Of a DNA stretch of 64,000 nt, positions 1 through 64,000 are shown in pieces. The notes beneath the pieces are model-generated. The model was not told the DNA's origin. It ran no database searches and saw only the letters and a program-made list of their open reading frames with translations. Position numbers and translations under genes: made by a program. The DNA is from Clostridiaceae bacterium (lineage in GTDB: Bacteria; Bacillota; Clostridia; Acetivibrionales; Acetivibrionaceae): NCBI GenBank assembly GCA_012519925.1, contig JAAYPF010000019.1, positions 1 to 64,000 on the forward strand. The letters are read 5' to 3'. Every line of letters starts with the position of its first letter. Position 1 is the first letter of the stretch.

Positions 1-36
1 CTGCTTTACTATTTTTTCATCAAATTTTTCTACCAT
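1..36 (-). CDS. 5' end of an unidentified CDS running out of the window (N-terminus MVEKFDEKIVKQ)
   Basis: Reverse complement of 1-36 is an open ATG-started frame, with a purine-rich GGTTGGAG upstream. Confidence 0.4.
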   Translation of the reverse strand, partial: MVEKFDEKIVKQ

Positions 37-83
37 AAAAAGACTCCAACCTATCTTTAAAATTCTAACTTATATGGGCCACG

Positions 84-109
84 GCACGCCATGGACGGCG
101 TGCTTTTTT
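84..109 (+). terminator. Hairpin GCACGCC-atggac-GGCGTGC followed by TTTTTT; probable intrinsic terminator
   Basis: Perfect 7-bp GC-rich inverted repeat plus T-run. Confidence 0.55.
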
Positions 110-123
110 CGCCACATTCCGTA

Positions 124-180
124 TATCTTGCAATCTCCGTACCAAGTTCGGTAATGCAAGATAAATCCGTGCATTACCGA
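124..180. repeat. Two overlapping, mutually exclusive inverted repeats: TATCTTGCA/TGCAAGATA and TCGGTAATGCA/TGCATTACCGA
   Basis: Perfect 9-bp (124-132/155-163) and 11-bp (148-158/170-180) inverted repeats just 3' of the integrase gene. Confidence 0.6.
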
Positions 181-200
181 AAAAACTTTCGTATATATAA

Positions 201-1256
201 CTATAGCTTAACTTTGTTCATAATTCGATCTATAGGACTTTGAATTTTTGCAAAGCTCATTTCGCTCACATGTGTATATCTTTCTGTTGTAGTGGGACTC
301 GCGTGCCCTAGCAATTCCTGTATGTATCGTAAATCAGTTCCATTATCTAGTAAGTGGGTTGCAAATGAATGCCTCAGAGTATGAACTGAAACCTTCTTTC
401 TTACACCCGCTTTAAAAGCTGCTCTTGCAAAAACTTTCTGTATACTTCGTTCTGTTATATGATCTTTCTTATTTTGACCTTCAAACAACCAGTATTCAGG
501 TCTGTATATCTTAAAATATTGTCTTAATAAATCCAAAGTAATTGTTGATAAAAGAGTATATCTGTCCTTTTTACCTTTCGCATCCTTAACATAAATCAAA
601 TTTCTGCTACTGTCTATATCTTCAACTTTTAGTCGAGCTGCTTCACCCACTCTTAACCCTGCCGAGTAGATCAACATAATAATAGCTCTATGTTTTAAAT
701 TATCAATCGATTCAATAACTTTATATACTTCATTTGCATTCAAAACACTCGGTAATGTTTGCCCTCTTTTTGGACGCTTGATATCATAATCCGTGTCAGT
801 AACACCTTTTAAATTGACGAATAAAAACTTAAATGCACTTATTGCTTGGTCTATATATACTGCTGACCTACCTCGATCAAGTAAATTCAGTAAATATATC
901 TTTATATCCTCTTTGTTTATCTCGCTAACATCTTTTTTTTGAAACTCTAATAGTCTTCTCACATGACCTAGGTAAGCTTTTTGAGTCTTTGTGCTATAGT
1001 TTCTAAGCTTTAGCTCTTTTTTCAACTCAATCAATGTATCCTTGTCATATTCATAGGTTTCAAAAAAAAGATTATCTATACCAAACAAACGGGATAATAA
1101 ATTAACTGTATCCTTATTATCTGGTACTATCCATATTTTATCAGACTCTAACCACTTTCGTCCAGAAACTTTTCTAATCTTTCCAACATTCTCGATAGAA
1201 TAAGGTAATTCGACCGATAAAAAACCTTCAGAATACTTCTTCACATGTACAAACAT
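201..1256 (-). CDS. Tyrosine recombinase / site-specific integrase with an extra ~85-aa N-terminal domain
   Basis: Catalytic motifs GLRVGEAARL, HTLRHSFATHLL and LGHASPTTTERYTHV; SAM-like N-core 'LKLRNYSTKTQKAYLGHVRRLLEF'. Confidence 0.9.
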   Translation of the reverse strand: MFVHVKKYSEGFLSVELPYSIENVGKIRKVSGRKWLESDKIWIVPDNKDTVNLLSRLFGIDNLFFETYEYDKDTLIELKKELKLRNYSTKTQKAYLGHVRRLLEFQKKDVSEINKEDIKIYLLNLLDRGRSAVYIDQAISAFKFLFVNLKGVTDTDYDIKRPKRGQTLPSVLNANEVYKVIESIDNLKHRAIIMLIYSAGLRVGEAARLKVEDIDSSRNLIYVKDAKGKKDRYTLLSTITLDLLRQYFKIYRPEYWLFEGQNKKDHITERSIQKVFARAAFKAGVRKKVSVHTLRHSFATHLLDNGTDLRYIQELLGHASPTTTERYTHVSEMSFAKIQSPIDRIMNKVKL

Positions 1257-1359
1257 AAAACTTACACCTACTTCATTACACCAAACATTTGTTCGTTATA
1301 ATAAAAGTATACATCTATTTTGTATCAAAATCAACATTTAACCAAAAAATCACTACACT

Positions 1360-2043
1360 TTATGCACAAAAGCTTACTCCCCTTGTTTCAATAGCATTTA
1401 CTATATTTTTTATCCTAGCTAGCAAATAATCAATTGATTCTGAACTGTACCCTAACCCTTCTCCAGCTTCGTTTCGGCATTTTTGTAAAACATATAGCTT
1501 TGCTCCTCTTATTTGCTCGGCAATCTCCACAATATCTTCCGGATCAAGTCCTGGGGCTAGTGTAGTTCTAAACTCATAGCTGATACCGCTATTAATAATC
1601 AACTCTACGCTCTTCATAATATTACCTATATCTACTTCTGTTCCGCATATATCTTTATACTTATTTAGAGGAGCCTTAAAATCCATTGCAATATAATCTA
1701 ACAACCCTTTATCAAAGCAATTTTTTATCACCTCTGGGTTTGTACCATTTGTGTCAAGCTTTATAGGGTATCCTATTCCTTTTATAAGACTTAAAAAGGG
1801 CAGGAGCCCCTTTTGAAGTGTCGGCTCTCCCCCGCTCACAACAACTCCATCAAGGAACCCCTTTCTGCTCTCTAAAAATGTCAAGACATCTTTAGAATTA
1901 ATTAAATTTTCATAACTGCCATCTAGTAAAATTCTGTTATGGCAATAAAAGCAATCCATATTACAACCGGGAGTAAATAGCACTGCACTAATTTTCCCCG
2001 GGTAATCTACGAAGGAATTCTTCTGCATTCCATTTATCTTCAT
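1360..2043 (-). CDS. nrdG: Anaerobic ribonucleoside-triphosphate reductase activating protein (radical SAM)
   Basis: CNMDCFYCHN radical SAM motif; directly downstream of nrdD. Confidence 0.92.
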   Translation of the reverse strand: MKINGMQKNSFVDYPGKISAVLFTPGCNMDCFYCHNRILLDGSYENLINSKDVLTFLESRKGFLDGVVVSGGEPTLQKGLLPFLSLIKGIGYPIKLDTNGTNPEVIKNCFDKGLLDYIAMDFKAPLNKYKDICGTEVDIGNIMKSVELIINSGISYEFRTTLAPGLDPEDIVEIAEQIRGAKLYVLQKCRNEAGEGLGYSSESIDYLLARIKNIVNAIETRGVSFCA

Positions 2044-4130
2044 GATATCTTCTCCACTATTACAAATTTCTTTCTTTCTGTATATTCTTCTTTTTTTCCA
2101 ATATTGTAATTAGCTACTGGTCTTAAATATCCCGTTACCCTCGACCATACTTCGGTTATTTCACCACACTCAGGACAATTAAAATGCTCCCCTTTTATAT
2201 AACCATGATCTTTACATATACTAAAGGTAGGTGTTATTGAAATATACGGCATTTTGTAATCTACAAAAACCTTCCTAATCAGATTCTTACAAATCTCAAT
2301 ATCTTCAATACTTTCTCCAAGATACAAATGCTGCACTGTCCCCCCTGTATAAAGCGATTGCAATTCATCTTGCAACTGTAACACTTCGAATATATCATCA
2401 GTATACTCGACCGGAAGCTGTGTTGAATTTGTATAATATGGAGTTTCTTTTCCAGCAGTTATAATATTAGGATACTTCTTCTTGTCAATTTGGGCAAGTC
2501 TGTAAGAAGTCCCTTCTGCAGGAGTAGCTTCAAGATTGTAAAAATGTCCTGTTTCATTCTGAAATTCTACAAGTACTTCTCTTAAATAATGCATTATCTC
2601 AATTGAAAATTTCTGTCCTTCTTCAGTAGTTATATCCTTACCCATAAAATTCAGCAAAGCTTCATTCATGCCAATAATACCTATAGTGTTGAAATGGTTG
2701 TACCAATATTGCCCCGTTCTTTCTTTAACATGACGCAAATAGTGTGTTGAATAAGGATATAAACCTTTTTGCGATTGTTGTTCGATAATTTTCCTCTTAA
2801 TTTCTAATGAAGTCTTACCAATGTTGGCAATCCTCCAAAGCCTTGCCTTGAATTCACTTTCCGACTTAGAAAGAAAACCTATCCTAGCAAGATTTATTGT
2901 AAATACTCCAATTGAACCTGTAAGAGGGTTGCTTCCAAACAAACCTCCTCCTCTTTTTCTTAGCTCAGTTGTATCAAGTCTTAGACGGCAACACATTGAG
3001 ACCGCATCCTCTGGTGAAAGGTCGGAATTCACATAATTAGCGAAGTAAGGGATTCCATATTTGCAGGTTATTTTCATAAATTCGTCTACCACAGGATTAT
3101 TCCAATCAAAACTTTTAGTAATGTTAATTGTAGGGATTGGGAAAGTAAAGACCCTGCCTTTTGAATCCCCTTCAAGCATTACTTCGCAAAAAGCTTTGTT
3201 AAAGAGATCCATTTCATTTTGAAACTCCTTGTAGCTTTCCTTCATGTACTTTCCACCTATTATAACCGGTTCGTCCTTAAGAGTATTAGGTACTGTTATA
3301 TCAAAAGTCAAGTTCGAAAAAGGACATTGAAACCCCACTCTTGTAGGTACATTTATATTAAATATAAATTCCTGAATGCACTGTTTTACCTCGCTGTAAG
3401 TCATATTATCGTAGCGTATAAAAGGGGCACAATATGTATCGAAGCTAGACCATGCCTGTGCTCCTGCTGTCTCTCCCTGAGTGGTGAAGGTGGAATTTAC
3501 AATTTGTCCTAAGAATGATCTTAAATGTTTGGCCGGATTGCTCTCCACTTTTCCTTCAACACCACCAAAGCCATCAAGTAAAAGTTGTCTTAAATCCCAT
3601 CCTGCACAATACGGGCCAAAAAAACCTAAATCGTGAATATGGCAATCTCCATTTTCATGAGCTTCACGAACCTCTGTAGGATATATCTCATGAAGCCAGT
3701 ATTTCTTTGTGAAAGACTCTCTTATATAATTATTAAGACCATTAACACTCTTTTGTGTATTGGCATTTTCCTTAATATTCCAATCTTTATCCCCAAGGTA
3801 GTCTGAAAACATATCAATTGTCGCACCTACTAAAGCATTAAGGTCTCTGGCACTTTTGCGTTTTTCTCTGTATAGTATAAAAGCCTTGGCTGTTCTCGCA
3901 TGTCCGTTCTGGATTAAAACCTTTTCAACAATGTCCTGTACTTCTTCAACAGTGGGTGTCGCATTTTTATATGTAATTTCTGTCAAATCTAAAACTTGCT
4001 TACATAGTTCTTCAGCTTTTGTAAAATCATCGCCTCCACACGCAGATGCAGCCTTAAATATAGCCCAAGTAATCTTCTCCTGTTGAAATTTTTCTTCCTT
4101 TCCGTTTCTCTTAATAATTGTTTTAATCAT
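2040..4130 (-). CDS. nrdD: Anaerobic (class III) ribonucleoside-triphosphate reductase; start moved to MIKTIIKRNG
   Basis: ATP-cone N-terminus, C-terminal CPECG and RVTGYLRP glycyl-radical motif; AGGAGA Shine-Dalgarno before 4130. Confidence 0.95.
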   Translation of the reverse strand: MIKTIIKRNGKEEKFQQEKITWAIFKAASACGGDDFTKAEELCKQVLDLTEITYKNATPTVEEVQDIVEKVLIQNGHARTAKAFILYREKRKSARDLNALVGATIDMFSDYLGDKDWNIKENANTQKSVNGLNNYIRESFTKKYWLHEIYPTEVREAHENGDCHIHDLGFFGPYCAGWDLRQLLLDGFGGVEGKVESNPAKHLRSFLGQIVNSTFTTQGETAGAQAWSSFDTYCAPFIRYDNMTYSEVKQCIQEFIFNINVPTRVGFQCPFSNLTFDITVPNTLKDEPVIIGGKYMKESYKEFQNEMDLFNKAFCEVMLEGDSKGRVFTFPIPTINITKSFDWNNPVVDEFMKITCKYGIPYFANYVNSDLSPEDAVSMCCRLRLDTTELRKRGGGLFGSNPLTGSIGVFTINLARIGFLSKSESEFKARLWRIANIGKTSLEIKRKIIEQQSQKGLYPYSTHYLRHVKERTGQYWYNHFNTIGIIGMNEALLNFMGKDITTEEGQKFSIEIMHYLREVLVEFQNETGHFYNLEATPAEGTSYRLAQIDKKKYPNIITAGKETPYYTNSTQLPVEYTDDIFEVLQLQDELQSLYTGGTVQHLYLGESIEDIEICKNLIRKVFVDYKMPYISITPTFSICKDHGYIKGEHFNCPECGEITEVWSRVTGYLRPVANYNIGKKEEYTERKKFVIVEKIS

Positions 4131-4384
4131 TAGAACATCTCCTATTTTATTTTTCTTGTGCAACTTGCAATATATCATTTATAGCTAATTTTGTTACAAT
4201 TTTACTTAACAGGTTGTAATTCACACACTAAAATAATACTTTATGGGAAATTCGATCACAAATTTGCAGCTATAGATTGTCGTAAAATAGATAATAAGAC
4301 ATGACAACTGACACAACTTTGTATTAAGTTGCAGTGAATACCAATCCATCACCCTATCATCCGTAGAGTTAAAGGCATTGCACA

Positions 4385-4552
4385 AAGGCAGGTCTTCTGA
4401 CTCGGAATCATTGATATTTCATCCCTTCCCAGTATAAATTATTTAACCAGTGGTATTTATGAAACATCTCATCTTTACAGCGGCGGGACCGTGCAGGATT
4501 TTCACCTGCTTCCCTTTTAAACCAATATTATATTGGCAACCTATGTTCAACT
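4385..4552 (-). promoter_or_regulatory. Cobalamin (AdoCbl) riboswitch upstream of nrdDG
   Basis: Minus strand reads AAAGGGAAGCAGGTGAAAATCCTGCACGGTCCCGCCGCTGTAAAGATGAG ... CCACTGG ... AGAAGACCTGCC, the conserved Cbl riboswitch blocks. Confidence 0.93.
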
Positions 4553-4716
4553 ACATTTTGTTAGCACAATTTTATCACACACAAGATGTAGTGTCAATAT
4601 ATAAAAATACAATTTTTTTCTCATTTATTTTTTTACAGTTATTTAGAAAACAACTCTTTTAAATCAGCTACTAAAAAAGCCTCTTATAGCTTAATTGACC
4701 TAAACTATCTTTAACA

Positions 4717-7134
4717 TCAACTCTCTAATAATCTATTTGCCAGTTTTACAGCACTATATGCGTCTTGCGAATATCCATCCGCACCAATTTCTTTTGCAAA
4801 GCTTTCCGTTACAACTGCACCACCTACCATAAACTTAGCGGTTAAACCTTCTTTCTTAGCTAACTCTATTACGTTTTTCATCTCCATCATGGTTGTAGTC
4901 ATCAAAGCAGATAAACCTATGATTTCAACCTTCTTATCCTTTGCAGCATTTATAATCTCTTCAGCTGATACATCTTTTCCGAGGTCATAAACCTCAAAAC
5001 CATAATTCTTAAGCATTAGCCCTACAATATTTTTACCTATATCATGAATATCACCTTTGACTGTTGCAATTACAACTCTTGCTTTTGACTTTTTTTGTGC
5101 ATCATCCTTTTTCAGCATAGGCTCAACATACCCAAAGGCTTCTTTCATAGCCTCAGCACTCTGTATTAGCTGTGGTAAAAAGTATTCCTTTTTATCATAA
5201 AGATCCCCTACATGCGTAATAGCAGGTATTAAGCAGCTATCAACTAAATAAGCTGGTTCAAGCCCTTCTTTTAAAGCAGCTTCAATATGGGTTCTTATAT
5301 TTTCTCTGTCCCCTCCTACTACAGCTCCATAAATTCTTTCAGTTACACTTTGTTCTGCCTTTTGAGCTTGAGCAGGTTTTTCATTTGTACTATTTCCAAA
5401 ATACTCAATATACTTTATGCTATTTTTATCCTTTGCAGTAAGCACATCTCCAGCCATTTTTATACTCATAAGCACTTCACTCGAAGGATTCATTATAGCC
5501 ATGGTCAAGCCTCTTCCCATTGACATAGCAAGGAATGCACTGTTCACCCAGTTTCTTTCCGGCAAACCAAAAGATACATTTGAGAGCCCTAATATAGTGC
5601 CACATCCAAATGTGTTAGTACACCAATCTATTACCTTCAAGGTCTCTATAGCAGCTTTTTGATCGGAAGAAACCGTCATAACCAAACCATCTACAACTAT
5701 ATCATTCTTTCCGTAACCATATTTCGCTGCACTTTCAAACACTGCATTTATTACAGTGTACCTTTGCTCGGCAGTTGCAGGAACTCCTTCATCACTCAAT
5801 GGCAACAAAATAAACATAGCACCGTACTTAGCTACTACCGGTAACAGCTTTTCAAGTTTAACTTTTTCCGCTGATATGGAATTTATAAGAGCCCTTCCAG
5901 GATAAATTCTAAGAGCTGCCTCTAGCACTTCTGGTGATGAAGAATCCAAACACAGCGGAGCATCGACCATAGGAACAAGAAGTTCTACAGTCTTAATCAT
6001 TGTTTCCTTCTCATCTATTCCGGGCATCCCTACATTAACATCCAAAAGCTTTGCACCTTTTTCAAGCTGTTCTACAGCAAATCTTCTGACCTCGGAAGTT
6101 TTTCCTTCCCTTAGTTCCTCTTGGAGCTTCTTCTTACCTGTAGGGTTGATTCGCTCACCAACTACTACTGTAGGTTGGTTAATCCCCATAAATACAGTAG
6201 ATCTTGCTGAGGTAACTGCACTAATCTTTTCAGCTTCTATTCTAAGGGGCTTTAGTCCCTTTATTTTTCTCTTTATTTCTTGAATATATAAAGGAGAAGT
6301 TCCGCAGCATCCACCAAAAAGATTCACACCGCTTTTTGCAAATTCTTCGACATAAGTTCCAAATTCTTCAACTTCCATATCAAAAACCGTTTGCCCGTCA
6401 ACAAGCTTTGGTAGACCAGCATTAGGTTTTGCTATTAATGGAACCTTTGCATAGTGCTTCATAGTCTTAATAATTTTAAGCATATCCTTTGGTCCTGTAG
6501 AGCAATTGCAGCCAACCCCGTCAGCACCGAGACTTTGAAGCGTTATCAATGCCGTTATCGGGTCGGTTCCCATAAGTGTCTGTCCGTTTTCATCAAAAGT
6601 CATACTTACACAAACAGGAAGATCACAGCTCTCTTTGACTGCAATAAGAGCAGCTCTTGCTTCTTGTATATCCATCATTGTCTCAATTACAAAGAAATCT
6701 ACACCACCCTGTAAAAGTCCCTGTACTTGCTCTTTATACACCTCAACACAAGTTTCAAAGAGCATATCTCCAAAAGGTCTTACAAACTGACCAGTAGGAG
6801 CAAGATCTCCCACAACAAAACCTTTATCTCCTACAGCTTTTCTAGATAACCTTGCCAACTGTGCATTTATCTCAACAGTCTTATCTCCTAAACCAAACTC
6901 TTCAAGCTTTATTCTATTCCCACCAAAAGTACATGTATATACAGCATTAGACCCTGCATTAATATAGTCTCTCTGTACATTTATTATAACCTCAGGGTTT
7001 TCAATAACCCATTTCTCCGGACATACGCCTTTAGGCATTCCCCTTTTTTGAAGCTCTGTGCCAGTAGCACCATCTAAAATCATTATATTATTCTCTAAAA
7101 AACTAAAAAACTGTTCTTTATTCATCCTATCCAA
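4717..7134 (-). CDS. metH: Cobalamin-dependent methionine synthase (Hcy-binding, pterin-binding and B12-binding modules; no activation domain)
   Basis: ILDGATGTELQKRG, GCCGTSP, GERINPTGKK and GDIHDIGKNIV (B12 His motif DxHxxG). Confidence 0.95.
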   Translation of the reverse strand: MDRMNKEQFFSFLENNIMILDGATGTELQKRGMPKGVCPEKWVIENPEVIINVQRDYINAGSNAVYTCTFGGNRIKLEEFGLGDKTVEINAQLARLSRKAVGDKGFVVGDLAPTGQFVRPFGDMLFETCVEVYKEQVQGLLQGGVDFFVIETMMDIQEARAALIAVKESCDLPVCVSMTFDENGQTLMGTDPITALITLQSLGADGVGCNCSTGPKDMLKIIKTMKHYAKVPLIAKPNAGLPKLVDGQTVFDMEVEEFGTYVEEFAKSGVNLFGGCCGTSPLYIQEIKRKIKGLKPLRIEAEKISAVTSARSTVFMGINQPTVVVGERINPTGKKKLQEELREGKTSEVRRFAVEQLEKGAKLLDVNVGMPGIDEKETMIKTVELLVPMVDAPLCLDSSSPEVLEAALRIYPGRALINSISAEKVKLEKLLPVVAKYGAMFILLPLSDEGVPATAEQRYTVINAVFESAAKYGYGKNDIVVDGLVMTVSSDQKAAIETLKVIDWCTNTFGCGTILGLSNVSFGLPERNWVNSAFLAMSMGRGLTMAIMNPSSEVLMSIKMAGDVLTAKDKNSIKYIEYFGNSTNEKPAQAQKAEQSVTERIYGAVVGGDRENIRTHIEAALKEGLEPAYLVDSCLIPAITHVGDLYDKKEYFLPQLIQSAEAMKEAFGYVEPMLKKDDAQKKSKARVVIATVKGDIHDIGKNIVGLMLKNYGFEVYDLGKDVSAEEIINAAKDKKVEIIGLSALMTTTMMEMKNVIELAKKEGLTAKFMVGGAVVTESFAKEIGADGYSQDAYSAVKLANRLLES

Positions 7135-7762
7135 TCCCTTCTATTCCAGCTATTGCAATCACAGACTTTTCAGGTATTAACATGTACCTTTCAGTAATAC
7201 CTATTCCAATCTCCTCTAGGTCTAAAGTGTCATAAATCTTTTTTTGATTTAATAACGGAAGGTCTCCGTACCCAGGGCTAAATCTCATTTGCGTAAGACT
7301 TTTGCCCTCTCTTCTTATCAATTTATTTATAAAATCAACCATCCAGTCTAACGCTGCATCGGCTGTCTCCGATGCCACAGCATCTAAAATAACCCCAAAA
7401 GAAGCATCGCCGCTTTTGACTTCCGAATGTATTCTATCGGTTATATCACTGCCAACGGTAGATGCCATCAATACAACCTCAGTGCTATTACTCAAAAGCT
7501 TTGCTAAACCGGCACTTTCGAAGACCAGTTCATTTTCAAGCATTATATGTTTATCACTCTTTTCGATAATAGAGTACCTTCCGAAAATACCTTTAGTATT
7601 ACACATCAAAATACCGTCTTGTATTATCTTATTCAGCTTTTGCTTATATTCTTCACTAAAAACTGTCGTGGTTTTACGGTAGCCAAGCCTTGTAAGGATC
7701 ATACCCTCACTAGGACTAGATGGAATATACTCAAATCTTCTTGTTTTATTGAAATCCTTCAC
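7127..7762 (-). CDS. Separate MetH activation-domain-like protein (GTG start)
   Basis: 'RFSPGYGDLPLLNQKKIYDTLDL' resembles the MetH activation domain RPxxGYP region; overlaps metH start by 8 bp. Confidence 0.85.
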   Translation of the reverse strand: MKDFNKTRRFEYIPSSPSEGMILTRLGYRKTTTVFSEEYKQKLNKIIQDGILMCNTKGIFGRYSIIEKSDKHIMLENELVFESAGLAKLLSNSTEVVLMASTVGSDITDRIHSEVKSGDASFGVILDAVASETADAALDWMVDFINKLIRREGKSLTQMRFSPGYGDLPLLNQKKIYDTLDLEEIGIGITERYMLIPEKSVIAIAGIEGIG

Positions 7763-7908
7763 TTTTATTCGTCTCTCCCATACATTTGCTTACAAAGTTA
7801 TAGCAATGCTTAAATGGAGAATTCAGGCTGTAAAAATCAGAATATATTCTAAAATCTATGTATCTGAATTCTTGCAACTATACCTCAGTATGTTGTAAAT
7901 ATTATATA

Positions 7909-8022
7909 TTAATATTTCAAAAAATCAAACCCTTTAGGTTATTTCTATAAGTCACTATAGAAAAAACATCCTATACGGTAATTAAGTCTCAAATCCCATC
8001 AAATCAGATTTTGAAATATTAA
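7909..8022. repeat. Long-range inverted repeat TTAATATTTCAAAA ... TTTTGAAATATTAA
   Basis: 14-bp perfect arms ~80 nt apart in the intergenic region upstream of the CotF-like pair. Confidence 0.5.
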
Positions 8023-8139
8023 TTAGACAGTTTTTTGGAAATTACCTAATTTGCTGAATATTTTTAGCCAAAATGATAGAAAATACTATTGTACCAGTGG
8101 TATATAGTACAAATATCAAAAATTGAAAGGAGAGTATAT

Positions 8140-8325
8140 ATGACTCAACTAAACCAACAAGAACTTCAGAATTTGAGACATCTCATTGGTTCTCACGAAA
8201 CATCATCTAAAAAGTTAGAGGCTTATGCACAACAAGCTACAGATCCACAAATAAAACAAATGTTCCAAAAATCCGCACAGGATGCAAAGAACACCAAACA
8301 ACAATTAATGTCATTCTTAAGCTGA
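8140..8325 (+). CDS. Small CotF/coat-like protein
   Basis: MTQLNQQELQNLRHLIGSHETSSKKL...; GGAGAG Shine-Dalgarno; paired with the next gene. Confidence 0.65.
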   Translation: MTQLNQQELQNLRHLIGSHETSSKKLEAYAQQATDPQIKQMFQKSAQDAKNTKQQLMSFLS

Positions 8326-8338
8326 GGAGGAATTTAAT

Positions 8339-8587
8339 ATGCAAGAAAAAGAAATGGTGAACGACCTATTATCACAGATTAATAGTAGCATTACAGGATA
8401 TGCCAATGTTATTTCGCAAACCGAAAACCAACAACTTCGTCAAACTATACAACAAATAAGAAATAATTGTGAAACATTCCAATATGATTTATTCAAATTA
8501 GCAGAACAAAAAGGTTATTATCAACCTGCACAAAAAGCAAATCAAGATGATATTATGCAGGTTAAAAACCAGTTAAGTAATAGTTAG
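8339..8587 (+). CDS. Spore coat protein CotF-family
   Basis: MQEKEMVNDLLSQINSSITGYANVISQTENQQLRQTIQQIRNNCETFQYDLFKLAEQKGYYQPAQKA is CotF-like. Confidence 0.75.
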   Translation: MQEKEMVNDLLSQINSSITGYANVISQTENQQLRQTIQQIRNNCETFQYDLFKLAEQKGYYQPAQKANQDDIMQVKNQLSNS

Positions 8588-8756
8588 AATACTAATTATT
8601 ATAGGTATGAATAAAAAAACAGGTGATTCATAGAAAATAACTGGTCAAGAGTCTTTTTTAAAAGTTCGATTTATATTTCTTTATATAGAAAAATAATGTT
8701 TTATCAGCTTCTAAAAAAGTCTATTACAAACTTCTTAAAATCACCTTACTTAATTT

Positions 8757-8795
8757 AAGGCTGAAAAGTATCAACTTACTTTTCAGCCTTTTAGG
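8757..8795 (+). terminator. Intrinsic terminator AAGGCTGAAAAGTA/TACTTTTCAGCCTT + T-run
   Basis: 14-bp perfect inverted repeat. Confidence 0.8.
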
Positions 8796-8925
8796 TCTCT
8801 TATGATATTCATTAGCTAATATATAATTCCAAACCATTAAAATCAACTTGTACTAAACAATCATTGACCAACTTTATATATTCTTTTTATGTCTTTCAAA
8901 CTAGCTTCTTTACTTCGCTATAAGT

Positions 8926-9171
8926 CTACCATATTCCTACTCCTATAAGCAGTTGTTCGTACAAATCACGTATTTCTTCATAAAATTCTAAATCCTCCGA
9001 TTCATACTCTTCAAGGAATTCTTCTAGCTGTTCTAAATCACTTATTCTTAAATCCATATCTGCATCCTCTAGGATACGGTTGATTTCTTTGAATATGTCC
9101 TTTTCTCCCAAGTTTATCACCTCCATATGCCTAAATAAAAACAAGTCTATCATGAATTTTATTTTGACCAT
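8926..9171 (-). CDS. Small acidic hypothetical protein (start probably MEVINLGEKD...)
   Basis: ORF with acidic helical composition and an intergenic-compatible position. Confidence 0.5.
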   Translation of the reverse strand: MVKIKFMIDLFLFRHMEVINLGEKDIFKEINRILEDADMDLRISDLEQLEEFLEEYESEDLEFYEEIRDLYEQLLIGVGIW

Positions 9172-9258
9172 TTTTAAAACAACCTATTCAGTGCTATTAG
9201 AACCTAGCTCAAGTTTTTACAATTAGTAATTTACAATAGTTCTGTTAATTGCATTTTT

Positions 9259-9900
9259 CTAATCAGGAAGCTGCTTTTTATAGAACTCGTTTGATATTGT
9301 GTCCATATCATCAACAATTCCCTGCCTGTCTATCTCATTTGTATAATATTCTTCATAATCATAATAGCCTCCCATGTCCTGAGGGGTGTCCGATGAGCCG
9401 AACTTTACAAGATCATAAAGTTGATCTAATCCTTCAAATTCGTCGTCTTCTCTTTTATTTAAATATTTCCTTCCTAAAGGTGCATCCCATATTAACTCTT
9501 CTACTGGTCTTTGTCTATCTAAATCCTTCATGGATATTTCCTTGCTTGTTTCACAATTTATACATAATCTGCTATAAGGTAATGCCTCAAGTCTTTCCTT
9601 TCCAATATCCTTTCCGCAAAAATCGCATTTTCCATACGTTCCATCGTATATTCTTCCTAAAGCATCATGTATATCCTTTAACAAATGTTCTTCATGCACT
9701 TTGAGTGCATTATTCATCTCTATTTGAAAAAGTTCTGTTGCCATTTCTGCCGGATGATTATCATAATTAGATAACTCATCCGGCTCATTTCCATCTTGTT
9801 CGCCTATCCCATAGTCCTTCATAGACTTAATTGTATCCTCAACATCCTTTTCCTGATCCTCGAGCATTTTTTTAAATAACTTCATTTGTATTTCATCCAT
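9259..9900 (-). CDS. yteA: TraR/DksA-type zinc finger protein, YteA family
   Basis: CDFCGKDIGKERLEALPYSRLCINC zinc finger; 'EDDEFEGLDQLYDLVKFGSSDTPQDMG' C-terminal region. Confidence 0.85.
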   Translation of the reverse strand: MDEIQMKLFKKMLEDQEKDVEDTIKSMKDYGIGEQDGNEPDELSNYDNHPAEMATELFQIEMNNALKVHEEHLLKDIHDALGRIYDGTYGKCDFCGKDIGKERLEALPYSRLCINCETSKEISMKDLDRQRPVEELIWDAPLGRKYLNKREDDEFEGLDQLYDLVKFGSSDTPQDMGGYYDYEEYYTNEIDRQGIVDDMDTISNEFYKKQLPD

Positions 9901-10258
9901 TTAATGGCTCCTCCTTATAATCGAAATTATTCCATTAACCCATTTGTTAAAATAGTCTAATCAATATTCAAGTTGTAAAGACCATCATGGAAGCATATAA
10001 GCATCTAAACATATCGATTACATAGTTCTTCTCTAAATCTTTGTTTGTTAAACAATTTCCCAAATACTAGTGAACGGATTATTTTTTTAAATAACTTTAA
10101 TATTACGGAATGACTGTTATAAATTTTAGAAATAATGCTTAAATTAATTGAAACTTATTTATTTTATAATATAATAAACTATAGTGAAAATACTGTTTAA
10201 AAATATTGTTCACATCATTATGTTTATACAAAACACTAATTTTTATAGGAGGTTTATC

Positions 10259-11035
10259 ATGGAATACAATATCGATATAGGAGTTTTTGGTGGTTCAGGT
10301 TTTTACTCATTTTTGGAAAACGTGGAAGAAATCGACTTAGACACACCTTATGGAAAACCTAGTGACAAAATTGCTATTACAACCTATGAAAGAAAGAAAA
10401 TTGCATTTTTACCGCGTCATGGCAAAAAACACCACCTTCCACCCCATATGATAAATTATAGAGCAAATTTATACGCTATGAAACAGCTTGGAGTCAAAAA
10501 AATTCTTGCCCCCACTGCCTCCGGAAGTCTTCAAGCAGAAATTAAACCCGGTGATTTTGTCATATGCGATCAGTTTGTTGACAGAACTTCAGGTCGCAAA
10601 GATACATTTTTTGACGGACCGGAGACCAAACATCCAAGTCCCGCTTACCCTTATTGCCCAGAACTTAGAAAATTGGCTATTCAAGCAGGAAAAGACTTAG
10701 GCATTACAATTCATGAACAAGGAACGGTAGTCGTAATACAAGGACCCCGTTTTTCCACAATTGCAGAAAGCCGATGGTTTAACAAAATGGGTTGGGACGT
10801 AATAAATATGACTCAATACCCGGAATGCTATTTAGCTAGAGAATTGGGGATTTGCTATGCAAATATCGCTTTAATTACCGATTATGATGCAGGTTTAGAG
10901 GGTCGTGATGACATTGCTCCTGTTTCTGAAGAGGAAGTATTAAAAGTATTTGCCGACAATAATGAAAAAGTTAAGAAGCTTCTGTTTGAAATAATTAAGA
11001 GAATAGATCTTTCAAATGACAACTGTAAATGTTAA
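10259..11035 (+). CDS. mtnP: S-methyl-5'-thioadenosine phosphorylase
   Basis: IGVFGGSGFYSFLE, LPRHGKKHHLPPHMINYRAN, IQGPRFST; AGGAGG Shine-Dalgarno before 10259. Confidence 0.93.
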   Translation: MEYNIDIGVFGGSGFYSFLENVEEIDLDTPYGKPSDKIAITTYERKKIAFLPRHGKKHHLPPHMINYRANLYAMKQLGVKKILAPTASGSLQAEIKPGDFVICDQFVDRTSGRKDTFFDGPETKHPSPAYPYCPELRKLAIQAGKDLGITIHEQGTVVVIQGPRFSTIAESRWFNKMGWDVINMTQYPECYLARELGICYANIALITDYDAGLEGRDDIAPVSEEEVLKVFADNNEKVKKLLFEIIKRIDLSNDNCKC

Positions 11036-11126
11036 GCTGTGCAAAAGAAATAAGTCGTTTTTTTGAAAGGTCAATTGACCAGTTATTTTTAGCAATCACA
11101 TAAATTTAAACTCAGGAGATAAAAGT

Positions 11127-12161
11127 ATGAGACCTTTGGAATTTTGCAACGGAGTATTAAGACTTATAGATCAAACAAAACTGCCTCTAGAAAACAAAAT
11201 AGTTGAGCTATCAACTTACGAAGAAATAGCTGATGCTATCAAAACAATGATAGTTAGAGGTGCACCTGCCATTGGAGTTACTGCTGTATATGGAATAGTA
11301 GTTGCTGCCAACTCAATTGAAGCCTCCTCAGTGGACGAATTTTTTATTGAGTTAAAAAAAGCATGTGACCTAATTAAAAGTACACGTCCAACAGCAGTAA
11401 ACTTATTCTGGGCAGTTGATAGAGTTTATAACAAAGCACTTTCGAGTAAGGACAAACCCATAGAACATATAAGAAAAACAATCGAAACTGAAGCCCGGCT
11501 TATGGAAAAGGAAGATATTGAGTCTAACAGAGCAATAGGCAAGTTTGGAAATGAATTAATCAAACAAAATTCCACCATACTTACCCATTGCAACGCTGGA
11601 GCATTAGCCACCTGCGACTACGGCACAGCGTTAGGAGTCATTCGTTCGGCTCATGAAGCAGGTAAAAACATCAAAGTCTTCGCCGATGAGACACGTCCAT
11701 ATCTTCAAGGCTCAAGACTTACCGTTTGGGAACTGATGGAAGATAATATACCCGTTACACTCATTTGCGATAATATGGCAGGGCATTTCATGAAGGAAGG
11801 CCTAATAGATTGTGTAATAGTTGGAGCAGACAGAATTGCTTTAAACGGTGATACCGCAAACAAAATCGGAACATACTCGGTAGCAGTACTTGCAAAGGAA
11901 AATAATATTCCCTTCTATGTTGCTGCACCAATTTCCACAATTGATTTTACAATACACTCGGGTGATCAAATCCCCATAGAGGAAAGAAACAGCGATGAAG
12001 TTACTCATATTAAAGGTGAGAGAATCGCACCCGAAGGAATAAAAGTAAGAAACCCTGCTTTCGATGTTACGCCAAACAAATATATCTGTGCAATAATAAC
12101 CGATAAAGGAATCATATATCCACCCTTTGATGAAAATATCATTAAGTATAGGGATGCGTAA
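11127..12161 (+). CDS. mtnA: S-methyl-5-thioribose-1-phosphate isomerase
   Basis: MIVRGAPAIGVTAVYG, LTHCNAGALATCDYGTALGV, DETRPYLQGSRLT. Confidence 0.95.
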   Translation: MRPLEFCNGVLRLIDQTKLPLENKIVELSTYEEIADAIKTMIVRGAPAIGVTAVYGIVVAANSIEASSVDEFFIELKKACDLIKSTRPTAVNLFWAVDRVYNKALSSKDKPIEHIRKTIETEARLMEKEDIESNRAIGKFGNELIKQNSTILTHCNAGALATCDYGTALGVIRSAHEAGKNIKVFADETRPYLQGSRLTVWELMEDNIPVTLICDNMAGHFMKEGLIDCVIVGADRIALNGDTANKIGTYSVAVLAKENNIPFYVAAPISTIDFTIHSGDQIPIEERNSDEVTHIKGERIAPEGIKVRNPAFDVTPNKYICAIITDKGIIYPPFDENIIKYRDA

Positions 12162-12254
12162 AGGTTTATCTCATTGAACACAGATATTTTACTATATTTT
12201 TTTCAATACCAAAAGCAATGTAAAATGTCTAGTACAAAATATATAACTAATACT

Positions 12255-12292
12255 AAAAGCGTGTTGGAGAACTAGCCAACACGCTTTATTAC
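12255..12292 (+). terminator. Hairpin AAAGCGTGTTGG/CCAACACGCTTT
   Basis: 12-bp perfect inverted repeat between mtnA and aroB (convergent). Confidence 0.7.
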
Positions 12293-12350
12293 GCTCCTTA
12301 GAATGAAATGAAAGGAGTAAAAACGAAGGGGTTCCATTACCCCGTAGTCT

Positions 12351-13430
12351 TTATTTAAGATCTGATATTGCTCTTTTAATGAGCACTTCATCGTCTATAG
12401 TACATTGTATTACCTCACCAATTTCCTTTCGCGGAAGTATAAAAGTGAGTTTATTATCCTTCATTTTCTTATCAAAAAACATCTGATGGTATACCTTATC
12501 GACATCTATACCCTCAAGTCGCACCGGAAGTCCAATTTTTTGTAAGGTCCCACGAACCTTCTCTACTATATCCGGTTCAACCATTTCAAGATATTGAGCC
12601 ATTTTGAATGCAGCTATCATTCCTAATGCCACGCATTCACCATGAAGCAGCTCAAAATTCATAACCGTCTCAATTGCGTGTCCTATTGTATGTCCGAAGT
12701 TGAGGTTTGCCCTTAATCCACTTTCCTTTTCATCCTTCTCAACCACATTTCCCTTTATCGAACAGTTTATCTTAGCTAAATACTGCATAACTCCTTCATC
12801 AAATGCGAAGATTTTATTTACATTATAATCGATATATTCAAAAAAATCTAAATCCTGAATAATTCCGTGTTTTACTACCTCTGCAAGCCCTGCTTGAAGT
12901 TCTCTTTTAGGCAGCGTTTTTAGTGTGTTTACGTTTATATATACAAACCTAGGCTGATAAAAGGCACCGATAATATTTTTGCTGTCATTAAAATCTACTC
13001 CAACCTTACCTCCAACACTACTGTCCGATTGAGCTAGTAACGATGTTGGAATCTGAACAAAATTAATTCCTCGTAGAAACGTAGCAGCAGCAAATCCTGT
13101 TATATCACCGACTACGCCACCACCTAGAGCCACAAGGGTCGAGTTTCTATCCAATTTTAAATCTATTAAAAACTCATAGATCTCTTTAATGGTATCAAGA
13201 TTTTTGCTCTTTTCTCCTGCTTGTATGACATATTTATGAATATCACCTTCATAATTGCTTAACGATTGCATACACTCATCAGCTTGGTATTTATCTACAT
13301 TCGTATCGGTTATAACAACAACTTTCCCATTTATTTTTGCATTATTAAAGCTACTTTTAAGATCACTATAATCCGTTGTTATGTATATTGGATAACTTCT
13401 TTCTCTTAAATTTATGTTTAGCTTAATCAC
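12351..13430 (-). CDS. aroB: 3-dehydroquinate synthase
   Basis: GGGVVGDITGFAAATFLRGI, NFGHTIGHAIE. Confidence 0.95.
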   Translation of the reverse strand: MIKLNINLRERSYPIYITTDYSDLKSSFNNAKINGKVVVITDTNVDKYQADECMQSLSNYEGDIHKYVIQAGEKSKNLDTIKEIYEFLIDLKLDRNSTLVALGGGVVGDITGFAAATFLRGINFVQIPTSLLAQSDSSVGGKVGVDFNDSKNIIGAFYQPRFVYINVNTLKTLPKRELQAGLAEVVKHGIIQDLDFFEYIDYNVNKIFAFDEGVMQYLAKINCSIKGNVVEKDEKESGLRANLNFGHTIGHAIETVMNFELLHGECVALGMIAAFKMAQYLEMVEPDIVEKVRGTLQKIGLPVRLEGIDVDKVYHQMFFDKKMKDNKLTFILPRKEIGEVIQCTIDDEVLIKRAISDLK

Positions 13431-13438
13431 CGTCTAGG

Positions 13439-13936
13439 TCACTCCTTAATACTTGCATACTCAGGCAAACTATTCTCATGATCATCAATTACCAACCGCA
13501 ACACTTCAAGCTGCGAATGAAGAAGAGCTTCTGCCTTACTCTTATATACATGCAGCTTCTTCTTTGTATCTTCGTACTCAAACTTTATCTTTATGACTTC
13601 CTGATTAGCATCATTAATTATCTTTTGAGCTTTTATTTCTGCTTCCTTAATTATGTTTTCAGCCTTCATGTATCCATTTTTCTTTATATCTTCGCTCGTT
13701 TGCTGTGCAACAATTAGAGTATTCTGTAAAGATTCTTCAATGTTTTTATAATGTTGTATAGCTTGATTCAAAGTTTCAAGCTTATCCTTAAGGTCTCTAT
13801 TTTCATGTATATAGGCAGTATAATCCTCTATAATTTTATCAAGAACCTCATTTACCATATCTTCACTATATCCGCGTACACTCTTTTTAAAAGTAAGGTT
13901 TTGTAATTCATTGGGAGTGTAATTCATTCCAAACAC
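13439..13936 (-). CDS. divIVA: DivIVA domain protein
   Basis: YTPNELQNLTFKKSVRGYSEDMVNEVLDKI plus coiled coil. Confidence 0.92.
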   Translation of the reverse strand: MFGMNYTPNELQNLTFKKSVRGYSEDMVNEVLDKIIEDYTAYIHENRDLKDKLETLNQAIQHYKNIEESLQNTLIVAQQTSEDIKKNGYMKAENIIKEAEIKAQKIINDANQEVIKIKFEYEDTKKKLHVYKSKAEALLHSQLEVLRLVIDDHENSLPEYASIKE

Positions 13937-13946
13937 CTCTTTTATA

Positions 13947-14738
13947 TTAAATAAATTTCTTTAAATATATACTAATCCTGTCCTTTTTTGTGGTTCTGCC
14001 AACTTCCTTAAGTACAACCCTGCCTTTTCCTCTTATGGTAATCACATCTCCCTCTTTAACTGCTTTTGCAATGCTAGGCGTGATTTCCCAGTTTAGGTTT
14101 ACCTTTTCTGCTTTAATATATTCTTGGGTTTTGCTCCGTGATATGCCAAAACCTACACTTGCAACACAATCAAGTCTCAAAGACGCAACTGTTGTTCGTA
14201 TTTCTTTAACTTTGGGTTCATATGCTGCAAGAGAATCAAGCTCTGCATAATCCACTTCAACTTTTACATTACCAACTTTAACCAAATTGTATTTTATGAA
14301 ATCAGCAACATCATTTAGTACAATAACCAAACAATGTTCATCCTTAATTAGAATATCTCCAATTTTCTCCCTTTTAATTCCTAACCCCATTAAAGAACCA
14401 AGATAATCCCTATGCGAAATATTTCCTCTATGTAGCAGATTTATTTTCAGCACTTTAAAAAGACCGGTTGATTCCGGTGCTTGACTTGTTGGCATATTAC
14501 TAGGGCAGAAAATTACAACAGACCGCTCTGCCCCTTCATAGCCTCCATAAAATAAATAATTATTAATATTGCTTGAATTAAGACTTACCAACACAACATT
14601 TTGCATATGAGGGTCTAAAAAGTCGGTAGTCATCATTTTGTTGGTTTTCTCAGACAAGTACAGCTTATCTAATACTTTTGCAACAATCAACTTATCTTCG
14701 CTCTTTGATACCTTTTTTATTATCTCATCTTTATTCAT
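13947..14738 (-). CDS. ylmH: YlmH-like S4-domain RNA-binding protein
   Basis: C-terminal S4 domain; sepF-yggT-ylmH-divIVA context. Confidence 0.88.
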   Translation of the reverse strand: MNKDEIIKKVSKSEDKLIVAKVLDKLYLSEKTNKMMTTDFLDPHMQNVVLVSLNSSNINNYLFYGGYEGAERSVVIFCPSNMPTSQAPESTGLFKVLKINLLHRGNISHRDYLGSLMGLGIKREKIGDILIKDEHCLVIVLNDVADFIKYNLVKVGNVKVEVDYAELDSLAAYEPKVKEIRTTVASLRLDCVASVGFGISRSKTQEYIKAEKVNLNWEITPSIAKAVKEGDVITIRGKGRVVLKEVGRTTKKDRISIYLKKFI

Positions 14739-14753
14739 GTAATTCTACTCACC

Positions 14754-15035
14754 CTATAAAAGTGCTATGAACACACTATATAAAATCCTTCTTACTAAAT
14801 CAATAAGTAAAAAGGCAATCAAAGGCGATAAATCCAACATAGAATTCCTTCCAAAAGAAGATCTTTCCAGCAACGCTCTTATCGGACTTAGAATAGGCTC
14901 TGTAACCTGGTGTAAAAGTACGACAAAAGGATTGTCTCTAGATATATTAGGAATCCATGATAAAACAGCCCTTATGATCAATGCCCATTTTATCACTTCA
15001 AGCAGTATATTCAATGCTTCAATAAGCGTAACCAT
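14754..15035 (-). CDS. YggT family membrane protein
   Basis: Two-TM YggT pattern 'LLHQVTEPILSPIRALL'. Confidence 0.9.
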   Translation of the reverse strand: MVTLIEALNILLEVIKWALIIRAVLSWIPNISRDNPFVVLLHQVTEPILSPIRALLERSSFGRNSMLDLSPLIAFLLIDLVRRILYSVFIALL

Positions 15036-15047
15036 TTAAGTCCTCCA

Positions 15048-15506
15048 TTACTTTGCCCAAGGGAAGGCCGTCTTATTTGACACCTCTCCTTTAAAATCTC
15101 CCATAATGTCAACATTATACGGAGCAACGATAAATATTTCACTAGAAACTTTTTGAATAGATCCATCAAGAGCATAAACAGAACCACTTAAGAAATCAAT
15201 GATTCGTTGAGCAAGATCCTTTTCCAAGCCCTCAAGATTAATTACTATAGGCTTCTTGTTCTTCAAATGATCGCATATATCCTGAGCATCATTAAAGTTT
15301 TCAGGCTGTACAACAACCACTTTAAATTGTGCTGACGAATGAATGTTAACAACCTTTCCTGGTGATGTCCTTTTGCTAAAAGTCTGAATAAATTGAGGCT
15401 TTTCTTCCTCTTCCTTAACTTCTTCTTCCCTCTCTAAAAATTCATCTTCCTCTTCATCCGTTTCCCATCCAACAAAATTGAGTACCTTATTAAATAATTT
15501 TGACAT
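15048..15506 (-). CDS. sepF: Cell division protein SepF
   Basis: VVVVQPENFNDAQDICDHLKNKKPIVINLEGL...RIIDFLSGSVYALDG; start at MSKLFNKVL behind AGGAGG. Confidence 0.93.
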   Translation of the reverse strand: MSKLFNKVLNFVGWETDEEEDEFLEREEEVKEEEEKPQFIQTFSKRTSPGKVVNIHSSAQFKVVVVQPENFNDAQDICDHLKNKKPIVINLEGLEKDLAQRIIDFLSGSVYALDGSIQKVSSEIFIVAPYNVDIMGDFKGEVSNKTAFPWAK

Positions 15507-15543
15507 ACCAAAATACCTCCTATTTATCTTTTGTATAATGTTC

Positions 15544-16251
15544 CTATAAATACTGACGTTCTCCAAATAACGCAGTACCTATTCTAACCATATTTGCACC
15601 TTCTTCTATAGCTACTTCAAAGTCATTACTCATACCCATAGAAAGATATTCCATATCTATATTATTAATATTTTCCTTTTCAATGTCAATAGACAATTTT
15701 CTCAAACCGGAAAAAACATCTCTTACAACTTCGGGATTTGCGGCAAAAGGCGCCATTGTCATTAGTCCTTTTATCCTTATGTTTTCAAGCCCTACTATCC
15801 GCCTAACCAGCTCTATAGCTTCGTGTCCAGCCACTCCAAATTTGGTTTGCTCACCGGAAATATTGACCTGTACTAGTATGTTAACTTTTTTACCTATTTT
15901 TTTTGCCCTGTCATTTATCTCTGCAGCTAAATTATATCTATCCACCGAATGAATCAATTTGACTTTCTCAATGATATACTTTACTTTATTAGTCTGTAAA
16001 TGTCCAATTAAATGCCAATTACAATCCCTACTAATTATATCGTATTTTTTTGTCAATTCCTGAACCCTATTTTCACCGAGTTCAGTTATTCCCTCATCAA
16101 TTGCTCTAAGAATTTTTTCAGGTTCAACGGTTTTTGATACAGCTACTAGTGTGATATCCTCAGGTTTCCTACCGCTTTTAATTGCGGCCTTCTCAATTTT
16201 CTTTCTGATAATTTCAAGATTTCTTCTAATATAATCGTAACACTCACTCAT
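15544..16251 (-). CDS. YggS family PLP-dependent/homeostasis protein
   Basis: LVAVSKTVEPEKI, GENRVQEL, WHLIGHLQTNKVK, SMGMSNDFEVAIEEGANMVRIGTALFG. Confidence 0.95.
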   Translation of the reverse strand: MSECYDYIRRNLEIIRKKIEKAAIKSGRKPEDITLVAVSKTVEPEKILRAIDEGITELGENRVQELTKKYDIISRDCNWHLIGHLQTNKVKYIIEKVKLIHSVDRYNLAAEINDRAKKIGKKVNILVQVNISGEQTKFGVAGHEAIELVRRIVGLENIRIKGLMTMAPFAANPEVVRDVFSGLRKLSIDIEKENINNIDMEYLSMGMSNDFEVAIEEGANMVRIGTALFGERQYL

Positions 16252-17519
16252 CAGTTTATTGTCTGTCCTTCCTCAATATTAATAGGATTAACTATGTAAC
16301 TTGAATACAAGCTAACACTATAGCCTTTTGTTTCATCTATATTCTTTATAATAGCAAATTCTTCATTTTTTCCAACAACCTCAACCTTTACATATCTTGC
16401 ACGGTTGGCCTTTACCAAGCAAATCTCTGCTGTGTTGCTTTTCATATCAATATTTGCAAGACTTTTCAAAGGCACTTTAAGACCGCTGTATTGATTTTTT
16501 ATCAAGTCGATATTTAGCACTCTCAATGCTGCTGTTTCACTAAGGGCATTACTCACTTTCACGCAGAGTATACTCTCTCCTCCCATATTGTTAGACCTAT
16601 AGAATACATCCCCCGTAATAATTTTGCCAAATTCGTTTAGTTTTATTTTAATAGGGTCATCTACTTTGTATTCTTTCGCTAACTTAGTATCTATACTCAT
16701 AAGTAAAAAATACTCCACATCGGTTATAACCTTTGCAAAAGGCTTGCCTGCTTCCACACCTATTTCCTCAATATCTTTCTGTATTCCTCTTTCTTCAATA
16801 CTTTCAATATCCTTTACCGATAACTCGCTTATGCTGTCTATAGTCAGAAAGTCCTCATATCCATCAATCGCATAAGATACAATTCCAGATTTCGATGATT
16901 TTATATCCTTTGTATTTGAATTTATACTTCTTTGCAATTTGTTTTTTTCATCAATAAGTGATTGGATATAAGCATCCGGAGTACTTAAGCTACCTGCAAT
17001 AGTCGCCTTCTTTTGAATTAATCCATCCACTTGTTTTTTTATTTGCGAAGCCTTTAACAATTCGTTGGAATTACCAAATCTTATTATTTCTTTAAGATTT
17101 TCCTCAATTTCATTCTCAAGCTTCTTTAAATCATCGGAAAACAGTTCTAAATTCTCATTTCTCTTCTTTTGTGCTTCAATAATTTTGAGGTCTATAGCTT
17201 TCAAATCTACAAGCAGTTTTTCCGAAGAACTATTGAGTACAGTAGCTATTCTGTCATTTGCTTTAACCTTTTCACCTTCGTTTATCTCTTTAATGCATTT
17301 TCCTCCTATAGGTGAGTTGAGAAGAATTTCCTCCCTAACAATAATAGCTTGCATATTGACTGAATCCTGTATATCACCCATTCTTACTATATCAGTACTG
17401 ACGTTATTTCCATAAACCCAAAATATTAAAGAAGGGATATATAATAGCAAAAACAAAACTATCAAAATACTGCCAAGCTTTATTCTATTTGTAGCTACCG
17501 ATTTATTGACTTCAGCCAT
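16251..17519 (-). CDS. HlyD-family membrane-fusion-like protein; start at MAEVNKSVAT (ATG 17519)
   Basis: N-terminal TM, lipoyl-like and coiled-coil arrangement; the longer ORF start runs through a repeat element. Confidence 0.75.
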   Translation of the reverse strand: MAEVNKSVATNRIKLGSILIVLFLLLYIPSLIFWVYGNNVSTDIVRMGDIQDSVNMQAIIVREEILLNSPIGGKCIKEINEGEKVKANDRIATVLNSSSEKLLVDLKAIDLKIIEAQKKRNENLELFSDDLKKLENEIEENLKEIIRFGNSNELLKASQIKKQVDGLIQKKATIAGSLSTPDAYIQSLIDEKNKLQRSINSNTKDIKSSKSGIVSYAIDGYEDFLTIDSISELSVKDIESIEERGIQKDIEEIGVEAGKPFAKVITDVEYFLLMSIDTKLAKEYKVDDPIKIKLNEFGKIITGDVFYRSNNMGGESILCVKVSNALSETAALRVLNIDLIKNQYSGLKVPLKSLANIDMKSNTAEICLVKANRARYVKVEVVGKNEEFAIIKNIDETKGYSVSLYSSYIVNPINIEEGQTIN

Positions 17520-17525
17520 ATTAAC

Positions 17526-17632
17526 CCCCTTCACTTTGTCTCTTTCACTCCGTTCCAAGAGACGTACTAGAAAAGTTCCGGGGCATCGAGCCCCTTCACT
17601 TTTGTCTCTTTCACTCCGTTCCAAGAGACGTA
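17526..17632 (-). repeat. Two direct copies (17526-17566, 17591-17632) of a ~42-bp palindromic element separated by GGGGC/GCCCC
   Basis: Near-identical CCCCTTCACTTT(T)GTCTCTTTCACTCCGTTCCAAGAGACGTA; GTCTCTT/AAGAGAC internal arms. Confidence 0.85.
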
Positions 17633-18906
17633 ATCAATTGTCTGTCAAGCATATTTTGAAGAGCTATCATTATTGCAAGCTTCACATGCTCATAGACTAG
17701 TCCTCCCTGCATGTATGCAATATAGGGAGGCTTTATTGGTGCATCCGCACTAAGCTCGATGGAAGAACCTTGAATAAATGCACCTGCTGCCATAATAACC
17801 GGGCTGTCATATCCTGGCATGTCCCAGGGTTCAGGAGTAACATACGAATCAACTGGCGAACCCTTTTGAATCCCCTGACAAAACGCTATAAGACTTTCAG
17901 GGTTGTTAAACTTAACAGCTTGAATAATATCTCCCCGTAAGTCTGTTGTATCTGGGCTAATTTCAAACCCAAGTCTTTTCATAACGGTACTACAAAGTAC
18001 TGCACCTTTTAGGCTTTCAGCTACAACATGCGGTGCCATAAAAAGACCTTGAAACATCAAACGGTTATGCCCTAGAGAAGAACCCACCTCTTTTCCAAGC
18101 CCCGGTGTAGTAAGTCTGTATGCAGCATTATTTACACAAACTTTAGAACCCACAATATACCCTCCGGTTTCCGCAAGCCCTCCTCCGGGGTTTTTTATAA
18201 GTGACCCGGCTGTCAAATCCGCTCCAGCTTCTATCGGTTCACGCTCTTCAACAAACTCTCCATAGCAGTTGTCAACCATAACTACTAAGTCTTTTTTTAT
18301 ACTCTTTATAAATCTAACAGTCTTTTCTATATCCTCTATTAAAAGCGATTGTCTCCATTCATAGCCTCTTGATCTTTGAATAAGCACCATTCTTGTTCGC
18401 TCATTTATGCTTTTGCCTATTGAATCTAAATCAGGTTTACCATTCTCCAAAAGCTCAACCTGTGAGTATGTAACACCAAATTCTTTTAGAGAGCCTCCAC
18501 CTTCACCTCTTATACCTATTACTTCCTCTAAAGTGTCATAGGGCTTACCGGTTACACAAAGAAGCTCATCACCCGGTCTTAAATTGCCATACAAACACAG
18601 AGCCAACGCATGAGTCCCAGATACTATCTGATGTCTAACAAGAGCATCTTCAGCCTTAAAAACATCTTTGTACACATTATCTAAGACATCCCTGCCTTTA
18701 TCATCATAGCCATATCCCGTTGTTCCCGGAAAATGAGTATCACTTAAATTGTTCCTTTGCATTGCTCTTATTACTTTTAACTGATTATACTCCTTTACTG
18801 TATCAATCCTTCGAAATTCTTCCTGTACTTCTTCTTGTGCCCAATTGATACACTTTAGTACATTACTATCTATGTTAAATTCCTTTTCCAACAAGTCTTT
18901 TATCAT
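17611..18906 (-). CDS. Methionine gamma-lyase / aluminium-resistance family PLP protein
   Basis: MVDNCYGEFVEEREPIEAGADLTAGSLIKNPGGGLAETGGYI. Confidence 0.92.
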   Translation of the reverse strand: MIKDLLEKEFNIDSNVLKCINWAQEEVQEEFRRIDTVKEYNQLKVIRAMQRNNLSDTHFPGTTGYGYDDKGRDVLDNVYKDVFKAEDALVRHQIVSGTHALALCLYGNLRPGDELLCVTGKPYDTLEEVIGIRGEGGGSLKEFGVTYSQVELLENGKPDLDSIGKSINERTRMVLIQRSRGYEWRQSLLIEDIEKTVRFIKSIKKDLVVMVDNCYGEFVEEREPIEAGADLTAGSLIKNPGGGLAETGGYIVGSKVCVNNAAYRLTTPGLGKEVGSSLGHNRLMFQGLFMAPHVVAESLKGAVLCSTVMKRLGFEISPDTTDLRGDIIQAVKFNNPESLIAFCQGIQKGSPVDSYVTPEPWDMPGYDSPVIMAAGAFIQGSSIELSADAPIKPPYIAYMQGGLVYEHVKLAIMIALQNMLDRQLITSLGTE

Positions 18907-19041
18907 ATTTACCTTTTCCTCTCACTTTCTGTATCTAACGATGTTTAAAACCAGTATACACAAACACTCTCAGAAACACTATGTAAAATCTGTCATCACT
19001 AACTATTTTATCACATAACTTTTTGAATTCAACCATCTTTC

Positions 19042-20763
19042 TTATGAGTTTCCTTCCAATTTCAGTATCTTCCACTCATAGGGTTTGAATGACTCCTTTA
19101 TTATCCCCTTATCCAATTTGACAATTGTTTCATGTTTAAGATCCAACGCACAAATCTCTTCCCTATCTATGCATCCTGTATATATCTTTCCGCTAGCTTT
19201 AGCATTGGTCGTATTCATAATAACAATTATAAACCCTTTTTGTGTCTTTCTTCCGAAAGTCAATATCCCTTTATCACCTTTTACCTCAAGTGCAATAAAT
19301 TTGCCCTTTCTTAAGGCCTTATGTTCTTTTCTCAAGCCTATTAAAAAACGATATAGTTTTAACAGCTTCATATTCCATTTATCTTTTTCCCAAATCATAG
19401 GATTTCGACAGTCAGGATCTTCTTCACCCTTCATTCCTATTTCATCTCCATAATAAACCATTGGTACACCTACAAAGGTAAATTGAAATACCACAGCAAG
19501 TTCAAAACGTTTTTCACAGCCCCTGCATAGACTCAAAAACCGTGCAGTATCATGGGTACTTATAACATTAACCATACTGTTTAGCACCCCAGCTTTATGT
19601 TTCATTAAGTATCCTCCTAGCCTTTGAACAAAGACCTCAGAATTTATCGATCTGTATGCAAACAAATCATTAACCAAAGACTTTAGTGGATAGTTTATAA
19701 CTGTATCAAACTGATCTCCATTTAACCATGAAGACGCTTCATCAAATATTTCTCCAATAAGCACTATTTCCCTCTTTACAGTTTTTAACTCTCTTCTGAT
19801 ATGCCTTAGAAAATCCCGTTCAACCTCATCGGCAACATCAAATCTCCATCCGTCTATTTCAAATTCGCAGGTCCAATATTTCAAAACATTTGTCAGATAT
19901 TCTACAACTTCCGGATTTGAAGTATTGAGTTTAGGCATACCGCCAAAGAAAGAAAAACATTGATAATTAGGTTTTGGGTAATTTGTGATGGGAAATGAAT
20001 CTATATAAAACCAATCTTTATATAGTGAGTTCTGTCCATTGACAGAAACATCTCGGAAGGCAAAGAAATCCCTTCCCGTGTGATTTAAAACAGCATCAAA
20101 TATAATTTTTATATTTGATGCATGGCATAATTCAATAAACTCTTTCAACTGTGCTTTGTTACCAAATACAGGATCCAATTCATAATAATCACTTATATCA
20201 TATCTATGATAGGATTCAGACTTAAAAACAGGATTGAGATAAATACAGTTAACTCCAAGTGCTTTTATATAATCAAACTCCGATATCAACCCACTGATAT
20301 TTCCTCCATAAAATGCTCCATCTACATTTTCAAAACTACCTTTTCTCTTAAATCTATCAGGAAATATCTGATATATTACGCTATTTTCAAACCATTCCAT
20401 ACCCTTAACAATATCCGTACTGCATATACAAGAATAAGAAAAGTGCCCCCCTGCTGGCCTACACTTGTGAAATCCGCTTTGATTGAACCAAATGGCTTCA
20501 TAGGCATCTTCCAGATAAAACATGTACTTGACCCTTTTAATCCCAGTACAAATTCTAGCTTCATAATAGTCAAACAACTCATCAGAAACCTCTTTATTCA
20601 TTACTATCTTTCCCTTAACGGATGAATCATATTTTTCTTCATAATACAAAACACAAACCAACATTTCATTTTTGCATGTTCTTATTCTTATCAAAAGTTC
20701 AGAGTCATTCAATGGGTATGCATATTCACTATATTGTTTGTGATATATAGCTTCCTTTAACAT
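19042..20763 (-). CDS. GH13 alpha-amylase family (neopullulanase/cyclomaltodextrinase-like)
   Basis: IFDAVLNHTG, GWRFDVADEV, LIGEIFD, STHDTARF. Confidence 0.93.
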   Translation of the reverse strand: MLKEAIYHKQYSEYAYPLNDSELLIRIRTCKNEMLVCVLYYEEKYDSSVKGKIVMNKEVSDELFDYYEARICTGIKRVKYMFYLEDAYEAIWFNQSGFHKCRPAGGHFSYSCICSTDIVKGMEWFENSVIYQIFPDRFKRKGSFENVDGAFYGGNISGLISEFDYIKALGVNCIYLNPVFKSESYHRYDISDYYELDPVFGNKAQLKEFIELCHASNIKIIFDAVLNHTGRDFFAFRDVSVNGQNSLYKDWFYIDSFPITNYPKPNYQCFSFFGGMPKLNTSNPEVVEYLTNVLKYWTCEFEIDGWRFDVADEVERDFLRHIRRELKTVKREIVLIGEIFDEASSWLNGDQFDTVINYPLKSLVNDLFAYRSINSEVFVQRLGGYLMKHKAGVLNSMVNVISTHDTARFLSLCRGCEKRFELAVVFQFTFVGVPMVYYGDEIGMKGEEDPDCRNPMIWEKDKWNMKLLKLYRFLIGLRKEHKALRKGKFIALEVKGDKGILTFGRKTQKGFIIVIMNTTNAKASGKIYTGCIDREEICALDLKHETIVKLDKGIIKESFKPYEWKILKLEGNS

Positions 20764-20899
20764 TTATCCTCACTACACCTCTAAAATATCTTATAATACT
20801 ATAATAACACAACCCGCCCAGCAATTGAATATCTCCCGATTCACAACCCTTGAATTTTTTCTTTGCTTATATTAATATTCAAAGGAAAGGTGATGGGTC

Positions 20900-21913
20900 A
20901 TGATAATAAAACATATTGTTGAAAGTACCGATAACGGCAAAGTCGTAAAATATATACTAAAAAACAGAATGGAGATTTCCGAGAGATTAATAAAAAAACT
21001 CAAATATCAAAGCAAAATACACCTTAACCAAAAACCCGTTTTTGTCAATGCAATAGTTACAGAAGGGGATGTTATTGAGGTGGATATTGAATATAATGAA
21101 GAGGTGGAGGATTTGCTTCCTCAAGATATTCCTATAGATATTATCTATGAGGATGATTGCCTAATTGCCATAAACAAAGTATCCGATATTGTTGTCCACC
21201 CTACATGTCTTCATCTTGACGGAACTCTTGCTAATGCTGTCGCCTATCACATGACAAAAAAAGGCATAATTAAAAAAATACGACCAGTTATTAGGCTCGA
21301 TAGAAATACCTCTGGCATAATAATATTTGCCAAAAACTCTTTTACTCAAGAATTTCTCATCCGTCAAATGAATAACAATACTTTTCTAAAAGAATACATA
21401 GGTATCGTAAATGGCAAGGTAAAAAGTACAAAGGGTACTATTAATCTTCCCATAGAACGTAAAGACGGAAGCATAATGTTAAGGCAGGTTTCGCCTTCCG
21501 GAGACAAATCGGTGACACATTTTGAAACACTAGAAATCCTAAAACAATTTTCTTTTCTAAAGTTCCGTTTAGAAACTGGAAGAACACATCAAATAAGGGT
21601 TCACTGTCAAGCTATCGGACATCCCCTATTAGGAGATACCCTATATCCCTACTTGCCTGTTTCACAGCCTCTAAATATTAGAAATCTTATTGAAGAGGAT
21701 AAAGTAATATACGAGATAGGTAATGATATTTCCACCAATCCATCTACTATTACCCAATGTACAAATTATTCTCAATTAACTGATATAATTGAAAGACAGG
21801 CACTTCATTCCTATCGAGTAGAATTTATTCATCCAATAACCAAGAAAACTATACAACTAATTGCACCAATTCCAAAAGACATTAATTATGCTCTGGAAAT
21901 ATTGAGAAAATAA
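20900..21913 (+). CDS. RluA-family pseudouridine synthase
   Basis: IRPVIRLDRNTSGIIIFAKN, LETGRTHQIRVH. Confidence 0.93.
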   Translation: MIIKHIVESTDNGKVVKYILKNRMEISERLIKKLKYQSKIHLNQKPVFVNAIVTEGDVIEVDIEYNEEVEDLLPQDIPIDIIYEDDCLIAINKVSDIVVHPTCLHLDGTLANAVAYHMTKKGIIKKIRPVIRLDRNTSGIIIFAKNSFTQEFLIRQMNNNTFLKEYIGIVNGKVKSTKGTINLPIERKDGSIMLRQVSPSGDKSVTHFETLEILKQFSFLKFRLETGRTHQIRVHCQAIGHPLLGDTLYPYLPVSQPLNIRNLIEEDKVIYEIGNDISTNPSTITQCTNYSQLTDIIERQALHSYRVEFIHPITKKTIQLIAPIPKDINYALEILRK

Positions 21914-22057
21914 TCGCCCACTTATTTACATCTTTTAACATTGGTGTTATTATAATATTTGTTTTCCAACATATCCAAGGCCACAAAAGCGCCCTGATAA
22001 GGATGTGTAAACATATCCGAAACTTCAACTATAACAATAAAATGGAGGGAGTCTTAA

Positions 22058-22642
22058 GTGGAAATTCTCAAAGACAAATACACTATAACTGAACTAAGCA
22101 ACCGGTTAGGAGTAACCGACCATGCTTTAAGGTATTATGAAAAAGAGTTTAATATGCACGTTCCAAAGGACAGCAGAGGCAGACGCTATTATACACCTGA
22201 GTATGCTAATATCATGTTTCAGATTAAGAGTATGAGGGATGATGGTCTTGAAATTAAGGCTATTAAGAAAATTCTCCAGTCTGAAAATATCATAAATGAA
22301 CCTCCGCCTGTTGTGAAGGATAATGCTTTTAATATTCTAACTCCTGTTAACTCAAACGAAAATGTGTTAGACTTCAAGATTTTTTTTAATGAATTTGGAG
22401 AAAAACTCACGAAAACCTTTTCAACAGAAATAACCACTGCTAAAGAGCAGATAAACAAAGAGATCACTCAAACTAAGCTAGAACTCGGAGCTTGTATGGA
22501 TAATAATTTAAGAAAAATCGAATGTAAATTGGATAAACATTTCGAGAATATAGATCACTCTTTGGGATTATGGCGTGAAAAAAATAAAGGAGGCTTTTTC
22601 AGCCGCCTTTCAAGGGCAATGTCAAGAAAAAAATCAATTTAA
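22058..22642 (+). CDS. MerR-type HTH regulator
   Basis: YTITELSNRLGVTDHALRYYEKEFN. Confidence 0.85.
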   Translation: MEILKDKYTITELSNRLGVTDHALRYYEKEFNMHVPKDSRGRRYYTPEYANIMFQIKSMRDDGLEIKAIKKILQSENIINEPPPVVKDNAFNILTPVNSNENVLDFKIFFNEFGEKLTKTFSTEITTAKEQINKEITQTKLELGACMDNNLRKIECKLDKHFENIDHSLGLWREKNKGGFFSRLSRAMSRKKSI

Positions 22643-22644
22643 TT

Positions 22645-22683
22645 CACCTAATTTAGGGAGCGTAATGCCCCCTAAATTAGGTG
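22645..22683. terminator. Bidirectional hairpin CACCTAATTTAGGG/CCCTAAATTAGGTG
   Basis: 14-bp perfect inverted repeat between convergent genes. Confidence 0.75.
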
Positions 22684-22705
22684 GTTTATTGAGAATTATC
22701 TTGTT

Positions 22706-23104
22706 TTAATCCACTGGAAATCCTAGCTTCTTCATGACCTTAATGAGTTTTTGAGTATTTATAGGTTTAGAAGCGTACGCTTGACATCCTGTTTCAAAAG
22801 AATCGAATACATTTTTCACATCATTAAGAGCAGTAGTCATAATTATCTTAACCATATTCTTTTCATCAATTCCCTTCTCCTGCTCTAACTTCCGAATTGT
22901 TTCTAAAACCTTTATTCCGTCCATCTTAGGCATCATAATATCAAGGCACACAAGATCATAGGGTATTCCTTCTTCATGTGCTAAGGAAAATGCTTCTATA
23001 GTCTCTGCCCCGTCAATAGTCATATCACATTCTCCATAACTAGATAAAAACTTGGACAAAAACTTCCTACTGGCAAAATCGTCTTCTGCAATAAGTATTC
23101 TCAT
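22706..23104 (-). CDS. Single-domain response regulator
   Basis: ILIAEDD, DLVCLDIMMPKMDG, KPI. Confidence 0.9.
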   Translation of the reverse strand: MRILIAEDDFASRKFLSKFLSSYGECDMTIDGAETIEAFSLAHEEGIPYDLVCLDIMMPKMDGIKVLETIRKLEQEKGIDEKNMVKIIMTTALNDVKNVFDSFETGCQAYASKPINTQKLIKVMKKLGFPVD

Positions 23105-23228
23105 TTTTTACACCTCTCTAGTTATAAATTTCACTTTTGGTAATTCTAACAACAACTGGTTAATATGTATCTTAAGAAACTCAAGTTTTGTTAGGCTTGG
23201 GCTATTATCTACTAATGATTCTGCCCCC

Positions 23229-23275
23229 TTACGTTTTTGCCTCTTTCTCTTCGTTCGAAAGAAGCGTAAGTATGT
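23229..23275 (-). repeat. Diverged third copy of the 17.5-kb element, spanning the kinase stop codon
   Basis: Minus strand CTTACGCTTCTTTCGAACGAAGAGAAAGAGGCAAAAACGTAAGGGG versus ACGTCTCTTGGAACGGAGTGAAAGAGACAAAAGTGAAGGGG. Confidence 0.6.
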
Positions 23276-26200
23276 TAAAAAGGCTTTCAACTTTTTCAAT
23301 ATTATTTCTTCTTGCCATAAGCTGTATTTTAAAAGCCAAACTCTTTACTTTGTCATTTTCCTTTCGTATAGCAATATCTTTAATCAAGGAGGCTGCCTTT
23401 TCTATTAACACCATATTTTTAGTTTGAATTGCCTTGTGTAAATTGTCCATATACTTACTATAATTATTTTTACTTTCCTCCTCTAAACCTCCTTCCGCAC
23501 TTTTATCAGCTTGTCCATAAGTATTAATTTCATAAATATCAACTTTGTCTGATTTTTGCTCTAAATCTCCAATATAGTATTCCTCGTTTAGTTTTTCTCC
23601 ATCTTTATTATTTTTAATTGAAAGCAATACTGTAAATGTAAAAACACTCCCTTTGTTCTTTTCGCTTTCAACATAAATTTCTCCACCCATCATTTCAACA
23701 AGCTGCTTAGTAATAGCAAGTCCTAATCCTGTACCACCATATTTTCTTGTTATAGAGCCATCTACTTGGCTAAAGCTTTTAAACAGTCTTTTCATCTCAT
23801 CCTTGCTAATACCTATTCCAGTATCGGATACTTCAAACTTTATCAAAACTTTTTCATCAATCTGCCTAACAACACTTGCTCGAATGTCCACACCACCAAA
23901 ATCAGTAAACTTAACAGCATTAGATATAAGATTGTTCAACACTTGCTGAAGTCTTATAGGATCTCCTGTAACAAACCTAGGTATATCACCCTCTATCTGA
24001 CATTTATACTTAAGGTCTTTTTCCCTGATTTTGAACAAATGTGTCTTAAAAGTATCGTCTAGAAGCTTGTACAAATCAAATTGTATTGTATCTATAGTCA
24101 TTTTTCCTGCTTCAATTTTCGAATAATCCAAAATATCATTTATAACGCTCAATAACATATCTGCACATGAATTGACAATATTTAAATTTTCCCTTTGATC
24201 TTCCGAAAGTTCAGATTGTAAGGTTAAATTAGTCATTCCTATTATGCCGTTTAAAGGAGTTCTAATCTCATGACTCATATTAGCCAAGAACTCACTTTTT
24301 GATCTGCTTATAGCTTCTGCAGCTTCCTTAGCTATCCTTAGATTCTCTGTAACTTGCCTTTTTTCAGTAACATCAGTACAAACACCTATAAATCCTGCAA
24401 AATCATCCTCTAAATTTGAAAAAGGTCTTCCTTCGTTAACAATCCATCTATATTCACCATCAAATCTTCTTAAGCGAAACTCTATCTCATAAGCTTTATG
24501 CTCTAATAGTGCTTTTCTATAAATGTATTCAAAATGCTCAACATCGTCAGGGTGCATATTTTCAATCCATCCTCCATTTAATTCCTCCTCCATTTTTCTA
24601 CCAGTAAACCTAAGCCAAGTCTTGTTAAAATAGTTAATCACTCCATCCTTTCCCGATCTCCAGATTGACGCAGGAAACTCTTCAAATAAAGTAATATAGA
24701 AATTTCTAGACCAACTTAAAGCCTCCTCAACTCTCTTTTTAGAGGTAATATCTTCTACTAATACAAGTGCACATTCCTCATCATCTATTATTATAGGTAC
24801 AGCATTTATGGATACCCATATGATCTCATTCTTGTCTTCAAGCCTTAAGGGATAGTTAAATTCATGGCGTTGAATTTCAGCCTTATTCACAATAATATTG
24901 TTTATAGCCCTTTGAAATTTACAATTACGGCATTTAGCCCCCATACCACATCCCTTATCACATATATTACCGCAGTCCTCATTATAATCTCTAAAATTTC
25001 CACAACAAATTGCCTCTCCCACTCGTTTGCCAATAATACTTTCTTTTGTTTTTCTTAATATATTTACAAACAAAGTATTTGTCTTTTTAATATATCTATG
25101 TCTGTCCACAATTAACATACCTACTGGTGCAGTATCAAATATAGTTTGGAGTTTTTTCTGCTCATTAGCCAGCTTATCTTCATACTTCTTTCTTTCGGTT
25201 ATGTCTTCAGAAATACCCAACCAGTTTGTAATACTTCCTTCTGTGTTTCTTATAGAAGAAATAGCAGCTAATTGCCATGTTATTTCTCCATTCTTCTTTT
25301 TTAAATTGAATTCTCCATGCCATTCGGTATTTTTCTCGGTATCTATAAAATCAATAATCTCTTTTTTGTTTACAAAGTCTGAAAAAGATTTTTCTTTTGC
25401 TTCTTCTATAGTACAACCGGTTACTTCTAAAAATTTCGGATTTGCATATTCTACTTGCCCTTGTGCATCTGCTACCAATACTAAACTTGGACTTTGCTGT
25501 ACAACCATCGATAGTTTCCTAAGCTCATGCTCATTCTCTTTGATTCTTGTAATATCTCTAAATACTACAACCACTCCAATTATATTATCTTCAGTATCTC
25601 TAATAGGAGCAGAACTTGCAGACACATACATTTCTTTGCCTTTCTTTGAAAGCAAAATAGTGTTTTCTTTAAGCCCTAAAGAATAGCCCTCTGCCATTAC
25701 TCTTTCAAAAGGACTTTGAGCACGGTTTCCTGTGTTTTTATCGAATATATTAAAAACCAAATCTAAAGGCTTACCAATAGCTTCTGTACTACTCCACTGT
25801 GTTATATTAATAGCAGACTTATTTAGCATTTTTATATTTCCATGCTGATCGGTAGTAATAACTCCATCGCCTATACTTTCAAAAGTTATTGCTAAACGTT
25901 CCACTTCTTCTACCAGTTCTCGTTTAAAAGAATCCTGTGCTCTTTTCTTCTTGATAGAAGATAATTCTTTATACACAATTAACCCTAAATAGTCTAAATC
26001 CTCTTTAAAGCAAAAACTGTCAAAGCCTTCTTTTAAAATACTAAAAGCATCAGGATAATTGTCTTTATCCAAAATAGCTATAAACGGAATATTTCCAACA
26101 GCCTCTTTGCAGGATAAAAAAATTTCCTGATAAGAAACCTCAGAACCTACGTCAAATAAAACCATGTCATACTCATTTAGCTCTATAGAGGTTTTAAAAG

Positions 26201-26315
26201 CATAAACATCTATTACACTTTTTATTGAAAACTCAAAATCAGTTTGTTTTAATGCCTTTTCAACTTTATCTGTTAATCCCTCATCCATTCCTACTAACAA
26301 AAGCTTTTTACCCAA
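23229..26315 (-). CDS. Multi-PAS sensor histidine kinase with N-terminal receiver-like domain and degenerate C-terminal helical domain
   Basis: FLANMSHEIRTPLNGIIGM, DTGIGI, YGGTGLGLAI; several PAS/PAC units. Confidence 0.93.
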   Translation of the reverse strand: MGKKLLLVGMDEGLTDKVEKALKQTDFEFSIKSVIDVYAFKTSIELNEYDMVLFDVGSEVSYQEIFLSCKEAVGNIPFIAILDKDNYPDAFSILKEGFDSFCFKEDLDYLGLIVYKELSSIKKKRAQDSFKRELVEEVERLAITFESIGDGVITTDQHGNIKMLNKSAINITQWSSTEAIGKPLDLVFNIFDKNTGNRAQSPFERVMAEGYSLGLKENTILLSKKGKEMYVSASSAPIRDTEDNIIGVVVVFRDITRIKENEHELRKLSMVVQQSPSLVLVADAQGQVEYANPKFLEVTGCTIEEAKEKSFSDFVNKKEIIDFIDTEKNTEWHGEFNLKKKNGEITWQLAAISSIRNTEGSITNWLGISEDITERKKYEDKLANEQKKLQTIFDTAPVGMLIVDRHRYIKKTNTLFVNILRKTKESIIGKRVGEAICCGNFRDYNEDCGNICDKGCGMGAKCRNCKFQRAINNIIVNKAEIQRHEFNYPLRLEDKNEIIWVSINAVPIIIDDEECALVLVEDITSKKRVEEALSWSRNFYITLFEEFPASIWRSGKDGVINYFNKTWLRFTGRKMEEELNGGWIENMHPDDVEHFEYIYRKALLEHKAYEIEFRLRRFDGEYRWIVNEGRPFSNLEDDFAGFIGVCTDVTEKRQVTENLRIAKEAAEAISRSKSEFLANMSHEIRTPLNGIIGMTNLTLQSELSEDQRENLNIVNSCADMLLSVINDILDYSKIEAGKMTIDTIQFDLYKLLDDTFKTHLFKIREKDLKYKCQIEGDIPRFVTGDPIRLQQVLNNLISNAVKFTDFGGVDIRASVVRQIDEKVLIKFEVSDTGIGISKDEMKRLFKSFSQVDGSITRKYGGTGLGLAITKQLVEMMGGEIYVESEKNKGSVFTFTVLLSIKNNKDGEKLNEEYYIGDLEQKSDKVDIYEINTYGQADKSAEGGLEEESKNNYSKYMDNLHKAIQTKNMVLIEKAASLIKDIAIRKENDKVKSLAFKIQLMARRNNIEKVESLFNILTLLSNEEKEAKT

Positions 26316-26339
26316 AATGCCACCTCATCTTCAACTAAT

Positions 26340-27380
26340 CTAAAGCATTGAAAAAACAGTTTGGGTTACAGAATCTAGCGAAACTTGCTTCTCAACTGCA
26401 CCAATATCATAAGCTACTTTCGGCATTCCATATACAACACAAGACTGTTCATCTTGTCCTATAGTGCGGGCACCACTTCGTCTCATAGACAGCAACCCCC
26501 TTGCACCATCTCCTCCCATGCCTGTAAGTATTATACCTATCGCATTTCGCCCTGCTACCTTTGCGACAGACTCAAACAGGACATCTACCGAAGGGCAATG
26601 TCCATTTACCTTTTCTCCTTTAAAGCATTCGACAGAGTAAATACTACCAATCTTTTTAATTCTCATATGAAAATCCCCAGGAGCTATAAGTACTCTTCCA
26701 GGTAGTATTCTATCACCGTTTTGAGCTTCTTTAACCTCCATTAGGCATGAATTATTCAATCTATCAGAGTACATTCTTGTAAAAACCGGTGGCATATGCT
26801 GTACAATAACTGTTCCTGGAATATCCCTCGGCATGGTTTTTAATACACTGTATATAGCTTCCGTTCCTCCTGTTGATGCTCCTATAGCAAGTATCTTCGC
26901 TGTTTCATGCCTTTCATTCATCACGATTTTTTTATTTGCTTTTATCTCAGTCTTCCATTTTCCAACTTTTGCGGTAGATGCGATTTTTATCTTGATAATA
27001 AGCTCATTTATAAACGACTGCAAACCCACTTGACTTCTCATGTTCGGTTTTGTAACAAAATCTACTGCTCCTGCATTCAAAGCGTCAAACACATTGTCGC
27101 TTACAGCACTTACAACTACAACAGGGATCGGATATTGAGGCATTAGTCTCTTCAAAAACTCAATTCCATTCATCTTAGGCATCTCAACATCTAGCGTCAT
27201 AACATCCGGTTCATATTCTAATATTTTGTCCCTCGCACTATATGGGTCATATGCAGTAGCAACAACTTCAATTGCAGAATCCTGAGCAATTCCCTTAGCC
27301 AGTGTTTCTCTAACAAGAAGGGAATCGTCAACTATCAATACTCTAATTTTTCTCCTAAAACTTGTTCTTTTATGCTCCAT
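26340..27380 (-). CDS. cheB: Chemotaxis protein-glutamate methylesterase
   Basis: Receiver domain plus AIGASTGGTEAI and LTGMGGDGARGL. Confidence 0.95.
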   Translation of the reverse strand: MEHKRTSFRRKIRVLIVDDSLLVRETLAKGIAQDSAIEVVATAYDPYSARDKILEYEPDVMTLDVEMPKMNGIEFLKRLMPQYPIPVVVVSAVSDNVFDALNAGAVDFVTKPNMRSQVGLQSFINELIIKIKIASTAKVGKWKTEIKANKKIVMNERHETAKILAIGASTGGTEAIYSVLKTMPRDIPGTVIVQHMPPVFTRMYSDRLNNSCLMEVKEAQNGDRILPGRVLIAPGDFHMRIKKIGSIYSVECFKGEKVNGHCPSVDVLFESVAKVAGRNAIGIILTGMGGDGARGLLSMRRSGARTIGQDEQSCVVYGMPKVAYDIGAVEKQVSLDSVTQTVFSML

Positions 27381-27385
27381 GTCAA

Positions 27386-28204
27386 CTATTCCTTTCTATA
27401 TACTGCTGGCATTACGTATTTGTATTTTGTCTCTTCTCTATTTAAGGATTCTGAATGCCCAATAAAGAGATACCCACCTTGCTCAGTATGCTCATAGAAT
27501 CTATTGACCAGATCTCTTTTTGTATCCGCATCAAAATAGATCATTACGTTTCTGCAAAAAATAACATGAAACTTTTTCTTAAAAGGTAAACTAGTATTCA
27601 TAAGATTAAATACTCTATATATTACTTCTTTTTTTATACTATCTGCAATAACACTATTTTCATTGTCAAACCTAGTAAAATACATATTCCTCCACATCTT
27701 TGGAATACTCTCAATACTTTCATTATTGTAAACACCCAATTTTGCTTTATTAAGCACTTTTGTAGATATATCAGTTGCCAGTATTTTTGTGTCCCAAAGG
27801 ATTTTTTCATTTCCAAAATAATCTGCAATAATCATGGCAAGAGTATAGGGTTCTTCTCCTGATGAACACCCAGCACTCCATACTCTAAGATCTTTAGTGT
27901 CTTTCAATTTATTGTGCCAATATGGAAGTGCATTAGTTTTGAAGTATTGAAAATGCTCCGGTTCCCTCATAAAATACGTATGATTGGTAGTAATCTTACT
28001 AACGAGGGTTTTTACAGCTTCACCGCTTTTGTCTTGCATCACATAATCAATGTACTGCGAAAAACTGCTAAAAGCCTTTTCAATTAATATATTTTGAAGT
28101 CGACCAACAACCAATGCCTTTTTTTTCTCACTCAAGTTTATCCCATAATTTGTCTTTATATAAGCTGAGAGTTTATGAAACTCTTTATCTGTAATAGTTA
28201 GCAT
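27386..28204 (-). CDS. cheR: Chemotaxis protein methyltransferase
   Basis: RVWSAGCSSGEEPYTLAMI, FCRNVMIYFD. Confidence 0.95.
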   Translation of the reverse strand: MLTITDKEFHKLSAYIKTNYGINLSEKKKALVVGRLQNILIEKAFSSFSQYIDYVMQDKSGEAVKTLVSKITTNHTYFMREPEHFQYFKTNALPYWHNKLKDTKDLRVWSAGCSSGEEPYTLAMIIADYFGNEKILWDTKILATDISTKVLNKAKLGVYNNESIESIPKMWRNMYFTRFDNENSVIADSIKKEVIYRVFNLMNTSLPFKKKFHVIFCRNVMIYFDADTKRDLVNRFYEHTEQGGYLFIGHSESLNREETKYKYVMPAVYRKE

Positions 28205-28223
28205 AGCATTCACCAATCTACCT

Positions 28224-28721
28224 TTATTGTGTAATTTTCGCCAAACTATCGCAATCTTCATCACTTAATAGCTTACTACAATCCAACAAAAGTTTTACTT
28301 CATCGCCCACTTTTCCTATTCCTTTAATATACTTGTTACTAAAACCCGTATTTGCATCAGGAGGAGGTACAATATCATTTTCAGTTATTGATGTTACTTC
28401 TGAAACACTATCTACAATAAGCCCTACAGATATATCTTCTATGTCCACGACCACAATGCAGGTCCTGTCATTATATTCTTTAGCTTCCTTTTTAAACCTT
28501 AATCTAACATCCAATACAGGAATTATCTTACCTCTAAGGTTGATTATCCCTTTGATGTAACTTGGAAGTTCAGGAACTTCGGTTATTTTTTGTATGTTTA
28601 TTATTTCAGTTACATATTTTATCTCAATACCATAAAATTCTTTTCCTATTGCAAAGGTCAAGTATCTTCCTTTTTGAGTATCTTCAACAAGTTCTTGTAT
28701 TTCATTAATTACTTCACTCAT
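28224..28721 (-). CDS. cheW: Chemotaxis coupling protein
   Basis: YIKGIINLRGKIIPVLDVRLRF. Confidence 0.95.
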   Translation of the reverse strand: MSEVINEIQELVEDTQKGRYLTFAIGKEFYGIEIKYVTEIINIQKITEVPELPSYIKGIINLRGKIIPVLDVRLRFKKEAKEYNDRTCIVVVDIEDISVGLIVDSVSEVTSITENDIVPPPDANTGFSNKYIKGIGKVGDEVKLLLDCSKLLSDEDCDSLAKITQ

Positions 28722-28779
28722 TTTTTATCCCTCCATTTTTTTATTTACATTATTTCCATTAAGCTATTTCATAAGCAAC

Positions 28780-30921
28780 TTATTGAATTATGTCATCAAT
28801 ATCTAGTATAAGACTTATATCTCCATCACCTAAAAGAGTACATCCAGCTATTGCATTAACCTTCTTAATGTACTTAGGTAATGCTTTCACAACAACCTGT
28901 TGTTCTCCTAAAAGTTCATCGGCAAAAATACACCTTCTTTTTCCTTCGCTTTCAAGCATAATCATAATACCCTCATTAAAATCTGTAACCTCAGTGTCAA
29001 TCCCAAAACGCCTGTGTAACCTTACAACAGGATAACATTCTCCTCTTACCATTATCATTTCATTTCCATTCTCATCTTCGATTACTGCTTCATTCTTTAC
29101 TCTGAAAGACTCTAATATCGCGATAGTTGGAATGGTGTATTTATTGCACCCAACAGCTATAATCATTCCATCTATAATTGCCAAAGTCAGCGGGAATTTT
29201 ATTAAAAATGTCGTTCCCTCACCCGGTATACTATCAATTTGCACCGAACCGCCAACCATTTCAATATTTTTTGTGACTATATCCATCCCCACTCCACGTC
29301 CAGAAAACTCTGTAACATTTTCCTTTGTAGAAAATCCAGGTAAAAAAATAAAGGAATATATCTCACGGTCTGTCAGCTCTGCTTCTGGTTTATGAATAAG
29401 ACCGTTTACTCTCGCTCTTTCTAGAATTTTTTCTCTATTCAAGCCTTTTCCGTCATCTTTTACAATTATCCACACTTCTCCGCCAGCATTTCTTGCTTCT
29501 AAAACCAGTTTTCCCGTTGGATTTTTACCTTTTTCTAGTCGTTCATCCGACCTTTCTATACCGTGGTCTATCGAATTTCTTATTAAATGTATCAAAGGAT
29601 CGGTTATACGTTCTATTATGTTTTTGTCAACTTCTGTTTCTTCGCCGATTATTTCAAGTTCAACCGATTTATCTAGCTTTTTACTCATATCCCTGACTAT
29701 TCTATTCATCTTCTGAAAAGTCATTGACAAGGGTACCATACGTATAGACATTACAATATCCTGAAGTTCACCTGTTATTTTATTAAGCTGCCTTGCTGCC
29801 TTACTAAAGTTATTTAAGGTAAGCCCTTTTAAATCAGGATTTTGAGTAACCATTGCTCCTGAAATAACCAATTCACCCACCAAATCCATAAGCAAATCAA
29901 GCTTTGCTATATTAACACTTATAACGCTCTGTTTTCCTACAGTTTTTAACTGCTCCTTCACATTTTCCAGTGAAGCTTTACCAGATTCAGACTTTTTATC
30001 AAAATCCTTAATTTGCTCTTCATTAATATCATCGAGCACAATATTCTTTTTCTCAGTATTTGACTGTGCTTCCTTTTGTTCAACATCTATCTCTTTATTC
30101 TCAATAAATTCAAACCCTTCTAAATCATCATCGGTTAAGAAAACCTGTAAATCCTTTAAGAGAACAGTATGATAAAGTCTATCCTTAACCTCATCTAATC
30201 CTAAATCAGTTTTAAAAACCACTTTAAATCCTTTATCTCTAATCGTCTGGACACTGTCGCTATTCTCCATAACGTCTTCTGGAACATAACTTATTATCTC
30301 TGCTACACTCTCTAAATCATGAACTACTGAAAAAGCCCTTATATTTTCCATTTCACAGCCATCTTCAAAAAATATAATCGCCTCATATTTGTTTGTCATA
30401 AGCTTTTGAGTATTCTTACTTGAGCTTATATAGTACTTTTGTTCCACATTCTCATGGGACTCTTTAGTCCCTTCCTTTTTTGCTTCATATTTCGCATTAT
30501 CAGATGAAGGGTTTGAATTCTTCAAATGCTGAAGATATTCTAATGCTTTTTCTTTTAACTGTTCTGAATTCCCATCAGGTTCAAGACCACTTTCAATCTT
30601 TGCTGTTTCAGCTTTTATAAAATCTACGCCTTCAAATACTATGTCAATTATTTTCGAAGGTTCAACATTTTCAGGTCTTTCTTCCCTTAAGTAAAAGAAC
30701 AAATCCTCCATTGAATGAGCCAATGTTGATATATTGTCGAATAACATCATTGCTGCAGAACCTTTAATGGTATGCATAATTCTAAAAATTTCATTAATTG
30801 AAGCTTCAAATCCAGCTCCCTTTTCAAAACTTAAGAGTGCCTGCTCCAATTGATCTATTAACTGATAGGTTTCAAATATAAACATCTCAAGCATAGGCTC
30901 ACGGTCCATATTGTCGGTCAA
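28780..30921 (-). CDS. cheA: Chemotaxis histidine kinase
   Basis: MHTIKGSAAMM, LIHLIRNSIDHGIE, GRGVGMDIV. Confidence 0.96.
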   Translation of the reverse strand: MTDNMDREPMLEMFIFETYQLIDQLEQALLSFEKGAGFEASINEIFRIMHTIKGSAAMMLFDNISTLAHSMEDLFFYLREERPENVEPSKIIDIVFEGVDFIKAETAKIESGLEPDGNSEQLKEKALEYLQHLKNSNPSSDNAKYEAKKEGTKESHENVEQKYYISSSKNTQKLMTNKYEAIIFFEDGCEMENIRAFSVVHDLESVAEIISYVPEDVMENSDSVQTIRDKGFKVVFKTDLGLDEVKDRLYHTVLLKDLQVFLTDDDLEGFEFIENKEIDVEQKEAQSNTEKKNIVLDDINEEQIKDFDKKSESGKASLENVKEQLKTVGKQSVISVNIAKLDLLMDLVGELVISGAMVTQNPDLKGLTLNNFSKAARQLNKITGELQDIVMSIRMVPLSMTFQKMNRIVRDMSKKLDKSVELEIIGEETEVDKNIIERITDPLIHLIRNSIDHGIERSDERLEKGKNPTGKLVLEARNAGGEVWIIVKDDGKGLNREKILERARVNGLIHKPEAELTDREIYSFIFLPGFSTKENVTEFSGRGVGMDIVTKNIEMVGGSVQIDSIPGEGTTFLIKFPLTLAIIDGMIIAVGCNKYTIPTIAILESFRVKNEAVIEDENGNEMIMVRGECYPVVRLHRRFGIDTEVTDFNEGIMIMLESEGKRRCIFADELLGEQQVVVKALPKYIKKVNAIAGCTLLGDGDISLILDIDDIIQ

Positions 30922-30966
30922 AACATATCACCTCTATTCAATTATTAGTCTTACATGTGAGAATTA

Positions 30967-31320
30967 TTAGAGCTTTGCCAAAGTTTCAATAACATAATCT
31001 TCCTTAAAGGGTTTTACAATAAATCCTTTTGCTCCGGATATTATAGCTTCTTTTACAAAGCATTCCTGACCCATTGAAGATATCATGATTATTTTTGCAT
31101 TAGGATCATATTCTTTTATCATCTGAACAGCTTTGATTCCGTCACAAATAGGCATAGTTATATCCATTGTAACAATATCCGGGTTCATTTCCTTATACTT
31201 GTTTACAGCGACTAAACCATTTTCTGCTTCACCTACAACCTCGAAACCATTTCTTTCAAGCATCATTCTTAAAGAAGTTCTCATAAATGTTGCATCATCA
31301 GCAACAAGAACTTTTTTCAT
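30967..31320 (-). CDS. cheY: Chemotaxis response regulator
   Basis: KKVLVADDATFMRTSLR, DIVTMDITMPICDG, KPF. Confidence 0.92.
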   Translation of the reverse strand: MKKVLVADDATFMRTSLRMMLERNGFEVVGEAENGLVAVNKYKEMNPDIVTMDITMPICDGIKAVQMIKEYDPNAKIIMISSMGQECFVKEAIISGAKGFIVKPFKEDYVIETLAKL

Positions 31321-31529
31321 ATTTTTCACACTCCAATGCAAAATATATTTTCAATTATTCATCGGTATAAAACAGAATTTTCTAAATAGAAATTTTTTGT
31401 TTGAAGTTTTTAAAAACTTTTATTATACTTATATAAGGTCATTTTCCTATACTATTTACTGATCATTTGTGCTATTTATACAGATATTTCATGAATAGAC
31501 TAAAATAATTACAATAGAGGTATTAATTT

Positions 31530-32243
31530 ATGCTAAATTTTCTTGGAATTGGTAGTGCATTCAACACAGTTTTAGGTAATACTAGTGCTTTTATTAAAAA
31601 TAAATCCAGCCTTTTTCTAATTGACTGTGGCAGCACGGTATTTAACAGAATACAAAAACTTGATTTACTAGCTGATATAAGGAGCTTATATATTACTATA
31701 ACACATACACATCCCGATCATATAGGGAGTCTTGGAGAACTTATACTATATTCCCACTATTATTTAAATCATAAGCCTAAAATATTCTTTCCAAATAGTT
31801 CTCTTTTGGCTTCTATACTTACTAATATGGGTGTTGATAGTGAATTTTATGAACTAATTTCAAAACCTAGCACCCAAATATTTGATGAAAACTTAAACAC
31901 TGTTGATTTAACTTTTATTCAGTCCTCCCATGTTAAAAAAATACCTTCATATAGTATAATCCTTAAGTATGGTGTTCAAATAATTTATTATAGCGGTGAT
32001 TCATATCAGATACCTATATCAATTATAGAAGGTCTTGAAAAGGAATATATAGATATTTTATATCAAGACACTTGTGGTTTAGATTATGAAGACAATCCTC
32101 ACCTATCCCTAAATAAACTTGCAGAATGCATCAAGCCACAACTTAGATCTAAAATATATTGCATGCATGTGGATCAACAATTTGACAAGTCTAAAGCCAT
32201 AAGCTTAGGATTTAACGTTAGTGAGTTGGTTGAAGGTTTATAA
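31530..32243 (+). CDS. MBL-fold metallohydrolase
   Basis: THTHPDHIGSLGELI. Confidence 0.9.
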   Translation: MLNFLGIGSAFNTVLGNTSAFIKNKSSLFLIDCGSTVFNRIQKLDLLADIRSLYITITHTHPDHIGSLGELILYSHYYLNHKPKIFFPNSSLLASILTNMGVDSEFYELISKPSTQIFDENLNTVDLTFIQSSHVKKIPSYSIILKYGVQIIYYSGDSYQIPISIIEGLEKEYIDILYQDTCGLDYEDNPHLSLNKLAECIKPQLRSKIYCMHVDQQFDKSKAISLGFNVSELVEGL

Positions 32244-32256
32244 GGTTAAGAAACAT

Positions 32257-32314
32257 AAAAACTGTTATAAAATAAAAATCAATTAAGATAGAAATTTTAT
32301 AACAGTTTTTTTTT
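32257..32314 (+). terminator. Hairpin AAAACTGTTATAAAAT/ATTTTATAACAGTTTT + T-run
   Basis: 16-bp perfect inverted repeat between convergent genes. Confidence 0.8.
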
Positions 32315-32373
32315 GAATTCCAAATATTCATTTGAATTAGTAAACAAGTCTAAAATCATTTTGGAGGAATAAT

Positions 32374-33180
32374 CTAATTTGCTATTTTCATTTCAAGCCT
32401 TAACTTATCTGCTACCATTGCAATAAACTCAGAATTTGTTGGCTTGCCCTTTCCAAGATTGACGGTATATCCAAATAACGAATCTATTGTATCTACCTGT
32501 CCTCGGCTCCAAGCAACCTCTATAGCATGTCTTATGGCCCTTTCAACCCTACTTGGAGTTGTGTTATATTCTCTAGCTATAGAAGGATACAATAACTTTG
32601 TAATTGAGTTAATTACGTCAAGATCTTTTACAACCATCATAATCGCATCCCTTAAGTACTGATATCCCTTTATATGAGCTGGAACACCAATTTCATGCAT
32701 AATACTTGTAACTTCGACTTCAAGATTTCTAGGTTCAGAAGATTGATAAGGCTGTTTAAAATCGTGTCCTTTCTCCGACCTTATTACATTAGATTGAGTA
32801 ACATTTTTAAGCTGACGAATTCTAGAAACTAAAACATCCATGTCAAAAGGCTTCACAACATAATATTCAGCTCCTAAAGCTAAAGCTCTTTGAGTAATTT
32901 TATCCTGCCCTACAGCAGATAGTATTATAAATAATGGTCTTTTACTGATAGGGGTAGAACCAATCTTTTCTAATACACCCAAACCGTCTAAATGCGGCAT
33001 AATAATATCTAAAATAGCTATATCAGGCATTTTTGATGTTATTAGATCAAAAGCTTCTATCCCGTCTCTAGCTACTCCAACAACTTCAATATCATTTTGG
33101 TTGTTAAGATATTCATAGAGTATATCACCAAATTCCCTGTTATCATCTGCAATAACTACTTGTATTTTTTTTGAAGACAA
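32374..33180 (-). CDS. spo0A: Sporulation master regulator
   Basis: Receiver domain plus C-terminal '[46 protein letters not shown]'. Confidence 0.97.
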
Positions 33181-33397
33181 TTTTATTTCCCCCTTAACTT
33201 TTGTAGAAACTTTTACATTTCATAATTATATTATATTTACCATTCGACAAAATTACAAGAACTATTATGCTATTTTTTAACATTTTTATGTTTCCATATC
33301 CAGAATAGAGCATTAATATATACATTAAAAGACTTGCTATAACTACCTTTTTCTTTCTTTATCTAAAACAAATATATTATTGTTTTACAACATAAAA

Positions 33398-33430
33398 ATT
33401 TCCCGGAAATCCAACAAATTTCCGGGAAAT
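33398..33430 (-). terminator. Terminator ATTTCCCGGAAAT/ATTTCCGGGAAAT
   Basis: 13-bp perfect inverted repeat, T-run on minus strand, downstream of spoIVB. Confidence 0.8.
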
Positions 33431-33458
33431 ATATGTTATATATTTAATATAAGCTGAT

Positions 33459-34778
33459 TTAGGAAGCATTATCAAGACTATGTTGCTGACTATCAACAGC
33501 ATTTTTTAGCATATTTTCAATAAATATTCCGTATCCCCTTGTTGGGTCATTAACAAGCACATGGGTTACTGCTCCTATCAACTTGCCGTTTTGAATAATA
33601 GGACTTCCTGACATTCCCTGAACTATTCCACCGGTTTTTTCTAAGAGCTCATTGTCCTTAATTTTTATAACCATTCCCTTTTGCTTGTTTGAAGGTTTTT
33701 GTGAAATCTTTTGTATTTCTATTTCATACTCTTCTATGGCTTTCCCATCAATATTTGCCAGTATTACAGCACTTCCAAGTGCAACTTCATTCCTTAATCC
33801 TACAGGATATAATTTATTTGGAAACTTACTTAGCATATCCTTATTTAGTATCCCATATATGCCATAAGGACTGTTTTTTCTAATAATTCCTAATTCTCTA
33901 CGTTCTTCAATGAGCACACCTTTTAATTCACCAGGATTCCCAGATCGCCCTTTAATAATTGTCAAAATACTTGATTCAACAATTTCTCCATTTTCCACCG
34001 GCATAAGTGCACCTGTATCAATATCAGTAATTCCGTGACCTAAAGCCCCAAAGGCATTGTTCTTAGGATCGTAAAAGGTTAATGTTCCAATTCCTGCAGT
34101 ACTGTCCCTCACCCACATTCCTAAATGATACTTATTATCTTCAACAGACTTTATGGGTTTTATTGTTACAACACAAGTTTTATTGTCTCTCTTATATTTT
34201 ACTTTAATGTCTTCCCCATTACTTTGATCTATTTCTTCTATCAAAGCCTCTGTACTATTAATATTCTTTCCATTAACTGCAATAATCAAATCCCCAGCCT
34301 TGATTCCTGCTTTTTTTGCAGGTAATTCTTTTTTCCCTTCAAGAGTTTCGATGTCCGACATTCCAACTACAAGAATCCCTTCAATTTTAAGCTTAACTCC
34401 TATTGTATTTCCACAGGCAACAACTTCGTGATACGGTACCACATCCACCTGTACTGTTTTTATAGGTATAAAACCTAGAATACTCATGCTTATATTTACT
34501 GTACCTAACCTTTGAGGTTTTATTAAAATAGGATTTATCAATTTAACCAAGCTATTTTTCTTAGATTTATTATTTTCAAGCCTAATGATATCGTTCTTGT
34601 CTGCTTGTATATCAACAAAAAAAGGACTTTCCAGATTATATACATATTCCTGACTTTCAAATATTATTAATTGATTTGGTAAATCAAGTATTACTCTTAT
34701 ATATGTTATTGCCATTATTACAAAACAAATTAAAAGGAAAATACCTAGTTTTCCCCTCGTTGATTTTACATGTTTCAC
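33459..34778 (-). CDS. spoIVB: SpoIVB peptidase
   Basis: PDZ domain, ALGHGITD and GIVQGMSGSPIIQNGKLIGAVTHVLVNDPTRGYGIF. Confidence 0.96.
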   Translation of the reverse strand: MKHVKSTRGKLGIFLLICFVIMAITYIRVILDLPNQLIIFESQEYVYNLESPFFVDIQADKNDIIRLENNKSKKNSLVKLINPILIKPQRLGTVNISMSILGFIPIKTVQVDVVPYHEVVACGNTIGVKLKIEGILVVGMSDIETLEGKKELPAKKAGIKAGDLIIAVNGKNINSTEALIEEIDQSNGEDIKVKYKRDNKTCVVTIKPIKSVEDNKYHLGMWVRDSTAGIGTLTFYDPKNNAFGALGHGITDIDTGALMPVENGEIVESSILTIIKGRSGNPGELKGVLIEERRELGIIRKNSPYGIYGILNKDMLSKFPNKLYPVGLRNEVALGSAVILANIDGKAIEEYEIEIQKISQKPSNKQKGMVIKIKDNELLEKTGGIVQGMSGSPIIQNGKLIGAVTHVLVNDPTRGYGIFIENMLKNAVDSQQHSLDNAS

Positions 34779-35012
34779 GGCGATTCACTCCCCTGATGTC
34801 TTTTTATGTTGACTAGCCCATAATCTTTAGACCGTTTCAAAAGTAATTTATGAAATAATCAGGATATAAATTTCTACTTAAAACGCTAATCATAAATTAA
34901 CCTAATATAAACTTATTTATTCAGCCAAAAACTGCATCAATAATGCGAACACTTTGAAGTTACATAACAGGTTATTTACAGGATTCTTCCATAATTCAAA
35001 ATCAAACAAAAA

Positions 35013-35042
35013 AACCGATGTTTCCTAATGGAATTCATCGGT
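35013..35042 (-). terminator. Hairpin AACCGATG...CATCGGTT
   Basis: Inverted repeat downstream of recN. Confidence 0.6.
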
Positions 35043-35084
35043 TCTTGACTTATAACTTTAAAACCCTTTATCTCGCTATTTTTT

Positions 35085-36824
35085 TTAATTAATCTTATTC
35101 TCACTCTTATATTTCCTCGCATATTCAATCATTTCTTCAGCATGCTTTATTGTAATGTCGGAAATATTCGTGCCACCTATAATTCTTGCCACTTCATGTT
35201 TTACCTCATTATCATCAAGTTTTCTAACCTTTGTGCTTGTACTACGGCCATTTACAGACTTTTCTATATAATAGTTATTATCAGCCATACAAGCAATTTG
35301 TGCTAGATGAGTAACCGAAATAACCTGATGGTTTTTTGATATATAAGACATTTTTTCGCCCACTTTCTGGGCTGCTTTCCCACTGACTCCTATGTCAATT
35401 TCATCAAATATTAGGGTGGAAATTTTGTCTACATTAGCAAGAATGGTTTTTATAGCTAGCATAATACGCGACATTTCTCCTCCAGAAGCTATCTTTGCTA
35501 AAGGCTTAAGGGGTTCACCCGCATTTGTAGAAATTAAAAACTCAACCCTATCCAAACCATTATGATTATATCTTCTATCCCCGCTTTCATTAGTGCTCTC
35601 GTCAAACTCAATATTAACTCTAAGCCTTGCATTTTTCATTTCGAGATCCTGTAATTCGTACCCAATCTTTTCCTCTAGTAGCTTTGCAGCTATTTTCCGT
35701 TTTGAGCTTATATTTTTAGCAATCAAAAAGAGTTCTCCCTCTGCCTTTTCCAAGTCATCTCTTAGCTTATTAACAAGCTCTTCATTATTTAGTATTTCAT
35801 TAAGCTCAAGTTGTGCATTCTCCATAAATTCTTTAATTTTTTCTATGGAATCTCCATACTTCTTTTTGAGCTTAAAAATCAAATCCAACCTTTCTTCAAT
35901 CTGCTCTAGTAATTCGGGATCATATTCGACTTCATCCCTTTTATTACGAACTTCACAAACAATATCTTCCAACTCAAAAGATATGCCCTCAAGCCTTTTT
36001 GTCAATTCAAAATAACTTTCATCTAACTTTGATATATCTCCCATAATAGAAACAGCTTCTCCTATATTATCCGAAGCCGATTTCTCAGTTTTGCTTCCTA
36101 CACCAATCAATTCGTATATTTTAGACAAAGTAGCAATGATTTTCTCTGAATTTTGAAGAATTGTTCTCTGCTTATTTAACTCCTCTTCCTCATTAGCTTT
36201 AAGCTTTGCCTTTTTAATTTCGTCAATCTGAAATTTCAAAAAATCTATTTTCCGCTCTCTATCATTTTTATCTCCCGAAAGAAGTTTTAATCTATTTTTT
36301 ATTTCACGATATTTATTCAAGCTATCACTATATTTATTCTTTAACTCATGTATACTTTCGTCACCAAAGGAATCGAGCAAATCTATATGACTGTCTGTAC
36401 GTAGTAATGACTGGTTATCATGCTGTCCATGGATGTCTATAAGCAGCTCTCCTATATGTTTAAGCATTGACACTGTTGCAATTTTACCATTAATCCTGCA
36501 ACTGTTTTTACCACTTAGGGTAAATTCCCGGGAAATAATCAGTGTTCCGTCTTCTTCAGGCTCAATTCCGTATTCATCAAAGAAGCTTTTTAGCCTATCA
36601 TCATCAATTATAAATACAGCTTCAACTACAGCCTTATCCTTACCTGCTCTGATTAAATCCTTAGAAAGCCTTTCACCTAATATAGCTTTTATTGAATCAA
36701 TAATTATAGATTTACCTGCACCCGTTTCGCCAGTTAATACATTCAAACCCTCTCCAAGCTCAATTTCAATCTTATCAATAATAGCTATATTTTGTATTTG
36801 TAATTGCTGAAGCACGAATATCAC
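35085..36824 (-). CDS. recN: DNA repair protein RecN
   Basis: LNVLTGETGAGKSIIIDSI, ASGGEMSRIMLAIK, IFDEIDIGVSG. Confidence 0.96.
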   Translation of the reverse strand: MIFVLQQLQIQNIAIIDKIEIELGEGLNVLTGETGAGKSIIIDSIKAILGERLSKDLIRAGKDKAVVEAVFIIDDDRLKSFFDEYGIEPEEDGTLIISREFTLSGKNSCRINGKIATVSMLKHIGELLIDIHGQHDNQSLLRTDSHIDLLDSFGDESIHELKNKYSDSLNKYREIKNRLKLLSGDKNDRERKIDFLKFQIDEIKKAKLKANEEEELNKQRTILQNSEKIIATLSKIYELIGVGSKTEKSASDNIGEAVSIMGDISKLDESYFELTKRLEGISFELEDIVCEVRNKRDEVEYDPELLEQIEERLDLIFKLKKKYGDSIEKIKEFMENAQLELNEILNNEELVNKLRDDLEKAEGELFLIAKNISSKRKIAAKLLEEKIGYELQDLEMKNARLRVNIEFDESTNESGDRRYNHNGLDRVEFLISTNAGEPLKPLAKIASGGEMSRIMLAIKTILANVDKISTLIFDEIDIGVSGKAAQKVGEKMSYISKNHQVISVTHLAQIACMADNNYYIEKSVNGRSTSTKVRKLDDNEVKHEVARIIGGTNISDITIKHAEEMIEYARKYKSENKIN

Positions 36825-36984
36825 CTCACATTTTCAATTAATAAAAGCCCGATTATCACTTTAATCTTATCGCCTTATCGTGCGGACTTTATAAAATACA
36901 AATTCCTATACTCTAAAGAAATATAAAACAAGCATTCTCAGCCCTTTTAACTAGAAAAGGGGAAATTTTACAGTTCCTAAAGGT

Positions 36985-37452
36985 TTATTTATCCTCTGCA
37001 CCCATCTTTGCCATTTTATTGAATTTATCCACAAGTTCCTCTGCGATTTTTTCCGCTCTGCATACTATCATTACAGTATCATCACCAGCTATTGAGCCGA
37101 CGATTTCGGGCCAATTCAAAGAATCTATTGCTGAGGCTGAAGCCTGAGCCATACCAGGTAGTGTTTTAACAACTACTATATTGTTGGCATAGTCACTTGA
37201 AGTATAGGATTCGGTAAAAATAGTCATAAGTCTGTTATAAACTACATTCTCGGTTTTTGCAAAAGGTGCATATTTATAACGCCCGTCTTCCGACATGACC
37301 TTAATCAATCTAAGCTCCTTTATATCCCTAGATATTGTAGCTTGTGTAACATCCATTCCAATAGCTTTAAGCCTATCTGCTATTTCTTCTTGGGTTTCAA
37401 TTACTTCTGATTCTATTATCTCCAAAATCTTTGCCTGTCTATTATATTTCAT
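36985..37452 (-). CDS. argR: Arginine repressor
   Basis: DVTQATISRDIKELRLIKV, GSIAGDDTVMIV. Confidence 0.95.
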   Translation of the reverse strand: MKYNRQAKILEIIESEVIETQEEIADRLKAIGMDVTQATISRDIKELRLIKVMSEDGRYKYAPFAKTENVVYNRLMTIFTESYTSSDYANNIVVVKTLPGMAQASASAIDSLNWPEIVGSIAGDDTVMIVCRAEKIAEELVDKFNKMAKMGAEDK

Positions 37453-37453
37453 G

Positions 37454-38323
37454 CTATTTTATTTTTTCTCCTCTATCATATATTTTGCTTCTTAATACAT
37501 CAAAAAAATTCCTATCGCTTAACCTAATCATCTTCAAAATATGGGAAGATTTCTTTGTAATTATTTTATCTTGACCCAATAATTCATATCCATTCTGTCC
37601 ATCTACAGTAACCATTGCTCCATGACAGTTGGTTTCAGCTACCAAAACCTCAAGCACTCTTTCCCCCGTAGTTATAAAAGATCTCGAGTACAGAAGGTGT
37701 GGACATATAGGCGTGACAATAATAAGATTTACATCCGGCTCTACTATAGGTCCACCGGCTGAAAGCGAGTACGCTGTAGAACCAGTCGGTGTTGAAATAA
37801 TCAGACCATCTCCGGGATACAAATCAACAAACTGATTATTAAGATAAGTTTTCAGGTGTAATATTCTTGACATCCAACCCCTTGAAATAACTACATCATT
37901 TAATACAATGTCATTCATTATTTCTTTATCATCCCTAATAATAGTTGTCTCAAGCATCATTCTTTCCTCAATGGCAAATTCACCATTTACCAAACGCTTC
38001 ACTGCAGAGTCTATTTCATTTTTATCAACTTCTGTTAAGAACCCCAAATTACCAAGATTTATCCCTAGTATTGGAATTTTTTTACTAAATACTTTCCTTG
38101 CACATTTTAAAAATGTCCCATCACCGCCAAGGCACAGCATTATATCCGACTTTATTATCACCTCGTCTTCATGGAGGTTTTGTAATTCTTCGCCAATGTC
38201 AGCAGCCAAATCATCTGCCATAACAGGCTGAGCTCCATTAGCCTTTATACTCTTTACAAGCAAAGAGGTAATATTTAGACCTTCATCCTTGTCCTTATTT
38301 GCAATTATTCCGATTTTTACCAT
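37454..38323 (-). CDS. nadK: NAD kinase
   Basis: LCLGGDGTFL, NLGNLGFLTE, STPTGSTAYSLSAGGPIV. Confidence 0.96.
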   Translation of the reverse strand: MVKIGIIANKDKDEGLNITSLLVKSIKANGAQPVMADDLAADIGEELQNLHEDEVIIKSDIMLCLGGDGTFLKCARKVFSKKIPILGINLGNLGFLTEVDKNEIDSAVKRLVNGEFAIEERMMLETTIIRDDKEIMNDIVLNDVVISRGWMSRILHLKTYLNNQFVDLYPGDGLIISTPTGSTAYSLSAGGPIVEPDVNLIIVTPICPHLLYSRSFITTGERVLEVLVAETNCHGAMVTVDGQNGYELLGQDKIITKKSSHILKMIRLSDRNFFDVLRSKIYDRGEKIK

Positions 38324-38368
38324 TTCGTACCTCTCTGTATTTAATTTATTCTTTATTTTTTAAATGAA

Positions 38369-38851
38369 CTATTCATTATCTTTTGAATTGTCCTCAATTA
38401 TATCTTTATCCACGCGAGCTGCTTCTTCTTTTGCACGACGAAGCTCTTCCATCTGCCTTAGATAATTGATCTGCGTTTCAGTTTTTCCTGAAAACCTTTG
38501 ACTGTCATTTGCTTTATATGCACTACTTACTTTTTCCTTCATTAATTGACTAATTTTATTCTTATGCTCATCTTCACCAATCTTCTTATTAATTAAGTCC
38601 ATATTGCAATCTGCAACCTCTTTCAACTCATCAAACTTTGCACTCGTTATAATCGCAGCATGAGAACATACCGGGCATACTACGAGATGTTCTGTAGAAT
38701 ACGGAATTATGGGAATAAAAAACAAAGTAAACCAAGTGCGTCTTGTATATAACTGCCACAACTCTTCGTTATTACAGCGGTCACAGTGGTTTCTAAACAC
38801 TGGTCCGTGATTTTTTGTCGTTTGTTTACCCCATCCAATAAGTAGAAACAT
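38369..38851 (-). CDS. Zinc-ribbon protein
   Basis: CDRCNN...CPVCSH. Confidence 0.7.
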   Translation of the reverse strand: MFLLIGWGKQTTKNHGPVFRNHCDRCNNEELWQLYTRRTWFTLFFIPIIPYSTEHLVVCPVCSHAAIITSAKFDELKEVADCNMDLINKKIGEDEHKNKISQLMKEKVSSAYKANDSQRFSGKTETQINYLRQMEELRRAKEEAARVDKDIIEDNSKDNE

Positions 38852-38878
38852 ATTACTTCACCTCTCAATTTGAGTGTC

Positions 38879-39715
38879 CTACAGCACTTTAACAAACTCA
38901 TCAAACAAATAATTAAATCTCTCTCTCATATTGAAAATACTCTTAAAAGACATAGCTTTGTTAAACCAGTATTGTGCTCTTTTATAATCGCCCATTTTTA
39001 TACTACACAAACCTAAATAATAGTAATTTACAACGCCAGGAGAAGTTTCAATTGATTCTAAAAGATTATTTTCTGCTTTATTATACTCCTTCATTTCAAA
39101 ATAAACAATTCCAAATAAAATGTTCATGGTCAAGTTTTCATTTTCAAAATGCTTCTTAGTTATGACATTATATTTTTCATTGCCTTGCTGATCTAATATC
39201 TTTCTTTCTAGTAAAACCAGCAATCTACTTTTGCATTCGGAATTAGCAAGATGAATTTTCTTTCTTAATACCAAAATCGGCTCTTCCACTCCACCTAAAG
39301 CCATATTAACAACTTCTTCTAAACATATAGTCTGAGCATTTTCTCTATCCATTTCATTGCATTTTTTCAAACACTTGAGAGCTTCTTCGTAATTTTTATT
39401 ATCATAATGTATCATACCTAAAAACGAATGATATACCTCTGAATTTGGTTTTAATGAAAGTGCTTTTTCTGCCAGTTTAACTGCTTGATCATAACGTCCC
39501 TGTTGAGATAAAACAAGAGCTTTATGAATAAATAAGGCACTACCCTTTTTGTTTAAAGATATAGCCTTATCAAATAATTCAAGAGCCTTATCATACTCCT
39601 CTTGACTTACGAGCTTCTGTGCTTTTGAAAACAAAATTTCGGCTTTTAACGGTCCAACCATATAAGCTTCCTCCTGTAAATGCAAAATTGGCATAAATAT
39701 ATATATGCACCTCAC
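38879..39715 (-). CDS. Tetratricopeptide repeat protein
   Basis: Repeated TPR motifs (EEYDKALELFDKAISLNKK, GRYDQAVKLAEKALSLKPN, GDYKRAQYWFNKAMSF). Confidence 0.85.
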   Translation of the reverse strand: MRCIYIFMPILHLQEEAYMVGPLKAEILFSKAQKLVSQEEYDKALELFDKAISLNKKGSALFIHKALVLSQQGRYDQAVKLAEKALSLKPNSEVYHSFLGMIHYDNKNYEEALKCLKKCNEMDRENAQTICLEEVVNMALGGVEEPILVLRKKIHLANSECKSRLLVLLERKILDQQGNEKYNVITKKHFENENLTMNILFGIVYFEMKEYNKAENNLLESIETSPGVVNYYYLGLCSIKMGDYKRAQYWFNKAMSFKSIFNMRERFNYLFDEFVKVL

Positions 39716-40103
39716 GATGCAATAAACTCGATTTTTCTTAATTATAACATACTTTATTATTTCTTAACCACTAGGTTAAAAAAATACAAATATTTTTTAA
39801 CAATACTATATTCCCGATTATTGAAGGATTTTTTCTAGATGCGTAGAATATATATAGGCAAGACCTATTTCTTAAAAACACTCTAAATTTCTTATGTTTA
39901 CTACAATTAAATGTTTTTATTAAGGTGACTAAAATTAATGTCCTAATAATTATTACCAAAGATGAATCAAATAAGATACTCACTAAATTTCTTTCCTCTA
40001 AAACTAATGAATAAAACCTGTCCTTAGAGCATAAAGTTTATGGAATGCTCTATTGTTTATCTCTATTTTACTGTAAGAAAGGGGGACAACAGGGGTTTTA
40101 CCC

Positions 40104-42362
40104 TTGTTTATTTCCATGAGAAAACTAATTTCTATTTCTACCTTATTTATTTTTGTGCTCATTCTTTCGCAAAACATTCTTTATGCCAACCCAAATTATT
40201 TACAAGAGACATTAAAAAACGTACACTCCTGTGTTGTAATAGAGCGATCATCAGGAGAAATACTATTTGGCAAAAATGAAAATCAGATTAGATATGCTGC
40301 AAGTACAACTAAAATAATGACTGCAATTATTGCCCTTGAAAATGCAGATCTAAAAAAAGTATTACCCGTTTCTCAATCTGCAGTAAAAGAAATAGGAGCA
40401 GGAGGTTCAAACGCTGCCCTTATCCCTGGTGAGAAAATAGTTCTTGAGGACGCTTTAAAACTAATGCTTGTAAGCTCTGCAAACGACTGTGCTAATGTTA
40501 TAGCAGAAAATGTGTTTGGAAGCAAAGAAGAATTTTTAAGAAAAATGAATGAAAAAGCAAAAGAAATTTGTGCAAACAATACCACCTATACAAATCCTAT
40601 CGGTCTAGACGAAAACGATGGTGCACAATACTCAAATCAGCTTACTACAGCTATAGATCTTGCACTCATTGCACGCTACGCTATGAATATAGATGAATTC
40701 CGCAATATAGTCTCGCTAAAGACTGTTACTGTTCCCCCTACTAATAAGCGTAAGGAGGAAAGAACTTTTTCAAATACAAATAAAATACTCGGAAATTTTT
40801 ACGAGAACTTTAGTATAACAGGAGTAAAAACCGGATATACAATGAAGGCGGGCAAAGTACTTGTTTCTTCAGCAATAAACAGTGAGGGAATAGAGTTGAT
40901 CTCTGTAGTTATGGGGATCAATAGCAATACAGTATTTAGCTGTACCGAAGCTTTATTGAAATATGGATTTTCAAATCCCAATCTAAAAGAGTTCTCAATG
41001 AGAAACAAACCCTACAAAGTTTTAATTAGCAGTAATACATTATTAACCGAACCAATATTAGCAGAAGATACAGTGTTAGTACCAATTAAAGAACTATCCC
41101 ATTGTCTAAAAATAGATCTTGATTGGATTGCGGAAGACCAAACAATAATCCTTAAAAAGTATGGTAAGTATATTCACATGGGAATAGGTAAAGACTCCGC
41201 CTTTGTTAACGGTAATATAATCCACCTTAAGCATGCACCTCTTATAGAAAACGGTACAGGTTTTGTACCCTTAGAACCCATTGCAGAAACCTTTGGTTAT
41301 GAAGTAAAAATTGATTCTACGAATAAAACGGTACAAATTGACAGTCTTCCGTTTATGGAAAATGCCTTAAGCGTTTCAGAAAGTGTTTACTATTATTCCA
41401 ATTCCGAACCCTATGAAATTAAAAATATCCAAATCATAGATGACAAGATTTATGTCAATAGTACCTATATAGATCCATTAATACAGCATAAATTTAGTTT
41501 GGAGTTTTTTCCTGAAAGCCGAATTATGACAATTGACAATACACCAACTTACATTGATAAAAGGACAGAAAAGTTCGGCGAAGAGATATATGTTCCATTG
41601 GCAGACTTCGCTAAAAACTTAGGAATGAAAGTGTTTTGGGCTGAAAACACCAAAACTGTACATATGTTTTATGAAAATCTTTTTGTAAACCCTGAAAAAA
41701 ACATTGAAGATTTAGCTCCTGAGCATTTTGTCTATGCCTCTGTTAAGGATAATACTCCACTGTATAATTCAATAGGAGGAAAAATAAGTTCTCATATTAA
41801 GGGTGGAAAGGTTGAAATTATAAGAGATAGAGATTATAAATGGTATTATATTAAAAGCGGAACTCTATCGGGGTGGACAAAAAGGGAGTATCTATCCATA
41901 GATACTAAATTCGACTCCTCCGAGGATAGGCTCAATAATTCTGAAACTGAGTATTTTGTTAACAACTATTTCAATTTGACCAGCCAAACTAATTATCTGA
42001 TATGGGTGGATCTAAAGAAACAACTCATTAATATTTTCACAATAGATGAAGACCTTTGGAAACTAGAAAGACAAATACCCTGTGCAACAGGGAAAAATAT
42101 TTCCCCCACAATAAAGGGCACCTTTTCCATTAGTAGTAATCGTGGAACTTGGATGCCTGCTGGAGGTAATATATGGGTTAAAAACTATGTAGGTTTTTAT
42201 TCTTCATATTTCTTTCATTCGGTAAAGGTGAAACGGGATGGGACATTATATGATGGAACTGTTGGAACAGTGGCGTCAGCTGGATGTATCAGAATGCCTC
42301 TTGACGCTAGTGAATGGTTCTCAAAAAACATTCCGGTCAATACCACTGTATTTATTCGCTAA
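40104..42362 (+). CDS. D-alanyl-D-alanine carboxypeptidase (S11) - stalk/SH3-like - L,D-transpeptidase (YkuD) fusion
   Basis: STTK, SAN and KTG triad motifs; C-terminal HSVKVKRDGTLYDGTVGTVASAGCIRM; signal peptide. Start may instead be ATG 40116. Confidence 0.92.
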   Translation: MFISMRKLISISTLFIFVLILSQNILYANPNYLQETLKNVHSCVVIERSSGEILFGKNENQIRYAASTTKIMTAIIALENADLKKVLPVSQSAVKEIGAGGSNAALIPGEKIVLEDALKLMLVSSANDCANVIAENVFGSKEEFLRKMNEKAKEICANNTTYTNPIGLDENDGAQYSNQLTTAIDLALIARYAMNIDEFRNIVSLKTVTVPPTNKRKEERTFSNTNKILGNFYENFSITGVKTGYTMKAGKVLVSSAINSEGIELISVVMGINSNTVFSCTEALLKYGFSNPNLKEFSMRNKPYKVLISSNTLLTEPILAEDTVLVPIKELSHCLKIDLDWIAEDQTIILKKYGKYIHMGIGKDSAFVNGNIIHLKHAPLIENGTGFVPLEPIAETFGYEVKIDSTNKTVQIDSLPFMENALSVSESVYYYSNSEPYEIKNIQIIDDKIYVNSTYIDPLIQHKFSLEFFPESRIMTIDNTPTYIDKRTEKFGEEIYVPLADFAKNLGMKVFWAENTKTVHMFYENLFVNPEKNIEDLAPEHFVYASVKDNTPLYNSIGGKISSHIKGGKVEIIRDRDYKWYYIKSGTLSGWTKREYLSIDTKFDSSEDRLNNSETEYFVNNYFNLTSQTNYLIWVDLKKQLINIFTIDEDLWKLERQIPCATGKNISPTIKGTFSISSNRGTWMPAGGNIWVKNYVGFYSSYFFHSVKVKRDGTLYDGTVGTVASAGCIRMPLDASEWFSKNIPVNTTVFIR

Positions 42363-42462
42363 TATTTAACATCGCTTTTTTACGCATTTTCCAATTATCG
42401 CTAACCAATTGATGTAAGGCTTCAAATTATGTGATTGCTTGAAATGATCTTGTAAATAAATT

Positions 42463-42498
42463 TAATAGCCCTAGATTATCTAAATCAAGGGCTATTTA
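42463..42498 (+). terminator. Hairpin AATAGCCCT...AGGGCTATT
   Basis: 9-bp inverted repeat downstream of the fusion gene. Confidence 0.65.
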
Positions 42499-42609
42499 TG
42501 TATGATAAAAAAACAAGCTCTTATTCTATGATAACGACAAAACACAATTTGAGAATTTCCCCATAATGTAATGGTTGAAAGTTGTTTTTGTTATCATTAG
42601 ATATATGTA

Positions 42610-43923
42610 CTAGTTAAAAATATCTTTAATAGTCGTGTTTTGCTTTTCTATAGTATCCTTAACTTGCTGTGCAGCATCTTCTTTAATACTTTTAACTTCA
42701 ATCTCTAAGGCCTTTCTTAGTTTCTTTATTTCCGAATTCCTGTCCTTAGGATCAAGGTTGTTATTGTCTACAACTGAACTGATTTTTTGCCTAGTCTTCT
42801 TTATCTCAATATCAATCTTGTTTTTAGCTTGACTTCGTATTAAGGATAAATTCTGTCTCGCCTTTTCCAATTCTAAGTTTACTAGTATAAGCTCAGAACC
42901 TACATTCGATTCTTTATTTATATAAAACTTTTCAGAATAATCAAACTCCGCTTCTTTAGTCTTTACTTCATTAGTTTGATATTCCTCTACAACCTTTTTG
43001 GCATCAAATTCTTTATCTAAGCCTAACACATTTGGATTATAATAGAATGCCCATGGGTTATATATATTGTAATATGGCTGCCCCCACATATTAAATCCCC
43101 CATATAATGGTGGTGCCTCAAATTTCGACGCATCATATTTCGGTGGTTCCCATGGTTTATACTCAATGTGTGGTGTTGGAGTCACCTCAGGTGTTGGTGT
43201 TGCTTGATGGACCGGGGTATAATATTGGGACGTTACCCATGGTTTATATTCAATATGTGGTGTTGCTTCAGATATTGGTGTATTTTGCTTTGGCATTTCC
43301 CACGGTTTATATTCAATAGGTGATGTTACTTCAGGTTTTTGTGTATCGTACTGTGGCATTTCCCATGGATTATGTTCAATAGGTGGTGTTGCTTCAGGCA
43401 TTGGTGCATTTTGCTTTGGTATTTCCCATGGTTTATATTCACCGGGTGGTATTACTTCAGGTTTTTGTGTATCGTAATTTGGTGCTTCCCATGGGTTATG
43501 TTCAATATGCGGTGTTACTTCAGGTTTTTGTATATCGTATTTTGGCATTCCCCATGGATTATATTGATGAATTTCGTCAGGCTTCGAGTTTTTGTATTCG
43601 GGCTGTTCCCAAGGATTTTGTCCACTATATGAAGATGTCACCTCTGGCCATGGTGTCTCGTTTGCATGGTACTCCCACGGATTGTGTTGGTTATACGACG
43701 TTGTTGCATCTGTATTTGGCATATTGTTTTGGGGTTGTTCCCAAGAATTGTATCCACTATAAGGTGATACTGCCTCTTGTTTTCCATAGTCATGTTCCCA
43801 TTGTTTTGCTTCATCTTTGCTAAATGATGATAATTCTCCATTAGTACCCTTGGCAATAACATTGCTTCCAATAATATTTAAGATAATCGCAGTTGAAATT
43901 GTTATAATGCCAAGTTTTTTCAC
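42610..43923 (-). CDS. Secreted Pro/Trp-rich repeat protein with charged helical C-terminal tail; start probably GTG 43923 (VKKLGIITIS...)
   Basis: GGGGGG Shine-Dalgarno, signal peptide, ~10 PW-start repeats mostly 21 aa, coiled-coil-like tail. Confidence 0.8.
   Translation of the reverse strand: MKKLGIITISTAIILNIIGSNVIAKGTNGELSSFSKDEAKQWEHDYGKQEAVSPYSGYNSWEQPQNNMPNTDATTSYNQHNPWEYHANETPWPEVTSSYSGQNPWEQPEYKNSKPDEIHQYNPWGMPKYDIQKPEVTPHIEHNPWEAPNYDTQKPEVIPPGEYKPWEIPKQNAPMPEATPPIEHNPWEMPQYDTQKPEVTSPIEYKPWEMPKQNTPISEATPHIEYKPWVTSQYYTPVHQATPTPEVTPTPHIEYKPWEPPKYDASKFEAPPLYGGFNMWGQPYYNIYNPWAFYYNPNVLGLDKEFDAKKVVEEYQTNEVKTKEAEFDYSEKFYINKESNVGSELILVNLELEKARQNLSLIRSQAKNKIDIEIKKTRQKISSVVDNNNLDPKDRNSEIKKLRKALEIEVKSIKEDAAQQVKDTIEKQNTTIKDIFN
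43090..43760 (-). repeat. Coding tandem repeats, ~63-bp unit with 126-bp higher-order alternation
   Basis: Encodes alternating PWExPxYDTQKPEV... and PWExPKQNxPxxEAT... units. Confidence 0.8.
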
Positions 43924-44113
43924 ACTAATCCCCCCGTTCAACAAAAAACATACTCTAAGGTTGCTCCAAAACATTCGATCAATTTTAGATAAAAATAAAT
44001 TAAATGGGTCTGAAAACTAAAAACTGATCAGTGAAGCTTTTAACCTAATATATTTGTCTAAAAATAATTATACCATTTATTACACTATGATACTAGTGTT
44101 CATTAGATAATTA

Positions 44114-45334
44114 TTATTTAATTTGCTTTAGTAGGTCTTGTACTTTCCTTTCGAGTTTAATCAGTTCTGCTTGTGCTCTCTCATTTCCAACTCTCTTAAT
44201 CTCATCAATTTGCTTTGCTGTATCTAATTCAATTTGTTTTATTCTAGTGGCCTTTTGCTCACTGCTAATGCTTGTATCATTTTTTATCTTAGAAATTTCC
44301 ATATTTGCCCGATCTGTTTGAAGAGCAATATCGGTAGCTACTTGCTTTTGAATATTTTGTATTACTTTTTGAGTTTCAATATTCGCAGCTTCTATAGACT
44401 TAATTTTATCAATATCATCCAATTCACCAATTGACAAATCTAAATTTGCCTCATAAGGTACATCACTATTATTCTTAACATCCTTTGCTGTATCTATATC
44501 TTGATTAAGCTTTGTATCTTGATTAAGCTTTGTATCTTGATTAACAATATCCTCATTACCCTTACTCGCATCCATATCCCTATTAACAGCTAGATTTTCA
44601 AGAATCTCATTTATCTCATTTTGCTTTAATTTCTCAATATCTATGTTTATTCCCTGTTCTTTCCCAATTTTGTATAAAGAATATCTACCCACTGAAATAT
44701 TATTATCCGCTGCTAGTTTTCTGTCTTCTTCCTTAGCTTCTATAAAATAAGGTTTAATATTTCTGCTTGATAATTCATCAATAATTTTAGGATAAGTCAA
44801 TTCAAGTTTTTTTAATCCATCCTTTGGAGAATTTCTTCCATCTTTAGTTTGAAGACATGCTGTTATCAAAACTTTATTGTCAGAATTTAAATCTATTAGC
44901 CCGTTTTTATTTAGTTTTTCAACCATATCTATAAGGACATCCTCTATAGGCTCGGATTTATATTTAATATCTTCAATTAATAACTCAGAGCCTTTATCCT
45001 TTGTCGTAATATCTATTACTCGATTGTTTTTATCAACCATTAACTCCCAATTTGAGTTCATATCAATATCTACATAAGCATAAATCTGGTTTGAGATAAA
45101 TAAATTAACATAAAATATAATCGCTATAAAAACAGCGGCAACACTACCAATGGCAGCTGAAAACTTTACAGTCGGATTGGCTTTATTTATCATTTCCGAA
45201 GACTCGAAGGCTATTTCCATTCCTTCATACATCCCCGGTTGTTTTCTAATACAAACAATTTCACAACTATTCGTCATTAAATAGGCCTTATTATCTTTTA
45301 TTTCAAGTACTACCCCTAAATGTTCCATTAACAT
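44114..45334 (-). CDS. rsgI: RsgI-family anti-sigma factor with helical extracellular tail and no visible CBM
   Basis: N-terminal cytosolic domain, single TM, 'YAYVDIDMNSNWELMVDKNNRVI' core; adjacent to sigI. Confidence 0.88.
   Translation of the reverse strand: MLMEHLGVVLEIKDNKAYLMTNSCEIVCIRKQPGMYEGMEIAFESSEMINKANPTVKFSAAIGSVAAVFIAIIFYVNLFISNQIYAYVDIDMNSNWELMVDKNNRVIDITTKDKGSELLIEDIKYKSEPIEDVLIDMVEKLNKNGLIDLNSDNKVLITACLQTKDGRNSPKDGLKKLELTYPKIIDELSSRNIKPYFIEAKEEDRKLAADNNISVGRYSLYKIGKEQGINIDIEKLKQNEINEILENLAVNRDMDASKGNEDIVNQDTKLNQDTKLNQDIDTAKDVKNNSDVPYEANLDLSIGELDDIDKIKSIEAANIETQKVIQNIQKQVATDIALQTDRANMEISKIKNDTSISSEQKATRIKQIELDTAKQIDEIKRVGNERAQAELIKLERKVQDLLKQIK
44502..44546. repeat. 18-bp in-frame tandem repeat TTGATTAAGCTTTGTATC (2 full copies + partial)
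   Basis: Encodes NQDTKLNQDTKLNQD in RsgI. Confidence 0.85.
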
Positions 45335-45346
45335 ATTTCACCCCGC

Positions 45347-46084
45347 TTATTCCATATTTTTTATGTAGTTCTTTATTATTTCAAGGTCACTTTTTAGAAT
45401 TAGAACCAAAGCGATGATGTATTTTCTATTTCGTTCAACTGTTCGTTGGCTTACCTCTACATATTTTATTACATGTTTATATGGAATTGTCTTCTTTGTA
45501 CTAAACTTATCATATAATGTATCATCCTCAGCTATTTGCTTTGCTATTTTGATGCAAGTTCTTCTGGAATCACTGTGCTTGGGCATATCTTTAACTAAAT
45601 CAGCCATGGTTATTCCAAAATCCTTCATCTTTCCCACAAAAAAAGTAAACTCTTCACGGATTTCAAAATTATACACATGATCTGTATGTTTATCTACCAA
45701 AAACCTATCTTCAAAATCGTACGCTTCATCCTCCTCAAAATATGAAAACGGATAGACTTTTGAATTCTTTTGATTTTTTCTCATATAATCTATCAATCTT
45801 CGTTGCATAACCTGATATGAAAACTTTTTGAAGCTGCATTTTCTATCTTCACTATATTTATCAATAGCTTCATTAAAAGCGATCAACCCAACACTGTATT
45901 CTTCACTGTTCTCTATATCAATATATTTATTATTTAATATCTGGGATACAGATTTGACTATATAAGGTCTGTAATCACTAATAAACCTGTCTTTTAAAAG
46001 CTTGTCACCAGATTTAATTCTATATAATATATCTATAAAGGATCTCTTTTCAGGTTTACGCGTACCCAAAAACCACATATCCAC
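45347..46084 (-). CDS. sigI: SigI-family RNA polymerase sigma factor
   Basis: SGDKLLKDRFISDYRPYIVKSVSQ...EYSVGLIAFNEAIDKY; C-terminal HTH; next to rsgI. Confidence 0.92.
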   Translation of the reverse strand: MDMWFLGTRKPEKRSFIDILYRIKSGDKLLKDRFISDYRPYIVKSVSQILNNKYIDIENSEEYSVGLIAFNEAIDKYSEDRKCSFKKFSYQVMQRRLIDYMRKNQKNSKVYPFSYFEEDEAYDFEDRFLVDKHTDHVYNFEIREEFTFFVGKMKDFGITMADLVKDMPKHSDSRRTCIKIAKQIAEDDTLYDKFSTKKTIPYKHVIKYVEVSQRTVERNRKYIIALVLILKSDLEIIKNYIKNME

Positions 46085-46195
46085 TTCCCTATCACTTCCC
46101 TTTAAAGTTTATTCGTAAGAGAATTTTTTTTAAGTCGGCATTGCATATCTCTTACAAAAATTTTAGGTAATTTCAAAATTAACTGGCCTTTTTCT

Positions 46196-48655
46196 CTATT
46201 TAACTTTTACCTTTACCGGTATAAGACTCCTATCGGAAAAAACCATTGTCATAACACCACTTACATTGCTTCCAACGCCAATTACTGTACCATCATTCAT
46301 TAAAGCTAGTGTAAAATCTATTCCTGAAGCAATAGACTTACATCCATTGAACACTTCTATCTGTATCGGTGTTAATTTATTTTCTGTTGTTTCGTCTCCT
46401 AGCTGTCCACAATTGTTTTTTCCCCATGCCCATACTGTCCCATCCTCTGTAAAGGCAAATGAACTATCTTTTCCTGCAATAATCTTTTTTACATTCTCAA
46501 GACCATCTACTTTGACAGGTATATTAGTTTTAGTAGTGGTTCCGTTACCTAATTGTCCATAGGTATTATCTCCCCATGCCCATACTGTTCCATCTTGTTT
46601 TAATGCCAAATTATAATTGTTCCCAGCAGATATCGCACAAATATTTTCAAGTTCCTGAGCCTGAACTGGCTCCAAACTAAAGGTATCGGTTCCGTGAGCT
46701 AATTCACCAAACTGGTTACAGCCCCAGGTCCAAACAGTTCCATCGCTCTTTAGGGCAACGGAATGGTCGCTTCCCGCTGCGACTGACACAATACCTGTAA
46801 GATCCTTCGCCTTTGTCAGCTTAAAAGTCTCAACATAATTGTTATGGTGAGTTTGAGAACCATCTCCTAATTGTCCCCAATAGCTGTTACCAGCAGAATA
46901 TACGTATCCGTCTTCCTTTAGGGCAAGAATGTGGCTTTTACCGATAGATACTGCTTTTAGATCCTCAAGCCCTTCAATTCTATAGGGTTCGTATATGGAT
47001 TGAGCATCTACAACATTAGTTGTTCTAGCTGTGTAAAACCACACTTCATTATCTTCATTAATTAATAAAGTGCGGTTAAAAGCAGCTTCAATATCTTTTA
47101 TACCTCCATCGTAGCTTACTATAAAAGGATTGCAATAGTCTTTTGCCCCTGATTGAGCAGATATTTCGACATCATTAATCAGTTGGAGATAATCATTGTT
47201 TCCCCATGCCCAAATTGTCTTATCCTTCCCAACTGCTAATACATGTTTTCCACCGCATACTATCTTATCTATGTCGGAAATGTGTTTAATATTGATTGGT
47301 TGTGTAATATAGTCAGCAGTACCACTACCAAGTTGCCCGTAGTTATTGTCTCCCCAAGTCCATAAAGTGCCATCGCTTTTTATCATAGCCATATGTGTTT
47401 GACCGCAAGAAATCGACTTCACATCCTTAGCTCCAAATACCAAAGCAGGTGTATCAGAGTCGGTCGCTGACCCAGTGCCAAGCATTCCACTCATGTTTTT
47501 GCCCCAACTTAACACTGTTCCATCATTATTTAAGACTGTAGCACAATATTGAGTCAAAACCACCTCTTTTATCTCCAGTATCCCCTCACTTTGAACCGGG
47601 GTACTATTAACCTTATTACTATTTCCCATAATACCGTATGTATTATCTCCCCAAATCCATAATTCGCCGTTTTCTTTTAGAGCTGCCGAAACCATAGTAC
47701 CTGCACTTACAGACTTTACATCGGAAATGCTTAATAGCTTTTCAGGTACTCTTGATGATGACTTTGTAGAACCATTTCCAAGCTGGCCTTTAGCTCCAGC
47801 ACCCCATACCCAAATATTTTTATTTTTATCTAATGCTATTACATGCTCATCACCTACAGCTATTTCAGTAATATCGCTGACCCCTATTGCCTGAAGCGGT
47901 ATATTACTATTGATTCCTGTACCATCGCCGATTTGCCCTTTAAAGTTATAACCCCATCCCCATACCGTTCCATCGTCTTTTAATGCAGTAGAGAAAAAAT
48001 CACCGGCCTTAATGTCCTTAATTCCCGAAAGTCCCTTAACTTGAACAGGTATACTGCTTCGCGTATTTGATTCATCTCCTAACTGACCATAATAATTATA
48101 TCCCCATGCCCATACTGTACCATCGCTTTTAAGTGCAAGAGAATGGCGTTTGCCAGCAGATATTTTAGTAATCCCCTTAAGTCCATCAATTTGTTTTGGT
48201 GTTCTTTCAATTTCATTTTCTTCGTTAAGACCTAGCTGACCATAAGAGTTATATCCCCACGCCCACACCGTACCGTCTTTCTTTAATGCTATCGTATGGG
48301 TCTCACCACACGAGACTTGAACAAAACCTTCCATAGATGGCTTAGGAAATTCAGTTATAAAACCAAGCAGCATCTTTCTCATACATGCAAAGTCTATTGA
48401 GTCAATCAAAGTATCTCCATTAACATCTGCTGCATATAATTCATCTTCAACTTCAAAACTTTTAATCATTCCTAATAGATACTTTCGCATTAACCCAAAG
48501 TCAATAGAGTCAAAGCTTAAGTCTCCATTCAAGTCCCCTATTAAATAGGTAGATGTTTTCGCAGTAGTATCTTCACTTTGAGCAAATACAAAGTTAACCG
48601 TCATAACAGTAAGAATCGCCACAATAATTACTAAAGAAATTCCTTTTCTAATCAT
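46196..48655 (-). CDS. Secreted type I dockerin protein with 14 RCC1-like repeats
   Basis: Signal peptide; GDLNGDLSFDSIDFGLMRKYLLG and ADVNGDTLIDSIDFACMRKMLLG dockerin duplicates; repeated 'ALKxDGTVWAWGxNxxGQLG'. Confidence 0.93.
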   Translation of the reverse strand: MIRKGISLVIIVAILTVMTVNFVFAQSEDTTAKTSTYLIGDLNGDLSFDSIDFGLMRKYLLGMIKSFEVEDELYAADVNGDTLIDSIDFACMRKMLLGFITEFPKPSMEGFVQVSCGETHTIALKKDGTVWAWGYNSYGQLGLNEENEIERTPKQIDGLKGITKISAGKRHSLALKSDGTVWAWGYNYYGQLGDESNTRSSIPVQVKGLSGIKDIKAGDFFSTALKDDGTVWGWGYNFKGQIGDGTGINSNIPLQAIGVSDITEIAVGDEHVIALDKNKNIWVWGAGAKGQLGNGSTKSSSRVPEKLLSISDVKSVSAGTMVSAALKENGELWIWGDNTYGIMGNSNKVNSTPVQSEGILEIKEVVLTQYCATVLNNDGTVLSWGKNMSGMLGTGSATDSDTPALVFGAKDVKSISCGQTHMAMIKSDGTLWTWGDNNYGQLGSGTADYITQPINIKHISDIDKIVCGGKHVLAVGKDKTIWAWGNNDYLQLINDVEISAQSGAKDYCNPFIVSYDGGIKDIEAAFNRTLLINEDNEVWFYTARTTNVVDAQSIYEPYRIEGLEDLKAVSIGKSHILALKEDGYVYSAGNSYWGQLGDGSQTHHNNYVETFKLTKAKDLTGIVSVAAGSDHSVALKSDGTVWTWGCNQFGELAHGTDTFSLEPVQAQELENICAISAGNNYNLALKQDGTVWAWGDNTYGQLGNGTTTKTNIPVKVDGLENVKKIIAGKDSSFAFTEDGTVWAWGKNNCGQLGDETTENKLTPIQIEVFNGCKSIASGIDFTLALMNDGTVIGVGSNVSGVMTMVFSDRSLIPVKVKVK

Positions 48656-49062
48656 AAATTATTTCTCCCATTTAATTTTTTTGTTTTTTTGCACTTTTAC
48701 TGCTTACTACTTAGTTGATATCAAGAATACTATAAAGAAATGAAATTATATCTACATAAAAAATTGACCTAGCTCAGGTCTTTAAACAAATAACATCTTT
48801 AATAATAAGAACATTATGTAAATAAAACTAAATTTACAACACCCATATATAACCGATTATTTTTTTAAGACTTTAATCTAAGTGTACTATATGTACTTTA
48901 ACTAAGTCAATGCGATTAAATATGCTGTTGTTCTGATATTAATAGAGAGTTTTTACACACTTAATCCCTTTGGAAATATTTTTTTATCTTCCATTGATTT
49001 TGTAAAAGTGATATTATATAAGGTGCTTTCCGAAATATTGATAATTGAAAGGTGGAAAAACA

Positions 49063-49302
49063 ATGGCAACGAATGATAAAGTAAATAATATTGATGCTCT
49101 TATTGAAGCAACAAAAGATGAGAATCCTAATGAAAGAAAGCAAAATTGGGCTGCTTTCATAGAAAGTACCGCGGTAAATTTTTTTATCGACTGTAAACTA
49201 GAAAAGCTCAACATGGAAGACGGAAAAGGTAACAAAGCAAAATTAGTTCGTCAAAAAGATGATACTATAAAGGTTGAATATACTTCTACCACTACTTTAT
49301 AG
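49063..49302 (+). CDS. Small conserved-looking hypothetical protein
   Basis: ATG behind AAAGGTGG; MATNDKVNNIDALIEATKDENPNERKQNWAAFIESTAVNFFIDCKLEKL...; followed by terminator. Confidence 0.65.
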   Translation: MATNDKVNNIDALIEATKDENPNERKQNWAAFIESTAVNFFIDCKLEKLNMEDGKGNKAKLVRQKDDTIKVEYTSTTTL

Positions 49303-49321
49303 TTTATTCTAAGAGAAAATT

Positions 49322-49358
49322 GTGTTATAAAATCAGGTTGATTTTATAACACTTTTTG
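49322..49358 (+). terminator. Intrinsic terminator GTGTTATAAAATCA/TGATTTTATAACAC + TTTTT
   Basis: 14-bp perfect inverted repeat and T-run. Confidence 0.88.
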
Positions 49359-49519
49359 CTTTTGATAAAGCTTTAAAATCGGTCTTCAAAATCCGATTTA
49401 CATTTTCTACATAGCAATTAAATGTTCCTTTGTTTGTAAGAAACACTTATCCAAAATGGTACACCAAGAGGATAGAAATGGTACATCTATCAAATAATTA
49501 GTAATAGGAAGGTGCTTAT

Positions 49520-50230
49520 ATGTCAAAAAAGCTAATTTATGTAGTTGAAGATGAAAAACATATCCAAGAATTAATAAGCTTTAATTTAATAGAAAACGGA
49601 TATGACGTTAAATGTTTTGACAATGGCGAAGTTATGCTTGACGAATGTAAAGAACAAAAACCGGATCTTTTCATTTTGGATATAATGCTTCCAGGAATTG
49701 ATGGTCTTGAAATTTGCCGAAGGATTAAGGAAAACTCTGATTACAAAAAAATCCCTATAATTATGCTGACCGCAAAAAGCGATGAGTTTGATAAGGTCTT
49801 AGGTCTTGAATTAGGAGCAGAAGACTATATTACCAAGCCTTTCAGCATCAGAGAATTTATAGCAAGGGTGAAAGTAATCTTCAGAAGACAGACAGATACG
49901 CAGGAAAACACCCCCGAAATAATCAAAGTAGGCAAAATAACTATTGATGTTGCAAGACATGAAGTATATAAGGATAAAAATCTAATTGAAATGACTTTTA
50001 AAGAATTTGAACTATTAAAGCTCCTAGTATTAAATAAAGGAATAGTCATGTCCCGTGAATTGCTTTTAGAAAAGGTTTGGGGGTTCGACTATTACGGTGA
50101 AACACGAACTGTTGATGTACACATCAGATATCTAAGACAAAAAATAGAGGATGATGATAATGTCCCTACCTATATACAAACTGTCAGAGGTATAGGCTAC
50201 CGCTTTAATGACAAAGGAGATAAGGAATAA
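49520..50230 (+). CDS. OmpR/PhoB-family response regulator
   Basis: Receiver plus winged helix ('RTVDVHIRYLRQKIEDDDNVPTYIQTVRGIGYRF'). Confidence 0.93.
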   Translation: MSKKLIYVVEDEKHIQELISFNLIENGYDVKCFDNGEVMLDECKEQKPDLFILDIMLPGIDGLEICRRIKENSDYKKIPIIMLTAKSDEFDKVLGLELGAEDYITKPFSIREFIARVKVIFRRQTDTQENTPEIIKVGKITIDVARHEVYKDKNLIEMTFKEFELLKLLVLNKGIVMSRELLLEKVWGFDYYGETRTVDVHIRYLRQKIEDDDNVPTYIQTVRGIGYRFNDKGDKE

Positions 50231-52001
50231 TCAAACTATGAAAACGAAAATCTTTAAATATTATTTAGTTTTAATTGTAGTTGTTTTAATAACAACAGTT
50301 ATATTTACCACACACCTATCAAAAAAGTACTACAAAGCAGAAGTTGAAAACAAATTAGAAAGTATTGGTCTTTCAATTGAATACTCTCTATTGCAAACCG
50401 ATGCTTCCTCTCGGATAGATTATGACAAACTAGCAAAAGATTTTGCTGCAAATTATAACCAGAATATCACTTCCACAAATAATAATTTAAGAGTAACATT
50501 TATAGATCATTCTGGAAGGGTTTTAGGTGACTCTGAAGCTGATTATACAACCATGGAAAACCACACCTCCCGAAAAGAGGTTCAAATGGCTCTATACGGA
50601 GATATAGGCAAAGACTACCGAAGCAGTATAACTCTACGTGCCGATTTATTATATATGGCAATTCCTATCGAGCAATTGGATTTGATTGTAAGGATATCAA
50701 TCCCTTTAGCCAAACTTAGAATAATTGATGCAATGTCCTGGTTTTACTCCATGTTGATAGTTCTATCAGCCTTAGCCATAAGTGCAATTGTTTCTTCTCG
50801 TATAGCCGGAACAGTAATTCAACCGCTTAACGACATAATTAATGCATCAAAAGAAATATCAAAGGGTAACTACTCTAAAAGTATATCGGTAACCTCAAAG
50901 GATGAAGTAGGACAACTTGCACTTCAATTTAATGAAATGGCCTCAAAACTAAACAAAACAGTGTATGACCTAAATAATAAAAAAATCGAAGTAGAATCCA
51001 TCGTACAAAGCATCACCTATGGCATAGCAGCAGTTGACAATAACAAGAAAATCCTGATGATCAATCGTGCAGCTTTTGAAGTTTTTGATCTAGACACAAA
51101 CAATAATGTTGCAGGAGATATGTTCTCTGAGCACATAAGAAATAACGGCATAAATCTCCTTTTGGAGAAGTCCATGGAACAAAACAAACCTCTTGAATGT
51201 GAGATCAAGCTCGGTGAGAAAGAATTGCTGATTAAAACCTCTCCAATAAGATCTAATAATGGAAAAATCGACAATTCTGGATGGATAATCTCCATTCAGG
51301 ATATTACAATAGTACGCAAACTTGAGCATTTGAGAACAGAATTTGTTTCTAACGTAACTCATGAACTTAAAACGCCAATAACTTCTATAAGGGGGTTTGT
51401 AGAAACATTAAAGAGTGGGGCAATCAATAATAAGGATGTATCTTTGAGGTTTTTAGATATTATAGATATTGAAGCGGAACGGCTCCATGAGCTAATAAAT
51501 GATATTTTATCGCTGTCAGAGATTGAAACAAAACTTAGCGACACCGATTTAGAAAGTGTTGATTTGAAATTTCTGGTTGATAGCGTATTTGAGTTCTTGC
51601 AGAACATAGCTAATGAAAAAAGTATTGTCTTTATAAATAATATATCTGATAAAATATTTATTAAGGCAAATAGAAATAGAATTAAGCAATTGATACTAAA
51701 CTTAGTTGATAACGCTGTTAAATACAATATTACAAACGGTTCAGTAACAGTAAATGCCCAAAACATAGGTGGAAAAGTTGTAATACACGTTAAAGATACT
51801 GGGATTGGAATTCCAAAAGAGCATACAGCAAGAATTTTTGAACGTTTTTATAGAGTTGATAAAAGCAGATCTAGGGACATGGGAGGTACCGGTTTAGGTC
51901 TTTCAATTGTAAAACATATTGTAAATCTATACAATGGTGATATAAAAGTAAACAGTGAATTAGGCAAAGGAACTGAATTTGTTATTCAGCTTCCCTGCTG
52001 A
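50208..52001 (+). CDS. PhoR-like sensor histidine kinase (HAMP, PAS, HisKA, HATPase)
   Basis: FVSNVTHELKTPITSIRGFVETL, DTGIGIP, GGTGLGLSIV. Confidence 0.93.
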   Translation: MTKEIRNNQTMKTKIFKYYLVLIVVVLITTVIFTTHLSKKYYKAEVENKLESIGLSIEYSLLQTDASSRIDYDKLAKDFAANYNQNITSTNNNLRVTFIDHSGRVLGDSEADYTTMENHTSRKEVQMALYGDIGKDYRSSITLRADLLYMAIPIEQLDLIVRISIPLAKLRIIDAMSWFYSMLIVLSALAISAIVSSRIAGTVIQPLNDIINASKEISKGNYSKSISVTSKDEVGQLALQFNEMASKLNKTVYDLNNKKIEVESIVQSITYGIAAVDNNKKILMINRAAFEVFDLDTNNNVAGDMFSEHIRNNGINLLLEKSMEQNKPLECEIKLGEKELLIKTSPIRSNNGKIDNSGWIISIQDITIVRKLEHLRTEFVSNVTHELKTPITSIRGFVETLKSGAINNKDVSLRFLDIIDIEAERLHELINDILSLSEIETKLSDTDLESVDLKFLVDSVFEFLQNIANEKSIVFINNISDKIFIKANRNRIKQLILNLVDNAVKYNITNGSVTVNAQNIGGKVVIHVKDTGIGIPKEHTARIFERFYRVDKSRSRDMGGTGLGLSIVKHIVNLYNGDIKVNSELGKGTEFVIQLPC

Positions 52002-52233
52002 TTCCTTACCGTCAATCTATGTGTACTTATCCTATCATAAGGCTCATAATACTAATCTACACAAAAACCAAGCATAATATTGGTTAATTTGGAATTGATT
52101 AGATAATTCTAATCCATCCCATAATCTAATGCATTTAATTTCTCATGTCGATATTTGTATTAATAGGAGTTATAATAGAAATTGTTAATATTTTATTTGA
52201 AGTAGCAACTTAATATATAGGAGTTGTCTAGAC

Positions 52234-54276
52234 ATGAATCAAAAAACTTTTACATCGCTTAAGTTTGTTCATAATTTTATATCAAAGTACTGGCTACTAT
52301 TATTTTTTATAGTTTCCACCATATACCTTGAGCTTGTTTTTAGATTGTGGATATTTAAAAGTCTAAGTACCGACTTTATATTTGTTTTGCTATTCTCCCT
52401 ATCTGCCAGTATTATTTTGTTTATTCTGTCTTATGTATTTCCTCCTTTAATAAACAAGCTTTTGTCTATAACGCTTTTATCCTTACTTATTGTTATCTAC
52501 AGCATTCAACTTGTATATTATGATGTGTTCAAAACTACTTTGTCCTTCTTTTCACTAACTGGTACAAGAGACGTACTTCAATTTAAGAGCATTATTATAA
52601 CAGCCGTTTTTAGAAATATTATAGCACTTCTTCTCCTTTTCATACCTTTATTTATTTTGCCCTTTATTTACAGAAAGTGCCGTTTTGAAAGGCTCAAACT
52701 GAAGCCCCTTTTGATTTTATTGGCGTTTTTACTTATTAGCCATGCAGCTTCTTTGTTTTGTGTAAGCTTTACAAAAGAAACCGAGTATTCCCAGTACGAT
52801 TTGTATTATAAATCTGCTATACCCGAATTATCGGTAAATAAATTAGGACTTATGACAACAATGCGGCTTGATGTAAAAAGACTGCTTTTTGGAATAAACT
52901 ACAACGATAACGTCGAGGAATGCTCAAATAACGATGTTATTGAAACTGTTTCAAAATTTGTATACCGAGCGGAAGTAACTTCCACTCATAACATCGAACC
53001 AAATTGCACATTCACTACTCCGACCCCCGAACCAACCTTTAGCACTAATGTATCGAATATCGACTTTGAAGCACTTATTTCAAACGAAAAGGATAAAACT
53101 CTTCTTGATATGCACAAATATTTCTATTCGGTTGAACCTTCCAAAAAAAATAAATATACAGGAATGTTCAAAGATCATAATCTGATTCTCATAACAGCTG
53201 AGGGTTTCTCGCCTTATGCCATCAGCCCTGAATTAACGCCAACTTTGTATAAGATGTCAACGGAAGGCTTTTTTTTCAATAATTTTTACAATCCTATATG
53301 GGGAGTAAGCACCTCCGACGGAGAATATGTCGCTTGTACCGGGCTTATACCAAAATCCGGTATTTGGAGTTTCAGTCGGTCGGGCAAAAATTATATGCCT
53401 TTTGTTATGGGCAACCAGCTCAAGAATTTCGGATATACTTTGAAAGCATACCATAATCACTCCTACAAATATTATAACAGGCATATTTCACATCCAAATA
53501 TGGGCTACGATTACAAAGGAATAGGTAACGGACTGAATATAAAAAACACTTGGCCTGAATCGGACCTTGAAATGATTGATGTTACAATGGATGAATATAT
53601 TGGGAACGTACCTTTTCACACATATTACATGACTATAAGCGGTCATTTAAACTATACCTTTGGTGGAAACTACATTGCAAGGAAAAATAAAGCCTATGTT
53701 GAGCACCTTCCCTTCTCTGATAAAGCAAAGGCATATATTGCGTGCAATATGGAGCTTGAATTTGCCGTGAAATCTCTTATGGACAAACTAGAAGAGGCTG
53801 GCATAGCCGATAAAACTGTAATTGCCATAAGTCCGGATCATTATCCTTACGGACTTCCTAAGGAAAATATCGATGAGCTTGCAGGACATAAAGTTGAAGA
53901 TAATTTTGAACTATATAAAAGCACCTTAATTCTATGGAAAAAAGGAATGGATACTGTTATAGTCAACAAACCCTGCTCAAGCCTTGATATACTACCTACT
54001 CTATCAAATTTATTCGGACTTACCTTTGACTCAAGACTACTAATGGGGACAGATATATTATCTGACAGCAGACCTCTTGTCATATTTTCAAATAGGAGCT
54101 GGATTACAGACTATGCACAGTATAATAGCAAATCTGGTTCTGCAGAATATATTGAGGGTATTGATAAAGATATAAAGTATATTGAAGCTATAAATAAAAT
54201 TGTATCGGATAAATTTAAATACTCGGCGAAAATTATTGATACGGATTACTATGCTAAAATTTTAAAGGAATACTGA
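52234..54276 (+). CDS. LTA synthase-family sulfatase-fold membrane protein
   Basis: N-terminal TM helices; NPIWGVSTSDGEYVACTGLIP and AISPDHYPYGL. Confidence 0.88.
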   Translation: MNQKTFTSLKFVHNFISKYWLLLFFIVSTIYLELVFRLWIFKSLSTDFIFVLLFSLSASIILFILSYVFPPLINKLLSITLLSLLIVIYSIQLVYYDVFKTTLSFFSLTGTRDVLQFKSIIITAVFRNIIALLLLFIPLFILPFIYRKCRFERLKLKPLLILLAFLLISHAASLFCVSFTKETEYSQYDLYYKSAIPELSVNKLGLMTTMRLDVKRLLFGINYNDNVEECSNNDVIETVSKFVYRAEVTSTHNIEPNCTFTTPTPEPTFSTNVSNIDFEALISNEKDKTLLDMHKYFYSVEPSKKNKYTGMFKDHNLILITAEGFSPYAISPELTPTLYKMSTEGFFFNNFYNPIWGVSTSDGEYVACTGLIPKSGIWSFSRSGKNYMPFVMGNQLKNFGYTLKAYHNHSYKYYNRHISHPNMGYDYKGIGNGLNIKNTWPESDLEMIDVTMDEYIGNVPFHTYYMTISGHLNYTFGGNYIARKNKAYVEHLPFSDKAKAYIACNMELEFAVKSLMDKLEEAGIADKTVIAISPDHYPYGLPKENIDELAGHKVEDNFELYKSTLILWKKGMDTVIVNKPCSSLDILPTLSNLFGLTFDSRLLMGTDILSDSRPLVIFSNRSWITDYAQYNSKSGSAEYIEGIDKDIKYIEAINKIVSDKFKYSAKIIDTDYYAKILKEY

Positions 54277-54282
54277 TCCACG

Positions 54283-55086
54283 TCATAACTCATGGGACTT
54301 TTCAACAACTTTTGAGACTTCATTATACAAATTCTGTAAATCAATTTTTCCTTCTTTTTTACTTAGGTAAATCAAATATTCAATATTTCCTTCCGGTCCC
54401 TTTATTGGTGAAAAATCCAAGCCTTTTACCTTAAGTCCCGTTTCTAATACAAAAGTGATGATGTCTTTTATTACATCTTCGTGAACTATTGGATCCCGTA
54501 CAACTCCATGTTTACCTACTTTATCCCTTCCCGCCTCAAATTGCGGCTTAATCAGGCACATGAGCTCACCTTCGTCAGTCATCAATTTAATTGCTACAGG
54601 AATGACTTTTTTGAGAGAAATAAACGAAACGTCTACTGATGCAAAATCAACTAATGTACCTATTTGCTCTCGTTCAACATACCGGATATTTGTTCGTTCC
54701 ATGCATACAACTCGCTCGTCATTTCTTAGTTGCCATGCCAACTGCCCATAGCCAACATCTACAGCAAAGACTTTAGCTGCACCATTTTTTAGCATACAAT
54801 CGGTAAATCCTCCCGTGGATGCCCCAATATCCATTGCTGTCTTTCCTTTTAAATCTATATTAAATACCTTAATTGCCTTTTCAAGTTTTAGCCCGCCCCT
54901 GCTGACATAAGGATGTACATTTTCTTTTATCATTATTTCTGACTCTATATCAACCTTTAAACCAGGTTTATCTTCTTTGTTACCAGCTACAAACACAACT
55001 CCTGCCATTATAGAACTTCTTGCCTTTTCACGGCTTTCAAAAAGCCCCTTATTTACTAGCAAAACATCAAGTCTTTCCTTTTTCAA
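54283..55086 (-). CDS. tlyA: TlyA-family rRNA 2'-O-methyltransferase
   Basis: S4 domain; AMDIGASTGGFTDCMLKNGAAKVFAVDVGYGQL. Confidence 0.94.
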   Translation of the reverse strand: MKKERLDVLLVNKGLFESREKARSSIMAGVVFVAGNKEDKPGLKVDIESEIMIKENVHPYVSRGGLKLEKAIKVFNIDLKGKTAMDIGASTGGFTDCMLKNGAAKVFAVDVGYGQLAWQLRNDERVVCMERTNIRYVEREQIGTLVDFASVDVSFISLKKVIPVAIKLMTDEGELMCLIKPQFEAGRDKVGKHGVVRDPIVHEDVIKDIITFVLETGLKVKGLDFSPIKGPEGNIEYLIYLSKKEGKIDLQNLYNEVSKVVEKSHEL

Positions 55087-55154
55087 GACCTAAACCTCCG
55101 TATTCTACTATGTACGTTTCAAAAAACACCTTTCTTGATATAACAATTGATCAG

Positions 55155-57053
55155 CTATTTTTTGGGAACAGCCTCAACATTTACTCTTTCCTTATTCACT
55201 AACTTAATTGCATCCTTCACAATAGCTTGCTCGTCAAGTCTGTATATACTCTGAAGCTCAATTTTTGAACCATGGGGAATAAATTTATCCGGATATCCAA
55301 ATATTTTTGTTTTTATGTTTATTCCGTTCTGATTCAATGTCTCAAGTACCCTACTTCCAAATCCTCCCGCTATGACATTATCCTCAATAGCTATAATACG
55401 TCTTGTCTTTATTGCAGAGCTAAAAAGAAGCTTTTCATCAAGAGGCTTAATAAACCTAGAATATATAACATCACATGAGATACCTACATCTTCTAACATA
55501 TCTGCAACTTTCAACGCAACCTCTACCTTATTTCCAATAGCCACAATAGTTAGATCGCTTCCTTCACGTACAAGCAAAGATTTACCAAACTTAATTGGCT
55601 CAGTATCAATTAGTTTGTCTACTCCTCTTCCCCTCGGATACCTTATTGCAATGGGACCATTATGTACTTTTACTGCATATTCTATCATCAATGCAAACTC
55701 CGCGTAATCACAAGGAGCTAGCATTGTCATATTGGGTATATGATTCAAGAAAGAAACATCATATATACCTTGATGTGTTTCTCCATCTTCACCAACAATA
55801 CCAGCTCTGTCAATAGCAAATACTACGTGAAGATTTTGAATTGCAACATCATGAAGTACTTGATCGTATGCCCTCTGCAAAAAAGAAGAATATAGAGCAA
55901 CTACAGGTGTAATACCGTTTCTAGCTAGTCCCGCAGCAAAGGTAACTGCATGTTGCTCTGCAATCCCCACATCAAAGAACCTCTCAGGAAATTTCTTAGA
56001 AAAAGGTTCTAGACCTGTCCCATGAGGCATTGCCGCTGAAATAGCTACTACTTTATCATCGTCTTGTGCTATCCTACAGAGCTCGTTGCCAAAAATTTCG
56101 GAATAGCCCGGTCCACTATTTGCGATTAGCTCCCCTGTCTCAACTTCAAAAGGTGCTATGCCGTGAAAAACATGGGGATTTTCCTCCGCATATGTATAGC
56201 CCTTACCCTTCTGTGTACATACATGTATTAGTACAGGACCTTTTATCGTCTTTGCTATGTTTAAGAGCTTTTCAATTTCAGTTGTATTATGCCCATCAAC
56301 TGGTCCTAAATACTTAAATCCAAGTTCTTCAAATATTATCCCAGGCATTATCATATATTTTATAGAGCCTTTAACTCTTCCTAAAGCCTTTGCAGCACTC
56401 TTTCCTATTGCAGGGATCTTTTTTAATATGAGATCTATATCCTCTTTCACCTTAAAATAGAAAGGTTCTGTCCTTATTTTGCTTAAGTATTTTGAAAGAC
56501 CCCCAACATTTTTAGAAATTGACATTTCATTGTCATTTAAAATTACAATAAAATTGTTTGGGAACCTTCCTGCATTATTCAATGCTTCAAAAGCCATCCC
56601 TCCTGTCATTGCTCCATCTCCTATAACAGCAATAACTGAAGATGATTCTTTTTTTAAGTCTCTTGCTTTTGCAATTCCTAAGGCAGCAGAAATAGAAGTG
56701 CTGCTATGACCTGTATTAAAGGCATCATGCTCACTTTCATTAGCCTTAGGAAACCCGGACAATCCTCCTAGTTTCCTCAATGTATCGAATTGGTCTTTTC
56801 TTCCTGTAATTATCTTATGAACATAAGACTGATGTCCAACATCCCAAACAATTTTGTCGGAAGGCGAATCAAACACACGGTGAAGTGCAAGGGTCAACTC
56901 CACTACACCTAAGTTAGAAGCAAGATGCCCCCCCGTCTTAGACACCTTATCAATTAAGAACATTCTTATTTCCGTTGCCAATTCATTCAATTCATCCAGA
57001 CTCATATTTTTTATATCATCCGGTGAATTAACTCTATTTATCAAATCAGCCAA
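55155..57053 (-). CDS. dxs: 1-deoxy-D-xylulose-5-phosphate synthase
   Basis: GDGAMTGGMAFEALNNAG, DRAGIVGEDGETHQG. Confidence 0.96.
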   Translation of the reverse strand: MADLINRVNSPDDIKNMSLDELNELATEIRMFLIDKVSKTGGHLASNLGVVELTLALHRVFDSPSDKIVWDVGHQSYVHKIITGRKDQFDTLRKLGGLSGFPKANESEHDAFNTGHSSTSISAALGIAKARDLKKESSSVIAVIGDGAMTGGMAFEALNNAGRFPNNFIVILNDNEMSISKNVGGLSKYLSKIRTEPFYFKVKEDIDLILKKIPAIGKSAAKALGRVKGSIKYMIMPGIIFEELGFKYLGPVDGHNTTEIEKLLNIAKTIKGPVLIHVCTQKGKGYTYAEENPHVFHGIAPFEVETGELIANSGPGYSEIFGNELCRIAQDDDKVVAISAAMPHGTGLEPFSKKFPERFFDVGIAEQHAVTFAAGLARNGITPVVALYSSFLQRAYDQVLHDVAIQNLHVVFAIDRAGIVGEDGETHQGIYDVSFLNHIPNMTMLAPCDYAEFALMIEYAVKVHNGPIAIRYPRGRGVDKLIDTEPIKFGKSLLVREGSDLTIVAIGNKVEVALKVADMLEDVGISCDVIYSRFIKPLDEKLLFSSAIKTRRIIAIEDNVIAGGFGSRVLETLNQNGINIKTKIFGYPDKFIPHGSKIELQSIYRLDEQAIVKDAIKLVNKERVNVEAVPKK

Positions 57054-57757
57054 ATAGGTTTCATCTCACTTTCTTTTTTTTTCGCCTTATTCCCATTATC
57101 CATAAAGCTAAATCTTCCTAACAAAAACTTTAATATTACAGCTACTTTATAAACTATATAATTACTCTTTTCAATCGCTATCGTCTTTCCAATAGCCTTC
57201 CCTCCGATGGTCAGCGATGCAACAGTGCCAGTAATTCCAACACTTGCTAGTGTCTGCATAGCACCGTTAGCTATCATGGCAATTTGTACCACAATAAAAC
57301 CACTGGCTGCTCCACTTATAACACCACATATATCACCTACAACATCATTACATATGCTCGACACCCTGTTTGCATTTCTAATGAGTATTATAGCCTGCTT
57401 CGCTCCGTATAGCTTTCTTGATGCCATAGCATGGAAAGGAGCCTCATCGGCTGCAGTGACAGCAATACCTATTATATCAAAAACAATACCCATTAAAATA
57501 ATTACCAATACTATAAGAAAAGATATGTAAATATAAGCATCTTCTAAAAGGGTTGAGGATATAATAGATAGACTTGAAGATAGTATAAATGTAAGTATTG
57601 TTACAAAAACAACCCATTTAAAATTTTCTTTTTTTGAACCAACAACATTAGTTCGAAACTTTATCTTTCGATCATTCGCAGGATGTTTATAATTGTCATC
57701 CACTAAACTACCCTCCAAATACCCAATAAATGAATAACTTACACTAAATCCTCGCAA
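57041..57757 (-). CDS. oapA: Membrane protein, candidate OLE-associated protein OapA
   Basis: Multi-TM protein directly downstream of the OLE-like RNA and upstream of dxs; assignment mainly contextual. Confidence 0.75.
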   Translation of the reverse strand: MRGFSVSYSFIGYLEGSLVDDNYKHPANDRKIKFRTNVVGSKKENFKWVVFVTILTFILSSSLSIISSTLLEDAYIYISFLIVLVIILMGIVFDIIGIAVTAADEAPFHAMASRKLYGAKQAIILIRNANRVSSICNDVVGDICGVISGAASGFIVVQIAMIANGAMQTLASVGITGTVASLTIGGKAIGKTIAIEKSNYIVYKVAVILKFLLGRFSFMDNGNKAKKKESEMKPIWLI

Positions 57758-57778
57758 ACTACATCTATAAATTAAATA

Positions 57779-58397
57779 CAGGGTGGAAATACATTGAGTA
57801 AATTTTGCGGCTTAGGTCAGGCATGTTTTCCACGGAAGATACTGAAATGTCGCCAAATCAGCGGTTTCCCTTTAGATCCTCCGCCACATTGTTACCAATT
57901 GTGGGGCCTGATTACCACTTAGTCCACACTGCAATCCCCAGTGTATCTCTTTCTAGAACAGTCTAGGGGTTTTCCCCAACAGCCTGACCGATTCCTAGCC
58001 TCTTTTGCAAAGGTGGTTTCAAACTGCTTTAGTGTCCTCGTATCGGCCAATACTTGTACACCTGACCATTATCCACCAACTTCACTCAAGGCAGGCTACT
58101 CTGTTCACAGCACCTTTACGGAACCGCATAACAGGTTTACTCCCTTCTCGTAGTTGAGGTGGCACTCTAAAAACGAAATGTTTTAAAGTGTCTTTTCTTC
58201 CACAAGGAAGGGTCTCCACGGAAAAGGGGTCAACGCCCGCATGCCATTGCGGATCGCCCCAAAACCTTAACTCCCAGCATCAGCCCACTACTGGGCGTAA
58301 CAAGCCAACACAAGGAACTTCATCGATGTGCCCTTAAGCGGATTTTTAGGCCCGCCTTCAGAACCGGTAGCACCGACTAGAATACTGCACCACCCTG
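57779..58397 (-). ncRNA. ole: OLE (ornate, large, extremophilic) RNA
   Basis: ~620-nt GC-rich non-coding stretch; ends pair (5' CAGGGTGG / 3' CCACCCTG); lies between ispA cluster and oapA-dxs-tlyA as in known OLE loci. Confidence 0.9.
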
Positions 58398-58833
58398 TTT
58401 TATAGCAATTTTGTAAACACTCAGTAACACTACTTCTATTTGTCATGAAAAGCGTCACAAAGTGCTTAATCTACAATAAGCCTCTCACATTATTGCATTT
58501 ATTTATATGAGGCTTTTTGGTATGACAAGTACTTATTATATCATACAAACACCAATCTATAAAGAATCACTATTATCTGTAAATCGCCTTTAATCATCAA
58601 TAAAAGCATTTAGTTCGACTCAATGAATTTATAGTTATTAATGCCTTGTTTTAGTTCTCTATGCTAATTCTAATGCTACTATATCTTTCGAAAATTGTTC
58701 TAAATTTTGTATGGGGAATAACGAAAAAATAGCTTCTTATTCTCATAGTGTGAGAACATTATCAAATCAAGTTTCTTCGTCATCCAAGAGTTGGAACTTA
58801 TATTTTAACCGTTCCTAGGTCTTTTTGAATTAC

Positions 58834-59274
58834 TTATCCAAGCCAAATGCCGATTAAAATTCCTAAAAGAGCACCCATAACTACTTCAAAGGGAGAATGT
58901 CCCAATAATTCCTTAAGTTTTTCATCAAAGTACAGCTTATCATTATGAGAGTGAAGAAGTTGATTCAATACCTTTGCTTGCTTTCCTGCAGCTCTTCTTA
59001 CACCTGCCGCATCATACATTACAATTAAAGACACAGCAAATGCAATACCAAACTCTGCAGATTCTATTCCTCTAATTTTACCAATAACAGTTGCTAAAGA
59101 TACAATAAATGCTGAATGTGAACTTGGCATTCCTCCTGAACCTATGAATCTCGTAAAATCAATTCTTTTACTTGTCAATAGAATATTTATTACCTTTAGA
59201 AGCTGTGCTAAGAACCACGCAAAAACAGGTACTGTTATCGTCTTGTTTTGTGTAACCGCATCAATAATATGCAC
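58834..59274 (-). CDS. Divergent PAP2 family protein (YuiD-like)
   Basis: SGGMPSSHSAFIVSLAT, MYDAAGVRRAAGKQA, LGHSPFEVVMGALLG. Confidence 0.93.
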   Translation of the reverse strand: MHIIDAVTQNKTITVPVFAWFLAQLLKVINILLTSKRIDFTRFIGSGGMPSSHSAFIVSLATVIGKIRGIESAEFGIAFAVSLIVMYDAAGVRRAAGKQAKVLNQLLHSHNDKLYFDEKLKELLGHSPFEVVMGALLGILIGIWLG

Positions 59275-59393
59275 TTTGCTAAAATCCTCCCTAATAACTA
59301 ACGCGTTTTTAAAAATCCTTTAGACCCTTTTTAAAAAAACAAACCATAAATTATTTCTTAAAAACACAAGTCGCAGTTTTTTGTTTCCCCCAG

Positions 59394-60284
59394 TTATATT
59401 TCCCTTACAATAAGATATTCTGTGAGTTCCTTAAGAAAAGCAGCTTTTGTACCAAACTTTTGTAGGTTTGTTATTGCTTCTTCTGATGTCTTATTAAGCA
59501 TTTGCTTTGACTTTTCAAGCCCATAAAGGCTTACATATGTAGTTTTCTTATTTGAGGCATCACTGCCGACTTTTTTCCCTAATTTCTCAGTGCTTCCTTC
59601 TACATCCAGTATGTCATCCTTTATCTGGAAAGCCAATCCTAAGCCTTCAGCAAATTTTTCCAGACTTTGTGATTCCTCATCGGTAGCATTGCAGATAATT
59701 GCTGCGGATACTACCGGTGCTTTTATTAATGCTCCTGTCTTATATCTGTGTATATATTCAAGTGTCTCAATAGATATTTCCTTATTTTCTGATTCAGTAT
59801 CAATAACCTGACCTCCAATCATACCTCTTATACCGGAGGATTTTGCTATATATGCCATTGCTTTAATTTTATTTTCTAGATTATTAGGTTTACTAGAGGT
59901 ACTTTCAAGCATCACCTCAAAAGCCATGTTAAGAAGTCCGTCACCGGCTAAAATAGCGAGTGATTCACCAAACATTTTGTGATTTGTAAGTTTCCCCCTT
60001 CTATAATCATCATTATCCATAGCAGGAAGATCATCATGTATTAATGAATAGGTATGAATCATTTCAATAGCACACGCATAAGGAAGGACTTCTTCTAAAT
60101 CACCACCTAGCATATCACACACCGCAAGTGCAAGAGTAGGTCTAAGTCTTTTACCTCCAGCTAGGAGACTATAACGAATAGCAGTATATATAGATTTCTC
60201 CAACAAATCCTTCTCTTTTATGCTTTTATCCAAAAAATCGTTTACCATATCTGTATATCTATTTTGTTTTTCCATAAAGTCCAT
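59394..60284 (-). CDS. ispA: Polyprenyl (farnesyl) diphosphate synthase
   Basis: LIHDDLPAMDNDDYRRG, GGKRLRP, FQIKDDILD. Confidence 0.95.
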   Translation of the reverse strand: MDFMEKQNRYTDMVNDFLDKSIKEKDLLEKSIYTAIRYSLLAGGKRLRPTLALAVCDMLGGDLEEVLPYACAIEMIHTYSLIHDDLPAMDNDDYRRGKLTNHKMFGESLAILAGDGLLNMAFEVMLESTSSKPNNLENKIKAMAYIAKSSGIRGMIGGQVIDTESENKEISIETLEYIHRYKTGALIKAPVVSAAIICNATDEESQSLEKFAEGLGLAFQIKDDILDVEGSTEKLGKKVGSDASNKKTTYVSLYGLEKSKQMLNKTSEEAITNLQKFGTKAAFLKELTEYLIVREI

Positions 60285-60333
60285 TTAAATATCCCCTATC
60301 TTATTTTCTTTATTTTCAAACTGTAAAATTGCT

Positions 60334-60567
60334 TTATTTGTCCTCATTGAAAGGTTTTTCAATTACTTCGCCCTTCTCATTTTCCACTAATATAGTTATT
60401 TTTTTCTCTATTTCATCTAACATCTTACTTAAATCTTTTGAAAGTGTAACACCTTTTTGAAAAATCTCTATAGACTCATCTAGTGACATCTCGCCATGTT
60501 CTAACTTCTCAACTATTTCTTCAAGTTCACTAAGTGACTTTTCAAAGTTCTTTTTTTCTTTAGCCAT
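60334..60567 (-). CDS. xseB: Exodeoxyribonuclease VII small subunit
   Basis: FEKSLSELEEIVEKLEHGEMSLDESIEIFQKGV. Confidence 0.95.
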   Translation of the reverse strand: MAKEKKNFEKSLSELEEIVEKLEHGEMSLDESIEIFQKGVTLSKDLSKMLDEIEKKITILVENEKGEVIEKPFNEDK

Positions 60568-60569
60568 AA

Positions 60570-61835
60570 TTAACTCCTGCCCTTCACTCTATTTACTGTA
60601 CAATATAAGTCACCGTCGGCTAGGTTAACTTTTAATTGCTCTCCTACCGCCACATCCTTCACAGATTTGACAATATTCTCGTCATCTGCTAATTTAACAA
60701 TACTATACCCCCGTGATAATATAGTTAAAGGACTTAGGGCATCGAGCTTTCCTATAAGAAACTTAAGCTTTGCCTCGGCTCTCTCCTGTCTCATAAGAAA
60801 GGCTTTTCTCATATCCTTACATAGGGTATCTAGTTTCATTCTCTCTTGATATACCCTGTCATAAGGCTGCCTGAAAACAGCAGAGTTTTTAAGTTCTTCA
60901 AGTCTCTTACGTTTAATTTTTGCATTTCTTAAAACTGAACTTCTAAGCCTTATATCCAGCTCAATTAGCCTATTAATAAGTTGTTGCTTCTCTGGCATCA
61001 CAATCTCAGCAGCCGCCGAAGGAGTAGGAGCACGCACGTCTGCAGTAAAATCACATATTGTATAGTCTGTCTCATGACCAACTGCTGATATTATCGGAAT
61101 CTCGGACTTAAATATACTCCTTGCAACAATTTCCTCATTAAAAGGCCAAAGCTCTTCTAAAGACCCTCCTCCCCTAGCAATTATAATAACGTCAACACAC
61201 TTTAATTGGTTAAGAGTATCAATAGCCTTGCTTATTTCGTTAGCTGCACCTAATCCTTGAACTTTAACAGGAAACACTTTTATACTAGCGTTATGAAATC
61301 TCCTGTCAAGTACATTTATGATATCGCGAATAACCGATCCCGTTGATGATGTTACCACTCCAATTGAATTAGGCAAAAAAGGTATTCCTTTTTTATAACA
61401 GCTTTCAAAAAGTCCTTCATTAGAGAGTTTTTGTTTTAATTGTTCAAAGGCAATATGAAGATTACCAACACCGTCATTTATCATTTCCTCAGCATAAAGC
61501 TGGTACTGCCCATCTCTTTCATATATAGAAATATATCCTTTTATTATAACCTTCATTCCATTTTCGGGCAAAAACTTTAAGTATGAATTATGCGATCTGA
61601 ACATAACACACTTAATAAGACTGTTTTCGTCCTTAAGTGTAAAATACATATGCCCTGAAGAATGATTTTTGAAATTGGAAATTTCACCTCTAATCCAGAG
61701 GTTTGATAGTATCATATCCTTTGAAATAAGTCCTTTAATGTATCCATTTATCGTAGATACAGTCAATATATTTTCAAAAGCACCAGTCAAAGCTTCTCTC
61801 ATTTCCTCACCTAAAACTATTAATAAATTTCCCAT
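60570..61835 (-). CDS. xseA: Exodeoxyribonuclease VII large subunit
   Basis: IIIARGGGSLEELWPFNEE, SAVGHETDYTICDFTADVRAPTPSAAAE. Confidence 0.96.
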   Translation of the reverse strand: MGNLLIVLGEEMREALTGAFENILTVSTINGYIKGLISKDMILSNLWIRGEISNFKNHSSGHMYFTLKDENSLIKCVMFRSHNSYLKFLPENGMKVIIKGYISIYERDGQYQLYAEEMINDGVGNLHIAFEQLKQKLSNEGLFESCYKKGIPFLPNSIGVVTSSTGSVIRDIINVLDRRFHNASIKVFPVKVQGLGAANEISKAIDTLNQLKCVDVIIIARGGGSLEELWPFNEEIVARSIFKSEIPIISAVGHETDYTICDFTADVRAPTPSAAAEIVMPEKQQLINRLIELDIRLRSSVLRNAKIKRKRLEELKNSAVFRQPYDRVYQERMKLDTLCKDMRKAFLMRQERAEAKLKFLIGKLDALSPLTILSRGYSIVKLADDENIVKSVKDVAVGEQLKVNLADGDLYCTVNRVKGRS

Positions 61836-61953
61836 CCGAAAGCTCTTAAGCTTTCATAACGGAGTTTGTGACTTAATTATTGAATAGGTTCTTTTTTGAA
61901 ATGTTCTCAACACTTTAATTGCAGTAAGTATCTTTCTTACGATTTTCATTACA

Positions 61954-61982
61954 ACAACCCACCTTGAAAAAAGGTGGGTTGT
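61954..61982 (-). terminator. Hairpin ACAACCCACCTT/AAGGTGGGTTGT
   Basis: 12-bp perfect inverted repeat after nusB. Confidence 0.6.
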
Positions 61983-61998
61983 ACAATTCAAAAAACTC

Positions 61999-62424
61999 TT
62001 ACGTTTTTTCTGCCTCAGTAGGTAATACTCTTACTTTTGAAACTTTACCTAATATACCATTAATAAAAGAACTACTTTCTTCACCGCTGTAACTTTTGGC
62101 CAATTCAACAGCTTCATTTATAGATACGTTAAGCGGAATATCCCTTCTATAACACATCTCATATATACTAAGCCTTAAAATAGATAAATCAACCTTTGAA
62201 ATTCTAGAAAGTTTCCATCCCTTTGAATACATTTCAATGTTTTTATCAATCTGTTCTACATTTTTGTATACGCCTTCCACAACATCAACAATATATTTTG
62301 TGTCATTTTCAGTAAGAGTCTCTTCTTCAAGGGTCTGCCTTATCTGCTCTTCCCTAGAATCCTTCTGGATCTCTAGTTGGTATACGAGTTTCATTGCAAT
62401 TTCCCTGGCTGCCCTTCTTCCCAT
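61999..62424 (-). CDS. nusB: Transcription antitermination protein
   Basis: MGRRAAREIAMKLVYQLE, NVSINEAVELAKSYSGEESSSFINGILGKV. Confidence 0.95.
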   Translation of the reverse strand: MGRRAAREIAMKLVYQLEIQKDSREEQIRQTLEEETLTENDTKYIVDVVEGVYKNVEQIDKNIEMYSKGWKLSRISKVDLSILRLSIYEMCYRRDIPLNVSINEAVELAKSYSGEESSSFINGILGKVSKVRVLPTEAEKT

Positions 62425-62453
62425 TAACCTTGTACCTCCTAAATTAATCTCAT

Positions 62454-62684
62454 TTATCTATATGTACCTGGTGGTAATATTCTATCCAACAAATTTCTTA
62501 AATAGTCCTTGTCTTTTGAAATCTTTTTTCCAATATAATAACCTATTAATACACATAATGCAATAAATATCGTCTGAAAAAAGCCTGCAACAAGTGTACA
62601 TATTGCAAATAACAAACCAAATAAAGCACCGTTTATTTCACCAAAATGTGTTTTATAAAAATTGATTAACTTTTCCAAACTCAT
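62454..62684 (-). CDS. DUF2273-like small membrane protein
   Basis: Short two-TM protein in amaP-nusB context. Confidence 0.8.
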   Translation of the reverse strand: MSLEKLINFYKTHFGEINGALFGLLFAICTLVAGFFQTIFIALCVLIGYYIGKKISKDKDYLRNLLDRILPPGTYR

Positions 62685-62695
62685 AATATGCTCTC

Positions 62696-63244
62696 CTATT
62701 CAACTCTAGATTTGTATCCCGTATATACATTTTCAACGGATATTTTCACATCGGTAACATTAATACCAGAAGTTTCTTCAACTGCCTTTTTCACCTTGCT
62801 TTGAAGCTCCTCCGATAGAGTTGGAATATGAATATCGGCTAAAACAACCGCCTTTATATATATAGAAACATCTTCTCCAAATTTACTAACATAAGCCTTT
62901 GTTTCCTTTATGCCATTAAGCTTCTTTGATGCCGACAAAGCTATATTTTCGATAGTATTTAAAGAGATTCTGATTTCTCCAATATTATTGGGTTTACAAA
63001 TAGATTTTTTTTCTCGTTCACTTCTAACCCCTGAAAACAAAAATATTATACTCAGTGTAAAGAAAATCAATTCAACTATAAACATAAGAATATTTGAAGC
63101 TTTGTTCGGTAATACATTATCAATAATGTGCTTTGTTGTGCTTTCAAATATTCCATGGTTCAGAGTCATAGCCATTAACATCACAGACACTACTGTCAAA
63201 CAAAAAGCATAAATTGCCAAAATAGTTCTAAAGATAATATTCAT
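62696..63244 (-). CDS. amaP: AmaP-like / Asp23-family membrane protein
   Basis: Two N-terminal TM segments followed by Asp23-like domain; upstream of DUF2273-nusB. Confidence 0.82.
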   Translation of the reverse strand: MNIIFRTILAIYAFCLTVVSVMLMAMTLNHGIFESTTKHIIDNVLPNKASNILMFIVELIFFTLSIIFLFSGVRSEREKKSICKPNNIGEIRISLNTIENIALSASKKLNGIKETKAYVSKFGEDVSIYIKAVVLADIHIPTLSEELQSKVKKAVEETSGINVTDVKISVENVYTGYKSRVE

Positions 63245-63744
63245 AAGTCACCTCTTCACACTTTTCTTTTGTAATCAAAAAACCCTAATACTACAATTGT
63301 TTATTAAAACCCAAACTTTTATACTTCCTTTTTGAATATGTATTAAAAATGTTAACTTATATAAATTTCTTCTATACTTCAACTATATTATATTTTATTT
63401 TTGGGAAAAAATAAACCCTATTGACAAAAGTATTATAGGAATTGTTTTTGAAGTACTTTATAAATCTTATTCTCCTCTAAAACATGAATCGCGAACCCAA
63501 TAATTAAGGCTAATTCTGTCATTAGAGAAATAAATATTAATATTAAAAATAACCAAACCTCTATATTCTACCGGAACCATAGCATCAGTTTACATATTTA
63601 TGGTAATGTATGATATTATCATAACCCAACTTTTGTTACAACTCAATATTCTTTACTAAAAACACTCATATTTATTAACTGTTAATATTTATAACAAAAT
63701 GGCCGATAAATAAATATAATCAGCAAAAAAGGAAGGAGATAGCT

Positions 63745-64000
63745 ATGAAAAAAACAAATCTTAACATTCTACCATTCTTAGCAATTTGCTTTTCTGTATT
63801 TTTTCTCATTTTACTCTTTACTACATTTAATCCAACCATATTATCGGCTTCCACTTTGACTGCTGAACGTGCCGATTACCATTCAGATACTCAGATTAAT
63901 CTTAGATGGGTAATGACAGCTAATGCAGTGGAATACGAAATCTTTAGAAATGGAATTTCTATTGATATCATTAATGACGTAGACTTAGAAAGAAATTATC
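63745..64000 (+). CDS. 5' part of a secreted protein with a fibronectin-III-like start; runs out of window
   Basis: GGAAGGAG Shine-Dalgarno, ATG 63745, signal peptide MKKTNLNILPFLAICFSVFFLILL..., then 'INLRWVMTANAVEYEIFRNG'. Confidence 0.75.
   Translation, partial: MKKTNLNILPFLAICFSVFFLILLFTTFNPTILSASTLTAERADYHSDTQINLRWVMTANAVEYEIFRNGISIDIINDVDLERNY

Follow-up and report, generated by a model that had tools for sequence, protein, structure and literature searches.

OLE RNAs form a class of large, membrane-associated bacterial RNAs known since 2006. Few bacterial RNAs whose biochemical role is not known are, to our knowledge, as large or as well conserved. In Halalkalibacterium halodurans, OLE RNA is found at the membrane together with the protein OapA, OapB binds it at stem P13, OapC and bS21 bind near P5/P6, and the resulting particle protects the cells from cold and alcohol stress and from excess Mg2+ (PMC9723947, PMC12054373, PMC10898510). 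The ole gene of this species has its own promoter within a larger operon (PMC9723947), and cryo-EM of a clostridial OLE RNA revealed an RNA dimer (PMC12286853).

Here we analysed a stretch of 64,000 nt from a Clostridiaceae genome (hereafter the window) and found that it carries a typical fresh example of this already known OLE-OapA system. Almost certainly, the locus consists of a full-length ole with oapA behind it. The clostridial genome that carries it also encodes OapB, a candidate OapC and bS21. The locus is a well-supported OLE example with all known protein partners and with a predicted promoter motif conserved across its family.

Identity and neighbourhood of the OLE RNA

By searching with the Rfam OLE model RF01071 (gathering cut-off 50 bits), we obtained a match on the minus strand at 57767-58409 with 545.1 bits and an E-value of 4.5e-157, covering model positions 1-616 of 616, i.e. 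end to end. This confirms the structured noncoding region of ~620 nt that the initial annotation had proposed here, with an extent of about 620-640 nt. Its description as GC-rich holds only in a relative sense, since the RNA has just 47% G+C. All stems of the model could be aligned, and the presence of P7-P9 and of the OapB-binding P13 places this RNA in the full-length class rather than in variant 1 or 2. It is the single OLE copy of the genome (a 3.9-Mb assembly, 99.98% complete) and shares 57-91% identity with the 41 OLE RNAs compared with it. Within the family of the source organism, OLE was found in 13 out of 14 genomes, the only one without it being an assembly that is 55% complete.

The genes around ole, listed below in the order in which they are read, make up the classical neighbourhood, in agreement with the setting among ispA, xseAB, nusB, dxs and tlyA that the initial annotation had given for OLE RNAs in general.

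61999..62424, minus strand: nusB (TIGR01951, 148.9 bits)
60570..61835, minus strand: xseA (TIGR00237, 485.1 bits)
60334..60567, minus strand: xseB-like small ORF of 77 aa (by position and sequence)
59394..60284, minus strand: ispA-type farnesyl diphosphate synthase (NF045485, 376.9 bits)
58834..59274, minus strand: divergent PAP2-type (DUF212) membrane protein, encoded upstream of ole (PF02681, 167.4 bits)
57767..58409, minus strand: OLE RNA (ole), extent as given by the full RF01071 match; core between the terminal-helix strands, 57778-58398
57041..57703, minus strand: oapA, 220 aa, GTG start, GGAGG, DVVGD motif
55155..57053, minus strand: dxs, overlapping the end of oapA (TIGR00204, 821.6 bits)
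54283..55086, minus strand: tlyA-family rRNA methyltransferase (TIGR00478, 276.2 bits)

On the opposite strand, a gene for an LtaS-like sulfatase-family membrane protein (52234-54276, plus strand; PF00884, 67.7 bits) converges on the ole operon; its match to a lipoteichoic acid synthase model is below the cut-off.

Compared with known OLE RNAs (RF01071; H. halodurans, Clostridium acetobutylicum and C. botulinum), this one is alike in its whole-model match, its conserved elements, its nusB/xse/ispA/dxs/tlyA neighbourhood, its single copy and its own, here predicted, promoter. It differs by a 27-nt insertion relative to RF01071, which lengthens the loop after P6, and by a predicted 5' leader of ~130 nt, both of which are variations typical of the lineage.

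Covariation and RNA structure

This RNA and the 41 OLE RNAs of related loci were aligned by MAFFT with structure not used, and the Rfam pairs were then carried over to the alignment from the sequence of the window. At the 158 Rfam pairs, 88.3% of cells were paired across the 42 OLE RNAs, compared to 39-45% in the slid control, in which the partner strand was moved by 1-4 columns. Double changes occurred at 118 of these 158 pairs, against 57-86 pairs in the slid controls.

The ends of the RNA had been claimed to pair (CAGGGTGG/CCACCCTG), and they indeed form a strongly covarying terminal helix of 9 bp on the minus strand. This helix was paired in 347 out of 378 cells (92%; nine pairs in 42 OLE RNAs) with double changes at seven of its nine pairs, whereas 5,000 re-deals of the 3' strands among the sequences, which retain sequence kinship, gave a mean of 283/378 and a maximum of 309/378. 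Among relatives, the same helix is built from alternative strands (AGGGTGG/CCACCCT, AGGATGG/CCATCCT and GGAATGG/CCATTCC). It is absent from the structure line of RF01071, but published OLE models already list stems P1, P2 and P3 (PMC12265935), so that the terminal helix is probably their P1 and not new. Also missing from the Rfam structure line is a second covarying helix (58360-58367/57988-57995) with 8 consecutive pairs and many pair types, whose position fits the published P3, the stem proposed to span the membrane (PMC12265935). Covariation supports two helices left out by Rfam, the terminal helix and the putative P3, the latter of which would be the proposed membrane-spanning stem.

58390..58398, minus strand: 5' strand of the terminal helix (probably P1), ACAGGGTGG, from 58398 to 58390; covariation over 42 sequences
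57778..57786, minus strand: 3' strand of the terminal helix (probably P1), CCACCCTGT, from 57786 to 57778; covariation over 42 sequences
58360..58367, minus strand: 5' strand of the 8-bp helix matching P3; covariation, P3 named from its position
57988..57995, minus strand: 3' strand of the 8-bp helix matching P3, paired with 58360-58367
58337..58356, minus strand: P4 hairpin with the conserved A-rich loop; Rfam alignment
57841..57862, minus strand: P13 stem-loop with its GGCGAC loop intact; Rfam alignment and alignment of relatives, stem named from its position

The A-rich loop of P4 corresponds to the published A-A contact of the dimer (PMC12286853), and the P13 region to the published site of OapB (PMC9723947, PMC12054373). 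As a separate observation, the structure line of RF01071 could be extended by the covarying terminal helix and P3.

P6 contains an internal U-rich mismatch (GGUUUUGGGG/CCCCUUUUCC) at a place where the Rfam consensus pairs, as might be expected if OLE were here a degenerate or non-functional remnant. However, near relatives have a nearly identical P6 internal loop, and a P6 internal loop unlike the older model is likewise reported in the cryo-EM structure from C. acetobutylicum (PMC12286853). Moreover, the whole-model score of 545 bits is above that of most other OLE RNAs found, and oapA is intact and conserved. These data make a remnant extremely improbable and argue for an intact, full-length OLE RNA.

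OapA and the partner proteins

The initial annotation had placed the adjacent membrane-protein gene 21 bp from the RNA. This value does not hold, as it relied on the longest open frame, starting at TTG 57757. Judging from the sequence, the start of oapA is most likely GTG 57703, which is preceded by a GGAGG Shine-Dalgarno site (GGAGGGTAGTTTA-GTG) and is common to relatives; with this conserved start, the gap between the end of the OLE model and oapA is ~63 nt.

The same annotation had put this gene forward as a candidate oapA, and comparison with the OapA family bore this out. First, searching bacterial genomes with the protein gave 37 OapA relatives, and 37/37 had a same-strand OLE RNA directly upstream. 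Second, D120 and D124 of the DxxxD motif, described as setting OapA apart from CNNM proteins (PMC11332333), are invariant in an alignment of 40 OapA sequences. Third, the AlphaFold2 model of the protein (mean pLDDT 83.9) has four long helices, and its best four PDB matches by Foldseek were all the CNNM protein MtCorB, with probabilities of 0.97-1.00, E-values of 0.02-0.28 and none at 0.001 or better, and TM-scores of 0.4-0.5. The model thus suggests a four-helix CNNM-like membrane protein whose fold, as predicted, most resembles that of CNNM magnesium transporters, a relation between OapA and CNNM proteins that is already published (PMC11332333). Sequence searches with the protein found nothing in NCBIfam, nor in the PDB with either a single sequence or a profile as the query. 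Like known OapA, it is predicted to be a four-helix CNNM-like membrane protein, follows ole and has the DxxxD motif; it differs by its GTG start and by N- and C-terminal extensions, which are variable within the family. Covariance model, OapA family membership and gene neighbourhood all support the earlier reading of the region as a complete OLE-OapA locus.

Given the CNNM fold neighbours and a weak Pfam CNNM match (19.5 bits, cut-off 28.4), the adjacent gene might be thought to encode an ordinary CNNM/MpfA-type transporter lying beside OLE by chance. Yet the protein, although related in its transmembrane fold to the MpfA/CorB Mg2+ transporters, has neither a CBS nor a CorC_HlyC domain, and DxxxD is present. 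In addition, none of its 37 sequence relatives was found at a locus without OLE, and the genome has one MpfA-type protein (domains CNNM, CBS and CorC_HlyC), encoded by a separate gene on a contig other than that of ole. We consider a chance neighbour exceedingly unlikely and keep the assignment as OapA.

No genome of the family has more than one strong CNNM match, and the single MpfA here fits the report that OLE-bearing species have at most about one (PMC11332333). The other partners were also found elsewhere in the genome. OapB, a protein of 96 aa encoded between map and infA, was located with a query ortholog from an OLE-bearing Alkalihalobacterium, tied to PDB 7k9b; its best PDB match is OLE-associated protein B (E 3.3e-13). 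A KOW-domain Pfam search of the genome missed it and returned only L24 and NusG. An 80-aa L7Ae-family protein encoded between rpoC and rpsL is, by its family and gene position, the OapC/YbxF-like candidate, a second L7Ae-family protein being encoded in the nusA region. The genome also encodes bS21. With OapB, this putative OapC, bS21 and a single MpfA, the genome is as published surveys predict.

Predicted promoter and leader, and proposed mechanism

Upstream of ole we predicted two elements, a promoter and a transcribed leader.

58535..58563, minus strand: promoter predicted for ole itself, TTTATA, 17 nt, TATAAT, extended -10 (TATGATATAAT)
58399..58528, minus strand: predicted transcribed leader of ~130 nt with two hairpins (fold z-score -4.2 versus shuffles)

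Of 18 loci, 17 had TGNTAWAAT less than 200 nt before the OLE start versus 0.87 expected from shuffles, often with a common -35 region that is TTCTTTAAAC-like or GTTGCA-like. We predict that this conserved motif is a sigma-A-type promoter. The distance from the -10 element to the start of the OLE model varies from 15 to 125 nt among loci. It is a tentative and rather doubtful proposal that ole transcripts of this family begin at the conserved sigma-A-type promoter and, given this varying distance, gain their mature 5' end by cleavage, at or near the terminal helix, of variable and sometimes structured leaders. The leader itself is conserved neither in sequence nor in length. With one copy in the genome and no structure in common among relatives, it could be ruled out as a dispersed repeat.

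Since ole closely precedes oapA, the minus strand has no terminator-like site in the gap between the two, and dxs directly follows oapA, the RNA could instead act mainly in cis, as a long leader regulating oapA and dxs. We regard this as very unlikely: published genetics give the trans partners OapB, OapC and bS21 and stress phenotypes of the RNP complex (PMC9723947, PMC12054373), and the conserved structure stops before the oapA start, the gap between ole and oapA varying roughly from 15 to 140 nt among relatives.

For an OLE RNA working with its protein partners, we propose the following steps. The ole gene would be transcribed from the predicted conserved promoter together with oapA. The RNA would dimerise, OapA dimers would bring it to the membrane, its P5/P6 region would be bound by OapC and bS21, and P13 by OapB. 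In the mechanism that we prefer, the RNA would there scaffold and gate a CNNM-like OapA ion-transport unit, gating being a conjectural step, and the divalent metal balance would thereby be adjusted under stress. Although it is our preferred one, we rate this mechanism as somewhat less likely than not.

Far from ole in the window, a cobalamin riboswitch (4370-4559, minus strand; 127 bits) lies upstream of nrdD, which encodes an anaerobic ribonucleotide reductase (PF13597, 646.6 bits), and of a gene for a radical SAM activase (together 1360-4178, minus strand). The genome also encodes a 773-aa large-subunit reductase (PF02867), possibly B12-dependent, so that B12 may switch the cell between ribonucleotide reductases. 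Just upstream of the riboswitch, an ORF of 805 aa (4717-7134, minus strand) looks MetH-like from its sequence. Finally, a tyrosine recombinase with phage-integrase domains is encoded near the window edge (201-1256, minus strand).
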